This document shows, in pieces, positions 1-46,353 of a stretch of DNA of 46,353 nucleotides. Numbering within the stretch: position 1 is the stretch's first letter; each line of letters begins with the position of its first letter. The translations under genes were made by a program, and so were the position numbers. The stretch spans positions 1 through 46,353 of the forward strand of contig NZ_JAMXRU010000014.1 of assembly GCF_024124745.1 (NCBI RefSeq), in the 5' to 3' direction. This stretch comes from Aeromicrobium sp. CnD17-E. GTDB taxonomy: Bacteria > Actinomycetota > Actinomycetes > Propionibacteriales > Nocardioidaceae. Below the pieces are notes generated by a model that was not told where the DNA came from, searched no databases, and was given only the letters and a program-made list of their open reading frames with translations.

Positions 1-2
1 CG

Positions 3-326
3 TCGGCCGCGCGACCCACGCTGGTGGCCTCGGTGGCCGAGGGGCTCGCGCGGCTCGGCCGCCTCCCGCTGCTGCCGCCCCTGCAGCTCGCGCCGGGCGC
101 ACCACAGACCACACAGGGGGGCAACAGCGCGTTCCGGCTCGCAGGCGTGTGGGGACGGTTCGTCGTGTCCGACGACCTGCGGCAGGCCCTGGCCGGGCTC
201 TCCGGTCCGGTCCTGCTCGTCGACGACCTCGTCGACAGCCGCTGGACCATGGCCGTGGCGTCGCGCGAGCTGCGCCTCGCCGGGGCCGACGCGGTGCTGC
301 CGTTCGCGCTCGGCTCGGTGGGGTAG
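3..326 (+). CDS. recQ: RecQ-family DNA helicase, C-terminal end (partial)
   Basis: Only the last 107 codons are inside the window; the frame is open from base 3 and the gene begins upstream. The peptide contains LLVDDLVDSRWTM followed by an Ala/Leu-rich end, a phosphoribosyltransferase-like fold with the acidic Asp-Asp binding loop. From family knowledge, actinobacterial RecQ-like ATP-dependent helicases end in such a PRTase-like tail. The helicase motifs themselves cannot be seen here, so a stand-alone phosphoribosyltransferase of the ComF type is the main alternative. The next gene starts 29 bases downstream with its own -10 box, so it is probably a separate transcript. Confidence 0.65.
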   Translation, partial: SAARPTLVASVAEGLARLGRLPLLPPLQLAPGAPQTTQGGNSAFRLAGVWGRFVVSDDLRQALAGLSGPVLLVDDLVDSRWTMAVASRELRLAGADAVLPFALGSVG

Positions 327-355
327 GGCCGCGCTCGGGTCGTAGGGTGGCCGCC

Positions 356-1501
356 ATGCCGACCTTGCGTGACGTCGTCCGCGTGCTCGACGAGCTCTAC
401 GACCCACGGTGGGCCGACGACTGGGACGCCGTGGGCACCGTCGTCGGCGACCCGGACGCCGAGGTCGCGCGCATCCTCCTCGCCGTCGACCCCGTCCAGG
501 CAGTCGCCGACGAGGCCGTCGCGCGCGGAGCCGACCTGCTCCTCACGCACCACCCCCTGTACCTCAAGGGCGTCACGTCTGTGGCCGCCACGACGCCGAA
601 GGGCCGGGTCGTGCACACCCTCGCGTCGCACGGCGTGGCCCTGCACACCTGCCACACCAACGCCGACTCGCCGCCGCTCGGCGTCTCGGAGTCGATGGCC
701 CTGGCGCTCGGGCTCACCGACGTCCGCCCGCTCGACGTCGACACCGATCCTGGGCTCGACGCCTGGGTCGTGCACGTCCCGCGCCCCGACGCCGACGCCG
801 TGGCCGCCGCCATGCACGGCGCGGGTGCGGGGAGCATCGGCGACTACGACTCGGCCGTCTTCCGCTCCGACGGCACGGGCTCGTTCCGTCCGCTGGCGGG
901 CGCGAACCCCACGATCGGCGAGGTCGGGGCGCTCGAGCACGTCGAGGAGACCCGGCTCGAGCTCGTGGCGCCCGCCGCGGTGCGTGAGTCCGTGCGCTCC
1001 GCCCTGCTGCAGGCCCACCCCTACGAGGAGGTGTCCTACCTCCTCCTGCCCACGGCAGCCCGACCGAGCGAGCGGGGCAGCGGGCGCATCGGGGTGCTCG
1101 CGCAGCCCACGACGCTGGGCGAGTTCGTCGAGCACGTCCACCACACCCTCCCCGCGCACGGCAGCGCCACCCGCGTGGCCGGCGACCTCGACCGCACCGT
1201 GCGCACGGTCGCGCTGTGCGGCGGATCGGGCGACTTCCTGCTCCCGACGGCCGACGCGGCCGGTGCCGACGTCTACGTCACGTCCGACCTGAAGCACCAC
1301 CCGGTGAGCGAGCACCTCGAGCGTCCGGGCGCCTGCGCCGTCGTCGACGTGCCGCACTGGGCGGCGGAGTGGACGTGGCTGCCGGTGGCGGCGTCCGCAC
1401 TGCAGGACCGGCTGGGCGATACGGTTGACGTCCACGTGTCGACGCTCGTGACCGATCCTTGGTCGCACGCGCTGGCTCCCGCACCCAGGAGGACCCCCTG
1501 A
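356..1501 (+). CDS. Nif3-like dinuclear metal centre protein (Rv2230c type)
   Basis: A 381-residue Nif3/YbgI family protein, often labelled GTP cyclohydrolase 1 type 2; the true substrate of most members is unknown. Metal ligands are visible in LLLTHHPLYLKG (His65-His66) and HTNADSP (Asp104), with the C-terminal pair TSDLKHHP and VPHWAAEW near residues 310-340. The middle part is the PII-like insert (HPYEEVSYLLLP) typical of the long bacterial form. The start is the ATG at 356: TAGGGT at 343-348 lies seven bases upstream and there is no Shine-Dalgarno, which fits a leaderless mRNA. Its stop codon overlaps the next gene. Nif3, zinc-ribbon and RNase H genes stand in the same order in M. tuberculosis (Rv2230c-Rv2228c). 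Confidence 0.9.
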   Translation: MPTLRDVVRVLDELYDPRWADDWDAVGTVVGDPDAEVARILLAVDPVQAVADEAVARGADLLLTHHPLYLKGVTSVAATTPKGRVVHTLASHGVALHTCHTNADSPPLGVSESMALALGLTDVRPLDVDTDPGLDAWVVHVPRPDADAVAAAMHGAGAGSIGDYDSAVFRSDGTGSFRPLAGANPTIGEVGALEHVEETRLELVAPAAVRESVRSALLQAHPYEEVSYLLLPTAARPSERGSGRIGVLAQPTTLGEFVEHVHHTLPAHGSATRVAGDLDRTVRTVALCGGSGDFLLPTADAAGADVYVTSDLKHHPVSEHLERPGACAVVDVPHWAAEWTWLPVAASALQDRLGDTVDVHVSTLVTDPWSHALAPAPRRTP

Positions 1502-2241
1502 AAGCCGAACCGTCCGCCCAGCAGACCCTGCTGGAGCTGCAGACCCAGGACTCCGCGCTCGCCCGTCTGCAGCACCGACGCGGCACCCTGCCCGAGATCG
1601 CGCGCATCGAGGAGCTGACGCAGGAGGTCGCGCAGCTGCGTGGGCGCCAGATCGAGGTCGAGACGAAGGTCAGCGACCTCGCCCGGGTGCAGGCCAAGGC
1701 CGAGGCTGAGGTCGAGCAGGTCAAGGCGCGGCGCACGCGCGACGAGGAGCGCCTCTCCTCCGGGGCGATCACCAACCCCAAGGACCTCGAGAACCTCCAG
1801 CACGAGCTTGGTGCGCTCGAGCGACGCATCGCGACGCTCGAGGACGAGGAGCTCACCGTCATGGAGGACCTCGAGATCGCCGAGGCGGAGCTGCGTGCCG
1901 TCACGGCCGACCACGATGCCCTCGTCGCGGAGCTCAAGCACGTCACCGCGGCGCGTGACGCCGCCGTCGCTGCCATCGACGACGAGATCGTCTCGGTGCA
2001 GAGCGAGCGCGAGTCGACCGCGCCGGCCGTCCCGAAGGACCTCCTGGCGCTCTACGACAAGGTGCGGGCGCAGTACGGCGGGCTCGGCGCCGCCGCGCTG
2101 CGGGCGCGTCGCTGCGAGGGCTGCCGCCTGGAGCTCAACGGCGCCGACCTGCGCGAGCTGGCAGCCCGCCCGGAGGACGACGTCCTGCGCTGCCCCGAGT
2201 GCAGCCGCATCCTCGTCCGGACGGCCGAGTCAGGGCTGTGA
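1498..2241 (+). CDS. Coiled-coil zinc-ribbon protein (Rv2229c type), probable CTG start
   Basis: A 247-residue protein: a long charged coiled coil (about residues 8-170) followed by a C4 zinc ribbon with C206-x2-C209 and C232-x2-C235. The family is conserved in actinobacteria and is proposed to bind nucleic acid; its role is not settled. The start is unusual. No ATG or GTG fits; a TTG at 1459 would overlap Nif3 by 43 bases without a ribosome site, whereas CTG at 1498 has AGGAGGA at 1487-1493 four bases upstream, gives the expected N-terminus (KAEPSAQQTLLELQ), and overlaps the Nif3 stop as CTGA. I therefore chose CTG. The stop at 2239-2241 overlaps the GTG of the next gene, so translation is coupled. 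Confidence 0.85.
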   Translation: MKAEPSAQQTLLELQTQDSALARLQHRRGTLPEIARIEELTQEVAQLRGRQIEVETKVSDLARVQAKAEAEVEQVKARRTRDEERLSSGAITNPKDLENLQHELGALERRIATLEDEELTVMEDLEIAEAELRAVTADHDALVAELKHVTAARDAAVAAIDDEIVSVQSERESTAPAVPKDLLALYDKVRAQYGGLGAAALRARRCEGCRLELNGADLRELAARPEDDVLRCPECSRILVRTAESGL

Positions 2242-3413
2242 GCACCCCCCGCGTCGTCGTCGAGGCCGACGGCGGGTCACGGGGCAACCCGGGACCCGCC
2301 TCCTACGGAGCCCTCGTGCGCGACGCGAACACCGGCGAGGTGATCGCCACGCGGGGCGAGACGATCGGCACCGCCACCAACAACGTCGCCGAGTACCGCG
2401 GCCTCATCGCCGGGCTCGAGCTCGCCGCCGAGCACGCACCGGGCGCCGACGTCGAGGTCCGGATGGACTCCAAGCTGGTCGTCGAGCAGATGGCGGGCCG
2501 GTGGAAGGTCAAGCACCCGTCGATGCAGCCGCTCGCGGCGCAGGCCCGGGAGCTCGCGGGAGCGGTCACGGACTGGACGTGGGTGCCGCGGGAGCGCAAC
2601 GCCGCCGCCGACGCGCTCGCGAACGAGGCGCTCGACGCGCAGGCGCGCACGGGCGAGCCCGCCGTCGTCGGCACCGGTGTCCGGCAGGAGACCGGCGCCC
2701 CACGACCCGCCGACGACGTGACGGCCGCGGTCGACGCACCTGCCGCGGGCGGCGCCAAGGACACGAACCCCCTGCTCGGCTGGCGTGGCGACGTGCACGG
2801 ACGCCCGACCACCCTGGTGCTCCTGCGGCACGGTGTCACGGCCAACACCCAGCGCAAGCTGTTCTGCGGGCGCGGTGGCTCCGACCCCGGTCTCGTCGCC
2901 GAGGGGGAGGCCCAGGCCGCCCGGGCCGCAGCGTGGATCGCGCGGCACCACGACGTCGACGCCATCGTCGCGTCCCCGCTGCGGCGGACGCGGGAGACGG
3001 CCGGCTTCGTCGCCCGCGAGACCGGGCTGGAGGTCGCGGTCGACGACGGCGTCGAGGAGGCCGCCTTCGGCGACTGGGACGGTCACGGTTTCGGCGACAT
3101 CATGGAGCGCTGGCCCGAGCAGATGTCGGCCTGGCTCGCCTCGACGTCGGTCGCCCCTCCCGGTGGCGAGTCCTTCGACCAGGTCCAGGAGCGGGTCCGT
3201 GAGGCGCGCGACCGGATCCTCGCCGACCACGCGGGGGAGACCGTCGTCGTGGTCAGCCACGTCACCCCCATCAAGCTGATGACGCGCCTGGCGCTCGACG
3301 GACCGATGTCGATCATCCACCGCATGGAGCTCGCCCCCGCCAGCATCACCACGATCGCCTGGTGGCCCGACGGCACGCCGTCGCTGCGCGGGTTCTCGAT
3401 CGTCCCGGAGTAG
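2238..3413 (+). CDS. Bifunctional RNase HI / CobC-like acid phosphatase (Rv2228c type)
   Basis: A 391-residue fusion. Residues 1-135 are RNase HI, with the four acidic catalytic residues at Asp11 (EADGGSRGNPGP), Glu52 (NNVAEYRG), Asp77 (RMDSKLVVEQ) and Asp125 (NAAADALA); it cleaves RNA in RNA-DNA hybrids. A variable linker (about 136-185) leads to a histidine-phosphatase domain with LLRHGVTAN, SPLRRTRETA, AAFGDWDG and VVVSHVTPIK, the family of alpha-ribazole phosphatase CobC. The mycobacterial homologue is reported to have both activities; the substrate of the phosphatase half here is inferred only. GTG 2238 overlaps the upstream stop as GTGA, so it belongs to the Nif3 operon. Confidence 0.92.
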   Translation: MSTPRVVVEADGGSRGNPGPASYGALVRDANTGEVIATRGETIGTATNNVAEYRGLIAGLELAAEHAPGADVEVRMDSKLVVEQMAGRWKVKHPSMQPLAAQARELAGAVTDWTWVPRERNAAADALANEALDAQARTGEPAVVGTGVRQETGAPRPADDVTAAVDAPAAGGAKDTNPLLGWRGDVHGRPTTLVLLRHGVTANTQRKLFCGRGGSDPGLVAEGEAQAARAAAWIARHHDVDAIVASPLRRTRETAGFVARETGLEVAVDDGVEEAAFGDWDGHGFGDIMERWPEQMSAWLASTSVAPPGGESFDQVQERVREARDRILADHAGETVVVVSHVTPIKLMTRLALDGPMSIIHRMELAPASITTIAWWPDGTPSLRGFSIVPE

Positions 3414-3432
3414 AGGGGCCGGACGCGTGCGG

Positions 3433-4194
3433 TCAGTGCGCGCCGGTGGTGACCACGTCGAGACGGGTGCCGTCCTGCTCGACCGTCCAGCCGAGGTCGC
3501 GCCAGGCGACCACGAGCTCGTCGACCGAGGTCGGCTGCGCGCCCTCGACGAGGAGCGCGCGGACAAGCCGACCCTTGGTCGCCTTGTTGAAGTGGCTGAC
3601 GACCGTGCGGCGGCCGTCCTGCTCGTGCAGCACGCGCACCGTCGCGGTGCGCGGCGCCAGGTCGGCGGACGGCTTGCCCAGGTTCACGTACGCGCCGGAC
3701 CGCAGGTCGACCAGCAGACCGCCGTCGGCGGCCTCGTCGAGCACGTCGGGCAGCACGGGACGCCAGCGTCCCGCGACCGGCCCGAGGCGCGGGAGCGTGA
3801 CCGTGCCCGACAGCCGGTACGCCGGGATCGGGTCGCCGACGCGGACCAGCCCGAAGAGCGCGCTCGCGACGGCGACCGAAGCGTCCGCACGCGCCGTCGC
3901 GTCGGCGTCGAGGGAGGCGAGGTCGAGCTCGCCGAACAGCACCCCGGTGTAGACGGACCCGGCGGGGGCACAGGGCACCTCGAACAGGCGGGCGTCGGTC
4001 TCGATCGCGTCGGCCTGGGTCGGGCCGAGGCCGAGCACCTCGGCCGCCCGCCGCGTCCCGGCCAGCCGCACGAGCGCACGGGACACCTGGTCGCGCACGC
4101 GGTGCAGCCGCGGGAACGACAGTGCGTCGAGGTCGAGCGGGGGACCGTCGGCCGCTGCGGTCTTGCCCTCGGAGGGCGGGAGCAGGATCAGCAC
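3433..4194 (-). CDS. yaaA: YaaA family peroxide-stress protein
   Basis: A 253-residue protein of the YaaA/DUF328 family, full length. It begins MLILLPPSEGK, the family signature, and contains DVLDEAADGGLLVDLRSG, YVNLGKPSADL and VSHFNKATKGRLVRALL in the usual order. In E. coli YaaA lowers free iron during peroxide stress and has a DNA-binding fold; the same role here is inferred. The GTG start at 4194 is supported by TAGGCT (4206-4201 on this strand) six bases upstream, giving a leaderless transcript. It converges on the RNase H/CobC gene with a 19-base gap that holds no strong hairpin. Confidence 0.92.
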   Translation of the reverse strand: MLILLPPSEGKTAAADGPPLDLDALSFPRLHRVRDQVSRALVRLAGTRRAAEVLGLGPTQADAIETDARLFEVPCAPAGSVYTGVLFGELDLASLDADATARADASVAVASALFGLVRVGDPIPAYRLSGTVTLPRLGPVAGRWRPVLPDVLDEAADGGLLVDLRSGAYVNLGKPSADLAPRTATVRVLHEQDGRRTVVSHFNKATKGRLVRALLVEGAQPTSVDELVVAWRDLGWTVEQDGTRLDVVTTGAH

Positions 4195-4240
4195 CTGGCG
4201 AGCCTATCGAGGTCGCGTCGGACCGCAGCGCGCCGGCCGG

Positions 4241-4816
4241 TCAGCGCAGGCCCTCGACGATCAGCAGCACGCCGAAGATCGCGAACGCCGCCGCAGCGCC
4301 GATCTTGATGACCTTCTCCGGCAGGTGCTTGCCGAGGACGGCGCCCACCACGATCGCGAGGGCGTCGGCGGCGACCATGCCGACGGTGCTGCCGATCCAG
4401 GTGCCGAGCCAGTCCTCGCGGACGGCCAGCGTGATGGTCGCCAGCATCGTCTTGTCACCCAGCTCGGCCAGGAAGAACGCCAGGCCCACGGCCAGGAGCG
4501 CCGACCCGGTGGCCTTCTTCGCCTTCTCGGCCTCGTCGTCGGTCAGCTCGTCGCCGCGCAGCGTCCACGCCGCGAAGCCGAGGAAGGCGATACCCGCCGC
4601 GATCGCGATCGGTCCCTGGTACTGCTCGAAGCTCGAGCCGATCGCGTAGCCGATGCCGACCGACGCGAGGTGGACGATCGCCGTCGCTAGGGTGATGCCG
4701 AGCAGCACGTCGCGTGCGCGGTACCGGGTGGCGAACGTCATCGCCATCAGCTGGCTCTTGTCGCCGAGCTCGGCGACGAAGATGACGGCGGTGCTGAGCC
4801 ACAGGGCCTCGAACAT
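4241..4816 (-). CDS. TMEM165/GDT1 family Mn2+/Ca2+ transporter
   Basis: A 191-residue integral membrane protein with the duplicated motif of the UPF0016/GDT1 family: ELGDK at residues 16-20 and again at 118-122, each at the start of a three-helix half. The two halves are joined by a charged loop (about residues 87-103). From the family, it should export or exchange Mn2+ (or Ca2+) across the cytoplasmic membrane. The ATG at 4816 has CGAGGAG (4829-4823) as ribosome site. The leader upstream is a yybP-ykoY riboswitch, a class that senses Mn2+, which strongly supports manganese efflux as the job. Confidence 0.93.
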   Translation of the reverse strand: MFEALWLSTAVIFVAELGDKSQLMAMTFATRYRARDVLLGITLATAIVHLASVGIGYAIGSSFEQYQGPIAIAAGIAFLGFAAWTLRGDELTDDEAEKAKKATGSALLAVGLAFFLAELGDKTMLATITLAVREDWLGTWIGSTVGMVAADALAIVVGAVLGKHLPEKVIKIGAAAAFAIFGVLLIVEGLR

Positions 4817-4822
4817 GGGATT

Positions 4823-4880
4823 CTCCTCGTCCGACCCAGGGCGAGGAGCGACGATCGACGAGCCTCGACCCGGATCGTCG
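4823..4880 (-). promoter_or_regulatory. Riboswitch expression platform that can hide the ribosome site
   Basis: On the minus strand the leader RNA holds CGACGATC (4880-4873) complementary to GATCGTCG (4856-4849), then CTCCTCG (4848-4842) complementary to the ribosome site CGAGGAG (4829-4823) of the transporter gene. The second pairing is a perfect 7-bp helix with a 12-base loop and would block translation start. No U-tract follows either hairpin. The simplest reading is translational control: Mn2+ binding to the aptamer upstream would free the ribosome site. The pairings are seen; the switching is inferred. Confidence 0.6.
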
Positions 4881-4895
4881 TGTGTGTACGACAGT

Positions 4896-5018
4896 CGGGT
4901 CGAAAGTCTCGTCCGCCGGACCGTTCGCACGGCCCTGGCCCGCTGCACCGGAGGCGGGGCCCGAGGACCCGGCATCAGTATGTCGACGCAGCGATTGGGG
5001 ACTACTCCCTTTCGCGCC
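4896..5018 (-). ncRNA. yybP-ykoY manganese riboswitch aptamer
   Basis: Read on the minus strand from about 5018, the leader shows the hallmarks of this class in order: GAAAGGGAGTAG near the 5' end (5014-5003), GTCGACATACTG (4986-4975) that carries the internal-loop residues, a GC-rich variable arm, and GGACGAGACTTTCGACCC (4914-4897) at the 3' end. The two halves fold back on each other as a long interrupted hairpin. It sits 80 bases before a TMEM165/GDT1 gene, one of the commonest partners of this riboswitch. The 5' boundary is estimated; the aptamer starts almost at the stop codon of the ACT gene. Confidence 0.9.
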
Positions 5019-5020
5019 CC

Positions 5021-5410
5021 TCACCCTAGGGCATCGAGGATGCGCAGCGCATCGTGACGTCGGTCCCACGGGACGACGAGGTGGTCGTGGTGGAAGCCGG
5101 CCACGACGTTGCAGGCGATCTGCTCGGCCGCGAGGGCGGTGGAGATGGAGCTGGTGAGCCCGACCGCGTCCAGCGCCGAGACCACGGCGAGCGTGATCCA
5201 CGCGCCCACGAACTCGTACACGAGCCCGTCCTCCTCGGCCTCCACCTGCTCGACCACGACCGTGAGGCCCTCGCGCTCGCGCACGGTGGCGAGGGCCGTC
5301 GAGGTGTCGAAGCCGGGCGCGACGATCGCGTACACGACCGGCTCCGGGTGCAGGCGCGGGCGCAGCTCGCCGACCGTCGACGTCGTCCGGGCTTCGTCCT
5401 CGAGCTCCAC
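5021..5410 (-). CDS. ACT-domain small regulatory protein
   Basis: A 129-residue protein with two ACT-like beta-alpha-beta units, roughly residues 15-70 and 72-128 (YEFVGAWITLAVVSALDAVGLTSSIS is split by the usual Val/Leu/Ala core; the later half has VVAGFHHDHLVVP). Proteins of this family are predicted amino-acid-binding regulators; the ligand is unknown. The GTG start at 5410 has TACGCT (5422-5417) six bases upstream, so a leaderless mRNA is likely. Its stop codon lies within five bases of the riboswitch 5' end, so the riboswitch is either transcribed by read-through from this gene or from a promoter inside this coding sequence. Confidence 0.8.
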   Translation of the reverse strand: MELEDEARTTSTVGELRPRLHPEPVVYAIVAPGFDTSTALATVREREGLTVVVEQVEAEEDGLVYEFVGAWITLAVVSALDAVGLTSSISTALAAEQIACNVVAGFHHDHLVVPWDRRHDALRILDALG

Positions 5411-5474
5411 ACGTCCAGCGTAGACGTGTCCGGGGTCCCGGGCGGAGTCACCTGCGGCCTAGACTGGGCGACGA

Positions 5475-5868
5475 ACGAGGCGGCCGGGCGGCCGCGGCGG
5501 GCTCCGGCCCGTCGAGGAAAGTCCGGACTCCGCAGAGCACGGTGGTGGCCAACAGCCACCCACGGCGACGTGCGGGACAGTGCCACAGAGAACAGACCGC
5601 CAGCGGCCCTGCGACCTTCGGGTCACGGGGTGCGGGTAAGGGTGAAACGGTGAGGTAAGAGCTCACCAGCGACGTCGGCGACGGCGTCGGCTCGGTAAAC
5701 CCCACCGGGAGCAAGACCAAGAGGGCGCTCCGGCGCCTGCGCTGACGGGCTGCTCGTCCGATGTCAGCGGGTAGGTCGCTCGAGGCGCGCAGCAATGCGT
5801 GACCCAGATGGATGGTCGCCCCCCGGCCCTCGGGCCGGGGACAGAATCCGGCTTACAGGCCGCCTCGT
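5475..5868 (+). ncRNA. rnpB: RNase P RNA (bacterial class A)
   Basis: The catalytic RNA of ribonuclease P, which matures tRNA 5' ends. All landmark segments are present in order: the 5' P1 strand ACGAGGCGGCC, GAGGAAAGTCCGGACTCC (P3-P4), ACAGAGAACAGACCGCC, GGTAAGGGTGAAACGGTGAG with GTAAGAGCTCACCAG, GGTAAACCCCACCGGGAGCA, and the 3' GGCTTACAGGCCGCCTCGT that closes P1. Length is about 394 bases, normal for actinobacterial type A. A TAGACT -10 box at 5460-5465 places the transcription start near 5472-5475. The ACT gene diverges from it. Ends are set by the P1 helix and may be off by a few bases. Confidence 0.97.
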
Positions 5869-5889
5869 TCCCTCTCGGTGTCCATCGCC

Positions 5890-5952
5890 CGCCCAGGGCC
5901 CGGCACCCCTGCCGGCGCTCGGCCGCCCAGGGCCCGGCACCCCTGCCGGCGC
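5890..5952 (+). repeat. Tandem 34-bp repeat with hairpin, two copies
   Basis: Two identical 29-base cores begin at 5890 and 5924 (period 34, five variable bases between). Each core contains CCGGCA-CCCC-TGCCGG, a 6-bp stem with a four-base loop, so the RNA would carry two consecutive identical hairpins. The repeat lies between the end of rnpB and the end of the convergent map gene and could act as a tandem terminator in both directions. There is no T-tract. Confidence 0.85.
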
Positions 5953-5975
5953 GCGGACCTCCCGTCGAACCCGGG

Positions 5976-6824
5976 TCAGGGGAGGGTGAGGATCTCCGCG
6001 CCGTCGGGCGTGACGAGCAGGGTGTGCTCGAACTGCGCGGTGCGCGAGCCGTCGCGCGTGACGGCCGTCCAGCCGTCGTCCCACTGGTCCCACTCGATCG
6101 TGCCGAGGGTGAGCATGGGCTCGATCGTGAACGTCATCCCCACCTCGATGACCGTGTCCGCGGCCGGGTCGTCGTAGTGCGGCACGATCAGGCCGTCGTG
6201 GAACGCGGGCCCCACGCCGTGACCCGTGAAGTCGCGCACGACGCCGTACCCGAACCGCTTGGCGTAGGCCTCGATGACCGCACCGATCACGTTGATGCGC
6301 CGACCCGGCTTCACGGCCCGGATCGCCCGGTGGGTGGCCTCGCGGGTGCGCTCGACGAGCAGCCGCGACTCCTCGTCGACGTCGCCCACGAGGTAGGTCT
6401 TGTTGGTGTCGCCGTGGACGCCGTCGACGTAGGCGGTGATGTCGATGTTGACGATGTCGCCGTCGTCGAGCGGACGGTCGTCGGGGATGCCGTGGCAGAT
6501 CACCTCGTTCACGCTGCTGCACAGCGACTTCGGGTAGCCGCGGTAGCCGAGCGTGGACGGGTAGGCGCCGTGGTCGAGGAGGAACTCGTGACCGACGCGG
6601 TCTAGCTCGTCGGTCGTGACGCCCGGCGCGATGGCCGCCTCGACGGCGTCGAGAGCCTGGGCGGCGATTTGGCCCGCCACCCGCATCCGCTCGATGGTGT
6701 CGGCGTCGCGCACCAGCGGGCCACGGTAGGGCAGCGGTGCCGGCTGGCCGACGTATTCGGGACGATCGATCGTCGACGGGACGTGACGCAGCGGGGAGAC
6801 GTGGCCGGGGCGAAGGAGAGGCAC
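5976..6824 (-). CDS. map: Type I methionine aminopeptidase
   Basis: A 282-residue metalloprotease that removes the initiator methionine from new proteins. The five metal ligands of the pita-bread fold are seen in order: Asp in [10 protein letters not shown], Asp in [10 protein letters not shown], His in [11 protein letters not shown], Glu in [11 protein letters not shown] and Glu in [10 protein letters not shown]. The substrate-pocket stretch [13 protein letters not shown] is present. The first 40 residues form an extension with a PLPYRGP segment, as in the actinobacterial MapB form rather than the short E. coli enzyme. The start is GTG 6824; an ATG just upstream is out of frame. It converges with rnpB. 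Confidence 0.95.
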
Positions 6825-6900
6825 CCCGGCATGCTACGAGGACCGCCGGAGCCGGCCCGGGTGAGGGGCGGTGGTGCTCGTGGTGCGGCAGGATGGCGTC

Positions 6901-7098
6901 ATGAGTGCCGAAGCCCCCGCCTTCTACTTCTGCCTGAAGCACCACACCGTCGAGGGGGAGGACGGCTGCAAGGCCTCCGACCGTCTCGGCCCGTACCCGA
7001 CGCAGAGTGCCGCCGAGCACGCCCTGGAGACCGTCCAGGAGCGCAACGAGTCGTGGGACAACGACCCGGACTGGAACGACGACGCCCCTCGCCCGTGA
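6901..7098 (+). CDS. Small conserved actinobacterial protein
   Basis: A 65-residue acidic protein of a type widespread in actinobacteria (FYFCLKHHTVE, then DRLGPYPTQSAAEHAL and ERNESWDNDPDWNDD). The central part, with a GPYPT turn and an alpha helix, resembles the short SPOR-like fold under which such proteins are often catalogued. The function is unknown. There are two cysteines (C-x12-C region), not enough to claim metal binding. CAGGAT at 6889-6894 six bases before the ATG suggests a leaderless transcript. The stop overlaps the start of the next gene (GTGA), so the two are co-translated. Confidence 0.8.
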   Translation: MSAEAPAFYFCLKHHTVEGEDGCKASDRLGPYPTQSAAEHALETVQERNESWDNDPDWNDDAPRP

Positions 7099-7367
7099 GG
7101 CGCACACGACGCGAGCGGGAGCGGTCGGGCCCGTGGATCGGGGTCGGCGGCCTCGTCGTCATGCTGTGGCTCGTCGTCTCGACCGTGCTCTACGCACCGT
7201 GGTGGGGCATCCTCCTGCACCTGCTCGTGCTGGCGTGCTTCGTCCCGTTGCTGCGCCGCCGCATCGCCACCCGTCCCGCCGACGCGCTTTGGGTGCCGGT
7301 GTACGCCCTCGCGGCCTGGGTCGCCCTCAACGCGGTGGGTGTGCTCGCCTGGGGCTGGCAGGTCTGA
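7095..7367 (+). CDS. Small membrane protein with about three helices
   Basis: A 90-residue protein not recognised by family. After a basic N-terminus (RRTRRERER) come hydrophobic stretches at about residues 15-32, 33-48 and 63-86, predicting two to three membrane helices with the N-terminus inside by the positive-inside rule. GTG 7095 overlaps the stop of the preceding small gene, indicating translational coupling and a shared transcript. Three bases after its stop starts a 24-bp perfect palindrome that probably ends transcription. Confidence 0.75.
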   Translation: MRRTRRERERSGPWIGVGGLVVMLWLVVSTVLYAPWWGILLHLLVLACFVPLLRRRIATRPADALWVPVYALAAWVALNAVGVLAWGWQV

Positions 7368-7369
7368 CC

Positions 7370-7393
7370 GTTTGCGTGGGGCCCCACGCAAAC
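7370..7393 (+). terminator. Perfect 24-bp palindrome, probable terminator
   Basis: GTTTGCGTGGGG is followed directly by its reverse complement, giving a 24-base palindrome with no spacer, three bases after the stop of the small membrane protein. No U-tract follows. It could act as a terminator hairpin or as a protein-binding site. A second, related palindrome lies 35 bases downstream. Confidence 0.6.
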
Positions 7394-7427
7394 GCGCAGA
7401 TCGGGCGCACGCCTGCGTGGGGGAGAG

Positions 7428-7457
7428 CCTGTTCACGTGGGGCCCCACGTAAACAGG
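7428..7457 (-). terminator. 30-bp palindrome with one mismatch, probable terminator of panB
   Basis: CCTGTT-c-ACGTGGGG pairs with CCCCACGT-a-AACAGG; only the c/a pair fails. The centre (ACGTGGGGCCCCACGT) matches the centre of the palindrome at 7370-7393 (GCGTGGGGCCCCACGC). It lies 20 bases beyond the panB stop on the minus strand. The pair would give one terminator for each of the two convergent transcripts. Confidence 0.55.
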
Positions 7458-7476
7458 CCCGGCCGGCGAGCCTGCG

Positions 7477-8415
7477 TCAGGCGTCGAAGGAGTGCTCCGG
7501 CGCGGGGAAGGTGCCGGACGCGACGTCGGCCGCGAACTCCTGCGCGGCGCCGAGGATGATGCCGTGCAGGTCGGCGTAGCGCTTGACGAAGCGCGGCGCC
7601 TTGCCCGTGCGCAGGCCGAGCATGTCCTGCCAGACGAGGACCTGGGCGTCGCAGCTCGGGCCGGCGCCGATCCCGATGGTCGGGATGTGCAGCCGCTCGG
7701 TGATCTCGGCCGCGATGGGCGCCGGCACCATCTCCATGACGACCGAGGAGGCGCCGGCCTCCTGCACCGCGAGGGCGTCCTCCATGAGACGTGACGCCGC
7801 GTCGCCGCGACCCTGCACCCGGTAGCCGCCGAGGGCGTGCTCGGACTGCGGCGTGAAGCCGATGTGGGCCATCACGGGCACCGCGCCCTTCGTCAGCAGC
7901 TCGATCTGCGGCGCCATCTCCGCACCACCCTCGAGCTTGACCACGTGCGCCTCGCCCTCCTTCATGAACCGCACGGCCGTGTCGTACGCCTGCTCGGGGG
8001 AGCGCTGGTAGGAGCCGAACGGCAGGTCGGCCACGACGAGCGCGCGACGAGCCGTGCGGGTGACGGCCTTGACCAGCGGCAGCAGCTCGTCGACCGTCAC
8101 CGGCAGCGACGACGCGTAGCCGAAGACGTTGTTCGCGGCGGAGTCGCCGATGAAGAGCACGGGCACGCCTGCCTCGTCGAACGTCGCGGCCGTGTACTGG
8201 TCGTAGGTGGTGAGCATGACCCACTTGTGGCCCTGCTCCTTCCACTGCTGCAGGTGGTGCGTCCGGACACGTCGGATGGCGGGGTCGGTCGTCGGACCGG
8301 ACGCCGGGCCGGCAGCGGGTGCCGGGGCGGGGGAGGTGCCGCCGCCGTAGGGCGCGGGCTCCTCGGCGCCGACGGGGGTGCCGGCCTGCGTCGGGGCAGG
8401 GGTGGGTTCGGTCAT
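7477..8415 (-). CDS. panB: 3-methyl-2-oxobutanoate hydroxymethyltransferase
   Basis: A 312-residue ketopantoate hydroxymethyltransferase: it adds a hydroxymethyl group from 5,10-methylene-THF to 2-oxoisovalerate, the first step of pantothenate (CoA) synthesis. Family blocks seen: [69 protein letters not shown], and [21 protein letters not shown]. The metal ligands are the Asp residues in IGDSAANN and VADLPFGS. The first 55 residues are a Pro/Ala/Gly-rich extension absent from E. coli PanB but common in actinobacteria. ATG 8415 was chosen because GAGAGGGAAG lies just upstream. No panC is nearby. Confidence 0.95.
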
Positions 8416-8536
8416 GGTCTTCCCTCTCTTCTCGCAGCCCCTCGGTGGGGGTCCACGGACGTGACCCATCCTGCCGCATCGACGACGTTTGTCACGTCGC
8501 TGTGCCTCAGGTCATGCGCAGGAGCCACGGTCGCGC

Positions 8537-10297
8537 TCAGTCGAGCGACTCGCGCCACCCGTTCGTCATTGGCACGCGCCGGTCGCGGCCGAAGTTGCGT
8601 CGGCTGACCTTCGGGCCCGGCGGGTACTGACGGCGCTTGTACTCGGCCTTGTCGACGAGGGTGACGACCCGCTCGACGAGCGCAGGGTCGAAGCCCTCCG
8701 CGATCACCGCCGCGACGCCGAGGTCGCGCTCCACGTAGGCGTCGAGCACGGCGTCGAGCAGCTCGTACGGCGGCAGCGAGTCGGAGTCGAGCTGGCCGGG
8801 GCGCAGCTCCGCCGACGGCGGCTTGCTGATCGCGTTCTCGGGGATCGGGGGCGTCTCGCCGCGCTCCTCGGCCCACCGGTTGCGCCACCGCGAGACCTCC
8901 CACACGAGGGTCTTGGGCAGGTCCTTGATCGGTGCGTAGGCGCCTACGGCGTCGCCGTAGATCGTGGAGTAGCCCGTGGCCAGCTCCGACTTGTTGCCGC
9001 AGGCCAGCACCAGGTGGCCGTGCTGGTTCGACAGCCCCATCCAGATCACCGCGCGGATGCGGGCCTGCAGGTTCTCCTCGGCGATGCCGTCCAGGTGCAA
9101 CGCGGACTGGTAGGCCTCGAAGATCGGGGCGATCGGGACGGTGTCGAGCTGCAGTCCCGTGCGTCGGGCGAGCTCGTCGGCGTCGGTGCGGCTGTGGTCG
9201 GTCGACCACGCGCTCGGGTTGGAGACGCCGAAGACGTTCTCGGCACCGAGCGCGTCGACGGCGATCGCACCGACGAGCGTCGAGTCGATGCCGCCGGAGA
9301 GGCCCATCAGGACCGTCGAGCCGCCGTTCTTGCGCACGTAGTCGCGCAGGCCGAGCACGATCGCCCAGTACCGCTCGCCGAGGTCGTCCCACCGCTCGGC
9401 GACCGTCGGGGCCACCGGCTCGTAGGCCGGGAGCGGGTCGGCGGAGATGACGGTGCGCTCGACGCGCAGGCCGTGGAAGCGCGTGTCGCGATCGGGCATG
9501 GGGGCCGTCGCGGCGGGAACGTCGAGGTCGACCACGAGCAGCTCGGGCTCGAACTGCGCCGCGCGGGCGACGAGCTCGCCGGCGGCGTCGACGACGAGGG
9601 AGTCGCCGTCGAAGACCAGCTCGTCCTGGCCGCCGACGAGGTTCACGTACGCGAGGGCGCAGCTGCCCTCGCGGGCGCGTCGGGCGCAGAGCTCGAGCCG
9701 CGTGTCGTCCTTCGCGGCCTCGTACGGGGAGCCGTTGAGCACCACCAGCAGACCGGCTTCCGCGGCGTCGGCTGCGGCGGACGGACCGTCCTGCCAGATG
9801 TCCTCGCAGATGGCGATGGCGACGTCGACGCCGTGCACCTGCACGACCTGCGTCTCGTCGCCGGGCACGAAGTGACGGAACTCGTCGAACACGCCGTAGT
9901 TCGGCAGGTGGTGCTTGTCGTAGCGGGTGACGACGCGGCCGCCCGTGAGCACCGACGCGGAGTTCGTGGGCGCGTTCTTCGGCACCCCGAGCCGCTCGGT
10001 GTCGATGTGGTCCTTCGCGGTGTCGAGGTGCCCGACGACGACCACGAGGTCGCCGAGGCCCTCGTCGGCCAGGCGTGTCGCGAGGTCGGGCACCAGGGCG
10101 CGGCTGGCCTCGATGAACGACAGCCGGTAGGCGAGGTCCTCGACCGGGTAGCCGTTCAGCACCATCTCCGGCAGCACCAGCAGGTGGGCACCCGCCTGCG
10201 CCGCCTCGTGCGCGGCGGCGACGACGAGCTCGACGTTGCCGTCGAGGTCGCCGAGACGTGGGTTGACCTGAGCGAGGGCGAGTCGGAGCTGAGGCAC
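8537..10297 (-). CDS. nadE: Glutamine-dependent NAD+ synthetase
   Basis: A 586-residue two-domain enzyme that amidates nicotinic acid adenine dinucleotide to NAD+ using glutamine-derived ammonia. Residues 1-270 are a nitrilase-type glutaminase with the Glu of LLVLPEMVLNGYP, the Lys of RYDKHHLPNYGVFDE and the Cys of AIAICEDIWQDGP. Residues about 300-586 are the synthetase with the PP-loop LMGLSGGIDSTLVGAIA and the NKSELATGYSTIYGDAVGAY block. GTG 10297 is preceded by TAGGCT (10309-10304) with a six-base spacer and no ribosome site, so it is probably leaderless. panB lies 121 bases downstream on the same strand. Confidence 0.96.
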   Translation of the reverse strand: MPQLRLALAQVNPRLGDLDGNVELVVAAAHEAAQAGAHLLVLPEMVLNGYPVEDLAYRLSFIEASRALVPDLATRLADEGLGDLVVVVGHLDTAKDHIDTERLGVPKNAPTNSASVLTGGRVVTRYDKHHLPNYGVFDEFRHFVPGDETQVVQVHGVDVAIAICEDIWQDGPSAAADAAEAGLLVVLNGSPYEAAKDDTRLELCARRAREGSCALAYVNLVGGQDELVFDGDSLVVDAAGELVARAAQFEPELLVVDLDVPAATAPMPDRDTRFHGLRVERTVISADPLPAYEPVAPTVAERWDDLGERYWAIVLGLRDYVRKNGGSTVLMGLSGGIDSTLVGAIAVDALGAENVFGVSNPSAWSTDHSRTDADELARRTGLQLDTVPIAPIFEAYQSALHLDGIAEENLQARIRAVIWMGLSNQHGHLVLACGNKSELATGYSTIYGDAVGAYAPIKDLPKTLVWEVSRWRNRWAEERGETPPIPENAISKPPSAELRPGQLDSDSLPPYELLDAVLDAYVERDLGVAAVIAEGFDPALVERVVTLVDKAEYKRRQYPPGPKVSRRNFGRDRRVPMTNGWRESLD

Positions 10298-10338
10298 GTG
10301 GTCAGCCTAGGCCGTCGAGCGTGCCGCATCATGTCGTC

Positions 10339-10737
10339 ATGGCGAGGACCTGCCCGTGCGGCACCGGTGCACCCTTCGACGGCTGCTGCCGGCCGTACCT
10401 CGACGGCGAGCCCGTCCCGACGGCGGAGCGACTCATGCGGTCCCGGTACACCGCCTACGTCCGCGGCGACGGCGGTCATCTCCTGCGCACCTGGCACCCG
10501 ACCACCCGTCCGGCGCGCGTCGACCACGACCCGGGCCTCGAGTGGCTCGGCCTCGAGGTGCTGCGCACCGAGGCCGGCGACGTCGACGACACGTTCGGCG
10601 TGGTGGAGTTCCGGGCCGCCTACCTCGCCGACGGACCAGGTGTCCTGCACGAGGTGAGCCGCTTCGCGCGCACCGACGACGGGTGGCAGTACGTCCGCGG
10701 ACGGATGGTCGACGACGGCCCGCGCACGCTCCGCTGA
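10339..10737 (+). CDS. YchJ/UPF0225 family SEC-C motif protein
   Basis: A 132-residue protein. The N-terminal SEC-C-like zinc motif (CPCGTGAPFDGCCRPYLDG, residues 5-23) is followed by a cystatin/NTF2-like fold (LMRSRYTAYVRGDGGHLLRTW, VEFRAAYL, HEVSRFARTDDGWQYVRG). This matches the YchJ family; the function is unknown. ATG 10339 was chosen over an in-frame upstream codon at 10321 because CATCAT at 10327-10332 stands six bases before it, a leaderless arrangement, and because family members begin at this point. It diverges from nadE with 41 bases between starts. Confidence 0.88.
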   Translation: MARTCPCGTGAPFDGCCRPYLDGEPVPTAERLMRSRYTAYVRGDGGHLLRTWHPTTRPARVDHDPGLEWLGLEVLRTEAGDVDDTFGVVEFRAAYLADGPGVLHEVSRFARTDDGWQYVRGRMVDDGPRTLR

Positions 10738-10751
10738 GCCGCCCCGACCAC

Positions 10752-10767
10752 GAAACATCGCCGTAAC
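10752..10767 (+). promoter_or_regulatory. Possible GlnR box before glnA2
   Basis: GAAAC-n6-GTAAC stands 23 bases before the glnA2 start. GlnR, the actinobacterial nitrogen regulator, binds alternating GTnAC and GAAAC pentamers at six-base spacing; only two of the usual four are present here, so the site would be weak. If transcription starts at the ATG after GAGACT (10779-10784), the box overlaps the -35 region. Confidence 0.45.
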
Positions 10768-10790
10768 ACGACCCGTGCGAGACTCTGGCC

Positions 10791-12128
10791 ATGGGTAAGC
10801 AGGAAGACTTCGTCCTCCGGGCGCTCGAGGAGCGTGACGTCCGGTTCGTGCGGCTCTGGTTCACCGACGTGCTCGGCTCGCTGAAGTCGGTCGCCATCGC
10901 CCCGGCGGAGCTGGAGGGAGCCTTCAGCGAGGGCATCGGCTTCGACGGGTCGGCGATCCAGGGCTTCGCCCGCGTGCACGAGGCCGACATGCTGCTCAAG
11001 CCCGATCCGTCGACCTTCCAGATCCTGCCGTGGCGGGGCGAGGCGCCCGCGACGGCCCGCATGTTCTGCGACATCGCGATGCCCGACGGCTCGCCGTCGT
11101 TCGCCGACCCGCGGCACGTGCTGAAGCGGTCGCTGCAGAAGGCCGCCGAGGCCGGCTTCACCTTCTACACCCACCCGGAGATCGAGTTCTACGTCTTCCG
11201 GGGCAAGCCTGACGTCGGCGGCCGGCCGGTGCCCGTCGACGACTCCGGCTACTTCGACCACACCGCGCAGGGCGGCGGCCAGGACTTCCGTCGCGAGGTC
11301 ATCACGATGCTCGAGAACATGGGCATCAGCGTCGAGTTCAGCCACCACGAGGGCGGGCCGGGACAGCAGGAGATCGACCTGCGCTACGCCGACGCCCTCT
11401 CCACCGCCGACAACGTGATGACCTTCCGCACGGTCGTGCGCGAGGTCGCGCTCAGCCAGGGCAAGTGGGCCTCGTTCATGCCCAAGCCGTTCACCGAGCA
11501 CCCCGGCTCCGCGATGCACACGCACCTGTCGCTGTTCGAGGGCGACGAGAACGCCTTCTACGAGGCGGGCGCCGAGTACCAGCTGAGCGCCACCGGCCGC
11601 TCCTTCATCGCGGGCGTCCTCGAGCACACGCCGGAGATCACCGCCGTGACGAACCAGTGGGTCAACTCCTACAAGCGGCTGGCGAGCGGCTACGAGGCCC
11701 CCAACTACCTCAGCTGGGGCCACAACAACCGCTCCGCCCTCGTGCGGGTGCCGATGTACAAGCCGCACAAGAGCGGCTCCGCGCGCGTCGAGCACCGCGG
11801 CATCGACGCCGGCTGCAACCCCTACCTCACCTACGCGCTCGTCCTCGCCGCCGGGCTGAAGGGCATCGAGAACGGCTCGACCCTGCCGCCCGAGACCGAG
11901 GACAACGTCTGGTCGCTCACCGACCGGGAGCGCAAGACGATGGGTCTGACGCCCATGCCGCGCAACCTCGACGAGGCGATCCGCGAGATGGAGAGCAGCG
12001 AGCTCGTCGCCGAGACGCTGGGCGAGCACGTCTTCGACTTCTTCCTGCGCAACAAGCGTCAGGAGTGGGACGCCTACCGCTCCCAGGTGACCCAGTTCGA
12101 GATCGACCGCCTCCTGCCCGTCCTCTGA
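10791..12128 (+). CDS. glnA2: Glutamine synthetase-like protein GlnA2
   Basis: A 445-residue member of the glutamine synthetase family, matching the Rv2222c type in length and in lying next to glnE. It carries the beta-grasp N-domain (RDVRFVRLWFTDVLGSLKSV, GFDGSAIQGF) and the ATP/metal domain (EIEFYVFRG, ANYLSWGHNNRSALVRVP, GCNPYLTYALVLAAGLKGIE). The residue matching the adenylylation tyrosine of GlnA1 is Trp374 (DNVWSLT), so GlnE cannot modify it there. Streptomyces GlnA2 is reported as a gamma-glutamylpolyamine synthetase; whether this one makes glutamine or another gamma-glutamyl product cannot be read from sequence. No ribosome site; GAGACT lies six bases upstream. Confidence 0.92.
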   Translation: MGKQEDFVLRALEERDVRFVRLWFTDVLGSLKSVAIAPAELEGAFSEGIGFDGSAIQGFARVHEADMLLKPDPSTFQILPWRGEAPATARMFCDIAMPDGSPSFADPRHVLKRSLQKAAEAGFTFYTHPEIEFYVFRGKPDVGGRPVPVDDSGYFDHTAQGGGQDFRREVITMLENMGISVEFSHHEGGPGQQEIDLRYADALSTADNVMTFRTVVREVALSQGKWASFMPKPFTEHPGSAMHTHLSLFEGDENAFYEAGAEYQLSATGRSFIAGVLEHTPEITAVTNQWVNSYKRLASGYEAPNYLSWGHNNRSALVRVPMYKPHKSGSARVEHRGIDAGCNPYLTYALVLAAGLKGIENGSTLPPETEDNVWSLTDRERKTMGLTPMPRNLDEAIREMESSELVAETLGEHVFDFFLRNKRQEWDAYRSQVTQFEIDRLLPVL

Positions 12129-12149
12129 CGGGCGGGGCGGCCGGCTGTG

Positions 12150-12830
12150 CGCCGGTCGTGACCGTGCTGGTGCGCTGGCGCGGGGGATCTTGACCTTGCT
12201 GGTGCGCTGCCTGCGGGGTCTTGTCGTGGTGGTGCGCTGCCTCGGCTGGCGCTGGGGGTGGTCTCCGAAAGGGCCTCGACCGGGCGGCGGGGTGCGGCGG
12301 CGCCTCCGGTTCTCGGGCTGTGGCCTTCGGTGGACGCAATCTTCTGCGTTCGTGCGTGGGGGGCCAAGCCTTCTGCGTCTGTTACGGGATCCCGTCGTCA
12401 ATGCAGAAGCGTTCGGCCTCCAGCGCACGAAGGAAGAATCGTGGGTGTCCTTGAGGGTGGGGCGGGCAGTGCTTCTCCCTTCTCGTGGCACGGTCCACGA
12501 GAAGGGAGAAGCGCTGCCATGTCTGGCCCCCTGAGCGGTTGATCCACCACCCTTCGAGCGCTGGGAAGGGTGGCAGATCCACCGCCGAGGGCGATTCGGT
12601 GGCAGATCCACCGCTGAGGGGGTGAGAACGCAGAATCGTGCGTGCACTCCGAGCGCGACCCGCGGCCCGAGACCCCGGACCAGCGCGCTCGCCGGCCGCC
12701 CGGTCGAGGCCTTTCGGAGCGCACGACGACTCGAAGCCGCACCAGCGCAGCCCCACCCGAGCGAGAAGCCGCGCCGACGCAGCCCCACCCGAGCGAGAAC
12801 CACACCGACGCAGCCGCAGGTCGGACCCCG
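12150..12830. repeat. Long non-coding palindromic element, copy A
   Basis: The 752 bases between glnA2 and glnE hold no credible gene; several frames are open only because of GC content. They form an ordered structure: GGTGCGCTG-headed units at 12169, 12201 and 12231; the box CTCCGAAAGGGCCTCGACCG at 12263-12282; hairpin H1 (CTTCTGC/GCAGAAG, 12370-12409, enclosing ACGGGATCCCGT); hairpin H2 (12471-12512); hairpin H3 (12547-12573); a direct repeat of GGTGGCAGATCCACCGC at about 12570 and 12600; the same box inverted at 12701-12719; and inverted 32-bp units at 12747 and 12779. A second copy lies at 24393-25141. Boundaries are approximate. The glnE promoter begins just after it. Confidence 0.85.
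12471..12512 (+). repeat. Hairpin H2 of element A, perfect 18-bp stem
   Basis: GCTTCTCCCTTCTCGTGG (12471-12488) pairs without mismatch with 12495-12512 around the six-base loop CACGGT. The counterpart in element B (24739-24778) keeps the same stem core with one mismatch and a different loop. It is the strongest hairpin of this copy. Confidence 0.9.
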
Positions 12831-12880
12831 ACGCCCCCGGTGACCACCGACCTTCCACGCGCCCCCGGTAGCCTGCGAGC

Positions 12881-15811
12881 GTGCCCACCGAGTCTCCCGA
12901 GCTGGCCCTGGCGCGTCGCGGGTTCCGCGACGGGGCGGCTGCCGCGGCCCACCTCGCCCGCCTCGACGGCATCGACGACGCACTCGTGGAGCAGGTGGCG
13001 TCCGTCGCCAGCCCCGACACCGCGCTCGCGTCGCTGGTGGCGATCGCGGAGACGTGGGGGGTCGAGCGGCTGCTCGCGACCCTGCGGGGAGATGCGGAGC
13101 TGCGGCAGCGACTGCTCATCGTCCTCGGCACCAGCGAGGCGCTCGGCGACTTCCTCGCCCGGCACCCGCAGCACGTCGAGGACCTCGCCGCCGACCGGCT
13201 GTCGCCCGTCCCGCTCGACCTCGACGTCATGCGCCAGCAGCTCGGCGATGCCGACGACGCCGACGCCCTGCGCGTCGCCTACCGCCGCAAGCTGCTGCAC
13301 GTCGCCGCCCGCGACCTGACCGCGCTGACCAGCTTCGAGGAGTCGTCGGCCGAGCTCGCCGACCTCGCCATGGCGACCCTGGGCGCCGCGCTCGACCTGG
13401 CGCGCCGCGACGAGCCTGACGCCGACTGCGTGCGGCTGGCGGTGATGGCGATGGGCAAGACCGGCGGCCGCGAGCTGAACTACGTCAGCGACGTCGACGT
13501 GATCTTCGTGCACGAGCCCGTCGAGGGCGCCGACGAGCAGGCCGCAGGACGGATCGCCGCCCGTCTCGCGTCGGCCATGATGCGCCTCTGCTCCGACCAC
13601 ACCCGCGAGGGCACCATCTGGGAGGTCGACGCGAACCTGAGACCCGAGGGGACCCAGGGCCCGCTGAGCCGCACGCTGCGCAGCCACGTCGCCTACTACG
13701 ACCGGTGGGCGTCGACGTGGGAGTTCCAGGCGCTGCTGAAGGCACGGTTCGCGGCAGGCGACGCCGAGCTCGGCCAGGCCTACCTCGACGCGCTGTCGCC
13801 GAAGGTCTGGGACGCCAGCACCCGGGAGAACTTCGTGCGCGACGTCCGCGCGATGCGCACGCGCGTCATCGAGAACATCCCGTCGCAGCAGCGCGACCGG
13901 CAGCTGAAGCTCGGCTCGGGCGGTCTGCGCGACGTCGAGTTCTCGGTGCAGCTGCTGCAGCTCGTGCACGGTCGCGGCGACGCGTCGCTGCGCAGCCCGA
14001 CGACCCTGGAGGCGCTGCGCAAGCTCACCGAGGGTGGCTACGTCGGCCGGCGCGACGGCGCCGCCCTGGAGGACGCCTACGAGTTCCTGCGCACCCTGGA
14101 GCACCGCATCCAGCTCTACCGGCTGCGCCGCAACCACGTCGTGCCCGACGACGAGGAGGACCTGCGACGTCTCGGCCGTTCCATGGGCTACCGGGCGAAC
14201 CCGGCCGAGGGTCTGGTCAAGGACTGGCAGGCCCACAAGCGCCTCGTGCGACGCCTGCACGAGAAGCTCTTCTACCAACCGCTCCTGGAGGCGGTCACCT
14301 CCCTGCCCGACGAGGGTCTGCGGCTCACGCCCGAGGCGGCGCAGGCCCGGCTCATGGCGCTCGGCTTCAAGGACCCGAAGGGTGCCCTCGCGCACATCCA
14401 GGCCCTCACGTCGGGCGTGTCCCGACGCGCCGCGATCCAGCGCTCGCTGCTGCCGGCCATGCTGCAGTGGTTCGCGGAGTCGCCCGCGCCCGACGTCGGC
14501 CTGCTCGCGTTCCGGCGGATCAGCGAGTCGCTGGGGGAGTCGCACTGGTACCTGCGCAAGCTCCGCGACGAGGGCGAGGGGGCGGAGCAGCTCGCGGCGG
14601 TCGTCGGCTCGAGCCGCTACGTGTCGGACCTGGTCCAGCGTGCGCCCGACGCCGTCGCGCTGCTGGGCGACGACGCCGAGCTGGTGCCGCGCGACGCGGA
14701 ACGTCTGCAGGGGGAGATGCAGCTCGCCGCGCGGCGACACACCCGCCCCGACCAGGCGATCAAGGCTGTCCGCCGCGTGCGACGTCGGGAGCTGTCGCGC
14801 ATCGGCATCGCCGACGTCCTGGGCCGGCTCGACATCGACGAGGTCGGCACCGCGCTGTCCGACCTCACGGAGGCGACGCTCGGCGCCGCGCTCACCGCCT
14901 CGATCGGAGCCGTCGCCCGCCAGCGGGAGGAGGCCGGCAAGGAGCCCTTCCCGACGCGGATGGCCGTGGTCCTCATGGGCCGTCTCGGCGGCCGCGAGTC
15001 GGGCTACGGGTCCGACGCCGACGTCATGTTCGTGCACGAGCCACTGCCCGGCGCCGACGACGGGGAGGCGGCGGCTGCCGCGACGGCCGTCGCGACGTCG
15101 CTGCGCACCACCCTCGGCGCGCCCGGCGACGACCCGGCCCTCGAGGTCGACGCCGAGCTGCGGCCCGACGGCCGCAACGGGCCGCTGGTCCGCTCCTTCG
15201 CCGCCTACGCGTCCTACTACGAGAAGTACTCGGCGGTGTGGGAGTCCCAGGCCCTGCTGCGTGCTCGCGCCAGCGTCGGGGACCCCGACCTGTGCGCCCG
15301 GTTCGAGGCACTCGTCGACCCGCTGCGCTGGCCCGACGGCGGCGTCTCGGACGCGCAGGTCCGCGAGATCCGGCGCATCAAGGCCCGCGTCGAGGCCGAG
15401 CGCCTCCCGCGGGGCGCCAACCCGAAGACGCACCTCAAGCTCGGTCGCGGCGGCATCGCCGACGTCGAGTGGACCGTGCAGCTCCTGCAGCTGCAGCACG
15501 CCCACGCGGTTCCCGGACTGCGCACGACGTCGACCTGCGGCGCCCTCGCAGCCGCTGCCGACGCCGGGCTGGTGACCGCGGACGACGCCGAGGTGCTGCT
15601 GCACGCGTGGCGGCTGGTGAGCCGCATCCGCAACGCCGTCGTGCTCATGCGCGGCAAGCCGGCGGAGTCGATGGTGGAGCAGAGCGAGGAACGCGCTGGC
15701 GTCGCGCACCTGCTGGGGTACGGTCAGCAGCACAGCGAACGCATGGTCGACGACTACCTGCGTGCCACCCGGCACGCCAGACAGGTCGTCGAACGCATCT
15801 TCTGGGAGTGA
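12881..15811 (+). CDS. glnE: Glutamine synthetase adenylyltransferase / adenylyl-removing enzyme
   Basis: A 976-residue bifunctional enzyme controlling GlnA1 by attaching or removing AMP on its tyrosine. Two nucleotidyltransferase domains are visible: GKTGGRELNYVSDVDVIF from residue 192 (removal half) and GRLGGRESGYGSDADVMF from residue 700 (adenylylation half), each with the Asp-x-Asp metal pair and a following conserved block (EVDANLRPEG; EVDAELRPDG). Each is followed by KLGSGGLRDVEF or KLGRGGIADVEW. Length is normal for actinobacteria. The GTG start is preceded by TAGCCT (12869-12874) with a six-base spacer, so transcription probably starts on the start codon, separate from glnA2. GlnA1, the substrate, is encoded 26 kb away on the other strand. 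Confidence 0.96.
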   Translation: MPTESPELALARRGFRDGAAAAAHLARLDGIDDALVEQVASVASPDTALASLVAIAETWGVERLLATLRGDAELRQRLLIVLGTSEALGDFLARHPQHVEDLAADRLSPVPLDLDVMRQQLGDADDADALRVAYRRKLLHVAARDLTALTSFEESSAELADLAMATLGAALDLARRDEPDADCVRLAVMAMGKTGGRELNYVSDVDVIFVHEPVEGADEQAAGRIAARLASAMMRLCSDHTREGTIWEVDANLRPEGTQGPLSRTLRSHVAYYDRWASTWEFQALLKARFAAGDAELGQAYLDALSPKVWDASTRENFVRDVRAMRTRVIENIPSQQRDRQLKLGSGGLRDVEFSVQLLQLVHGRGDASLRSPTTLEALRKLTEGGYVGRRDGAALEDAYEFLRTLEHRIQLYRLRRNHVVPDDEEDLRRLGRSMGYRANPAEGLVKDWQAHKRLVRRLHEKLFYQPLLEAVTSLPDEGLRLTPEAAQARLMALGFKDPKGALAHIQALTSGVSRRAAIQRSLLPAMLQWFAESPAPDVGLLAFRRISESLGESHWYLRKLRDEGEGAEQLAAVVGSSRYVSDLVQRAPDAVALLGDDAELVPRDAERLQGEMQLAARRHTRPDQAIKAVRRVRRRELSRIGIADVLGRLDIDEVGTALSDLTEATLGAALTASIGAVARQREEAGKEPFPTRMAVVLMGRLGGRESGYGSDADVMFVHEPLPGADDGEAAAAATAVATSLRTTLGAPGDDPALEVDAELRPDGRNGPLVRSFAAYASYYEKYSAVWESQALLRARASVGDPDLCARFEALVDPLRWPDGGVSDAQVREIRRIKARVEAERLPRGANPKTHLKLGRGGIADVEWTVQLLQLQHAHAVPGLRTTSTCGALAAAADAGLVTADDAEVLLHAWRLVSRIRNAVVLMRGKPAESMVEQSEERAGVAHLLGYGQQHSERMVDDYLRATRHARQVVERIFWE

Positions 15812-15816
15812 GCGCG

Positions 15817-16974
15817 ATGACGTCGACCGGACCGATCCTCCGCCGCGGTCGACGCGCCTCGTCCCTCGTGACGAGCACGGTCCTGGCCGTCGGGCTGCTC
15901 GTCGCCGCCGGCCCCGCGTCGGCCGACGAGCCGACCCCGACCGAGCCGACCCCCGCCGCAGTGCAGGTCGTCGAGGCACCCGCGGTCACCGGCACCGCAC
16001 GCTACGGGTCCACGCTGACCTCGACGAACGGACGCTACGAGCCCGGGACCGCGCAGGTCGGCCGTCAGTGGCTGCGCGACGGTGCCCCGATCCGGGGTGC
16101 GACGGCTGCCACGTACCGGCTCGTGGGGGCCGACGTGGGCCGACGCGTCGCGGTTCGCGTGGTCGCCAGCGCCGACGGCCTCGAGCCCGCCACCACGACC
16201 ACCGGTCCGACAGCCGCCGTCGCCCCGGCGCCGCTCACGGTGCGGACCGCGCCTCGGATCTCCGGCACCCGACGCTACGGCCAGGTGCTCCAGGCGTCGG
16301 CCGGACGCTGGAGCAGCAGCGGCCTGACGAAGCGCTACCAGTGGTACCGCGACCGCACCGTCATCCGGGGCGCCACGCAGCGTCGGTACGCCATCGCACC
16401 GGCCGACGTGGGCCACCGGCTCCGCGTGCGCGTGACGGTCTCGAAGGCCTACCACCGCACGTCCTCGGCCACCGCCGTGACCGCACCGGTGCGTCACCGC
16501 CGCGACGCGCGCCGCACCCTCACCTACTCCGTCCGCTCCGACGGTGCGCGGGGCGGCCTCGCCACCTTCCGTCGCCAGGCGGCGGAGACGCTCGCCGACG
16601 CGCGCGGCTGGCCGGGAGCCGGCGTCCGGTTCCGCGAGGTGCGCTCGGGCGGCGACTTCACGCTCGTGCTCGCGCGGGCCTCGCGCCTCACGTCGTACTC
16701 CACGGAGTGCAGCGTGCTCTACAGCTGCCGGGTCGGCCGGAACGTGATCATCAACGAGGACCGGTGGGTGCACACCACGCGCGTGTGGCGGTCGGCCAGG
16801 GGATCGGTGCGCGACTACCGGCACATGGTCGTCAACCACGAGGTCGGCCACTTCCTCGGACGCGGGCACCTCGGCTGCCCGGGTCGGGGTCAGGCGGCGC
16901 CGATCATGCAGCAGCAGTCGAAGGGGCTGCACGGCTGCCGGGTCAACCCGTGGCCGCGCCGCGACGAGCTCTGA
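15817..16974 (+). CDS. Secreted DUF3152 metalloprotease-like protein with Ig-like repeats
   Basis: A 385-residue exported protein. Residues 1-37 form a Sec signal (RRGRR, hydrophobic core, PASADE cleavage region), followed by a Thr/Pro linker. Two repeats of about 90 residues share (A/G)T(A/R)RYG...L, (Q)W(L/Y)RD...IRGAT...Y and DVG(R/H)R(V/L)(A/R)VRV, typical of bacterial Ig-like surface repeats. The C-terminal 150 residues match DUF3152, with the zinc motif HEVGHFLGRGH from His341, Met-containing turn APIMQQQ and paired Cys (CSVLYSC, GHLGC, HGC). A zinc protease role is inferred. The ATG lies five bases after the glnE stop, so it is probably co-transcribed with glnE, an unexpected pairing. 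Confidence 0.85.
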   Translation: MTSTGPILRRGRRASSLVTSTVLAVGLLVAAGPASADEPTPTEPTPAAVQVVEAPAVTGTARYGSTLTSTNGRYEPGTAQVGRQWLRDGAPIRGATAATYRLVGADVGRRVAVRVVASADGLEPATTTTGPTAAVAPAPLTVRTAPRISGTRRYGQVLQASAGRWSSSGLTKRYQWYRDRTVIRGATQRRYAIAPADVGHRLRVRVTVSKAYHRTSSATAVTAPVRHRRDARRTLTYSVRSDGARGGLATFRRQAAETLADARGWPGAGVRFREVRSGGDFTLVLARASRLTSYSTECSVLYSCRVGRNVIINEDRWVHTTRVWRSARGSVRDYRHMVVNHEVGHFLGRGHLGCPGRGQAAPIMQQQSKGLHGCRVNPWPRRDEL

Positions 16975-16978
16975 GCGC

Positions 16979-17063
16979 GTCGGCCCAGACCAGTCGGCCC
17001 ACGTCAGTCGGCCCACGTCAGTCGGGCCCAGCTCAACCGGCCCAGATCAGTCGGCCCAGCTCA
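16979..17063. repeat. Six tandem 14-15 bp units, ending in the whiB stop codon
   Basis: Units start at 16979, 16993, 17007, 17021, 17036 and 17050. Two sequence types alternate: GTCGGCCCACGTCA-like and ACCGGCCCAGATCA-like; the fourth unit has one extra G. On the minus strand five of the six units begin with TGA, and the one at 17061-17063 is the stop codon of the whiB gene. Because the unit length is not a multiple of three, the stops fall in different frames. Confidence 0.9.
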
Positions 17064-17339
17064 ACCGGCATCGCGCAGCAGGTGCTCGCGCTCGGTCTGG
17101 TTGAGCCCGCCCCACACGCCGAACGGCTCACGCACCGTGAGGGCGTGGTCGAGGCACTCGGCCACCACGGGGCAGCGCGCGCAGAGCGCCTTCGCCACCG
17201 CCTCGCGGCTGCGTCGACGCGGACCACGCTCTGTCTCGGGGGAGAAGAACGTCTCCGGATCCACACCGCGACACGCTCCGCGGTGCTGCCACTCGTAGGA
17301 CTCCTGGATCGGGTCCGGGAGTCGGCTGGTGCTCGCCAT
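17061..17339 (-). CDS. WhiB-family 4Fe-4S transcription regulator (WhiB3/WhiD-like)
   Basis: A 92-residue Wbl protein. The four cluster cysteines are in GACRG, then ALCARCPVVAEC (C-x2-C-x5-C), followed by the GVWGG turn. The segment SYEWQHRGACRGVDPETFF and the ERGPRRRSREAVAK stretch look most like WhiB3 of mycobacteria and WhiD of Streptomyces, redox- and development-linked regulators that act with sigma factor. The C-terminus is short, lacking the basic tail of WhiB3. ATG 17339 is the family start. It is read on the same strand as cfa, 117 bases downstream of it, with hairpins in the gap. The stop codon lies in a tandem repeat array. Confidence 0.92.
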   Translation of the reverse strand: MASTSRLPDPIQESYEWQHRGACRGVDPETFFSPETERGPRRRSREAVAKALCARCPVVAECLDHALTVREPFGVWGGLNQTEREHLLRDAG

Positions 17340-17344
17340 GGCCC

Positions 17345-17382
17345 CTCCTGTTCGACGTGACGGACGATCCCGTCACCAGGAG
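17345..17382 (-). promoter_or_regulatory. Inverted repeat in the whiB leader
   Basis: CTCCTG (17345-17350) pairs with CAGGAG (17377-17382), and inside them GTGACGG (17357-17363) pairs with CCGTCAC (17370-17376). The outer arm overlaps the AGGAGGG-like ribosome site of whiB, so the fold could limit translation, or the inner palindrome could be an operator. Only the pairings are seen. Confidence 0.4.
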
Positions 17383-17400
17383 TTCGACGCCGCGTCGTCT

Positions 17401-17419
17401 ACGGATGGGTCACATCCGT
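17401..17419 (-). terminator. Small hairpin after cfa
   Basis: ACGGATG and CATCCGT form a perfect 7-bp stem with a five-base loop, 38 bases beyond the cfa stop on the minus strand. No U-tract follows, so it is at best a weak terminator. Confidence 0.35.
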
Positions 17420-17456
17420 CACACCGGCCCCAGGGGGCACGGGTCGGGTCCACCGG

Positions 17457-18689
17457 TCAGGCAGGGCGCTCCATGCGCAGCTGGAACACGTCGATGTAGC
17501 CCACGCCGAAGCCGGCCTCGCAGTACGCGAGGTAGAACTCCCAGAGCCGACGGAAGGTCTCGTCGAACCCGAAGGTCGCGATCTCCTCCCAGCTCGCCTC
17601 GAACCGCTCGCGCCACAGACGCAGCGTCTGCGCGTAGTCCTGCCCGAGGCTGCGCCGGTCGGTCACCGCGAGCCCGTGGGTGTGCGCGGCGAGGGTCTCG
17701 TCGATCGCCTCGAGCGACGGGATCAGGCCGCCCGGGAAGATGTACTTCTGGATCCAGCCGTAGGAGTTGCGCGTCGCGAGGTAGCGGTGGTGCGCCATCG
17801 TGATGGCCTGGATCGAGACGCGGCCCCCGGGGGCGAGCACCTCGTCGATCTTGGCGAAGTACGTCGGCCAGTACTCCTCGCCGACGGCCTCGATCATCTC
17901 GCAGCTCACGACGGCGTCGAACTCGCCGGTGACGTCACGGTAGTCCTGCAGACGCAGCTCGATGCGGTCGGCGACGCCGGCCGCCTCGAACCGCTCCTGG
18001 GCCAGGGCGGCCTGCTCCGAGGAGATGGTGATCGTGACGACCGCCGCGCCGCGCTGCGCGGCGCGGATCGCGAGCGAGCCCCAGCCGCTGCCGATCTCGA
18101 GGACCCGGGTGCCCTCGGTGACGCCCGCCTGGTCGAGGATGCCGTCGAGCTTGCGGTACTGCGCCTGCTCCAGCGACTCCTCCGGGGACGCGAACCAGGC
18201 AGAGGAGTACGTCATCGTGGGGTCGAGGAAGCGTTCGAAGAGGTCGTTGGAGAGGTCGTAGTGTCGCTCGATGTTCGAGCGCGACCCCTCCTTGGTGTTG
18301 CGCTCGTGCTGCGGCAGCTGCCGGTCGACGAGGCCGCGCAGCTTCTGCAGCGACGGGGGCACGATGGTCGTCAGCCGCTCCGCGAAGGGCGTGAGCAGGT
18401 CGGCGAGGTCGGTGCCGGGACCGGTGGTCCAGTCGCCGGCCATGTAGGCCTCGCCGAAGCCGATCTTGGTGTCGTGGCCGAGCCGGCTGAAGAAGGCGGC
18501 TGGACGGCGCACCTCCATCTCGGGTGCGCCGGGCTCGCCGGCTCCCCACACGGTGCCGTCGGGGAACGTCAGGCGCACGGGCGTGCGCGACACGGCCGGG
18601 CGGAGGATCGCCTTGGCGACGCGCGCCTTGAACGGGGTGCGCGGGGTCTGCGCGATGCCGGGCCAGCGGGTGGCGAGTACGTCGGTCAT
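17457..18689 (-). CDS. cfa: Cyclopropane-fatty-acyl-phospholipid synthase family methyltransferase
   Basis: A 410-residue SAM-dependent enzyme of the CFA synthase family, which adds a methylene or methyl group across double bonds of membrane lipid acyl chains. Seen: the lipid-binding N-domain (FPDGTVWGAGEPGAPEMEVR, GFGEAYMAGDW), the family signature HYDLSNDLFERFLDPTMTYS, the SAM site VLEIGSGWGSLAIRAA, SCEMIEAVGEEYW, and the C-terminal QKYIFPGGLIPS with RLWEFYLAYCEAGF. ATG 18689 overlaps the stop of the DUF1365 gene (ATGA). The partner genes suggest a modified fatty acid pathway such as methyl-branched or furan acids, but the exact product is not readable. Confidence 0.92.
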   Translation of the reverse strand: MTDVLATRWPGIAQTPRTPFKARVAKAILRPAVSRTPVRLTFPDGTVWGAGEPGAPEMEVRRPAAFFSRLGHDTKIGFGEAYMAGDWTTGPGTDLADLLTPFAERLTTIVPPSLQKLRGLVDRQLPQHERNTKEGSRSNIERHYDLSNDLFERFLDPTMTYSSAWFASPEESLEQAQYRKLDGILDQAGVTEGTRVLEIGSGWGSLAIRAAQRGAAVVTITISSEQAALAQERFEAAGVADRIELRLQDYRDVTGEFDAVVSCEMIEAVGEEYWPTYFAKIDEVLAPGGRVSIQAITMAHHRYLATRNSYGWIQKYIFPGGLIPSLEAIDETLAAHTHGLAVTDRRSLGQDYAQTLRLWRERFEASWEEIATFGFDETFRRLWEFYLAYCEAGFGVGYIDVFQLRMERPA

Positions 18690-19504
18690 CGGGTCGTGCC
18701 TTCCTGGGGTTCGTGATGCGGTCGCGGGACGACCGGGAGTCGGCGCAGCCAGAGCCACACACCGTGGATTCGGATCAGCAGGCTGGTCCGATGGGTCATG
18801 AGGGGCATCGTCACGAGGAGCCGCACCAGCCGACGTCGCGTGGCGGGCAGCGGCCGGCCGCGGAACGTCGCCGTGAACACGGCCTCGTCGGGACGCGAGG
18901 CGGGGGAGCCCTCGTCAGAGGGCGACTGGCGCAGGACGACGGTGCTCGCGACGACGTCGGGCTGCAGCCGGAACTGCAGGTCGTACCGTCCGGCCACGGT
19001 GAAGAACGGCGAGACGTAGAACGCCTTCTCCGTGGCGGTGCGGCCCTTCTCGTCGGGCTGCAGCAGGTACGCGTGCCGCTCGCCGTAGGTGTTGTGCACC
19101 TCCGCGACGATCGCCTCGGTGCGCTCGCCGTCGAGGATCCAGAAGACCGAGAGCGGGTCGAACACGTGACCCAGCGTGCGGGCGTTCGCGAGCATGACGA
19201 TCCGGCGGCCGGTGACGTCGAGGCCCTGCGCCCGGCAGAACGTCTCGACGTTCTCGCGCAGCGAGCGGTCGGGGTCGCCGATGTGGTCGGCGGCGCGGAA
19301 CGTCGAGAACGGGCGCAGCCAGCGCGGCATCCGCGGGAGGTCGTCGACGTCGACCAGCCACTGGTAGACGCGGTAGCGGAAGCGGTGCCGCAGCGGCACG
19401 CGTCGGGTGTGGGCGACGTCGCCGACCACGAGCGCGGGCAGCACCGGCAGACGACGCTGCTCCGTCCCGCCCGTCGTGGTGCGCTCGACGTCGGCGGCCG
19501 TCAC
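18686..19504 (-). CDS. DUF1365 family protein
   Basis: A 272-residue protein of the DUF1365 family. Typical blocks are visible: HTRRVPLRHRFRYRVYQWLVDVDDLP near residue 28, LGHVFDPLSVFWILD, EVHNTYGERHAYLL, and KAFYVSPFF. No catalytic function is established; across bacteria it is found with an FAD oxidoreductase and a CFA-type methyltransferase, as here, and is thought to act in fatty acid modification. GTG 19504 overlaps the stop of the FAD oxidoreductase (GTGA) and its own stop overlaps cfa, so the three are one translationally coupled unit. Confidence 0.9.
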   Translation of the reverse strand: MTAADVERTTTGGTEQRRLPVLPALVVGDVAHTRRVPLRHRFRYRVYQWLVDVDDLPRMPRWLRPFSTFRAADHIGDPDRSLRENVETFCRAQGLDVTGRRIVMLANARTLGHVFDPLSVFWILDGERTEAIVAEVHNTYGERHAYLLQPDEKGRTATEKAFYVSPFFTVAGRYDLQFRLQPDVVASTVVLRQSPSDEGSPASRPDEAVFTATFRGRPLPATRRRLVRLLVTMPLMTHRTSLLIRIHGVWLWLRRLPVVPRPHHEPQEGTTR

Positions 19505-20796
19505 CAGGTCGCTCCGAGCGACCGGGCGGCCTCGACGCCCGAGCGGCAGCCGTCCTCGTGGAACCCCCAGCCGTGGTAGGCGCCGGCGAAGGCGGTGCGA
19601 CCGTCGGAGAGCGTCGGCAGCTCGCGCTGGGCCGCGACGGAGGCCGGCGTGTAGACCGGGTGCGTGTACTGCATCGTGGCGATCACCGTCGTCGGGTCGA
19701 CGCGGTCGCTGGAGTTCAGGCTCACGAGGTACGGGCGGCTGCTCTCGATGCCCTGCAGGAGGTTCATCCAGTAGGTCACGTCGGTCGCCTCGCCGCGGCC
19801 CTCGCAGGAGTCCATGCGGTAGTTCCACGACGCGCGGGCGCCCTCGGCCTCCGGGAGCACGCTGGCGTCCTGGTGCAGGACCGTCTCGTTGCGCGAGTAC
19901 TCGAACGCGCCCAGGACGCGGCGCTCGTCGTCGGTGGCATCGGTGAGCAGCGCGAGCGCGTCGTCGGCGTGCGTGGCGATCACGACCGAGTCGACGACGT
20001 GCTCCTGACCGGACGCGTCGAGCACGACCACGCCGTCGGGCTTGCGGGAGACGGCGCGGACCGCGGTGGAGGCGCGCACGTCGCCGATCGCCTCGACCAC
20101 CTTGCGGGTGTAGGCGTTCGAGCCGCCCTGCACCGTGAACCACTGGGGCGAGCCCGTGACGGACAGGAAGCCGTGGTGGCGCAGGAAGGCGAACAGGTAG
20201 CGCGCGGGGTACTGCAGCGCGGTGTCCTGGCCGGACGACCAGACGCAGGCCACGACCGGGATCGCGTAGTGCGCCACGAAGTGGTCGGAGAAGCCGTGCA
20301 GGCGCAGGAAGTCGCCGTACGTCTGCGGCTCGGCGTCGTCGGGCTCGCTCTCCAGCAGCGCCAGGGCGGCGCGCTGGAAGCGCTTCACCGACGTGAGCAG
20401 GCGCAGGTAGGTGGGGTCGACGATGCGGCGGCGCTGCGCGAACAGGCCGGGCAGCTTGCGGCCGCCCGCGTACTCCAGGCCGCAGCCGTCGCAGTGGATG
20501 CTCATCGACATCTCGGTGGGGTGCACGGCGACGTCGAGCTCGGCGAACAGCCGACGCAGCAGCGGGTACGTCCGGTCGTTGTGCACGATGAAGCCGCTGT
20601 CGACGTGGTGCGTCGTCCCGTCAGCCTCGACGGCGTGGGTGTGGGCGTGGCCGCCGATGCGGTCGTCGGCCTCGAAGAGCGTGACGTCGTGGGTCGTGCG
20701 CAGCACGTAGGCGGCGGTCAGGCCGGAGACGCCGGACCCGATGACGGCGACCCGGGGGCGGTCGCTGCCGGTCGCGGGCGTCGAAGAGGTGGTCAT
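19501..20796 (-). CDS. FAD-dependent oxidoreductase of the cfa cluster
   Basis: A 431-residue flavoprotein of the amine-oxidase/protoporphyrinogen-oxidase superfamily. The dinucleotide-binding fold is VAVIGSGVSGLTAAYVL (residues 15-31) ending in LFEADDRIGGHAHT; DSGFIVHN and the C-terminal AFAGAYHGWGFHEDGCRSG complete the FAD site. Members next to DUF1365 and Cfa are predicted to oxidise or desaturate acyl chains; the substrate is unknown. ATG 20796. It heads the coupled FAD-DUF1365-cfa unit, with a small gene 15 bases upstream probably on the same transcript. Confidence 0.9.
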   Translation of the reverse strand: MTTSSTPATGSDRPRVAVIGSGVSGLTAAYVLRTTHDVTLFEADDRIGGHAHTHAVEADGTTHHVDSGFIVHNDRTYPLLRRLFAELDVAVHPTEMSMSIHCDGCGLEYAGGRKLPGLFAQRRRIVDPTYLRLLTSVKRFQRAALALLESEPDDAEPQTYGDFLRLHGFSDHFVAHYAIPVVACVWSSGQDTALQYPARYLFAFLRHHGFLSVTGSPQWFTVQGGSNAYTRKVVEAIGDVRASTAVRAVSRKPDGVVVLDASGQEHVVDSVVIATHADDALALLTDATDDERRVLGAFEYSRNETVLHQDASVLPEAEGARASWNYRMDSCEGRGEATDVTYWMNLLQGIESSRPYLVSLNSSDRVDPTTVIATMQYTHPVYTPASVAAQRELPTLSDGRTAFAGAYHGWGFHEDGCRSGVEAARSLGATW

Positions 20797-20811
20797 GTGA
20801 GGGATTCGCCC

Positions 20812-21045
20812 TCACCGGTCCTGCGGATGGGTGGGTGTGACCCGATCGGTGGGGTCGGGGTCCTCACCGGCCCGCTTGCTGGCCTCGGTGATCTCGAACA
20901 GCTCCGTCCCGAAGGCGCCGAGCTCGGTCGTGACCCGGCGCGCGGTGTCGAAGAGGATCGCGCTGATCCGACCGCCGGTCGTGATCGCGGCCTCCACGCC
21001 CTGCTGGACGGCGTCCTTGGCGATCTCTCGGCGGCTCAGCGCCAT
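20812..21045 (-). CDS. Small unknown protein heading the cfa operon
   Basis: A 77-residue protein with no family recognised. It begins MALSRREIAKD, has a central Ala/Ile/Thr-rich amphipathic stretch (GVEAAITTGGRISAILFDTARRVTTELG) that could be a helix pair lying on a membrane or on a partner protein, and ends in a charged tail. The ATG at 21045 was chosen because GAGGAG stands nine bases upstream; a longer open frame to 21087 lacks a ribosome site. It ends 15 bases before the FAD oxidoreductase start, so it is likely the first gene of the cfa operon. Confidence 0.65.
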   Translation of the reverse strand: MALSRREIAKDAVQQGVEAAITTGGRISAILFDTARRVTTELGAFGTELFEITEASKRAGEDPDPTDRVTPTHPQDR

Positions 21046-21084
21046 GGCCGTCTCCTCGGGGTCGTGCGGTCGGTCGGCAGGCAC

Positions 21085-21108
21085 CATTGTGGCGCACCGC
21101 GCGGTGCG
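21085..21108 (-). promoter_or_regulatory. Candidate promoter and operator of the cfa operon
   Basis: CGCACCGCGCGGTGCG (21093-21108) is a perfect 16-bp palindrome, and CACAAT (21090-21085 on the minus strand) follows it as a possible -10 box, about 40 bases before the first gene of the operon. A dimeric repressor bound here would cover the spacer between -35 and -10. No regulator has been tied to it. Confidence 0.4.
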
Positions 21109-21114
21109 TGCACA

Positions 21115-21145
21115 CCGACGCCCCGGGGCTGGACCGGGGCGTCGG
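21115..21145 (-). terminator. Strong hairpin terminator after the desaturase
   Basis: CCGACGCCCCGG and CCGGGGCGTCGG form a perfect 12-bp stem with a seven-base loop, 27 bases past the desaturase stop. There is no U-tract, as is usual for high-GC actinobacteria. It separates the desaturase-reductase operon from the cfa operon. Confidence 0.7.
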
Positions 21146-21171
21146 CGGGGTCGTGCTGGGGCAGCGACGTG

Positions 21172-22452
21172 TCAGGCGGCGACGTTCTCGCGCTCGGCCT
21201 GGGCCGCGGCAGCAGCCTCGCGCTTGGCGCGACGCAGCGCCTTCGACTCCGGGCTCTTGCCCTGCTTGTACGGGTCGTCGGGCTTGCGGGCGTACGAGGC
21301 CAGCTGACGGGCGACGCTCGCGAGCTGCTTGCTCAGCCGACCGCTGTTGTACTGCAGGCCGTGACGCTCGCAGATCGCGCGGATCTCCTGCGCGACCTCG
21401 GGGTAGCGGCGGGCCGGGATGTCCGGGAACAGGTGGTGCTCGATCTGGTGGCTCAGGTTGCCGCTGAGCACGTGGAACGTCCGGCTGCCGCTGATGTTCG
21501 CCGACCCGAGCAGCTGGCGCAGGTACCACTGGCCGCGCGACTCGTTCTCGGCGTCCTCCTCGGCGAACGTCTGCACCTCGGCCGGGAAGTGGCCGCAGAA
21601 GATGATGAGGAAGGTCCAGATGTTGCGGATCAGGTTGGCGGCGAAGTTCGCGCCCATGACGGCCAGCGGGGCCCACCAGCCGACGAACGGCACGAGCGCG
21701 AGCGCGATGGCGGGGTAGGCGACGTAGTCCTTCACGACCTGGCGGCGGGCCTTGCGGGCCGCGCGGCTCTTGCGGTCGCGGAACTCCTTCTTGGTCATCT
21801 TGCCGCCGAGGTACTCGTCGAGCTCGAGGCCGTGGTACATCACGCCCCACTCGAAGAACAGCATCAGGGCGAACGCGAGCGGCAGGTTGAACCGGTGGTT
21901 CGGGTACCAGGGCTGGTCGTCGTCGATGCGCAGCAGGCCGTAGCCGATGTCGCGGTCCTTGCCGTGGATGTTCGTGTACGTGTGGTGGATGTAGTTGTGG
22001 CCGTGCTTCCAGTCCTGGGCGGGGGCCACGTTGTCCCACTCGTAGCGCTTGCCGTCGACCAGCGGGTCGTTCATCCAGTCGTACTGGCCGTGCATGACGT
22101 TGTGGCCGATCTCCATGTTCTCGAGGATCTTGGAGAGGCCGAGGAACACGATGCCGGCGACGAACGTCGGCCAGAAGAACGGCGTGAGGATGCCGATGCG
22201 GCCCAGCACCTCGCACACCTGCTGCACGCGGATGACGCGGCGGATGTAGTCGGCGTCGGCCTGGCCGAGCGAGTCGAGCGTCTTCTGACGGATGCCGTCG
22301 AGCTCCTCGCCGAAGCGCTCGAGCTCCTCGTAGCTCATGTACTCGAGCCCGATGGTCGACTGCTTGGTGCGGTCGGTGCCCACGAGAGGTGCGGGCGCCT
22401 CGTTGTGGTCCGACGCGCTGTAGGGCGCGATGGGGGTGCGCTTGCGAGACAT
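21172..22452 (-). CDS. Membrane fatty acid desaturase (DesA3 type)
   Basis: A 426-residue di-iron membrane desaturase. The three histidine boxes are present: HNVMH at residues 117-121, HNYIHH at 152-157 and HQIEHH near 345. Hydrophobic segments flank them (FFWPTFVAGIVFLGLSKIL; LPLAFALMLFFEWG; YPAIALALVPFVGWWAPLAV). By relation to mycobacterial DesA3 (Rv3229c) it should introduce a Delta-9 double bond into stearoyl-CoA, giving oleate. ATG 22452 has AGGAAAGGGAG upstream. The reductase that supplies electrons lies 13 bases upstream in the same operon, the same pair as Rv3229c-Rv3230c. A strong hairpin follows the gene. Confidence 0.94.
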   Translation of the reverse strand: MSRKRTPIAPYSASDHNEAPAPLVGTDRTKQSTIGLEYMSYEELERFGEELDGIRQKTLDSLGQADADYIRRVIRVQQVCEVLGRIGILTPFFWPTFVAGIVFLGLSKILENMEIGHNVMHGQYDWMNDPLVDGKRYEWDNVAPAQDWKHGHNYIHHTYTNIHGKDRDIGYGLLRIDDDQPWYPNHRFNLPLAFALMLFFEWGVMYHGLELDEYLGGKMTKKEFRDRKSRAARKARRQVVKDYVAYPAIALALVPFVGWWAPLAVMGANFAANLIRNIWTFLIIFCGHFPAEVQTFAEEDAENESRGQWYLRQLLGSANISGSRTFHVLSGNLSHQIEHHLFPDIPARRYPEVAQEIRAICERHGLQYNSGRLSKQLASVARQLASYARKPDDPYKQGKSPESKALRRAKREAAAAAQAERENVAA

Positions 22453-22465
22453 GGAACTCCCTTTC

Positions 22466-23557
22466 CTAGAGTGCGACGCTGACGTCGCCGACAGGGACCT
22501 GGACGCAGACCTTGATGGTCTCGTCGGTGTTGGCGCCGACCTCGCCGGTGACGACGTGGCGGACGGCGCCGCTGAGCTTCTTGACGGCACAGGTGTTGCA
22601 GACGCCCATCCGGCAGCCGTACTCGGGCGCCAGGCCTGCGGCCTCGGCCTGCTCGAGGATGGTGGCGCCGGAGTTCTCGGCGGTCGTGCCCGAGGCGTCG
22701 AAGCTGAGGGTGCCCGTGGCGTCGGCGGCCATGAGGTCGACGGAGGGCACCTTGAAGTACTCGGTGTGGAGCTGCTCGGCCGCGCCACGCTCGGCGTAGA
22801 CGTCGCGGACCGCGGCGATCAAGCCGGCCGGGCCGCAGCACCAGGTGGGCGACGTCGTGGGGTCGACGTCGAGGTGGTCGAGGTGGCTGGCCGTGAACCG
22901 TCCCTCGAGGGCGGCGCCCGCCTCGGGCTCGCGCGTGTAGACGCGGTGGACGACGGCGCCCGGAAGCTCCTCGGCGAGCCGGTCGAGCTCGGGCGTGAAC
23001 ATCTCGTCCTCGCGCGAGCGGGCGTAGTGCAGGAACGTGACGCGTCCGCGGTGACCGCGGTCGCGCAGCGTGCGCGCCATCGACATGACGGGGGTGATGC
23101 CCGAGCCTCCGCTCAGCAGCACGAGGTCGTCGGGCACGTCGTCCGGGAGCACGAACTCGCCCTCGGCCTGGGAGAGGTACACGATGGTGCGCGGCTGGAG
23201 CTCGCGGTGCAGGAACTGGGAGACGTACCCGTCGGGGTGGGCCTTCACCGAGACGCTGAAGGTGCCGTCGCGCAGGGCGCGGGAGCTGGACACCGAGAAC
23301 ACGCGCACCTTGCGGGTGCCGTCGACCTCGATGCCGAACTGCACGTGCTGGCCGGGGACGAATCCCTTCCACGCGCCGTTGGGCCGCAGGACGACGGTGC
23401 TGGCGGCGCCGGTCTCGCGTCGTACCTCGACGACCCGGGCGCGGACGGCGTCGACCGTGAGCATCGGGTGCAGCTGGTCGAGGTAGTGGTCGACCGAGTG
23501 CGGCGAGGTCAGGGACGCGACGGCTCGCGACGAGAGTGCGGTGCGGACGAGGCCCAT
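22466..23557 (-). CDS. Ferredoxin-NAD(P) reductase fused to 2Fe-2S ferredoxin, desaturase partner
   Basis: A 363-residue electron-transfer protein. It has an N-terminal helix region, an FAD domain (RVFSVSSSRAL, where RxxS binds the flavin), an NAD(P) domain (LLSGGSGITPVMSMAR; CCGPAGLI) and a C-terminal plant-type 2Fe-2S domain with YGCRMGVCNTC and a fourth Cys in IKVCVQVPVGDV. Mycobacterial Rv3230c plays this role for DesA3. ATG 23557 has AAGGAG nine bases upstream; longer in-frame starts lack one. It is the first gene of the desaturase operon and faces the tetR gene across a 160-base divergent promoter region with palindromes. Confidence 0.93.
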   Translation of the reverse strand: MGLVRTALSSRAVASLTSPHSVDHYLDQLHPMLTVDAVRARVVEVRRETGAASTVVLRPNGAWKGFVPGQHVQFGIEVDGTRKVRVFSVSSSRALRDGTFSVSVKAHPDGYVSQFLHRELQPRTIVYLSQAEGEFVLPDDVPDDLVLLSGGSGITPVMSMARTLRDRGHRGRVTFLHYARSREDEMFTPELDRLAEELPGAVVHRVYTREPEAGAALEGRFTASHLDHLDVDPTTSPTWCCGPAGLIAAVRDVYAERGAAEQLHTEYFKVPSVDLMAADATGTLSFDASGTTAENSGATILEQAEAAGLAPEYGCRMGVCNTCAVKKLSGAVRHVVTGEVGANTDETIKVCVQVPVGDVSVAL

Positions 23558-23587
23558 CGCGTGTCTCCTTCGGTCGGCGAGTAGTTC

Positions 23588-23613
23588 AGTGCACGAGCGT
23601 ACACTCAAAGTGT
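23588..23613 (-). promoter_or_regulatory. Overlapping inverted repeats, candidate TetR operator
   Basis: AGTGCACGAGCGTACACT (23588-23605) is an 18-bp palindrome with one mismatched pair, and ACACT-CAA-AGTGT (23601-23613) is a second inverted repeat sharing its right arm. They lie 31-56 bases before the reductase start, between it and the divergent tetR gene, where such a repressor usually binds to control both. The link to this regulator is inferred from position. Confidence 0.5.
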
Positions 23614-23666
23614 GGCGTGATGAAGCAGGCCGCGGCAAGACGCGCCGGTCGTGACGTCCGGCACGC

Positions 23667-23678
23667 GAACACGTGTTC
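23667..23678 (+). promoter_or_regulatory. 12-bp palindrome upstream of tetR
   Basis: GAACACGTGTTC is a perfect palindrome 28 bases before the -10 box (TAGACT, 23706-23711) of tetR, so it overlaps the -35 region. It is unlike the repeats at 23588-23613, so it may be a site for another regulator. Confidence 0.4.
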
Positions 23679-23717
23679 ACCGAGTGGGGTGGGGTCGCGG
23701 GCCACTAGACTCCCCAC

Positions 23718-24377
23718 GTGTCCGGAAGTCCGTCGCCGTCCGCTGCGCGAGCCGACACGTCGCGTCAGGCCCAGAAGGAGCGGACGCGCGAGGCGATCCT
23801 CGCGGCCGCCCTCGAGCTCAGCCAGACCCAGGGCTTCGCCCAGACCAGCCTGCGCCAGGTCGCACGGCAGGCGGGCGTCGTGCCCACCGCCTTCTACCGC
23901 CACTTCGCCGCGATGGACGAGCTCGGCCTGGCCCTCGTCGAGCAGTCGTTCGGCACCCTGCGCGCCATGATCCGCGACGCGCAGCGCGACCCCGAGACCT
24001 TCGCCGACATCATCGACGCCTCCGCCGAGATCCTCGTCCGCGTCGTCAAGCAGAACAAGGCCCACTTCGGCTTCGTCGCCCGCGAGCGCAACAGCGGCTC
24101 CGAGGCCGTCCGCCAGGCCATCCAGCGCGAGCTCGAGCTGTTCATCTCCGAGCTCGCCGTCGTGCTCGCCCGCCTCCCGCACCTCGACACGTGGTCGGCC
24201 GAGGACGTCAAGCTCGCGTCGGGCCTCTTCGTCCGCAACATGGTCTACCGCGCGGAGCAGGTCGTGCAGATGCCCGACGGCCGCCCCGACCTGGAGGAGG
24301 AGATCAAGCGCAAGGCTCGCCGCGAGATGCGCCTCATCGTCCTTGGCTTCGAGAAGTGGGACAGCCACTCGGGGTGA
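23718..24377 (+). CDS. TetR-family regulator of the desaturase operon
   Basis: A 219-residue TetR-type repressor. The DNA-binding part is RTREAILAAALELSQTQGF then TSLRQVARQAGVVPTAFYRHF (about residues 23-67), with the longer form of the recognition helix found in FabR-like fatty-acid regulators. The rest is an all-helical ligand domain, acidic in the middle. GTG 23718 has TAGACT six bases upstream and no ribosome site, so the mRNA is leaderless. It diverges from the reductase-desaturase operon, which it most likely represses in response to an acyl-CoA; the ligand is an inference. Confidence 0.88.
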   Translation: MSGSPSPSAARADTSRQAQKERTREAILAAALELSQTQGFAQTSLRQVARQAGVVPTAFYRHFAAMDELGLALVEQSFGTLRAMIRDAQRDPETFADIIDASAEILVRVVKQNKAHFGFVARERNSGSEAVRQAIQRELELFISELAVVLARLPHLDTWSAEDVKLASGLFVRNMVYRAEQVVQMPDGRPDLEEEIKRKARREMRLIVLGFEKWDSHSG

Positions 24378-24738
24378 CGTGCTGACGTTGGTGGTGCGCT
24401 GACTGCGGTCGGTCTCGTCGTGCTGGTGCGCTGTCTGCGGGGGTCGTGACCTTGCTGGTGCGCTGTCTGCGGGGGTCGTGACCTTGCTGGTGCGCCGTCT
24501 CGGCCTTCGCTGAGGGTGATCTCCGAAAGGGGCCTCGACCGGGTGGCTGGCGACGGCGCCGGTCTGGGGTCTCGGGCTGTGGGTTGGGTGCTGGGGTGGA
24601 CGCAGGATTCTGTGTACGTGCGTCAAGGGCCCAAGGATTCTGCGTCGGCGACGGGAGCCCGTCGTGAACGCAGAAGCGATCGGCCTCGAACGCTCGAATG
24701 AAGCATCGTGGGTGCCCTTGGCGTTGGGGTGACGCGAG

Positions 24739-24778
24739 ATTCTCCCTTCTCGTGGACCGTTCCACGCGAAGGGAGAAT
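24739..24778 (+). repeat. Hairpin H2 of element B
   Basis: ATTCTCCCTTCTCGTGG pairs with CCACGCGAAGGGAGAAT around ACCGTT, a 17-bp stem with one mismatch. It is the same hairpin as 12471-12512 with a different outer base pair and loop. Confidence 0.88.
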
Positions 24779-24798
24779 CCCTGCCGCGCCGCGCCCGC

Positions 24799-24852
24799 CA
24801 TCGGTGAATCTGCAACCGCAGGAGCGCTCCTGCGGTTGCAGATCCACCGATG
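24799..24852. repeat. 54-bp palindrome H3 of element B
   Basis: The inner 36 bases (24808-24843) are a perfect palindrome without spacer, centred on GGAGC|GCTCC; CATCGGTG and CACCGATG extend it outward past one mismatched a/c pair. Element A has a shorter, differently worded hairpin at the same place. Confidence 0.9.
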
Positions 24853-25237
24853 AGGACGCGCCGACCAAGAACGGTGGCGCCAGAACGCGGAAACGAAGAA
24901 TCGTGCCTCACCCACAGGACCAAGCCAGGCCCCGAGACCCGAGACCAGCCCCAGGCCCGCTGCCGGTCGAGGCCCTTTCGGAGGCCAACCCCAACGGAGG
25001 CCGAGGCAGCGCACCAGCAAGCACAAGCCCCCTGCGGCAGCGCACCAACAGGACGAGATCCCCCTGCGGCAGCGCACCAGCAGGTCGAGCTTCCCCTGCG
25101 GCAGCGGACCAGCAGATCGAGACCCCCGCAGGCGCCGCACCACCAAGGTCCCGACCCCGCAGCCGGCGCAGCAGCAGATGACTTCCCGCCAGTGCTAGCG
25201 TGGACGCACTACCACGCAATCCGATGGAGGGGTCCCG

Positions 25238-25810
25238 ATGGACGAGCTCGGTGCGCTGCTGGACGAGGTCACGCGCGACCACGCGGTGGGTGTCACGGAC
25301 GACGGTGAGCGTCTCGTGGCGATGCGGGTGGCGGAGGAGTGGTCGGTGGGGGTGCGGCTGCACCGCGAGGGGAATCATCGACAGTGGGCGATGCGCGAGC
25401 TCGTCGTCCGGCGCGGCGCGGGAGACCGGTCGTTCCAGGGCGCCGACGTGCGCGACCTGCCGCTCGGGGCGGTCGTCTCCGAGGCCCGACGGCTCGCGAC
25501 CCGCAGTGTCGACCCGGGCAGCGAGCCGCGGACCACCGTGGGCCGGCTGCTGGAGGAGCGGTCGGGCCGGCTCGGCCGCGACGACCTCGCGATGGCCGCC
25601 GTGGCGCTCGAGTACACACGGCTCGTCGAGCAGGGCGAGCGGGCACCGGCCAAGCGCATGGCGGAGCGGCACGGCGGCAGCCCCGGAACGTGGACGAACC
25701 GGGTCGCCGAGGCCCGACGGCGCGGCTACCTCACCGCGGTAGGGCGTGGCGAGGCCGGCGGGGCGCTGACGTCGACCGCCCGCGTCCTGCTCGACCTCGA
25801 CGTCGGCTGA
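25238..25810 (+). CDS. Unknown protein with C-terminal helix-turn-helix-like region
   Basis: A 190-residue protein not assigned to a named family. The N-terminal 65 residues look like beta strands (DGERLVAMRV, WSVGVRLHREG). Residues about 125-170 (YTRLVEQGERAPAKRMAERHGGSPGTWTNRVAEARRRGYLT) read like a winged helix: a helix, the A-KRMAERHGGSPGTWTNRV helix-turn-helix and a short wing. Such C-termini occur in actinobacterial proteins of unknown role. ATG 25238 has GGAGGGG seven bases upstream and TAGCGT at 25196-25201. It follows directly after repeat element B and ends three bases before a convergent SRPBCC gene. Confidence 0.65.
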   Translation: MDELGALLDEVTRDHAVGVTDDGERLVAMRVAEEWSVGVRLHREGNHRQWAMRELVVRRGAGDRSFQGADVRDLPLGAVVSEARRLATRSVDPGSEPRTTVGRLLEERSGRLGRDDLAMAAVALEYTRLVEQGERAPAKRMAERHGGSPGTWTNRVAEARRRGYLTAVGRGEAGGALTSTARVLLDLDVG

Positions 25811-25813
25811 CGG

Positions 25814-26236
25814 TCAGGCCGACGCGCTCGACACCGCGGCGACCTCGGCCGCCTGGCGCTCGTGGGCGGCGGTGGCGAGCCGGTCGAGAGCGAGCTTGAA
25901 GACGTCGTCGCCCAGCTGGTCCTCGAGCAGGTGGATGATGCCGGGGTCGGACTCGAACTCCGCCGACCACTCGACGTGGCAGGTGGTGTCGGAGAACGCC
26001 TGCACCTGCACGCTCGCGCGGTCGTTCGTGATGGGGAACGGCGGCTCGGGCATCGTGTAGGTGAGGGTGCGAGTCTCGTCGTCCTGGCTCTGCACGCTGA
26101 CGACGATGTCGGCGTCCGCCTCGGGGCCCCCGGAGTAGATGCTCAGCCGCGGATGCCACTGGGCGAAGTCCTGGAGGAGCTCCCACACGAGGTCGGCGGG
26201 GGCGGCGACGAAGGTCCTGCGGATGATGCGGCTCAT
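25814..26236 (-). CDS. SRPBCC family protein
   Basis: A 140-residue START/Bet v1-like protein. It begins RTFVAAPADLVWELLQDFAQWHPRL, the usual first strand and helix pair lining a hydrophobic cavity, followed by alternating beta strands (TLTYTMPEPPFPI, CHVEWSAEFE) and a long C-terminal helix. These domains bind hydrophobic ligands; MxaD/polyketide-cyclase labels are common but the ligand is unknown. ATG 26236 was chosen since family members start here and upstream in-frame codons add only an unstructured stretch. It stands alone. Confidence 0.8.
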   Translation of the reverse strand: MSRIIRRTFVAAPADLVWELLQDFAQWHPRLSIYSGGPEADADIVVSVQSQDDETRTLTYTMPEPPFPITNDRASVQVQAFSDTTCHVEWSAEFESDPGIIHLLEDQLGDDVFKLALDRLATAAHERQAAEVAAVSSASA

Positions 26237-26438
26237 ACGTGCTTTCCGGTCGTCGGTCGAGGGGGTGGACCCATCCAACAGGTCGCGCCAGGGTCTGGGC
26301 CCACCGGGGTAGCAGGATTCTGCCAGCCCAGGGCGCACGGCGTCGCGGGGCGGGGCGGTCGATCACCGTCGCCGTCGGTGTCCAGGAGGCAGGCCGCGCG
26401 GGTGCCCTAGGCTCGACGTGCCTCGAAGGGAGAAGCCG

Positions 26439-26975
26439 ATGTCCGACCGTCCGACGCCCACCGTGTCGCGGCAGCGCTGGACGAGCGTGGCGCTGTCGGT
26501 CGCCGGTCTCGTCGTCCTCGTCGCCGGGCTGCTCCTGTCGTGGTCGCGGCTCGACGCGCTGCTCGTCCCGATGGCGCTGGGCCTGGTGGCGCTCGCGCTC
26601 GCGCTCCGGGAACCAGCAGCGGCCGCTCGACCGGGCCGCGTCGCTGCCGTCGTGCTCTCCGCGTTGTCGATCCTCGGCCCGGTCGCCACCGTCGCCGTCG
26701 TGCTGGCCGTCGACGCCCTGGGCACCTCCTCGTCGTACACGCTCACGGTCGACTCGCCCGAACCTGTCGACGTGATCGTCAGGAAGGACGCCGAGCAGGA
26801 GCGTGCGCGGTGGGACAGGGGGGACTCGATCACGTTCTCCTCGAGGGCGTCGGTCGTCGGGATCGACGCGCGGACGGCGACCCCCACCACGGTGGTCTCG
26901 TGCGAGATCCGGCGCGACGGCAGGATCGTCGCGTCCGCGCAGCGCGCCGGGTCGGTCGACTGCAGCGTCCGCTAG
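26439..26975 (+). CDS. Membrane protein with extracytoplasmic C-terminal domain
   Basis: A 178-residue protein of unknown function. Three hydrophobic helices at about residues 17-35, 38-56 and 67-92 are followed by an 85-residue soluble part rich in beta strands (YTLTVDSPEPVDVIVR, DSITFSSRASVVGIDAR, VVSCEIRRDGRIVAS, VDCSVR) with two Cys that could form a disulfide. It resembles the MmpS-like layout of a membrane anchor plus small beta domain, but I do not claim membership. ATG 26439 has AAGGGAG; a GTG at 26418 just after TAGGCT is an alternative leaderless start adding seven residues. Confidence 0.65.
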   Translation: MSDRPTPTVSRQRWTSVALSVAGLVVLVAGLLLSWSRLDALLVPMALGLVALALALREPAAAARPGRVAAVVLSALSILGPVATVAVVLAVDALGTSSSYTLTVDSPEPVDVIVRKDAEQERARWDRGDSITFSSRASVVGIDARTATPTTVVSCEIRRDGRIVASAQRAGSVDCSVR

Positions 26976-27048
26976 ACGCGACGCCTCTCGGCAGCCGTCG
27001 CAGTCCGATCGGGATGCGGATCGGCCGGTCTTGCGTAGCGTCACCGTC

Positions 27049-27267
27049 ATGACTGATCTGACTCCCGAGAAGCTGGAAGCGATCCAGAACGTCGTCGACC
27101 GCGTCGGCGCCTACCAGGACGGTGCGCCCGAGGGGACCGTCGAGACCGAGCTGCGCAAGGGCCTCGACGAGGCCGACGTGAGCCTCGAGGACGCGCACGT
27201 GACTGCCCTGGCCGAGGCCATCGAGTCGGCCGACGGCGACGTCGACGCCTCCTCGGTGCTCGGCTGA
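27049..27267 (+). CDS. Small acidic unknown protein
   Basis: A 72-residue acidic protein, predicted mostly helical (TPEKLEAIQNVVDRVGAYQDG; VETELRKGLDEADVSL; VTALAEAIESADG). There are no cysteines or membrane segment and no family is recognised. ATG 27049 follows TAGCGT (27036-27041) by seven bases, a leaderless arrangement. It is followed 14 bases later by another + strand gene, possibly co-transcribed. Confidence 0.65.
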   Translation: MTDLTPEKLEAIQNVVDRVGAYQDGAPEGTVETELRKGLDEADVSLEDAHVTALAEAIESADGDVDASSVLG

Positions 27268-27281
27268 CGGACCGACCCACG

Positions 27282-27764
27282 ATGGTCGTCGTCCTGCGGG
27301 CGCCGCTGCGCTCGCGGGACGACGACGTCGACCACGCCGCAGCCGTCGCGCACGCGCTGCGGCGTGGTCTCGTCGGTGTCGGCGGCCGGTTGCCGGAGCC
27401 GCCGGCGGACCTCGACGACGCGGTCGCGCAGGCCGCGAGACGTCACGGCGACCGCACGGCCGCACGGCTCGGTCGCTTCGCGGCGGTCGACCGAGGCGCG
27501 TTCGCCTGGACCCGCGACGTCTCGGGGGAGCTGTGGCTCGGTCGGGTGACCGGGAGCTGGCGCTTCGACCCGTCGGCCGACGCGGCGACGTTCGACCTCC
27601 AGCACGTCCGCGAGTGCCGCTGGCTCGACGACCCGGTGCCGTGGCCGGAGGTGCCGGCCGCGGTGCACGCGACCTTCGAGCGGGGCGGGCGCAACCTGCA
27701 GCGCGTCCACGACGTCGGGGCGGAGGCCGGCTCGCAGCTCCTGTGGGAGCGCTACGGACGCTGA
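27282..27764 (+). CDS. Unknown protein, C-terminal half like restriction-system reader domains
   Basis: A 160-residue protein. The first half is helical and Ala/Arg-rich. The second half (SGELWLGRVTGSWRFD, then DLQHVRECRWLDDPVPWPEVP and HATFERGGRNLQRVH) is laid out like the PUA/EVE-like pocket that starts many Mrr/McrB-type restriction proteins, where a G-x-V-x-G-x-Y strand is followed by an HxRxVxWL strand. That likeness is from memory and is weak evidence. There is no nuclease or ATPase domain. ATG 27282 lies 14 bases after the upstream gene; the stop is one base from that of the convergent dehydrogenase. Confidence 0.6.
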   Translation: MVVVLRAPLRSRDDDVDHAAAVAHALRRGLVGVGGRLPEPPADLDDAVAQAARRHGDRTAARLGRFAAVDRGAFAWTRDVSGELWLGRVTGSWRFDPSADAATFDLQHVRECRWLDDPVPWPEVPAAVHATFERGGRNLQRVHDVGAEAGSQLLWERYGR

Positions 27765-27765
27765 G

Positions 27766-28800
27766 TCAGCGCCAAGGGTCGATGATCGTGAGGCCGGCGA
27801 CGGTCGCCGTGTCGAAGGTCGGCAGCAGGCCCGCGGCGGTGTCGAGGTCGACGGTGCGCTCCAGCAGCAGGTCCGGACGCAGTCGCCCGTCGGCGACGAG
27901 CGTCATCATCTCCGGGTAGTCGCTGGCGGCCATGCCGTGGCTGCCGAGCAGGTCGAGCTCCCACGCGATCGCGCGCTCCATCGGCACCCGAGGGTGTCCC
28001 TCGACGCCGGGCAGCAGGCCGACCTGCACCAGACGACCGCGCCGGCGCAGGCTCAGCAGGGCCGTCGCGCTGGTCGCCTCGCTGCCGACGGCGTCGACCG
28101 AGACGTGGGCCCCTCCGCCGGTGAGCTCGGCCACCGCAGCCTCGACGTCGTCGCCGGCGAGCAGCGTGTGGTCGGCGCCGAGTCGGCGCGCCACCTCGAG
28201 CGCGCCGTCGTTGCGGTCGACGGCCACCACCCGAGCCCCGAGTGCGCGGGCGATCATCACGGCGCTCAGCCCGACTCCGCCGGCGCCCACGACCACGACC
28301 CACTCGTCGGCGACGACCCGTGCCCGAGCCACCAGGGCCCGGTACGCGGTCGCGAACCGGCAGCCGAGCGCGGCAGCGGTGGACAGCTCGACGTCGTCCG
28401 GCACTGCGACCAGGTTCGTGTCGGCCGCGTGGAGGGCGACGTGCTGCGCGAAGGAGCCCCAGTGCGTGAAGCCGGGCTGCTGCTGGTCGGGGCACACCTG
28501 CGCGTCGCCGGCACGGCACCACGAGCACCGACCGCAGCCGCACACGAACGGGGTGGTCACGCGGTCGCCCACGGACCACCGGGTGACGCCGGCGCCGACC
28601 TCGGCGACGACGCCCGCGAGCTCGTGGCCGGGGACGTGCGGGAAGGCGAGGTCCTCGTGCCCCGCCCACGCGTGCCAGTCGCTCCGGCACAGGCCGGTCG
28701 CACGGACCTCCACGACGACGCCCCCGGCCGGCGCTGCGGGGGCGGGGACGTCGCGGACCTGGGGGTCCGCGCGGACGGCGTCGAGGACGATGGCGCGCAT
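27766..28800 (-). CDS. Zinc-dependent alcohol dehydrogenase
   Basis: A 344-residue medium-chain dehydrogenase. Catalytic zinc ligands are Cys in ATGLCRSDWHAW and the GHE of VPGHELAGVV; the structural zinc has four cysteines in CGCGRCSWCRAGDAQVC. The Rossmann motif is VVGAGGVGLSAVMIA, with Asp in VAVDRNDGA after the second strand, which favours NAD+ over NADP+. The substrate cannot be named; the set of residues is like general zinc alcohol dehydrogenases that act on primary alcohols. ATG 28800. It stands alone, tail to tail with the preceding gene. Confidence 0.9.
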   Translation of the reverse strand: MRAIVLDAVRADPQVRDVPAPAAPAGGVVVEVRATGLCRSDWHAWAGHEDLAFPHVPGHELAGVVAEVGAGVTRWSVGDRVTTPFVCGCGRCSWCRAGDAQVCPDQQQPGFTHWGSFAQHVALHAADTNLVAVPDDVELSTAAALGCRFATAYRALVARARVVADEWVVVVGAGGVGLSAVMIARALGARVVAVDRNDGALEVARRLGADHTLLAGDDVEAAVAELTGGGAHVSVDAVGSEATSATALLSLRRRGRLVQVGLLPGVEGHPRVPMERAIAWELDLLGSHGMAASDYPEMMTLVADGRLRPDLLLERTVDLDTAAGLLPTFDTATVAGLTIIDPWR

Positions 28801-28921
28801 CCGCCCATCCTCCCACCGGCGCCGGTCGGACGACCGGTCGCTCCAGGTGCGGCCCCGGCGGCGCGGTCCTACGGTGGCGAGACGTTCGGCCCACCCGGGG
28901 CCGGCGGGAGGGAGCACCATC

Positions 28922-29068
28922 ATGTGGGACACCATCTTGTGGATCGCCGCTGTCGTCATCGGCATCTTCGGCGTGCTGCGCATCATCCGCGGCGACATCC
29001 TCTGGGGCGTCGTGCTGATCGTCGTCGCGCTGCTCGTCGGACCGGGAGGCGTGAGCATCCTGAGCTGA
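28922..29068 (+). CDS. GPGG-motif small membrane protein
   Basis: A 48-residue protein: one or two hydrophobic helices (ILWIAAVVIGIFGVLRII and ILWGVVLIVVALLVGPGG) with a short basic turn between, ending GPGGVSILS. The GPGG motif after the second helix marks a known small actinobacterial family of unknown function. It is easily missed because it is short and lies inside longer open frames. ATG 28922 has GGGAGGGAG as ribosome site. A strong hairpin follows the stop by five bases, so it is a one-gene transcript. Confidence 0.85.
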   Translation: MWDTILWIAAVVIGIFGVLRIIRGDILWGVVLIVVALLVGPGGVSILS

Positions 29069-29073
29069 TCGGC

Positions 29074-29105
29074 GTCCCGTGCGCCGTTTCGGCGGCGCAC
29101 GGGAC
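29074..29105 (+). terminator. Hairpin terminator after the GPGG gene
   Basis: GTCCCGTGCGCCG and CGGCGCACGGGAC form a perfect 13-bp stem around TTTCGG, five bases after the stop codon. There is no long U-tract. Confidence 0.75.
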
Positions 29106-29147
29106 GGGTAGGTGTGAGGGGTACAGCCTTCTGCGAGAGGACAGCCC

Positions 29148-29606
29148 ATGAGCACGATCACCGAGTCCGTGGACGTCGACGTCGACGTCCGCACCGCCTA
29201 CGACCAGTGGACCCAGTTCGAGGACTTTCCCGCCTTCATGGAGGGCGTCGAGCGCATCGACCAGATCGACGACACGCACCTGCACTGGGTGGTCCAGGTC
29301 GGGCCGGTCAAGCGTGAGTTCGACGCGACGGTCACCGAGCAGCACCCCGACGAGCGCGTCGCGTGGAAGTCCGACAGCGGGCCCGAGCACGCTGGCGTCG
29401 TCACGTTCCACCGGCTCTCGGACCACGCCACGCGCGTGACGGTGCAGATGGACGTCGACCCTGACGGCTTCGTCGAGGAGATCGCCGACAAGGCGGGTCT
29501 GCTCGACCGACGGACGCGCGGTGACCTCCAGCGCTTCAAGGAGTTCATCGAGCGCCGCGGCGGCGAGCCGACCGGCGCGTGGCGCGGCGAGGTCGAGCGA
29601 CCCTGA
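29148..29606 (+). CDS. SRPBCC / cyclase-dehydrase-type protein
   Basis: A 152-residue protein of the polyketide cyclase/dehydrase group of the START-like fold: ITESVDVDVDVRTAYDQWTQFEDFPAFMEGVE at the start, HWVVQVGPVKREFDATVTEQHPDERVAW, and a long C-terminal helix with DLQRFKEFIERRG. Related short proteins occur in stress-linked actinobacterial clusters; the ligand is unknown. ATG 29148 has GAGAGGA upstream. A hairpin 58 bases beyond its end serves as terminator. Confidence 0.82.
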   Translation: MSTITESVDVDVDVRTAYDQWTQFEDFPAFMEGVERIDQIDDTHLHWVVQVGPVKREFDATVTEQHPDERVAWKSDSGPEHAGVVTFHRLSDHATRVTVQMDVDPDGFVEEIADKAGLLDRRTRGDLQRFKEFIERRGGEPTGAWRGEVERP

Positions 29607-29664
29607 ACCCGGCGTCGCGTCCCTGACGCGACTGCCTGATCGGGGCGACGGGCCAGCGGGGCGA

Positions 29665-29696
29665 CGGTCGGCGCGGTCTCGGATCCGCGCCGACCG
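29665..29696. terminator. Hairpin between convergent genes
   Basis: CGGTCGGCGCGG and CCGCGCCGACCG form a perfect 12-bp stem with the loop TCTCGGAT in the 258-base gap between the SRPBCC gene and prfC. Nothing else was found in this gap. Confidence 0.6.
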
Positions 29697-29864
29697 CGCG
29701 CTGTCTCGACCCCTGGCGCGAGACACCGCCCACCCGGCCTCGTGTCGTGCACCAGGCTACGGACGGGCAGTCCCGCTCCCCAGGGACCAAGGTCCTCGGA
29801 ACCTCGCGGTGCGCTCGGGACCGACGGCCCGGGCCTGTCGAGAGATCCGGTGGTGGGCAGACCT

Positions 29865-31466
29865 TCAGGACAGGGGCGCGCGGTCGTCGACGTCGGCCGA
29901 CAGCGACTCGAACGTGATGTCGGGGTGCTGGCGTGAGACGAACTGCAGGCGCCAGCGGTCGCTGAACACCGCGAGGGCCGTACCGTCGCTGCGCTCGAAC
30001 GTCTCGACGCCGTTGATGCCGGCCAGCGTCTCGCGGTCGGCGGGCTGGATGCGTCGGGCCAGCGTGTAGGGGAGGAAGTCGAGGCGGGTCTCGGCGTTGA
30101 ACTCGCGCTGCAGACGGTCGGTGACCACCTCGAACTGCATCGGACCGACGGCCGCGAGCACCGGCGACTGGTCGCCGCGCAGCGTCGAGCGCAGCACCTG
30201 CACGACGCCCTCGCGGTCGAGCTGCTCGATGCCGCGCCGGAACTGCTTGAACCGCGACGTGTCGCGGGCGCTGATCGTCGCGAAGTGCTCCGGCGCGAAC
30301 TGCGGGATCGGCGGGTACTCGACCTTCGGCCCGAGGTAGAGGGTGTCGCCGATGCCGAGCTGGGAGGCGTTGACCAGGCCGATGACGTCGCCCGGGTACG
30401 CGAGGTCGGTGGTCTCGCGGTCGCGCCCGAAGAGGTTCTGCGCGTACTTGGTCGCGAACGGTCGCCCGCCCTGCGTGTGCTGCACGACCTCGCCGCGCTC
30501 GAAGACGCCCGAGCAGATCCGCGCGAAGGCCACGTGGTCGCGGTGGGCCGTGTTCATGCCCGCCTGGATCTTGAACACGAAGGCGCTGAAGGGGGAGTCG
30601 ACCGCCCGCGGCTCGCCCTGGGCGTCGAGGCGTGGGCGCGGTGCGGGCGCCAGCTCGAGCATCACGTCGAGCAGCTGGGTGACGCCGAAGTTCAGCGCCG
30701 CCGCCGCGAAGAGCACCGGCGTGGTGCGTCCCGCGAGGAACTCCTCGGGGTCGTGGTCGGCGCCGTCGGCGGCGAGCAGCTCGTGCCCGCCGACCGCCTC
30801 CTCCCACGCGTCGCCGAACACGGCCGTCGCGTCGTCGGGGGAGTGCACCGTCTCACCGGCGATGGTGGCGCCGCCCGACGTGCGCTCGTACTCGACCGCG
30901 TGCCCGAGCCGACGGTCGAGGACGCCGCGGAAGTCGCCGGCGATGCCGATCGGCCAGGTGAGCGGCGTGGGGCGGATGTCGATGCGCTGCTGGATCTGAT
31001 CCAGGAGCTCGAGCGGGTCGAGGCCCGGGCGGTCCCACTTGTTGACGACGGTGATCACCGGGATGCCGCTGCGGTGGCAGACGTCGAACAGCTTCAGCGT
31101 CTGCGGCTCCAGTCCCTTCGCGCCGTCGAGCAGCATGACGGCGAAGTCGACGGCGCTGAGCACGCGGTAGGTGTCCTCGGAGAAGTCGGCGTGGCCGGGG
31201 GTGTCGACCAGGTTGACCACGTGCCCGCGGTGCTCGAACTGCAGCGCGGTGGACGAGATCGAGATGCCGCGCTCCTTCTCCATCTCCATCCAGTCCGAGA
31301 CGGTGGCGCGGCGGCCCGCCTTGCCGTGCGTGGCGCCGGCCTCGGAGATCACGCGCGCGTGCAGGGCCAGCGCCTCGGTGAGCGTCGACTTGCCGGCGTC
31401 GGGGTGGGAGATGACGGCGAAGGTGCGACGGCGGGCGGCCTCGGCGAGCACGGTGGGGGAGGACAT
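29865..31466 (-). CDS. prfC: Peptide chain release factor 3
   Basis: A 533-residue translational GTPase that recycles RF1/RF2 from the ribosome after peptide release. G-motifs are in order: SHPDAGKST (G1), GISISSTALQFEH (G2), LVDTPGHADFSEDT (G3), VVNKWDRPGLDP (G4). The C-terminal RF3-specific domains follow (VVQHTQGGRPFATKYAQNLFGRDRE; LPYTLARRI). ATG 31466 follows TAAGGT (31479-31474) by seven bases, so the mRNA is leaderless; an upstream in-frame start adds an unrelated stretch. It diverges from the spermidine-synthase-like gene. Confidence 0.96.
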   Translation of the reverse strand: MSSPTVLAEAARRRTFAVISHPDAGKSTLTEALALHARVISEAGATHGKAGRRATVSDWMEMEKERGISISSTALQFEHRGHVVNLVDTPGHADFSEDTYRVLSAVDFAVMLLDGAKGLEPQTLKLFDVCHRSGIPVITVVNKWDRPGLDPLELLDQIQQRIDIRPTPLTWPIGIAGDFRGVLDRRLGHAVEYERTSGGATIAGETVHSPDDATAVFGDAWEEAVGGHELLAADGADHDPEEFLAGRTTPVLFAAAALNFGVTQLLDVMLELAPAPRPRLDAQGEPRAVDSPFSAFVFKIQAGMNTAHRDHVAFARICSGVFERGEVVQHTQGGRPFATKYAQNLFGRDRETTDLAYPGDVIGLVNASQLGIGDTLYLGPKVEYPPIPQFAPEHFATISARDTSRFKQFRRGIEQLDREGVVQVLRSTLRGDQSPVLAAVGPMQFEVVTDRLQREFNAETRLDFLPYTLARRIQPADRETLAGINGVETFERSDGTALAVFSDRWRLQFVSRQHPDITFESLSADVDDRAPLS

Positions 31467-31527
31467 CGACCCGACCTTACCGGCGGCTACCGTCGGCCCG
31501 GGAACGAGCCGAGACGAAGGGGTCACC

Positions 31528-32223
31528 ATGGCGAGGTTCGAGGAGCTCGACTGGGCCGAGACGCCGTGGGGCCTGGTGGTGCTGCGTCGCCGGTTCGACC
31601 TGGTGACGCAGCGCGACGTGCACGAGGTGAAGCTCGGCGACGACTACCTGATGTCGAGCCAGTTCACGGTGAGCGAGCGGGCCCTGGCCGAGCTCGGTCT
31701 CCGGGCGGCCCGCGGCACCTCGCTGCGGGTGATGGTGGGCGGGCTCGGCCTCGGCTACACCGCGTTCGAGGCGCTCCGCGACGACAGGGTCGCCGAGCTC
31801 GTGGTCGTCGACGCGCTCGACGCGGTGATCCGCTGGCACCGTGACGAGCTGTTCGACGACACGCGCGGGCTGGCGTCGGACCCGCGCACCACGCTGGTGC
31901 GCGACGACTTCTTCGACCTCGCGCGCACGGGCCGTCTCGAACGGCCGGTCGACGTGCTGCTCGTCGACATCGACCACGCGCCCGACTGGCTGCTGCGCAC
32001 CGACCACGGCGACTTCTACACCGTCGAGGGGCAGCGAGCCGCGGCACGGATGCTGGTCGACGACGGCGTGTTCGGGCTCTGGTCCGACGAGCCGCCGGAC
32101 GAGGCCTTCGTCGACGTCATGCGTCAGGCGTTCGCGACGGCCGAGGCGCACGTGGTGACGTTCGACAACCCGCTCACCGCGGGCACGTCGACCGCGACGA
32201 TCTACGTCGGCACGCGCGCCTGA
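31528..32223 (+). CDS. Spermidine synthase-like methyltransferase-fold protein
   Basis: A 231-residue protein with the spermidine synthase fold: VMVGGLGLGYTAFEAL (nucleotide loop), VVVDALDAVIRWH (acidic residue after strand two), VRDDFFDLA, and VDVLLVDIDHAPDWLL. It lacks the N-terminal beta domain and the full catalytic Asp set of true spermidine synthases, so polyamine synthesis is uncertain; a SAM-dependent methyltransferase or spermine-synthase-like protein is possible. ATG 31528 has AAGGGG upstream. It is read divergently from prfC. Confidence 0.78.
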   Translation: MARFEELDWAETPWGLVVLRRRFDLVTQRDVHEVKLGDDYLMSSQFTVSERALAELGLRAARGTSLRVMVGGLGLGYTAFEALRDDRVAELVVVDALDAVIRWHRDELFDDTRGLASDPRTTLVRDDFFDLARTGRLERPVDVLLVDIDHAPDWLLRTDHGDFYTVEGQRAAARMLVDDGVFGLWSDEPPDEAFVDVMRQAFATAEAHVVTFDNPLTAGTSTATIYVGTRA

Positions 32224-32233
32224 GCCGACCTGC

Positions 32234-32677
32234 TCAGTCCGGCGTGGCCTCGTGGTGGCGTCGGCCCTGGGTGCGCCGGTCCTCCTTCATCTCCGCCTCG
32301 AACAGGTGCGGACGGCCGTCGACCAGGCTGTCGCGGGCGGTGCGCTCTAGGTCCTTGAAGGTCGCGTAGTAGCCCTCGTCGTACTCCTCGACGAGCTGGA
32401 AGGTCCAGCGCCCCTCGATGACGTTGCGTCCGACCAGCTCGGTCTCGATGCGGTCGGCGAGGTCGCCGTGGCCGGCCTCGCGCAGGAGGTCGGCGGCCTC
32501 GCCAGCCTGCAGGTCGGCGTGCCCGGACAACCGGTGGAAGGCGTACAGCGAGCCGCGGGCCTCCTCGACGGCCTCCAGCGCCTCGCTGAGCTTGCCGAGC
32601 GCCTCGACGGTGTCGTCGGAGACGCCGTCGGGTCGGCGATGGCGGGTGGCGGGACGGTCCTGTCGGTCGCTGCTCAT
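32234..32677 (-). CDS. Conserved actinobacterial hypothetical protein
   Basis: A 147-residue protein, mostly helical with charged ends. Conserved-looking parts are VEALGKLSEALEAVEEARGSLYAFHRLSGHADL, where the helix resembles that of small DNA- or protein-binding bundles, and FQLVEEYDEGYYATFKDLE. I know this kind of protein from other actinobacteria as a hypothetical with no assigned role. ATG 32677 has GGTGGAG upstream. It ends 11 bases from the convergent spermidine-synthase-like gene. Confidence 0.72.
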   Translation of the reverse strand: MSSDRQDRPATRHRRPDGVSDDTVEALGKLSEALEAVEEARGSLYAFHRLSGHADLQAGEAADLLREAGHGDLADRIETELVGRNVIEGRWTFQLVEEYDEGYYATFKDLERTARDSLVDGRPHLFEAEMKEDRRTQGRRHHEATPD

Positions 32678-32769
32678 GTCTCCACCGTGGCACTGGTCGC
32701 TGGTCGCGGCATCCGCGCGCACCCGGCGCTCACGCTGCGGCCCTTGGGGTGCTCGGTGACACTCGACGT

Positions 32770-33927
32770 ATGAGGCTTCTCGGACTCGGACTCGCGGCCG
32801 TCCTCGTGGCGGGCTGCTCCACGGACCCCGATCCCCGCTCCGACGACGACGCGTCGGGCGCGTCGACGCCGGTCGCCAGCGCGAGCGGCAACCCGCCGTT
32901 CGAGGTGGAGGAGGTCGACCGCTTCGAGACCCCGTGGGCGATGGCCTTCGTGCCCGGGACGGGCGACCTGCTCGTCACCGAGCGCACCGGCACCCTCACC
33001 CTGCGCGACGCCGAGACCGGCGAGCGGACCGAGGTGTCGGGCGTGCCCGACGTCGTCGCCGCCGGGCAGGGCGGGCTCGGCGACGTGGTCGTCGCGCCCA
33101 CCTTCGAGGACGACCAGCGGGTCTACCTCAGCTGGGCCGAGGCGGGCGACGGCGGCACCGGTGCCGTGGTCGGCCGCGCACGGTTGGCCACCGGCGACGG
33201 TTCGGCGGCCCTCGAGGACCTCGAGGTGGTCTGGCGCCAGACGCCCAAGGTGTCCGGCAACGGCCACTTCTCGCACCGCATCGCGTTCGACCCCGACGGC
33301 GAGCACCTCTTCATCAGCTCCGGCGACCGTCAGCAGAAGACGCCGGCCCAGGACACGTCGAACACGCTCGGCACGATCGTCCGGCTCACCCTCGACGGCG
33401 AACCGGCTCCCGGCAACCCGCTGGCCGACGAGGGCGGCGCGTCGGCGGAGATCTGGAGCTGGGGCCACCGCAACCCGCTCGGCCTGGAGTTCGCCGACGA
33501 CGGCACGCTCTGGTCGAGCGAGATGGGGCCGGAGGGCGGCGACGAGCTCAACATCATCGAGAAGGGCGGCAACTACGGCTGGCCCGAGGCATCCAACGGC
33601 AGCGACTACGGCGGCGGCGAGATCCCCGACCACACGGACGGCGACCGCTTCGTCGCGCCGCGGACCGGCTGGACCCCGTCGATCTCGCCCGGCAGCCTGC
33701 TGATCTACACCGGCGACCTGTTCCCTGAGTGGAAGGGCGACGCGTTCCTCGGCGCGCTGTCGGGCGAGTCGCTCGTGCGCGTCGACCTCGACGGCACGAC
33801 CGCCGGCGACGACGAGAGGATCGTCGAGGGCCAGCGCGTCCGCGCCGTCGAGCAGGCCCCGGACGGCTCCATCTGGCTGCTCGAGGACGCCGGCTCCGGC
33901 CGCCTCCTCCGCCTCGCCCCCGCCTGA
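32770..33927 (+). CDS. PQQ-dependent sugar dehydrogenase-like lipoprotein
   Basis: A 385-residue exported protein of the soluble glucose/sorbosone dehydrogenase (GSDH) family. A lipobox LVAGC places the lipidated Cys at residue 16. The six-bladed propeller carries family marks: ETPWAMAFVPGTGDLLVTERTG, GQGGLGDVVVAPTF, HFSHRIAFDPDGEHLFISSGDR, WSWGHRNPLGLEF, and GPEGGDELNIIEKGGNYGWPE. The His of SHRI is the expected catalytic base. Oxidation of aldose sugars with PQQ is the family activity, but many actinobacterial members have no known substrate and this genome segment shows no PQQ genes. GACACT stands six bases before the ATG. Confidence 0.88.
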   Translation: MRLLGLGLAAVLVAGCSTDPDPRSDDDASGASTPVASASGNPPFEVEEVDRFETPWAMAFVPGTGDLLVTERTGTLTLRDAETGERTEVSGVPDVVAAGQGGLGDVVVAPTFEDDQRVYLSWAEAGDGGTGAVVGRARLATGDGSAALEDLEVVWRQTPKVSGNGHFSHRIAFDPDGEHLFISSGDRQQKTPAQDTSNTLGTIVRLTLDGEPAPGNPLADEGGASAEIWSWGHRNPLGLEFADDGTLWSSEMGPEGGDELNIIEKGGNYGWPEASNGSDYGGGEIPDHTDGDRFVAPRTGWTPSISPGSLLIYTGDLFPEWKGDAFLGALSGESLVRVDLDGTTAGDDERIVEGQRVRAVEQAPDGSIWLLEDAGSGRLLRLAPA

Positions 33928-33928
33928 G

Positions 33929-33960
33929 CGGAGATTCCCAGGTCGACCTGGGAATCTCCG
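33929..33960. terminator. Perfect 32-bp palindrome
   Basis: CGGAGATTCCCAGGTC is followed directly by its reverse complement, with no spacer, two bases after the sugar dehydrogenase stop. It lies between convergent genes and would terminate both transcripts; without a loop or U-tract it could equally be a protein-binding site. Confidence 0.65.
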
Positions 33961-33961
33961 G

Positions 33962-34067
33962 CGAGGCACGGTTCCCTCAGCCGCGCACGGCTTGCTTTCC
34001 GTGCTTGCGTGAGATTCCCGTGCCTCGTCCCATCGTGCCTCGTCCCGTCGCGCCTCGTGCCTCGTCG
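33962..34067. repeat. Inverted repeat and short tandem repeats between convergent genes
   Basis: CGAGGCACGG (33962-33971) pairs with CCGTGCCTCG (34018-34027) over a 46-base loop. From 34021 the sequence repeats TGCCTCGTCCCATCG / TGCCTCGTCCCGTCG and then the shortened units CGCCTCG and TGCCTCG. This lies just before the photolyase stop codon. No coding sense was found. Confidence 0.7.
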
Positions 34068-34074
34068 TTGACGG

Positions 34075-35301
34075 TCAGCGACGCACGCCCTTGCGCCAGG
34101 CGCTGTACGACGTGAGGCGCTGCGACGTCGGCCGCTCCAGCCAACGCCACGGGTGCAGAGCGGCGACGTCGACGTCGGCCGAGCGCCGCGTGAACCACGG
34201 CACGGGCGCGAAGGTGACGGTGACGGCCCGACCGGCGAGCTCGTCACCGACGACGCCCCGACGCACCTCGACGTCGCGCCGGGTCGCGAGGTCGGCGAGG
34301 GTCTCGGCGAGGAACACGAGCCGCTTGCCCGACCACCGCAGCTCGGCCAGCTTCGGCTCGTCGAAGACGTAGACGACGGGGAGGTCGGGGTGTGCCTCCA
34401 GGGCGGGGTCGGCGTCGCCCATCGACTCCGGCGTCAGCCACACGGCGGACGGGTCGCGCTCGAGGACGGGCGCGTCGGGGCCCGGCCCGGGAGCACCGGC
34501 GGCGTGCCCGATGCGGACAGGGGCGTGCTCGACCGTGGGTCCGGTGTCGGCGTCGGGCCACTCCTGGACCGGGCACGCCTCGCTGAGCGCGCACGACCGG
34601 CACAGCTGCGGGGCACGCTTCTCCACCTGCCACCGGCTGAACCCGTAGGGCTTCCCGGTGCCGGCGCCGATCGTCCACTGCCAGCCGAGCCGGTTCGCGG
34701 CCCGTGAGCCGTCGAGCAGGTGCCGATAGAAGTGGTCCTCGCCGTCGCGCCAGTCGCGCCCGTGCCGCACGGTCCAGTGGGACGCCCACCACATGCGCAC
34801 CTGGTTGACGAGCCAACCGTCCTGCTCGAGCCGTTCCTGCACCCAGTCGATGCACGCCATGCGCCCGTCCCAGCCGGGGTCGACGTCGGGGTGGGGCGGC
34901 TCACGACGCAGCGGCTCGCGCATCGCCGGGCCGATCCTGGCGTACACGTGACGCGCGTACTCCTGCCACAGCAGCTCGTCGCGGTACGTGCGCCGGTCGC
35001 CCGAGGGGGCGTCGCCCACCGCGTCCCAGACGGTCGGCAGGTCGAGCAGCCCGTGCGTCAGGTACGGCGACACGCGACTCGCCCCCTGCCGCTCGACGGG
35101 CAGCACGTTCGAGCGCGTGCGGGCGTAGCCGCTGACGTCGAGCCCGGCGAGCGCGACGTCGGCCGCCGTCTGCCCGCCCCGGTGCCCGCCGGGACGGACG
35201 TCGTCGGGACCCTCCCAGGTCAGGTCGCCCAGGTGCTGCGCGACCCACGCGACGACGGCGTCGGTGTCCGCGGGTGCCGGCAGGGCGGGGAGGGCGGGCA
35301 T
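34075..35301 (-). CDS. Photolyase/cryptochrome-like flavoprotein with swapped domains and likely 4Fe-4S cluster
   Basis: A 408-residue protein. Residues about 55-232 match the helical FAD domain of photolyases (SRVSPYLTHGLL, DELLWQEYARHVY, NQVRMWWASHWTV, DGSRAANRLGWQWTIGAG), which normally forms the C-terminal half. Residues about 286-350 (AVWLTPESMGDADPALEA, PVVYVFDEPKLAELR, GKRLVFLAETLADLATR) match the Rossmann half, normally N-terminal. The order is therefore reversed. Four cysteines, C150, C234-x2-C237 and C243, are spaced much like the cluster ligands of Fe-S bacterial photolyases (one Cys, then about 85 residues later CxxC plus C). Repair of UV lesions or light sensing is inferred. ATG 35301. 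Confidence 0.8.
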   Translation of the reverse strand: MPALPALPAPADTDAVVAWVAQHLGDLTWEGPDDVRPGGHRGGQTAADVALAGLDVSGYARTRSNVLPVERQGASRVSPYLTHGLLDLPTVWDAVGDAPSGDRRTYRDELLWQEYARHVYARIGPAMREPLRREPPHPDVDPGWDGRMACIDWVQERLEQDGWLVNQVRMWWASHWTVRHGRDWRDGEDHFYRHLLDGSRAANRLGWQWTIGAGTGKPYGFSRWQVEKRAPQLCRSCALSEACPVQEWPDADTGPTVEHAPVRIGHAAGAPGPGPDAPVLERDPSAVWLTPESMGDADPALEAHPDLPVVYVFDEPKLAELRWSGKRLVFLAETLADLATRRDVEVRRGVVGDELAGRAVTVTFAPVPWFTRRSADVDVAALHPWRWLERPTSQRLTSYSAWRKGVRR

Positions 35302-35408
35302 GGACCCAGCGTGCCAGCGGTCGGTCGGGCCCACGACTCGAGCGAGGACGGCGTATGGGGGCCGCCACGACGCGCGCGCCCCGCGCCGATGGGCTCTAGC
35401 CTGGTCGA

Positions 35409-36992
35409 ATGGCCGAACGCTTGAACGACCGCTACGAGCTCGGTGACCTGCTGGGCGCCGGGGGGATGGGACGGGTGCACCGAGCCCGCGACCTGCGCCT
35501 CAACCGTGACGTCGCCGTGAAGATCCTCAAGGGCGACCAGGTGGGAGACGACGCCGCCGCGCGCGCCCGGTTCGAGGAGGAGGGCCGCACGGCCGGACGT
35601 CTGCACCACCCGGGCATCGCGACCATCTACGACGTCGGCGAGGACGCGTCGAGCGAGGACGGCGACCCGTTCATCGTCATGCAGCTGGTCGAGGGGACGG
35701 CGGTCTCGGAGGTGCTCAAGCAGCGGGGCACGCTCGCGCCGGACGCGGTGGAGCGGCTGCTCGGCGGCGTCGCCGACGCGCTGGCTGCGGCCCACGCCGC
35801 CGACATCGTGCACCGCGACGTGAAGCCTGCCAACATCGTGCTCGCGGAGGGGTCGCGGCCGGTGCTCGTCGACTTCGGCATCGCCATCGGCGCGTCGCGC
35901 GAGCCGCTGACCCAGACGGGCAACGTGCTCGGCACCGTCGACTACATCAGCCCCGAGCAGGCGCGTGGCGTGACGGCCACGGGTGCGTCCGACGTGTACT
36001 CGCTGGGCCTCGTGGCCTACCAGTGCCTCACCGGCACGTCGCCGTTCCGGCGGGAGACGTCCGTGGCCACGGCGCTCGCCCAGGTGGGCGAGGAGCTGCC
36101 GCCCCTGCCCGACGGCGTGCCGGAGCCGCTGCGCCGGCTCGTCGAGGCCATGACCGACAAGGACCCGTTGAAGCGTCCGACGGCGGCCCAGGTGCGCGAC
36201 GCGGTGCAGGGTCGCACCGACGGCGTCACCGAGGTGCTGCCCGCCTACGCGGGCGCGACCACCGCGCCGATGGGCGCTCTGGGTGCCACGGGCGCGACGG
36301 CGTCGACCTCGGTGCTCGCGCCGGTCGCCGCCACCGCTGCGATGCAGGCTGCGCCGGAGGACCCGCGCCGGCGTCGGCGCGGGATGGCGATCTTCGCGGG
36401 TGTCGCGGCGCTGGCCGTCCTCGCCCTGCTGCTGAGCATGTCCGGCGGTCTGTTCGGCAGCAGCGACCACGAGGTGCCCGACGTCGTCGGCCAGTCGGTC
36501 GCCAGCGCGACGGACAAGATCGAGGCGGTGGACGCGACCGTCAAGACCGAGACCGTCGACGAGCCGAACGCGAAGGAGGGCGAGGTCGTCGGCCAGAGCC
36601 CGAAGGCCGGCGCTGCCGTGCCGACGTCGGGCCCGGTGACCCTGCAGGTGGCGTCGGGTCGCGTGATGGTGCCGGCCGACCTGGTGGGGCAGCCCGCCGA
36701 CGAGGTCGCGGCCACCCTCGGCGACCTCGGCCTCACCGTGAAGCGCACCGAGGTGGAGTCGTCGCAGACCGCGGGGACGGTCGTCGTCGTCGACCCGACG
36801 GGCCGGGTGACGGTCGGCTCGACCGTGACCATCGCGGTCGCCGTCGCGCCGGTGGTGCAGCAGACGCAGCCGACCCAGCAGCAGCCGCAGCAGCCTCAGC
36901 AGGACCAGGGCAACGACAAGAAGGACGAGAAGAAGGACGACAAGGGTCCTGGCAACGGCGGCCCGGGCGGCAAGGACGACAAGAAGCCCTGA
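35409..36992 (+). CDS. PASTA-domain serine/threonine protein kinase
   Basis: A 527-residue membrane kinase. The kinase domain (residues about 7-270) has GAGGMGRV, Lys in VAVKILK, HRDVKPAN near residue 138, VDFGIAI and GTVDYISPEQA. A basic stop (RRRRRG) precedes a single membrane helix at about 327-347. Outside are two PASTA repeats (VPDVVGQSVASATDKIE..., VPADLVGQPADEVAATL...) that in PknB-type kinases bind peptidoglycan pieces, then a Gln/Lys/Asp/Gly-rich tail. Two PASTA units are fewer than the four of PknB. ATG 35409 has TAGCCT six bases upstream, so it is leaderless. It stands outside any cell-division cluster. Confidence 0.93.
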   Translation: MAERLNDRYELGDLLGAGGMGRVHRARDLRLNRDVAVKILKGDQVGDDAAARARFEEEGRTAGRLHHPGIATIYDVGEDASSEDGDPFIVMQLVEGTAVSEVLKQRGTLAPDAVERLLGGVADALAAAHAADIVHRDVKPANIVLAEGSRPVLVDFGIAIGASREPLTQTGNVLGTVDYISPEQARGVTATGASDVYSLGLVAYQCLTGTSPFRRETSVATALAQVGEELPPLPDGVPEPLRRLVEAMTDKDPLKRPTAAQVRDAVQGRTDGVTEVLPAYAGATTAPMGALGATGATASTSVLAPVAATAAMQAAPEDPRRRRRGMAIFAGVAALAVLALLLSMSGGLFGSSDHEVPDVVGQSVASATDKIEAVDATVKTETVDEPNAKEGEVVGQSPKAGAAVPTSGPVTLQVASGRVMVPADLVGQPADEVAATLGDLGLTVKRTEVESSQTAGTVVVVDPTGRVTVGSTVTIAVAVAPVVQQTQPTQQQPQQPQQDQGNDKKDEKKDDKGPGNGGPGGKDDKKP

Positions 36993-37001
36993 CGTCGGTC
37001 G

Positions 37002-37424
37002 TCAGCGCCCGTGTCGCCGGGCCTGCAGGTCGCGCACCGTCTCGCTGACCTGCACGAGGTAGTCCTCGAGCGTCGACTGGTTCTCGCCGGACCACCGCTT
37101 CGCCACGGCGCTGGTCGGGTAGAGCACGAGCGACGGTTCGCCCACGACGCCGAGCTCGCTGCCGCGCGCGTCGGTGACGAGGGCCCAGCGCAGCCCGAGG
37201 TCGTCGACGAACAGCTGCCCGATGCCGGCGCCGAACGTGTTGATGGTCGGGTTCGGGTCGGGACGCTCCGCGGCGGGCAGGTCCCACCAGGCCTCGCGCG
37301 CCTCGAGGAACACGGCGCAGAGCGTGGCGGCGTCCTTGACGCCCATCTGCAGGAGCCCGCCCTGCAGCGCCCCGAGCCACTGGTGCTCGGCCTCGGTGAG
37401 GTCCTCGATCGTCACGTCGTCCAT
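37002..37424 (-). CDS. DUF3806 domain protein
   Basis: A 140-residue soluble protein of the DUF3806 type, recognised by the ending GIGQLFVDDLGLRWALVTDARGSELGVVG and the central DPNPTINTFGAG. Function unknown; it is found alone in many actinobacteria. ATG 37424 has GGAGGAC upstream. It is convergent with the PASTA kinase (10 bases between stops). Confidence 0.8.
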   Translation of the reverse strand: MDDVTIEDLTEAEHQWLGALQGGLLQMGVKDAATLCAVFLEAREAWWDLPAAERPDPNPTINTFGAGIGQLFVDDLGLRWALVTDARGSELGVVGEPSLVLYPTSAVAKRWSGENQSTLEDYLVQVSETVRDLQARRHGR

Positions 37425-37503
37425 GGGGTCCTCCGTCGCTGCCGGCGCTCGTCGGCCAGCCTAGGTGCTTGACACGACAGGTCCCGCCGGGCGTGGATGA
37501 GGG

Positions 37504-37941
37504 ATGTCGTCGCTGCCCCGCCTGGACCACGTGAACCTCACCGTGGCCGACCTGCCCCGCACGGTCACCTTCTTCACGAGCCTCGGACTCGAGCTCGCCG
37601 AACGCATGACGATCGAGGGCGAGTTCCTCGACACCGTCGTCGGTCTCCACGACGCCCGCACCGAGACCGTCTGGCTGCGCCCGCCGGGCGGTGGGGGAGC
37701 GCTGGAGGTGTCGCGGTACGACCGTCCAGGCCACGTGCTCACGGTCCCCGCACCGCCGCACGCGGTGGGCCTGCGCGCGGTGTGCCTGGAGATCACCGAC
37801 CTGCGCGCGACCGTCGCGCGCCTCGACGACGAGGGCTACGCGCTCGTGGGCGACGTCGGTGAGCACGAGGGGACGTGGCTGATGGCCTACGTCCGCGGTC
37901 CGGAGGGGATCATCGTCTCGCTGACCGAGCGGATCGGCTGA
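37504..37941 (+). CDS. VOC family (glyoxalase/bleomycin resistance fold) protein
   Basis: A 145-residue protein with two beta-alpha-beta-beta-beta units: LDHVNLTVADLPRTVTFFTSLGLELAE at the start, and LRAVCLEITDLRATVARLDDEGY in the second half; a metal His is in LDHVN and a Glu in VCLEITD. The family covers many metal enzymes and binding proteins; the substrate is unknown. ATG 37504 was taken as it begins the family sequence. Confidence 0.82.
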   Translation: MSSLPRLDHVNLTVADLPRTVTFFTSLGLELAERMTIEGEFLDTVVGLHDARTETVWLRPPGGGGALEVSRYDRPGHVLTVPAPPHAVGLRAVCLEITDLRATVARLDDEGYALVGDVGEHEGTWLMAYVRGPEGIIVSLTERIG

Positions 37942-37960
37942 CGGGCGTCCAGCGGGTCGC

Positions 37961-38308
37961 TCAGCCTGTCGTCGCCGTCGGGTCCTGCAGGAGGCGGGGG
38001 AACACGCCGTCGACGCGGAACTCGGCGTCGAAGGGTGCCGTGAGGGTGCGGCCGTCGGTGTACTCGACGTGGGCCTCGCAGCGCAGCGAGTCGCCCGTGT
38101 CGGTGAGGACGCCGACCTCCTCGCAGGTGACGTCGACGTCGCGGACGTCGGCGTGCATGCCGTAGCGGGAGATCAACCAGGCCGCGCCCTCCGTCCCGTA
38201 GCGGAGCTGGTCGGCCATGGACTCCTCGAGCTCGGCCGTGGTGGTGCCGCTGCAGCCGGCCAGCACGACGGACCCGAGGGCGACGGCGACGAGGCGGGCG
38301 AGGCGCAT
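37961..38308 (-). CDS. Small lipoprotein, DUF4333-like
   Basis: A 115-residue lipoprotein: MRLARLVAVALGSVVLAGC gives a lipobox with Cys19. The mature part has two more cysteines (VTCEEVG, SLRCEAHVEY) 20 residues apart, a pattern of actinobacterial DUF4333-like lipoproteins whose function is unknown. ATG 38308. It is read convergently to the VOC gene. Confidence 0.75.
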   Translation of the reverse strand: MRLARLVAVALGSVVLAGCSGTTTAELEESMADQLRYGTEGAAWLISRYGMHADVRDVDVTCEEVGVLTDTGDSLRCEAHVEYTDGRTLTAPFDAEFRVDGVFPRLLQDPTATTG

Positions 38309-38382
38309 GAGCGCAGCGTAGGTCTGCGGGGGTGGAGCGGTCGTCGTCCTGCGGAACGCGTTCCGGCGGTGCCGCCGCGCGA

Positions 38383-38417
38383 CAGCGGCCCCCGAGCGAG
38401 ATGTTCGGGGGCCGCTG
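38383..38417 (-). terminator. Terminator hairpin of the subtilase gene
   Basis: CAGCGGCCCCCGA and TCGGGGGCCGCTG form a perfect 13-bp stem with a nine-base loop, 16 bases beyond the subtilase stop on the minus strand. Confidence 0.75.
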
Positions 38418-38432
38418 CGTCGTGGTGCTGCG

Positions 38433-39956
38433 TCAGCGACGGACGGCGTCGAGCGCGTCGACCATGCCGTGCCCCGCGTAGCTGTTGTTCGACGGCGCCC
38501 CGGTGCAGAGCGCGCCCGGGGACGAGCTGGTCTGCTGGGGTGCGCAGGGTCGCTCGTCGGCCTGGGCCTTCAGCTGCTGGATGACACGCGCCGGCCGCCA
38601 GCCGGGGTGCTTGGACTTCATGAGGGCGGCGACGCCAGCCACGTGCGGCGACGCCATCGACGTGCCGCTCTTGAGGCCGTAGCCGTTGTCCTTGACGATC
38701 GTCGACAGGATGCGCGAACCGGGCGCGGCCACGTCGATGACGTTCCTGCCCCGGTTGGAGAACGACGACAGCTGCGTCTCGTTCGACGTGCCGATCTGCG
38801 CGTACGAGGAGACGGTGACGACCTCAGGCAGCTCGGTGGGGATGTCGAGGCAGCCGTTGTTGATGGTGCGCTCGATCGGCGTGCTGTCGTTGGGGCTGCT
38901 GGCGCTGGTCGTCTTGTTGGCGAGGTCGTAGGCGGCGTTGCCGGCCGCCGCGACGTGCACGGTGCCCTTCTTCGTCGACCAGGTGACGGCGCGGCCGACA
39001 GCCTCGACGACGGCGGCCTGGTTGGCCTGGTCCTGGCACCAGAACTCGAACGGGTCGATGTAGTAGCTGTTGTTGGTGACGTCCATGCCGCGCAGGCCGG
39101 ACCACATGAAGCCGCAGATGGCGTACTCGGGGTAGATGAAGCCGTCGTCGTTGACGACCTTGACCGACGCCATGCGCACGTTCGGCGCGACGCCGGTGAT
39201 GCCGATGCCGTTGCGGGCGGCACCGATGGTGCCGGCCACGTGGGTGCCATGGTCGCTGGTGGTGGGCTGCCAGCCGGTGGGGGAGCGGTCGACGGCGCCG
39301 CCGTCGGTGCAGTTGACGGAGTTGTTCACGTCGATGTTGGCCGCGAGGTCGGGGTGGTCGGCGTCGATGCCGCTGTCGAGGACGCCGACGAGGACCTTGC
39401 GGGAGCCGTCGGTGATCTCGTGGGCGTGGTCGGCCTTGATGTGCGCCATGTCCCACTGCTCGCCCTCGCGCGGGTCGGGCTTGACGTACTTCTGGGGCGT
39501 GTTCGCGAACTCGCCCTTGAGCTCGGCGCGCTCGGTGGAGCGGCTCCGCGCGGACTGGCGCAGGGTGGACGCCTGCTCGGCGCGCTCGCTGACGGCGACG
39601 GTGCGGGTGGTGCCGACGGAGGTGACGCTGGTGCGGCCGAGGCGGTAGACGTCGGCGCGGAAGTCGGCGTGCGTCGACTGCGCGATCACGACGCCGATCT
39701 GCGGCCACGCCTGCACGACGGTGCCGCCGGCCTTCTGCACGACCTTGCGCGCGTCGGCGGTGCCCTTCGCGTTGGCCTTCTTGGCGTTGACGACGTAGGC
39801 GCTCACCTGCCCCTCGGGCGTCGCGACCGGTACGGGCGTGGACTTCTCCGTGGTCGCCGCGCCGGCGCTGGTGAGCGTGGTCGCGACGACGCCGAGCGTC
39901 AGGGCGGCGGCCCCGACGGCGAGCCCGCGTCGGGCTCGAGACATACCTGTGTTCAC
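38433..39956 (-). CDS. Secreted S8 family serine protease (subtilase)
   Basis: A 507-residue subtilisin-like protease. A signal peptide (RRGLAVGAAALTLGVVATTLTSAGAA) is followed by an inhibitor-like pro-domain (VSAYVVNAKKANAKGTADARKVVQKAGGTV) and the catalytic domain with Asp in GVLDSGIDADHPD, His in HGTHVAGTIGA and Ser in GTSMASPHVAGVAAL. Several Cys in SVNCTDGG, AICGFMWSG and FWCQDQ suggest disulfides. No cell-wall anchor is seen, so it is likely released. GTG 39956 has AGGGGGGA six bases upstream; the ATG at 39944 lacks a site. A hairpin ends the transcript. Confidence 0.93.
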   Translation of the reverse strand: MNTGMSRARRGLAVGAAALTLGVVATTLTSAGAATTEKSTPVPVATPEGQVSAYVVNAKKANAKGTADARKVVQKAGGTVVQAWPQIGVVIAQSTHADFRADVYRLGRTSVTSVGTTRTVAVSERAEQASTLRQSARSRSTERAELKGEFANTPQKYVKPDPREGEQWDMAHIKADHAHEITDGSRKVLVGVLDSGIDADHPDLAANIDVNNSVNCTDGGAVDRSPTGWQPTTSDHGTHVAGTIGAARNGIGITGVAPNVRMASVKVVNDDGFIYPEYAICGFMWSGLRGMDVTNNSYYIDPFEFWCQDQANQAAVVEAVGRAVTWSTKKGTVHVAAAGNAAYDLANKTTSASSPNDSTPIERTINNGCLDIPTELPEVVTVSSYAQIGTSNETQLSSFSNRGRNVIDVAAPGSRILSTIVKDNGYGLKSGTSMASPHVAGVAALMKSKHPGWRPARVIQQLKAQADERPCAPQQTSSSPGALCTGAPSNNSYAGHGMVDALDAVRR

Positions 39957-40352
39957 GTGCTGTCCCCCCTAGGAACTGCCGGCGGCCACGTGAACGTGGC
40001 GCTGAGACCGACCGTCCCACCCCACCACAGCCTTCGGACAGACGTCCAGGGTCGGCGGGTTGCAGGTCGGTGACGGAGAGCGCGCGGAGGTGGATCAGGT
40101 CAGGGTCGGTCGCGTTACCGCCGGTGCTGGTCGCTGTCGTGGTCGATGCAGGACCTGAGCATCGAGAGCATCTCCGCGTGGTCGGCGGTCCACGGTGTGG
40201 TGAGGAGGGTCCACTCGCGGCCACGACGGACGTCGCGTCCTTCGTCGCCGGCCGGGGTCCCCATGACGTCATCGTGACCGTACGGACGGGGCCACCGGAG
40301 CGGTGTCACGGACTGAGACGAGCGACGAGAAGGCGCGACCACCCCGAACAAT
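39957..40352. other. Intergenic region without a confident gene
   Basis: This 396-base gap separates the divergent subtilase and flavin-oxidoreductase genes and should hold both promoters. A minus-strand open frame (40115-40351, or from an ATG near 40264) encodes 50-80 residues ending TADHAEMLSMLRSCIDHDSDQHRR with a TAA stop, which stands out in this GC-rich DNA, but has no ribosome site and no known relative. ATGACGTCAT (40263-40272) is a 10-bp palindrome. It may hold a decayed gene; I leave it uncalled. Confidence 0.4.
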
Positions 40353-41387
40353 GTGGCGATGGCGAACGGTCAGCTGCAGCGGCTCGGTTTCCTCACCATC
40401 GGACTGTTCGACCCCGACGACCCTCGGCCCGGGCACGAGAGCACGCTGGAGGTGATCGAGCTCGGCGAGCAGCTGGGCTTCGACTCCGCCTGGGTGCGGC
40501 ACCGCCACCTCCAGCACGGCGTGTCGTCACCCGTGGCACTGCTCGCGGCCGCGACGCAGCGGACGCGCCACATCGAGCTCGGCACCGCCGTCATCCCGCT
40601 CGGCTGGGAGAACCCGCTGCGGCTCGCCGAGGACCTGGCGACCGTCGACGTGCTGAGCGGTGGTCGGCTGCAGCCCGGCATCAGCGTCGGGCCACCGACG
40701 CACTGGGACGACGTCAAGAAGAGCCTGTACCCGGACACGTGGGAGGACGAGGACTTCACCTACGAGCGGATCGAACGTCTGCTGCACCACCTGGGCGGTG
40801 GCCGGGCCAGCGACTTCGCGGGCGTGGAGGGCATCGAGACGTACTCCGCTCGCGTGGAGCCGCACGTGCCCGACCTGGCGTCGCGCGTCTGGCAGGGCGC
40901 GGCGGGCCTCGGGTCCGTCCGGTGGGCTGCCGAGCGCGGGCTGAACCTGCTGTCGAGCAACCTGGTGCGCGCCGAGGACGACGACGACTTCGACCGGGTG
41001 CAACGCTCCCACATCGACACGTTCCGCGCCCACCACCGCGACCCCTCTCGAGGCCGGGTGTCGCAGGGGCGGGTCGTCATCCCGACCGACTCCGCCACCC
41101 CCGAGCAGGTCGCGAAGTACCAGGCGTACGTCGACTCTCGCCTGCCGCGGACCCACGCACCGCAGGGTCCGGGCCGCATCCTCTTCTCGACCGACCTGAT
41201 CGGTCCGGCCGCGTCGATCGCCGACCAGCTGCACGCCACGCTCAGCTACCAGGCCGTCGACGAGGTCGTGTTCGCCCTGCCCTTCACGTTCGACCACGAC
41301 GACTACGTGCAGATCCTGACCGACATCGCGACCCGCCTCGGTCCCGAGCTCGGCTGGTCGCCGACCGCGCACCCCGCCGGAGGGTGA
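40353..41387 (+). CDS. LLM class flavin-dependent oxidoreductase
   Basis: A 344-residue luciferase-like monooxygenase of the bacterial alkanal group: GFLTIGLFDPDD at the first strand, GFDSAWVRHRHLQHG, HIELGTAVIPLGWENPLRLAEDLATVDVLSGGRL and the C-terminal SIADQLHATLSY barrel. Substrate unknown; members use FMN or F420. The GTG at 40353 or the ATG at 40359 are both possible, differing by two residues. It stands alone and ends 145 bases from the convergent glnA1. Confidence 0.85.
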   Translation: MAMANGQLQRLGFLTIGLFDPDDPRPGHESTLEVIELGEQLGFDSAWVRHRHLQHGVSSPVALLAAATQRTRHIELGTAVIPLGWENPLRLAEDLATVDVLSGGRLQPGISVGPPTHWDDVKKSLYPDTWEDEDFTYERIERLLHHLGGGRASDFAGVEGIETYSARVEPHVPDLASRVWQGAAGLGSVRWAAERGLNLLSSNLVRAEDDDDFDRVQRSHIDTFRAHHRDPSRGRVSQGRVVIPTDSATPEQVAKYQAYVDSRLPRTHAPQGPGRILFSTDLIGPAASIADQLHATLSYQAVDEVVFALPFTFDHDDYVQILTDIATRLGPELGWSPTAHPAGG

Positions 41388-41437
41388 CACGCCCGTGGCG
41401 CCGTTCCCGCGAGGGGCGACCACGGACACGCCAACCA

Positions 41438-41497
41438 AGAACGGCGGCTGACGCTGCACGACGTCGAAGGACGTCTTGGCAGGTCAGCCGCCGTTCT
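41438..41497. terminator. Nested hairpin between the LLM gene and glnA1
   Basis: AGAACGGCGGCTGAC (41438-41452) pairs perfectly with GTCAGCCGCCGTTCT (41483-41497), a 15-bp stem. Inside lies GACGTC-GAAG-GACGTC, a further small hairpin. It would terminate both convergent transcripts. Confidence 0.75.
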
Positions 41498-41531
41498 CAG
41501 CAGCCACTGTCAGAGGGCGAGCACCCTCGGA

Positions 41532-42953
41532 TCAGATGTCGTAGTACAGCTCGAACTCGTGCGGGTGCGGACGCAGCTGGACCGGGAGGATCTCCTCGGT
41601 GCGCTTGTAGTCGATCCACGTCTCGATGAGGTCGGGGGTGAACACGTCGCCCTGGGTGAGGAACTCGTGGTCGGCCTCGAGGTTGTCGAGGACCGCGTTC
41701 AGCGACGTCGGGACCATGTCGATCTCGGCGTACTCCTCCGGCGGGAGCTCGTAGATGTTCTTGTCGATCGGGGCCGGCGGCTCGATCTTGTTCTTGATGC
41801 CGTCGATGCCGGCGAGCAGCAGGGCCGAGAAGGCCAGGTAGGGGTTGCTCGACGGGTCGGGGCAGCGGAACTCGATGCGCTTGGCCTTCGGGTTCGAGCC
41901 CGTGATCGGGATGCGGACGCAGGCCGAACGGTTGCGGGCCGAGTAGACCAGCGCGATCGGGGCCTCGAAGCCCGGCACCAGACGGTGGTAGGAGTTCACG
42001 GACGGGTTCGTGAACGCCAGCAGCGACGGCGCGTGCTTCAGGATGCCGCCGATGTAGTGACGGGCGGTGTCGGACAGTCCGCCGTAGCCGGCCTCGTCGT
42101 AGAACAGCGGCGAGCCGTCCTTCCAGACCGACTGGTGCACGTGCATGCCCGAGCCGTTGTCGCCGAAGATCGGCTTCGGCATGAAGGTCACCGTCTTGTC
42201 CGCGGCCCACGCCGTGTTCCGGACGATGTACTTGAACTTCATGATGTCGTCCGCCGCCTTGAGCAGCGTGTCGAACTTGTAGTTGATCTCCGCCTGGCCG
42301 GCCGTGCCGACCTCGTGGTGACCACGCTCGAGGACGAGGCCCGCGTTCGCGAGGTTCGTCATCATGTCGTTGCGCAGGTCGGCCGTCTGGTCCGTCGGCG
42401 CGACGGGGAAGTAGCCGCCCTTGTAACGGACCTTGTAGCCGCGGTTGTCGGTGATGTCCTCACCGGTCGACCAGGCCGACTCCAGCGACGTGATCTCGTA
42501 GAACGACTTGTTGGCGCTGGTGCCGTAGTTGACGCGGTCGAAGATGTAGAACTCGGCCTCGGGCGCGAAGAACGCGGTGTCGCCGATGCCGGTGGTGGCC
42601 AGGTACGCCTCCGCCTTGCGGGCGATGTTGCGGGGGTCCCGCGAGTAGGCCTCGCCGGTGATCGGGTCGTGGACGAAGAAGTCCATCGCGATCGTCTTGC
42701 GACGCTTGAACGGGTCGACGTAGGCCGTGCCGAAGTCGGGGTAGAGCACCATGTCGGACTGGTCGATGCTCTGGAAGCCGCGGATCGACGAGCCGTCGAA
42801 GGCCACACCGTTCTCGGCGGCGTCGGCGTCGAACGTCCACGCCGGCAGCGTCACCTGCTGCTGGATGCCGGGCAGGTCGGTGAAACGGACGTCGAGGTAC
42901 TCGACGCCCTCGTCCTTGACGTACTTGAAGAACTCGTCGGCATTGCCGAACAT
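41532..42953 (-). CDS. glnA: Glutamine synthetase type I (GlnA1)
   Basis: A 473-residue GSI-beta enzyme making glutamine from glutamate and ammonia. Seen: [82 protein letters not shown], and [10 protein letters not shown] with the adenylylation tyrosine at Tyr401, the target of GlnE. ATG 42953 has GAGGAGG seven bases upstream. Its promoter carries a full GlnR operator, so nitrogen starvation should control it. It stands next to an RDD gene on the opposite strand. Confidence 0.97.
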
Positions 42954-43045
42954 GGGGCCTCCTCAGCCACGCGATGGTGGCCTGGTCGTCGATGTGGCGG
43001 GAGCGGACGCCTCGGCGGCCGCGTCACCGACGCTAGGCAGAGGCA

Positions 43046-43083
43046 GTTTCCCTACCGTCACTCCATTGTTTCGGGCATGTTAC
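43046..43083 (-). promoter_or_regulatory. GlnR operator of glnA1
   Basis: Read on the minus strand: GTAAC-n6-GAAAC-n6-GTGAC-n6-GAAAC, all four pentamers and all three six-base spacers of the actinobacterial GlnR consensus. TAGCGT (43035-43030) follows as -10 box. The operator is centred about 41 bases before the likely transcription start, an activator-type position, and ends 93 bases before the glnA1 start codon. It also lies 61 bases before the divergent RDD gene. Confidence 0.93.
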
Positions 43084-43143
43084 AAGTCTCGCCCGAGGAT
43101 GAACGCCACGTGTCGGCGGTGAGCCGCCCGCTAGGCTCACGAC

Positions 43144-43509
43144 GTGTACGACGTCTCGCTCGGTCGCCGCCTGCTGGCCCTCTTCATCGACTGGGCGGTG
43201 GCGATGCTCAGCGTCGTGGCGGTCACCCGGACGCCTCTGGCGGGGGAGGGGGCCGTCAGCTCCTTCGTCACCCTCGGCGTGTTCTTCGTCGAGGTCACGC
43301 TCCTGACCGGCGTGCTCGGCTACTCGATCGGCAAGCGTGTGCTGGGCCTTCAGGTCGTCTCGCCCGAGGGACAGCCGATCGGCCTCCCGCGCGCGGCGCT
43401 CCGCACGGCGCTGCTGTGCCTGGTGATCCCCGCCGTCATCCAGAACGAGGACCACCGCGGGCTGCACGACATCCTGTCCGGGTCGCGCGTCGCCCGCCTC
43501 GGGATCTGA
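43144..43509 (+). CDS. RDD family membrane protein (Rv2219A type)
   Basis: A 121-residue protein with the RDD layout: GRRLLALFIDWAVAMLSVVAV (Arg and Asp in the first helix), a second hydrophobic stretch VTLGVFFVEVTLLTGVLGY, GKRVLGLQVV, and HRGLHDILSGSRV. In M. tuberculosis an RDD gene also precedes glnA1. The function is unknown. GTG 43144 follows TAGGCT (43132-43137) by six bases, a leaderless mRNA. It reads away from glnA1. Confidence 0.9.
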   Translation: MYDVSLGRRLLALFIDWAVAMLSVVAVTRTPLAGEGAVSSFVTLGVFFVEVTLLTGVLGYSIGKRVLGLQVVSPEGQPIGLPRAALRTALLCLVIPAVIQNEDHRGLHDILSGSRVARLGI

Positions 43510-43515
43510 CGTCGC

Positions 43516-43854
43516 TCAGCGGTCGAGGTCGGCGCGGTTGCGCTCCACCGACACGACCGTCGCGCCGTCGAAGCAGAAGCGCGCCACCCCGCGGTAGGAC
43601 TCGCGGTACGTCGTCCGCGCGTACAGGCACGACGCCCCCGACGGCTCCGCCGAACCGCCCTCCTGGACGAACGTGCGCGCCAGGTCGGGGTCGTCCGTGC
43701 CACCGGCCTCGCGGACGTCGTCGGTCGTGAGCGCGTCGCCACGCGCGTCGAGCGAGCGGTACGTCTGGCTCGTCATCTCGCCGGGCGTCGCCGCCTGGCA
43801 CGCGCCGACGCCGAGCGTCACCGAGAGCGCCAGGACCGGCCACGTGCGGGGCAT
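43516..43854 (-). CDS. Small putative lipoprotein
   Basis: A 112-residue exported protein: MPRTWPVLALSVTLGVGAC gives a lipobox-like signal with Cys19. The rest is polar with two Cys (ASCLYAR, RFCFDG) that could pair. No family recognised. The start overlaps the stop of DUF4191 by one base, so it is probably translated with that gene and lipA. It ends 6 bases from the convergent RDD gene. Confidence 0.7.
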   Translation of the reverse strand: MPRTWPVLALSVTLGVGACQAATPGEMTSQTYRSLDARGDALTTDDVREAGGTDDPDLARTFVQEGGSAEPSGASCLYARTTYRESYRGVARFCFDGATVVSVERNRADLDR

Positions 43855-44558
43855 CAGCCCCGCATCTGGCGCCGGGCGCCCTTCATGCTCGTCGGCACGG
43901 GGCCGCGCGGCATGGGCGCCGTCGGACGCATCGCGTCGAGCGCCTTCAGCTTGTTGAGGATGGCGGTCTGCTCCGCCGGCTTGATCGCGTTCGGCAGCTT
44001 GCGCACGTGCTTGATCAGCTTCGGCAGCGGCACCTCGCCCTCGCCGCGACCGACGACGACCTCGAGCACCGGCACCTCGTCGCCGACGATGCGTGCGTGC
44101 TTCTTGCGCTCCGAGGCGATCAGGCTGCGGACCCGCGTGGAGTTGCCCTCACCGACGAGGATGATGCCCGGACGCCCGACGACGCGGTGCACGACGTCCT
44201 GGTTCTTGTTGAACGCGGCCGCCTGCTTGACGTGGTAGCCGCGGCGCAGCATCTGCAGCGCGCCCGCGGCGGCCCCCGTCTGACCCTCGACCTGCGAGTA
44301 GGCCGCCTTCTCCGCGCGACGTCCGAGCACGAACAGCGCGCCGAGGATGCCGAACAGCACCGAGATGATCACGGTAAGGACGATCGCCAGCACGCCGGTG
44401 CCGACGAACGTGAGCAGCAGGACGGCCGGGATGCCGGCACCCAGCACGAAGGCCAGCAGCATGAACAGGCCGACGTTGCGGTCGGACTGCTTGGTGATCT
44501 TGTACGCCTGGCGCAGCTGGCGCAGACGTCCCTCGGGCGGGGCGGCAGGGGTGGACAT
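43854..44558 (-). CDS. DUF4191 membrane protein (Rv2219 type)
   Basis: A 234-residue protein with two adjacent membrane helices (VGLFMLLAFVLGAGIPAVLLLTFV, LAIVLTVIISVLFGILGALFVLG) near residues 28-75, followed by a large cytoplasmic part with EKAAYSQVEGQTGAAAGALQML and GRPGIILVGEG. The family is actinobacterial and lies after lipA in mycobacteria as well; function unknown. I chose ATG 44558 over 44567 because TAGGAT (44571-44566) lies seven bases before it, a leaderless start. Confidence 0.9.
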   Translation of the reverse strand: MSTPAAPPEGRLRQLRQAYKITKQSDRNVGLFMLLAFVLGAGIPAVLLLTFVGTGVLAIVLTVIISVLFGILGALFVLGRRAEKAAYSQVEGQTGAAAGALQMLRRGYHVKQAAAFNKNQDVVHRVVGRPGIILVGEGNSTRVRSLIASERKKHARIVGDEVPVLEVVVGRGEGEVPLPKLIKHVRKLPNAIKPAEQTAILNKLKALDAMRPTAPMPRGPVPTSMKGARRQMRG

Positions 44559-44579
44559 GCCGTCCATCCTACGGGTGCC

Positions 44580-45545
44580 TCAGGCGGCGCCGTCCGTGTG
44601 GCGGAGCACGACCTCACCGGTGGACTCACGCTTCTCGACGGCCTGCTGGTAGAGGCGTCCGGCGCGGTACGACGAGCGCACGAGCGGGCCCGACATGACG
44701 CCCGCGAAGCCGATCTCGTCGGCCTCGTCCTTGAGCTCGACGAACTCCTCGGGCTTCACCCAGCGCTCGACGGGGTGGTGGCGCGGCGAGGGGCGCAGGT
44801 ACTGCGTGATGGTAATGAGGTCGCAGCCCGCCTCGTGCAGGTCGCGCAGCGCCTGCGAGACCTCCTCCCGCGTCTCGCCCATGCCGAGGATGAGGTTGCT
44901 CTTGGTGACCAGGCCGTAGTCGCGCGCCTGCGTGATGACGTCGAGCGAGCGCTCGTAGGTGAACGCCGGACGGATGCGCTTGAAGATGCGCGGCACGGTC
45001 TCGACGTTGTGCGCGAGGACCTCCGGCCGTGAGCTGAAGACCTCCTCGAGCAGGTCGGGCTTGCCGTTGAAGTCGGGGATGAGGTTCTCGACACCGGTGC
45101 CCGGGTTCAGCTCGTGGATCTTGCGGACCGTCTCGGCGTACAGCCATGCGCCACCGTCGGGCAGGTCGTCGCGGGCGACGCCGGTGATCGTCGAGTAGCG
45201 CAGCTCCATCTTCTGCACGCTCTCGGCCACGCGACGCGGCTCGTCGCGGTCGAGCGGAGCCGGCTTGCCGGTGTCGATCTGGCAGAAGTCGCAGCGTCGC
45301 GTGCACTGCTCGCCGCCGATGAGGAAGGTGGCCTCGCGGTCCTCCCAGCACTCGAAGATGTTGGGGCAGCCGGCCTCCTGGCAGACCGTGTGCAGACCCT
45401 CGCCCTTCACCAGCTTCATCAGCTCGTTGTACTCAGGACCCATCTTCGCGCGGGTCTTGATCCACTCGGGCTTCTTCTCGATCGGGGTCTGGCTGTTGCG
45501 GACCTCGAGTCGAAGCATCTTGCGGCCGTCCGGTGCGATCGTCAC
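44580..45545 (-). CDS. lipA: Lipoyl synthase
   Basis: A 321-residue radical SAM enzyme that inserts two sulfurs into octanoyl chains on lipoyl domains. The radical SAM cluster is CTRRCDFC; the auxiliary sacrificial cluster is [12 protein letters not shown], both complete. RSSYRAG near the C-terminus completes the auxiliary-cluster serine ligand. GTG 45545 follows TACGCT (45558-45553) by seven bases: leaderless. Much longer upstream open frame is spurious. No lipB is in the window; it may lie beyond. DUF4191 follows by 21 bases and has its own -10 box. Confidence 0.96.
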
Positions 45546-45623
45546 GCCGTCCAGCGTACGCCGCCGTCCCAGCGTCGCCACGGGCGCACGCCTACCCGGG
45601 CGTAGCCTCGCTAGGGTCGAGGC

Positions 45624-46353
45624 GTGAGCATCCTCGACCGCTCCTGGACCCGACCGCGGCCCACGCGCGCCCAGCTGGCGACCGACGTCGTCCTGGGGGT
45701 CGTCGCGGCCCTCGTGAGCGTCGCGTCGGTGCAGGTCTACGCCAGCGCGTCGGGCGTGTCGACGGGCTGGAAGGGCGTAGAGGCGTACCTCTGGTTCGGC
45801 CTCGGCGGCCTCGCCCTGTGCTGGCGTCGGCAGTACCCGCTGACCGTCCTCGTGGTGGTCTCGGCCGTGTTCATCGTCGTCGGCGAGCGGCTGCTCGAGC
45901 TGGGCGCCGTGTTCACGATCCAGATGGTGCTGTTCGCCGCGCTGTACGCCGCGTGGGCGTGGTCGCGTCGGCCGAGGTCGCTGATGGTCGTCACCGTCGT
46001 GGTGCTCGTCGGCATGTTCGGCTGGCTGCTGTGGTCGTTCGGCCGCGACCTCATGCCGCCACTGGGGGAGCAGACCGGGCTGCTTCCGCCCAAGGTCGCG
46101 CTCATCGTCTACAGCGTCGCGCTGAACGTCATGTACTTCTTCGGCGCCATCGCCTGGGGGCAGGCCGCCTACCTGAGCGCCCGCCGCAGCGCGCTCGTCG
46201 AGGACCAGCGCGAGCGCGAGCGGGCCGTGCAGGACGTCGAGCAGCAGCAGGCCGTGCAGGCCGAGCGGGTGCGCATCGCCCGCGACCTGCACGACGTCGT
46301 CGCGCACCACGTCAGCGGCATCGGCGTGCAGGCCGCCGGCGCCAGCCGCCTCC
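45624..46353 (+). CDS. Sensor histidine kinase, N-terminal part (cut by window end)
   Basis: The first 243 residues of a two-component sensor. Five or so hydrophobic helices ([102 protein letters not shown]) are followed by a coiled coil (about 195-222) and the HisKA_3 phosphoacceptor site [20 protein letters not shown], as in NarL-partner kinases. The ATPase domain lies beyond the window. GTG 45624 follows TAGGGT (45612-45617) by six bases, a leaderless start. It diverges from lipA. Confidence 0.92.

Follow-up and report, generated by a model that had tools for sequence, protein, structure and literature searches.

Shared sites and reshuffled core sequence in a family of dispersed palindromic elements of Aeromicrobium and its relatives

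A 46,353-nucleotide stretch of Aeromicrobium sp. CnD17-E (contig NZ_JAMXRU010000014.1, positions 1 to 46,353; hereafter the window) has two intergenic gaps, 12150-12830 and 24393-25141, which a sequence-only reading had described as holding the same hairpins, boxes and repeats, and as possibly a mobile non-coding element, a structured RNA or a chromosome-organising site. What is such an element, and how do its copies come to resemble one another?

Architecture and abundance of the element

Sequence comparison confirmed that both gaps contain the same parts in the same order (Table 1). The stretch between hairpins H1 and H2, earlier estimated to match at about four of five bases, is equal at 48 of 63 positions (12406-12468 against copy 2), near that estimate. 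The right arm had been described as the left repeats inverted, which holds for copy 2, with B-type units on both sides, but not for copy 1, in which B-type units on the left are faced on the right by a second unit type, A (GCGCAGCCCCACCCGAGCGAGAAGCC...), with the same 31-32-bp period. Likewise, inverted arms do exist in each element, but "giant palindrome" is a loose term for them, the long arms being ~71-84% complementary. The DNA fold of the core is far more stable than that of shuffled sequences (z = -9.5 for copy 1 and -12.9 for copy 2; of 100 shuffles made in each case, 0 folded equally well), and given these scores and the dozens of copies in the genome, the structure shared by the two copies is far beyond chance.

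Table 1. Features of the two element copies in the window.
Feature	Position	Strand	Remarks
Copy 1, whole element	12150..12830	+	gap earlier called glnA2-glnE; box counts give ~45 related copies in the genome
Copy 1, left arm	12165..12255	+	B-type units at 12165, 12197, 12227 (steps 32, 30)
Copy 1, left box	12263..12287	+	CTCCGAAAGGGCCTCGACCGGGCGG
Copy 1, inner left arms	12312..12350	+	CTCGGGCTGTGG; GGACGCAA..TCTGCGTT; pairing with 12627-12671
Copy 1, hairpin H1	~12370..12410	+	CGGGATCCCG at centre; H1-type alone at L250, L257
Copy 1, conserved H1-H2 stretch	12411..12464	+	
Copy 1, hairpin H2	12465..12518	+	24-bp arms, 96% complementary; part with clear covariation
Copy 1, hairpin H3	12529..12591	+	paired GGTGGATCTGCCACC-like units; 27-bp arms, 81%
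Copy 1, additional H3 half	12598-12612		
Copy 1, inner right arms	12627..12671	+	inverted partners of 12312-12350
Copy 1, right (inverted) box	~12693..12719	-	ends by eye
Copy 1, right arm	12733..12826	-	A-type units, read inward; 31-32-bp period (spacing 32, 31)
Copy 2, whole element	24383..25150	+	after the gene earlier called tetR
Copy 2, left arm	24389..24497	+	B-type units, 32-bp steps (24421, 24453, 24485; 24389 by eye)
Copy 2, left box	~24521..24545	+	by eye
Copy 2, hairpin H1	~24636..24677	+	
Copy 2, hairpin H2	~24738..24779	+	arms 95% complementary
Copy 2, hairpin H3	24799..24852	+	27-bp arms, 96%
Copy 2, right (inverted) box	~24963..24983	-	
Copy 2, right arm	24998..25127	-	inverted B-type units, spacing 31, 32, 32; inverted repeats reach ~25150

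Members of the family are ~0.6-0.8 kb long, intergenic, and occupy most of the gap in which they lie. From the outside inward they consist of inward-reading arms of 31-32-bp units, a box of 25 bp with its inverted counterpart, a pair of inner inverted segments, and then H1, the conserved stretch, H2 and H3. Arm motifs are spaced by 32 bp in 121 cases and by 31 bp in 81, the next commonest spacing being 14 bp (26 cases), and the strongest autocorrelation is at lag 32 in all four carrier genomes. Arms have 0-6 recognisable units (counted in three genomes) and taper without fixed ends, so that defined terminal inverted repeats are absent.

Among 49 genomes of the genus, box matches (at most three mismatches, two boxes per element) number 89 in the genome of the window (G000), 102 in the closest species (G005), 82 in a more distant species (G019) and 103 in a lake MAG (G056), which corresponds to ~45 copies in G000 and ~41-51 in the three others; the other 45 genomes have 0-3 matches, the level of a reversed-pattern control. 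Copy 1 matches 183 segments of its own genome on dozens of contigs, the long ones at 73-87% identity. The sequence-only reading had allowed for the case that only two copies exist; with ~45 in the genome, a plain two-copy duplication is ruled out. A sequence search of 39 genomes (G000 included, G056 outside the set) found some match in 16, strong only in G000, G005 and G019, the weaker matches in G011, G021 and G014 being to the H3 part. In a scan of named genomes, the matches listed included at least 60 loci, all in one lake MAG, Propionibacteriales bacterium, which is G056. Carriage by phages was considered and rejected, as the 11 matches on viral contigs are each a single unpartnered box and are taken as chance. 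No account of the element appeared among the literature matches listed.

Occupancy and setting of the sites

The 30 G000 loci compared across species form a non-random sample, picked as those that match copy 1 best. All 30 of these sites are occupied in G005: at 20, both flanks match those of a copy among the 26 from G005, and the other 10 hold element sequence in G005, in some cases shortened and in one with extra internal DNA carrying an insertion-sequence end. In the reverse direction, 24 of the 26 G005 sites are occupied in G000, L062 being without an element and L064, which adjoins an insertion sequence, being ambiguous. The element is present at the L062 site in G056, which suggests loss in G000 rather than gain. 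G056 is occupied at all 12 sites tested, and the sites are largely fixed among G000, G005 and G056. The 13 sites tested in G019 comprise three with a clear element, one with a lone H1-type module, five without an element match and four that are ambiguous; the element-free spacers look too diverged for a base-by-base comparison of target-site duplication.

These occupancies bear directly on the possibility of a still-jumping, non-autonomous MITE-like transposon, new insertions of which at favoured sites would replace like with like and so mimic concerted evolution. Such a transposon would fit the high copy number, inverted ends and intergenic sites, the restriction to four of 49 genomes, the five sites of 13 without an element match in G019, the occupation of L062 in G005 and its element-free state in G000, and the existence of subfamilies, including a G056-type copy that lies inverted at its site in G005 (L071). 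It is nonetheless unlikely, given that all 30 sampled G000 sites are filled in G005, that L062 is occupied in G056, that arms of variable unit number lack fixed ends, that no PF01797 transposase (the only transposase family searched) occurs in the 49 genomes, and that the near-identity of two G000 copies, L005 and L018, drops within the element while outer arms retain orthology (both described below). Mobility, as the sequence-only reading proposed it, finds no support for the recent past, since the sampled sites are common to sister species; at some earlier time the family must nevertheless have dispersed.

Two individual sites differ in structure. Copies L071 of G005 and L012 of G000 occupy one site in opposite orientation, and L071 is of the subfamily typical of G056, at a distance of 0.108 from L117. 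At the site of window copy 2, the G005 element (L091, G005:C1:2337000-2339300) is interrupted by extra DNA (gap of 1765 bp); the insert carries a 151-bp gene end found at three places in G005 that by eye resembles the end of an IS30-type transposase gene.

The gaps that hold the 30 G000 loci are convergent in 12 cases, co-directional in 12 and divergent in six; the convergent:divergent ratio of 12:6 compares with 5:11 in the other gaps of the window, as counted from the gene calls of this analysis, a weak tilt (Fisher p = 0.08). Co-directional neighbours gave no clear orientation preference (14 ++ and 10 --, among 56 loci of two genomes). Matches to H2 in G005 extend from 534 to 2,992 kb, and the boxes listed within ~0.5 Mb of its dnaA are few (6, 3193, 3234 and 3384 kb); in G019, with dnaA at 466 kb, several of the boxes listed are close by. 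By eye, the listed box positions of G005 and G019 formed no consistent ori-ter pattern.

Protein-bound chromosome sites (supercoil or domain insulators, or condensin- or centromere-like sites) maintained by selection, with sequence exchange as a side effect, would be in keeping with the preservation of 31-32-bp phasing in the arms of four species despite changed unit sequence, the similar copy number per genome (~41-51), the retention of sites, and the larger number of convergent than divergent gaps. This explanation appears improbable in view of the 45 related genomes with only background matches, the five element-free sites in G019, the inconsistent position relative to dnaA among the boxes listed, and the many copies that are internally deleted.

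Divergence of orthologous cores and exchange between sites

Core distances were computed for 103 of 125 unique oriented cores (selected by length and score cuts, partly deleted copies excluded). The cores of orthologous and other copies differ by 0.200 versus 0.211 between G000 and G005 (22 pairs, flanks 97.0% identical; the ortholog is nearest, of 26 copies, in three of the 22), 0.211 versus 0.222 between G005 and G056 (15 pairs, ortholog nearest in none), 0.229 versus 0.239 between G000 and G056 (16 pairs, none), 0.325 versus 0.341 between G000 and G019 (seven pairs, one), 0.339 versus 0.341 between G005 and G019 (five pairs, two), and 0.324 versus 0.335 between G019 and G056 (four pairs, none). 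Orthologous cores thus differ by 20-23% where flanking DNA is 97% (G005) or ~95% (G056) identical. In each of the six comparisons orthologs lie a little nearer to each other than other pairs do, and so a trace of orthology remains. Outward from the box, the identity of G000-G005 orthologs rises from 0.85 through 0.88 and 0.91 to 0.96 beyond 150 bp on the left, and runs 0.89, 0.88, 0.90 and 0.96 on the right, whereas that of non-orthologous pairs (60 sampled) falls from 0.86 to ~0.75.

Part of this loss of orthology is due to ordinary mutation, because the gaps holding the two window elements differ from G005 by 20.4% and 17.9%, near the 16.0% (1079 of 6739) of four-fold synonymous sites in the window, other gaps differing by 6.4%. 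Mutation alone could account for most of the level of divergence between G000 and G005, but not for the concerted pattern or the exchange tracts described next. Hypermutation of the element was rejected as unnecessary, synonymous divergence being already 16%.

Within-genome core distances are 0.143 in G056 and 0.169 in G019, the latter against ~0.34 from G019 to the others, and 20 alignment columns have different majorities (each >70%) in G056 and G000. The nearest neighbour of a core is in its own genome for 27 of 27 copies in G056, 22 of 23 in G019, 16 of 27 in G000 and 14 of 26 in G005. G056 was sampled by taking the 30 loci closest to a single H2 variant; the eight G056 copies in the set that were obtained by flank gave a within-genome distance of 0.141, in agreement with 0.143. 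Recent homogenisation is weak in G000 and G005, as similarity within these genomes (distances of 0.218 and 0.199) does not exceed that between them (0.211) and their best windows are nearly equal; the loss of orthology between these two looks more like the reshuffling of a common pool. The concerted pattern appears between the single-contig genomes G005 and G019 as well, where there are only five shared pairs, and so is not solely an artefact of assembly.

In every carrier genome, linkage between variable core sites (one G019 outlier excluded) weakens with distance: r2 is 0.23-0.28 for sites less than 10 bp apart but 0.04-0.09 for sites separated by more than 100 bp. Rho between linkage and distance lies between -0.12 and -0.20, lower than in any of 300 permutations per genome, and all four combinations occur at 80-88% of variable-site pairs. 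Two copies at different G000 sites, L005 and L018, have the same base at 257 of 258 positions in the core segment that begins at the box and ends with H2. Past H2, L018 is without H3 and the rest is equal at 95 of 105 positions, and the left arms show many differences. Both sites hold an element in G005. This is the sole large recent tract found. G000 is a draft of 219 contigs, in which a chimeric join is possible, and L005 and L018 keep ~90% identity outside the tract. The G056 assembly, with ~40 contigs, is a draft as well.

Sampled sites are shared between species while the core is reshuffled or homogenised between sites, its variable positions recombine freely, and orthology within it is nearly lost. 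The shared sites, the spread of variants between sites in two species, the decay of linkage and the L005/L018 tract point to gene conversion between copies. A single old burst followed by mutation only, with saturation rather than exchange hiding orthology, would suit the G000-G005 distances taken alone, if the burst came just before their split, and the slightly greater closeness of orthologs in every comparison; it is scarcely credible, given that genome-specific variants at vertically shared sites, the linkage decay and the near-identity of L005 and L018 need exchange between sites, and that the concerted pattern in G056 and G019 contradicts it.

The explanation that we consider probable is a dispersed non-coding repeat family, a mosaic of modules at fixed sites, with sequence exchanged between sites by hairpin-provoked gene conversion. 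The family would have spread in an ancestor of the four related species and, in G000, G005 and G056, would now mostly stay put, with RecA-type gene conversion moving core sequence between sites. The hairpin core, as a cruciform or as a hairpin exposed by replication, is probably cut or stalled and then repaired from another copy; conversion that begins there would account for the near-loss of orthology in the core and its recovery in the outer arms. More speculatively, the spacing of arm units, one to every three helical turns, might place protein sites on a single side of the helix, with a function at the ends of genes like that of BIMEs, for instance in insulation or in the handling of supercoils. 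A bolder proposal, to which little credence is given, is a selfish system driven by conversion, in which the ~50 fixed sites would form one interbreeding sequence population within the chromosome, each copy, with its break-prone hairpin core and phased protein sites, persisting unmoved by being broken and copied from or onto its sisters.

Exchange of sequence between copies, the main property of the family, was unforeseen by the sequence-only reading. With sites that are fixed, genomes of sister species for comparison and a tract of exchange, gene conversion among dispersed bacterial palindromes becomes measurable here. A further consequence is that nearly 1% of a carrier genome (3.6 Mb, with ~45-50 copies of 0.6-0.7 kb) scarcely reflects the phylogeny of the species and is easily mis-assembled.

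RNA tests, modules and likeness to known repeats

A coding function was rejected because core lengths shift by single bases (417, 418, 419, 420...), which leaves no shared frame. No Rfam family was matched at gathering score by copy 1, where eight sub-threshold matches are hairpin look-alikes, mostly to microRNA models. The earlier statement that no gene or known RNA family explains the element therefore stands. Elsewhere in the window, a bacterial RNase P RNA of class A lies at 5476-5871 on the + strand (270.8 bits).

Covariation, a check proposed with that statement, was assessed in 80 copies on hand-defined Watson-Crick stems, whole-core RNAalifold having been set aside by the author's choice as it picked G-U-rich pairs, and the signal is clear only in H2. 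In that stem, seven of 24 pairs occur as at least two Watson-Crick types, with 122 double-change cells and a paired fraction of 0.878 against at most 0.820 in shuffles; the cells count copies rather than events, and most of those in H2 reflect a few pairs fixed in G056. The H1, inner and box stems pair no better than shuffles, and H3 gave a weak signal. Mismatched stem cells include 229 G-T and 286 A-C, without the excess of G-T over A-C expected under RNA constraint. Hairpin-templated repair yields covariation without selection, and the covariation of H2 may have this origin; under the preferred explanation of hairpin-provoked conversion, constraint would act on DNA and not on RNA.

A family of structured non-coding RNAs, as the sequence-only reading had suggested, would agree with the very stable fold (computed with DNA parameters) and with the covarying H2, yet it is disfavoured, and in our judgement very unlikely, by the lack of a G-T excess, the shuffle-level pairing of the box, inner and H1 stems, the absence of a clear orientation preference and of an Rfam match at gathering score, and the lack of any promoter-like site at copy 1 or of an intrinsic terminator (GC stem and T run) in 12050-12950.

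The hairpins also occur apart from the large element, by eye: as lone H1-type elements at L250 (G000) and L257 (G019), as a lone H2 beside a short remnant that resembles H1 at L254 (G000), and as H3 units alone at L259 and L260 (G011). Since H1, H2 and H3 are found singly, smaller palindromes make up the large element, which is thus a mosaic of them. L254, L257, L259 and L260 begin, by eye, directly 3' of a stop codon. The H3 core is present in 19 of 49 genomes, namely three of the four carriers (with none in G019) and 16 others, nine of which have at least five matches (31 in G011, 14 in G053 and 12 in G040) and seven of which have one to three, close to the control level of 0-1. Four G019 copies that were inspected have a second H2-like hairpin in place of H3. 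Apart from one stray match, the H1/inner motif was seen in the four carriers only.

In being intergenic, palindromic, mosaic and present in tens of copies, with modules that also occur singly and that lie directly 3' of stop codons in the examples inspected, the family resembles BIME, REP and REPIN sequences, the title of a 1988 review of which (Higgins et al.) asked whether REPs evolve by gene conversion. It differs in its arrays of 31-32-bp arm units, its pair of boxes, the exchange between sites visible in its sequence, and its length of ~0.6-0.8 kb, compared with 20-40 bp for REPs (PMC3733652). The RAYT family (PF01797) was found in none of the 49 genomes of the genus, while a control search was positive in five of 14 genomes, and the element is therefore not filed as a REP or REPIN, though it works like a large BIME. 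MITEs are similarly non-coding and multi-copy with inverted ends, but the element is without fixed termini, empty sites among the 30 sampled in the sister genome, or a partner transposase of the one family searched (PF01797). Ribosomal RNA operons are concertedly evolving repeats at fixed sites, homogenised within a genome; the element, unlike them, is non-coding, palindromic, shorter and far more diverse. The STAR elements of staphylococci are likewise dispersed intergenic repeats that vary in repeat number; in a 2012 study, the STAR authors state that a dominant spacer variant, expected from conversion between loci, was not identified (PMC3532100).

Two further observations concern the surroundings of single modules. 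The end of an ndk-like gene, the same gene by eye, has a lone H2 in G000 (L253) and a lone H1-type element in G019 (L256), as though one gene end attracted different modules. A second dispersed motif, GGTAGGTGACGCACC or near variants with its inverse, was seen by eye in G019 (L115, L105 and L255), in gaps that hold the large element in G000 or beside a lone H1 element.
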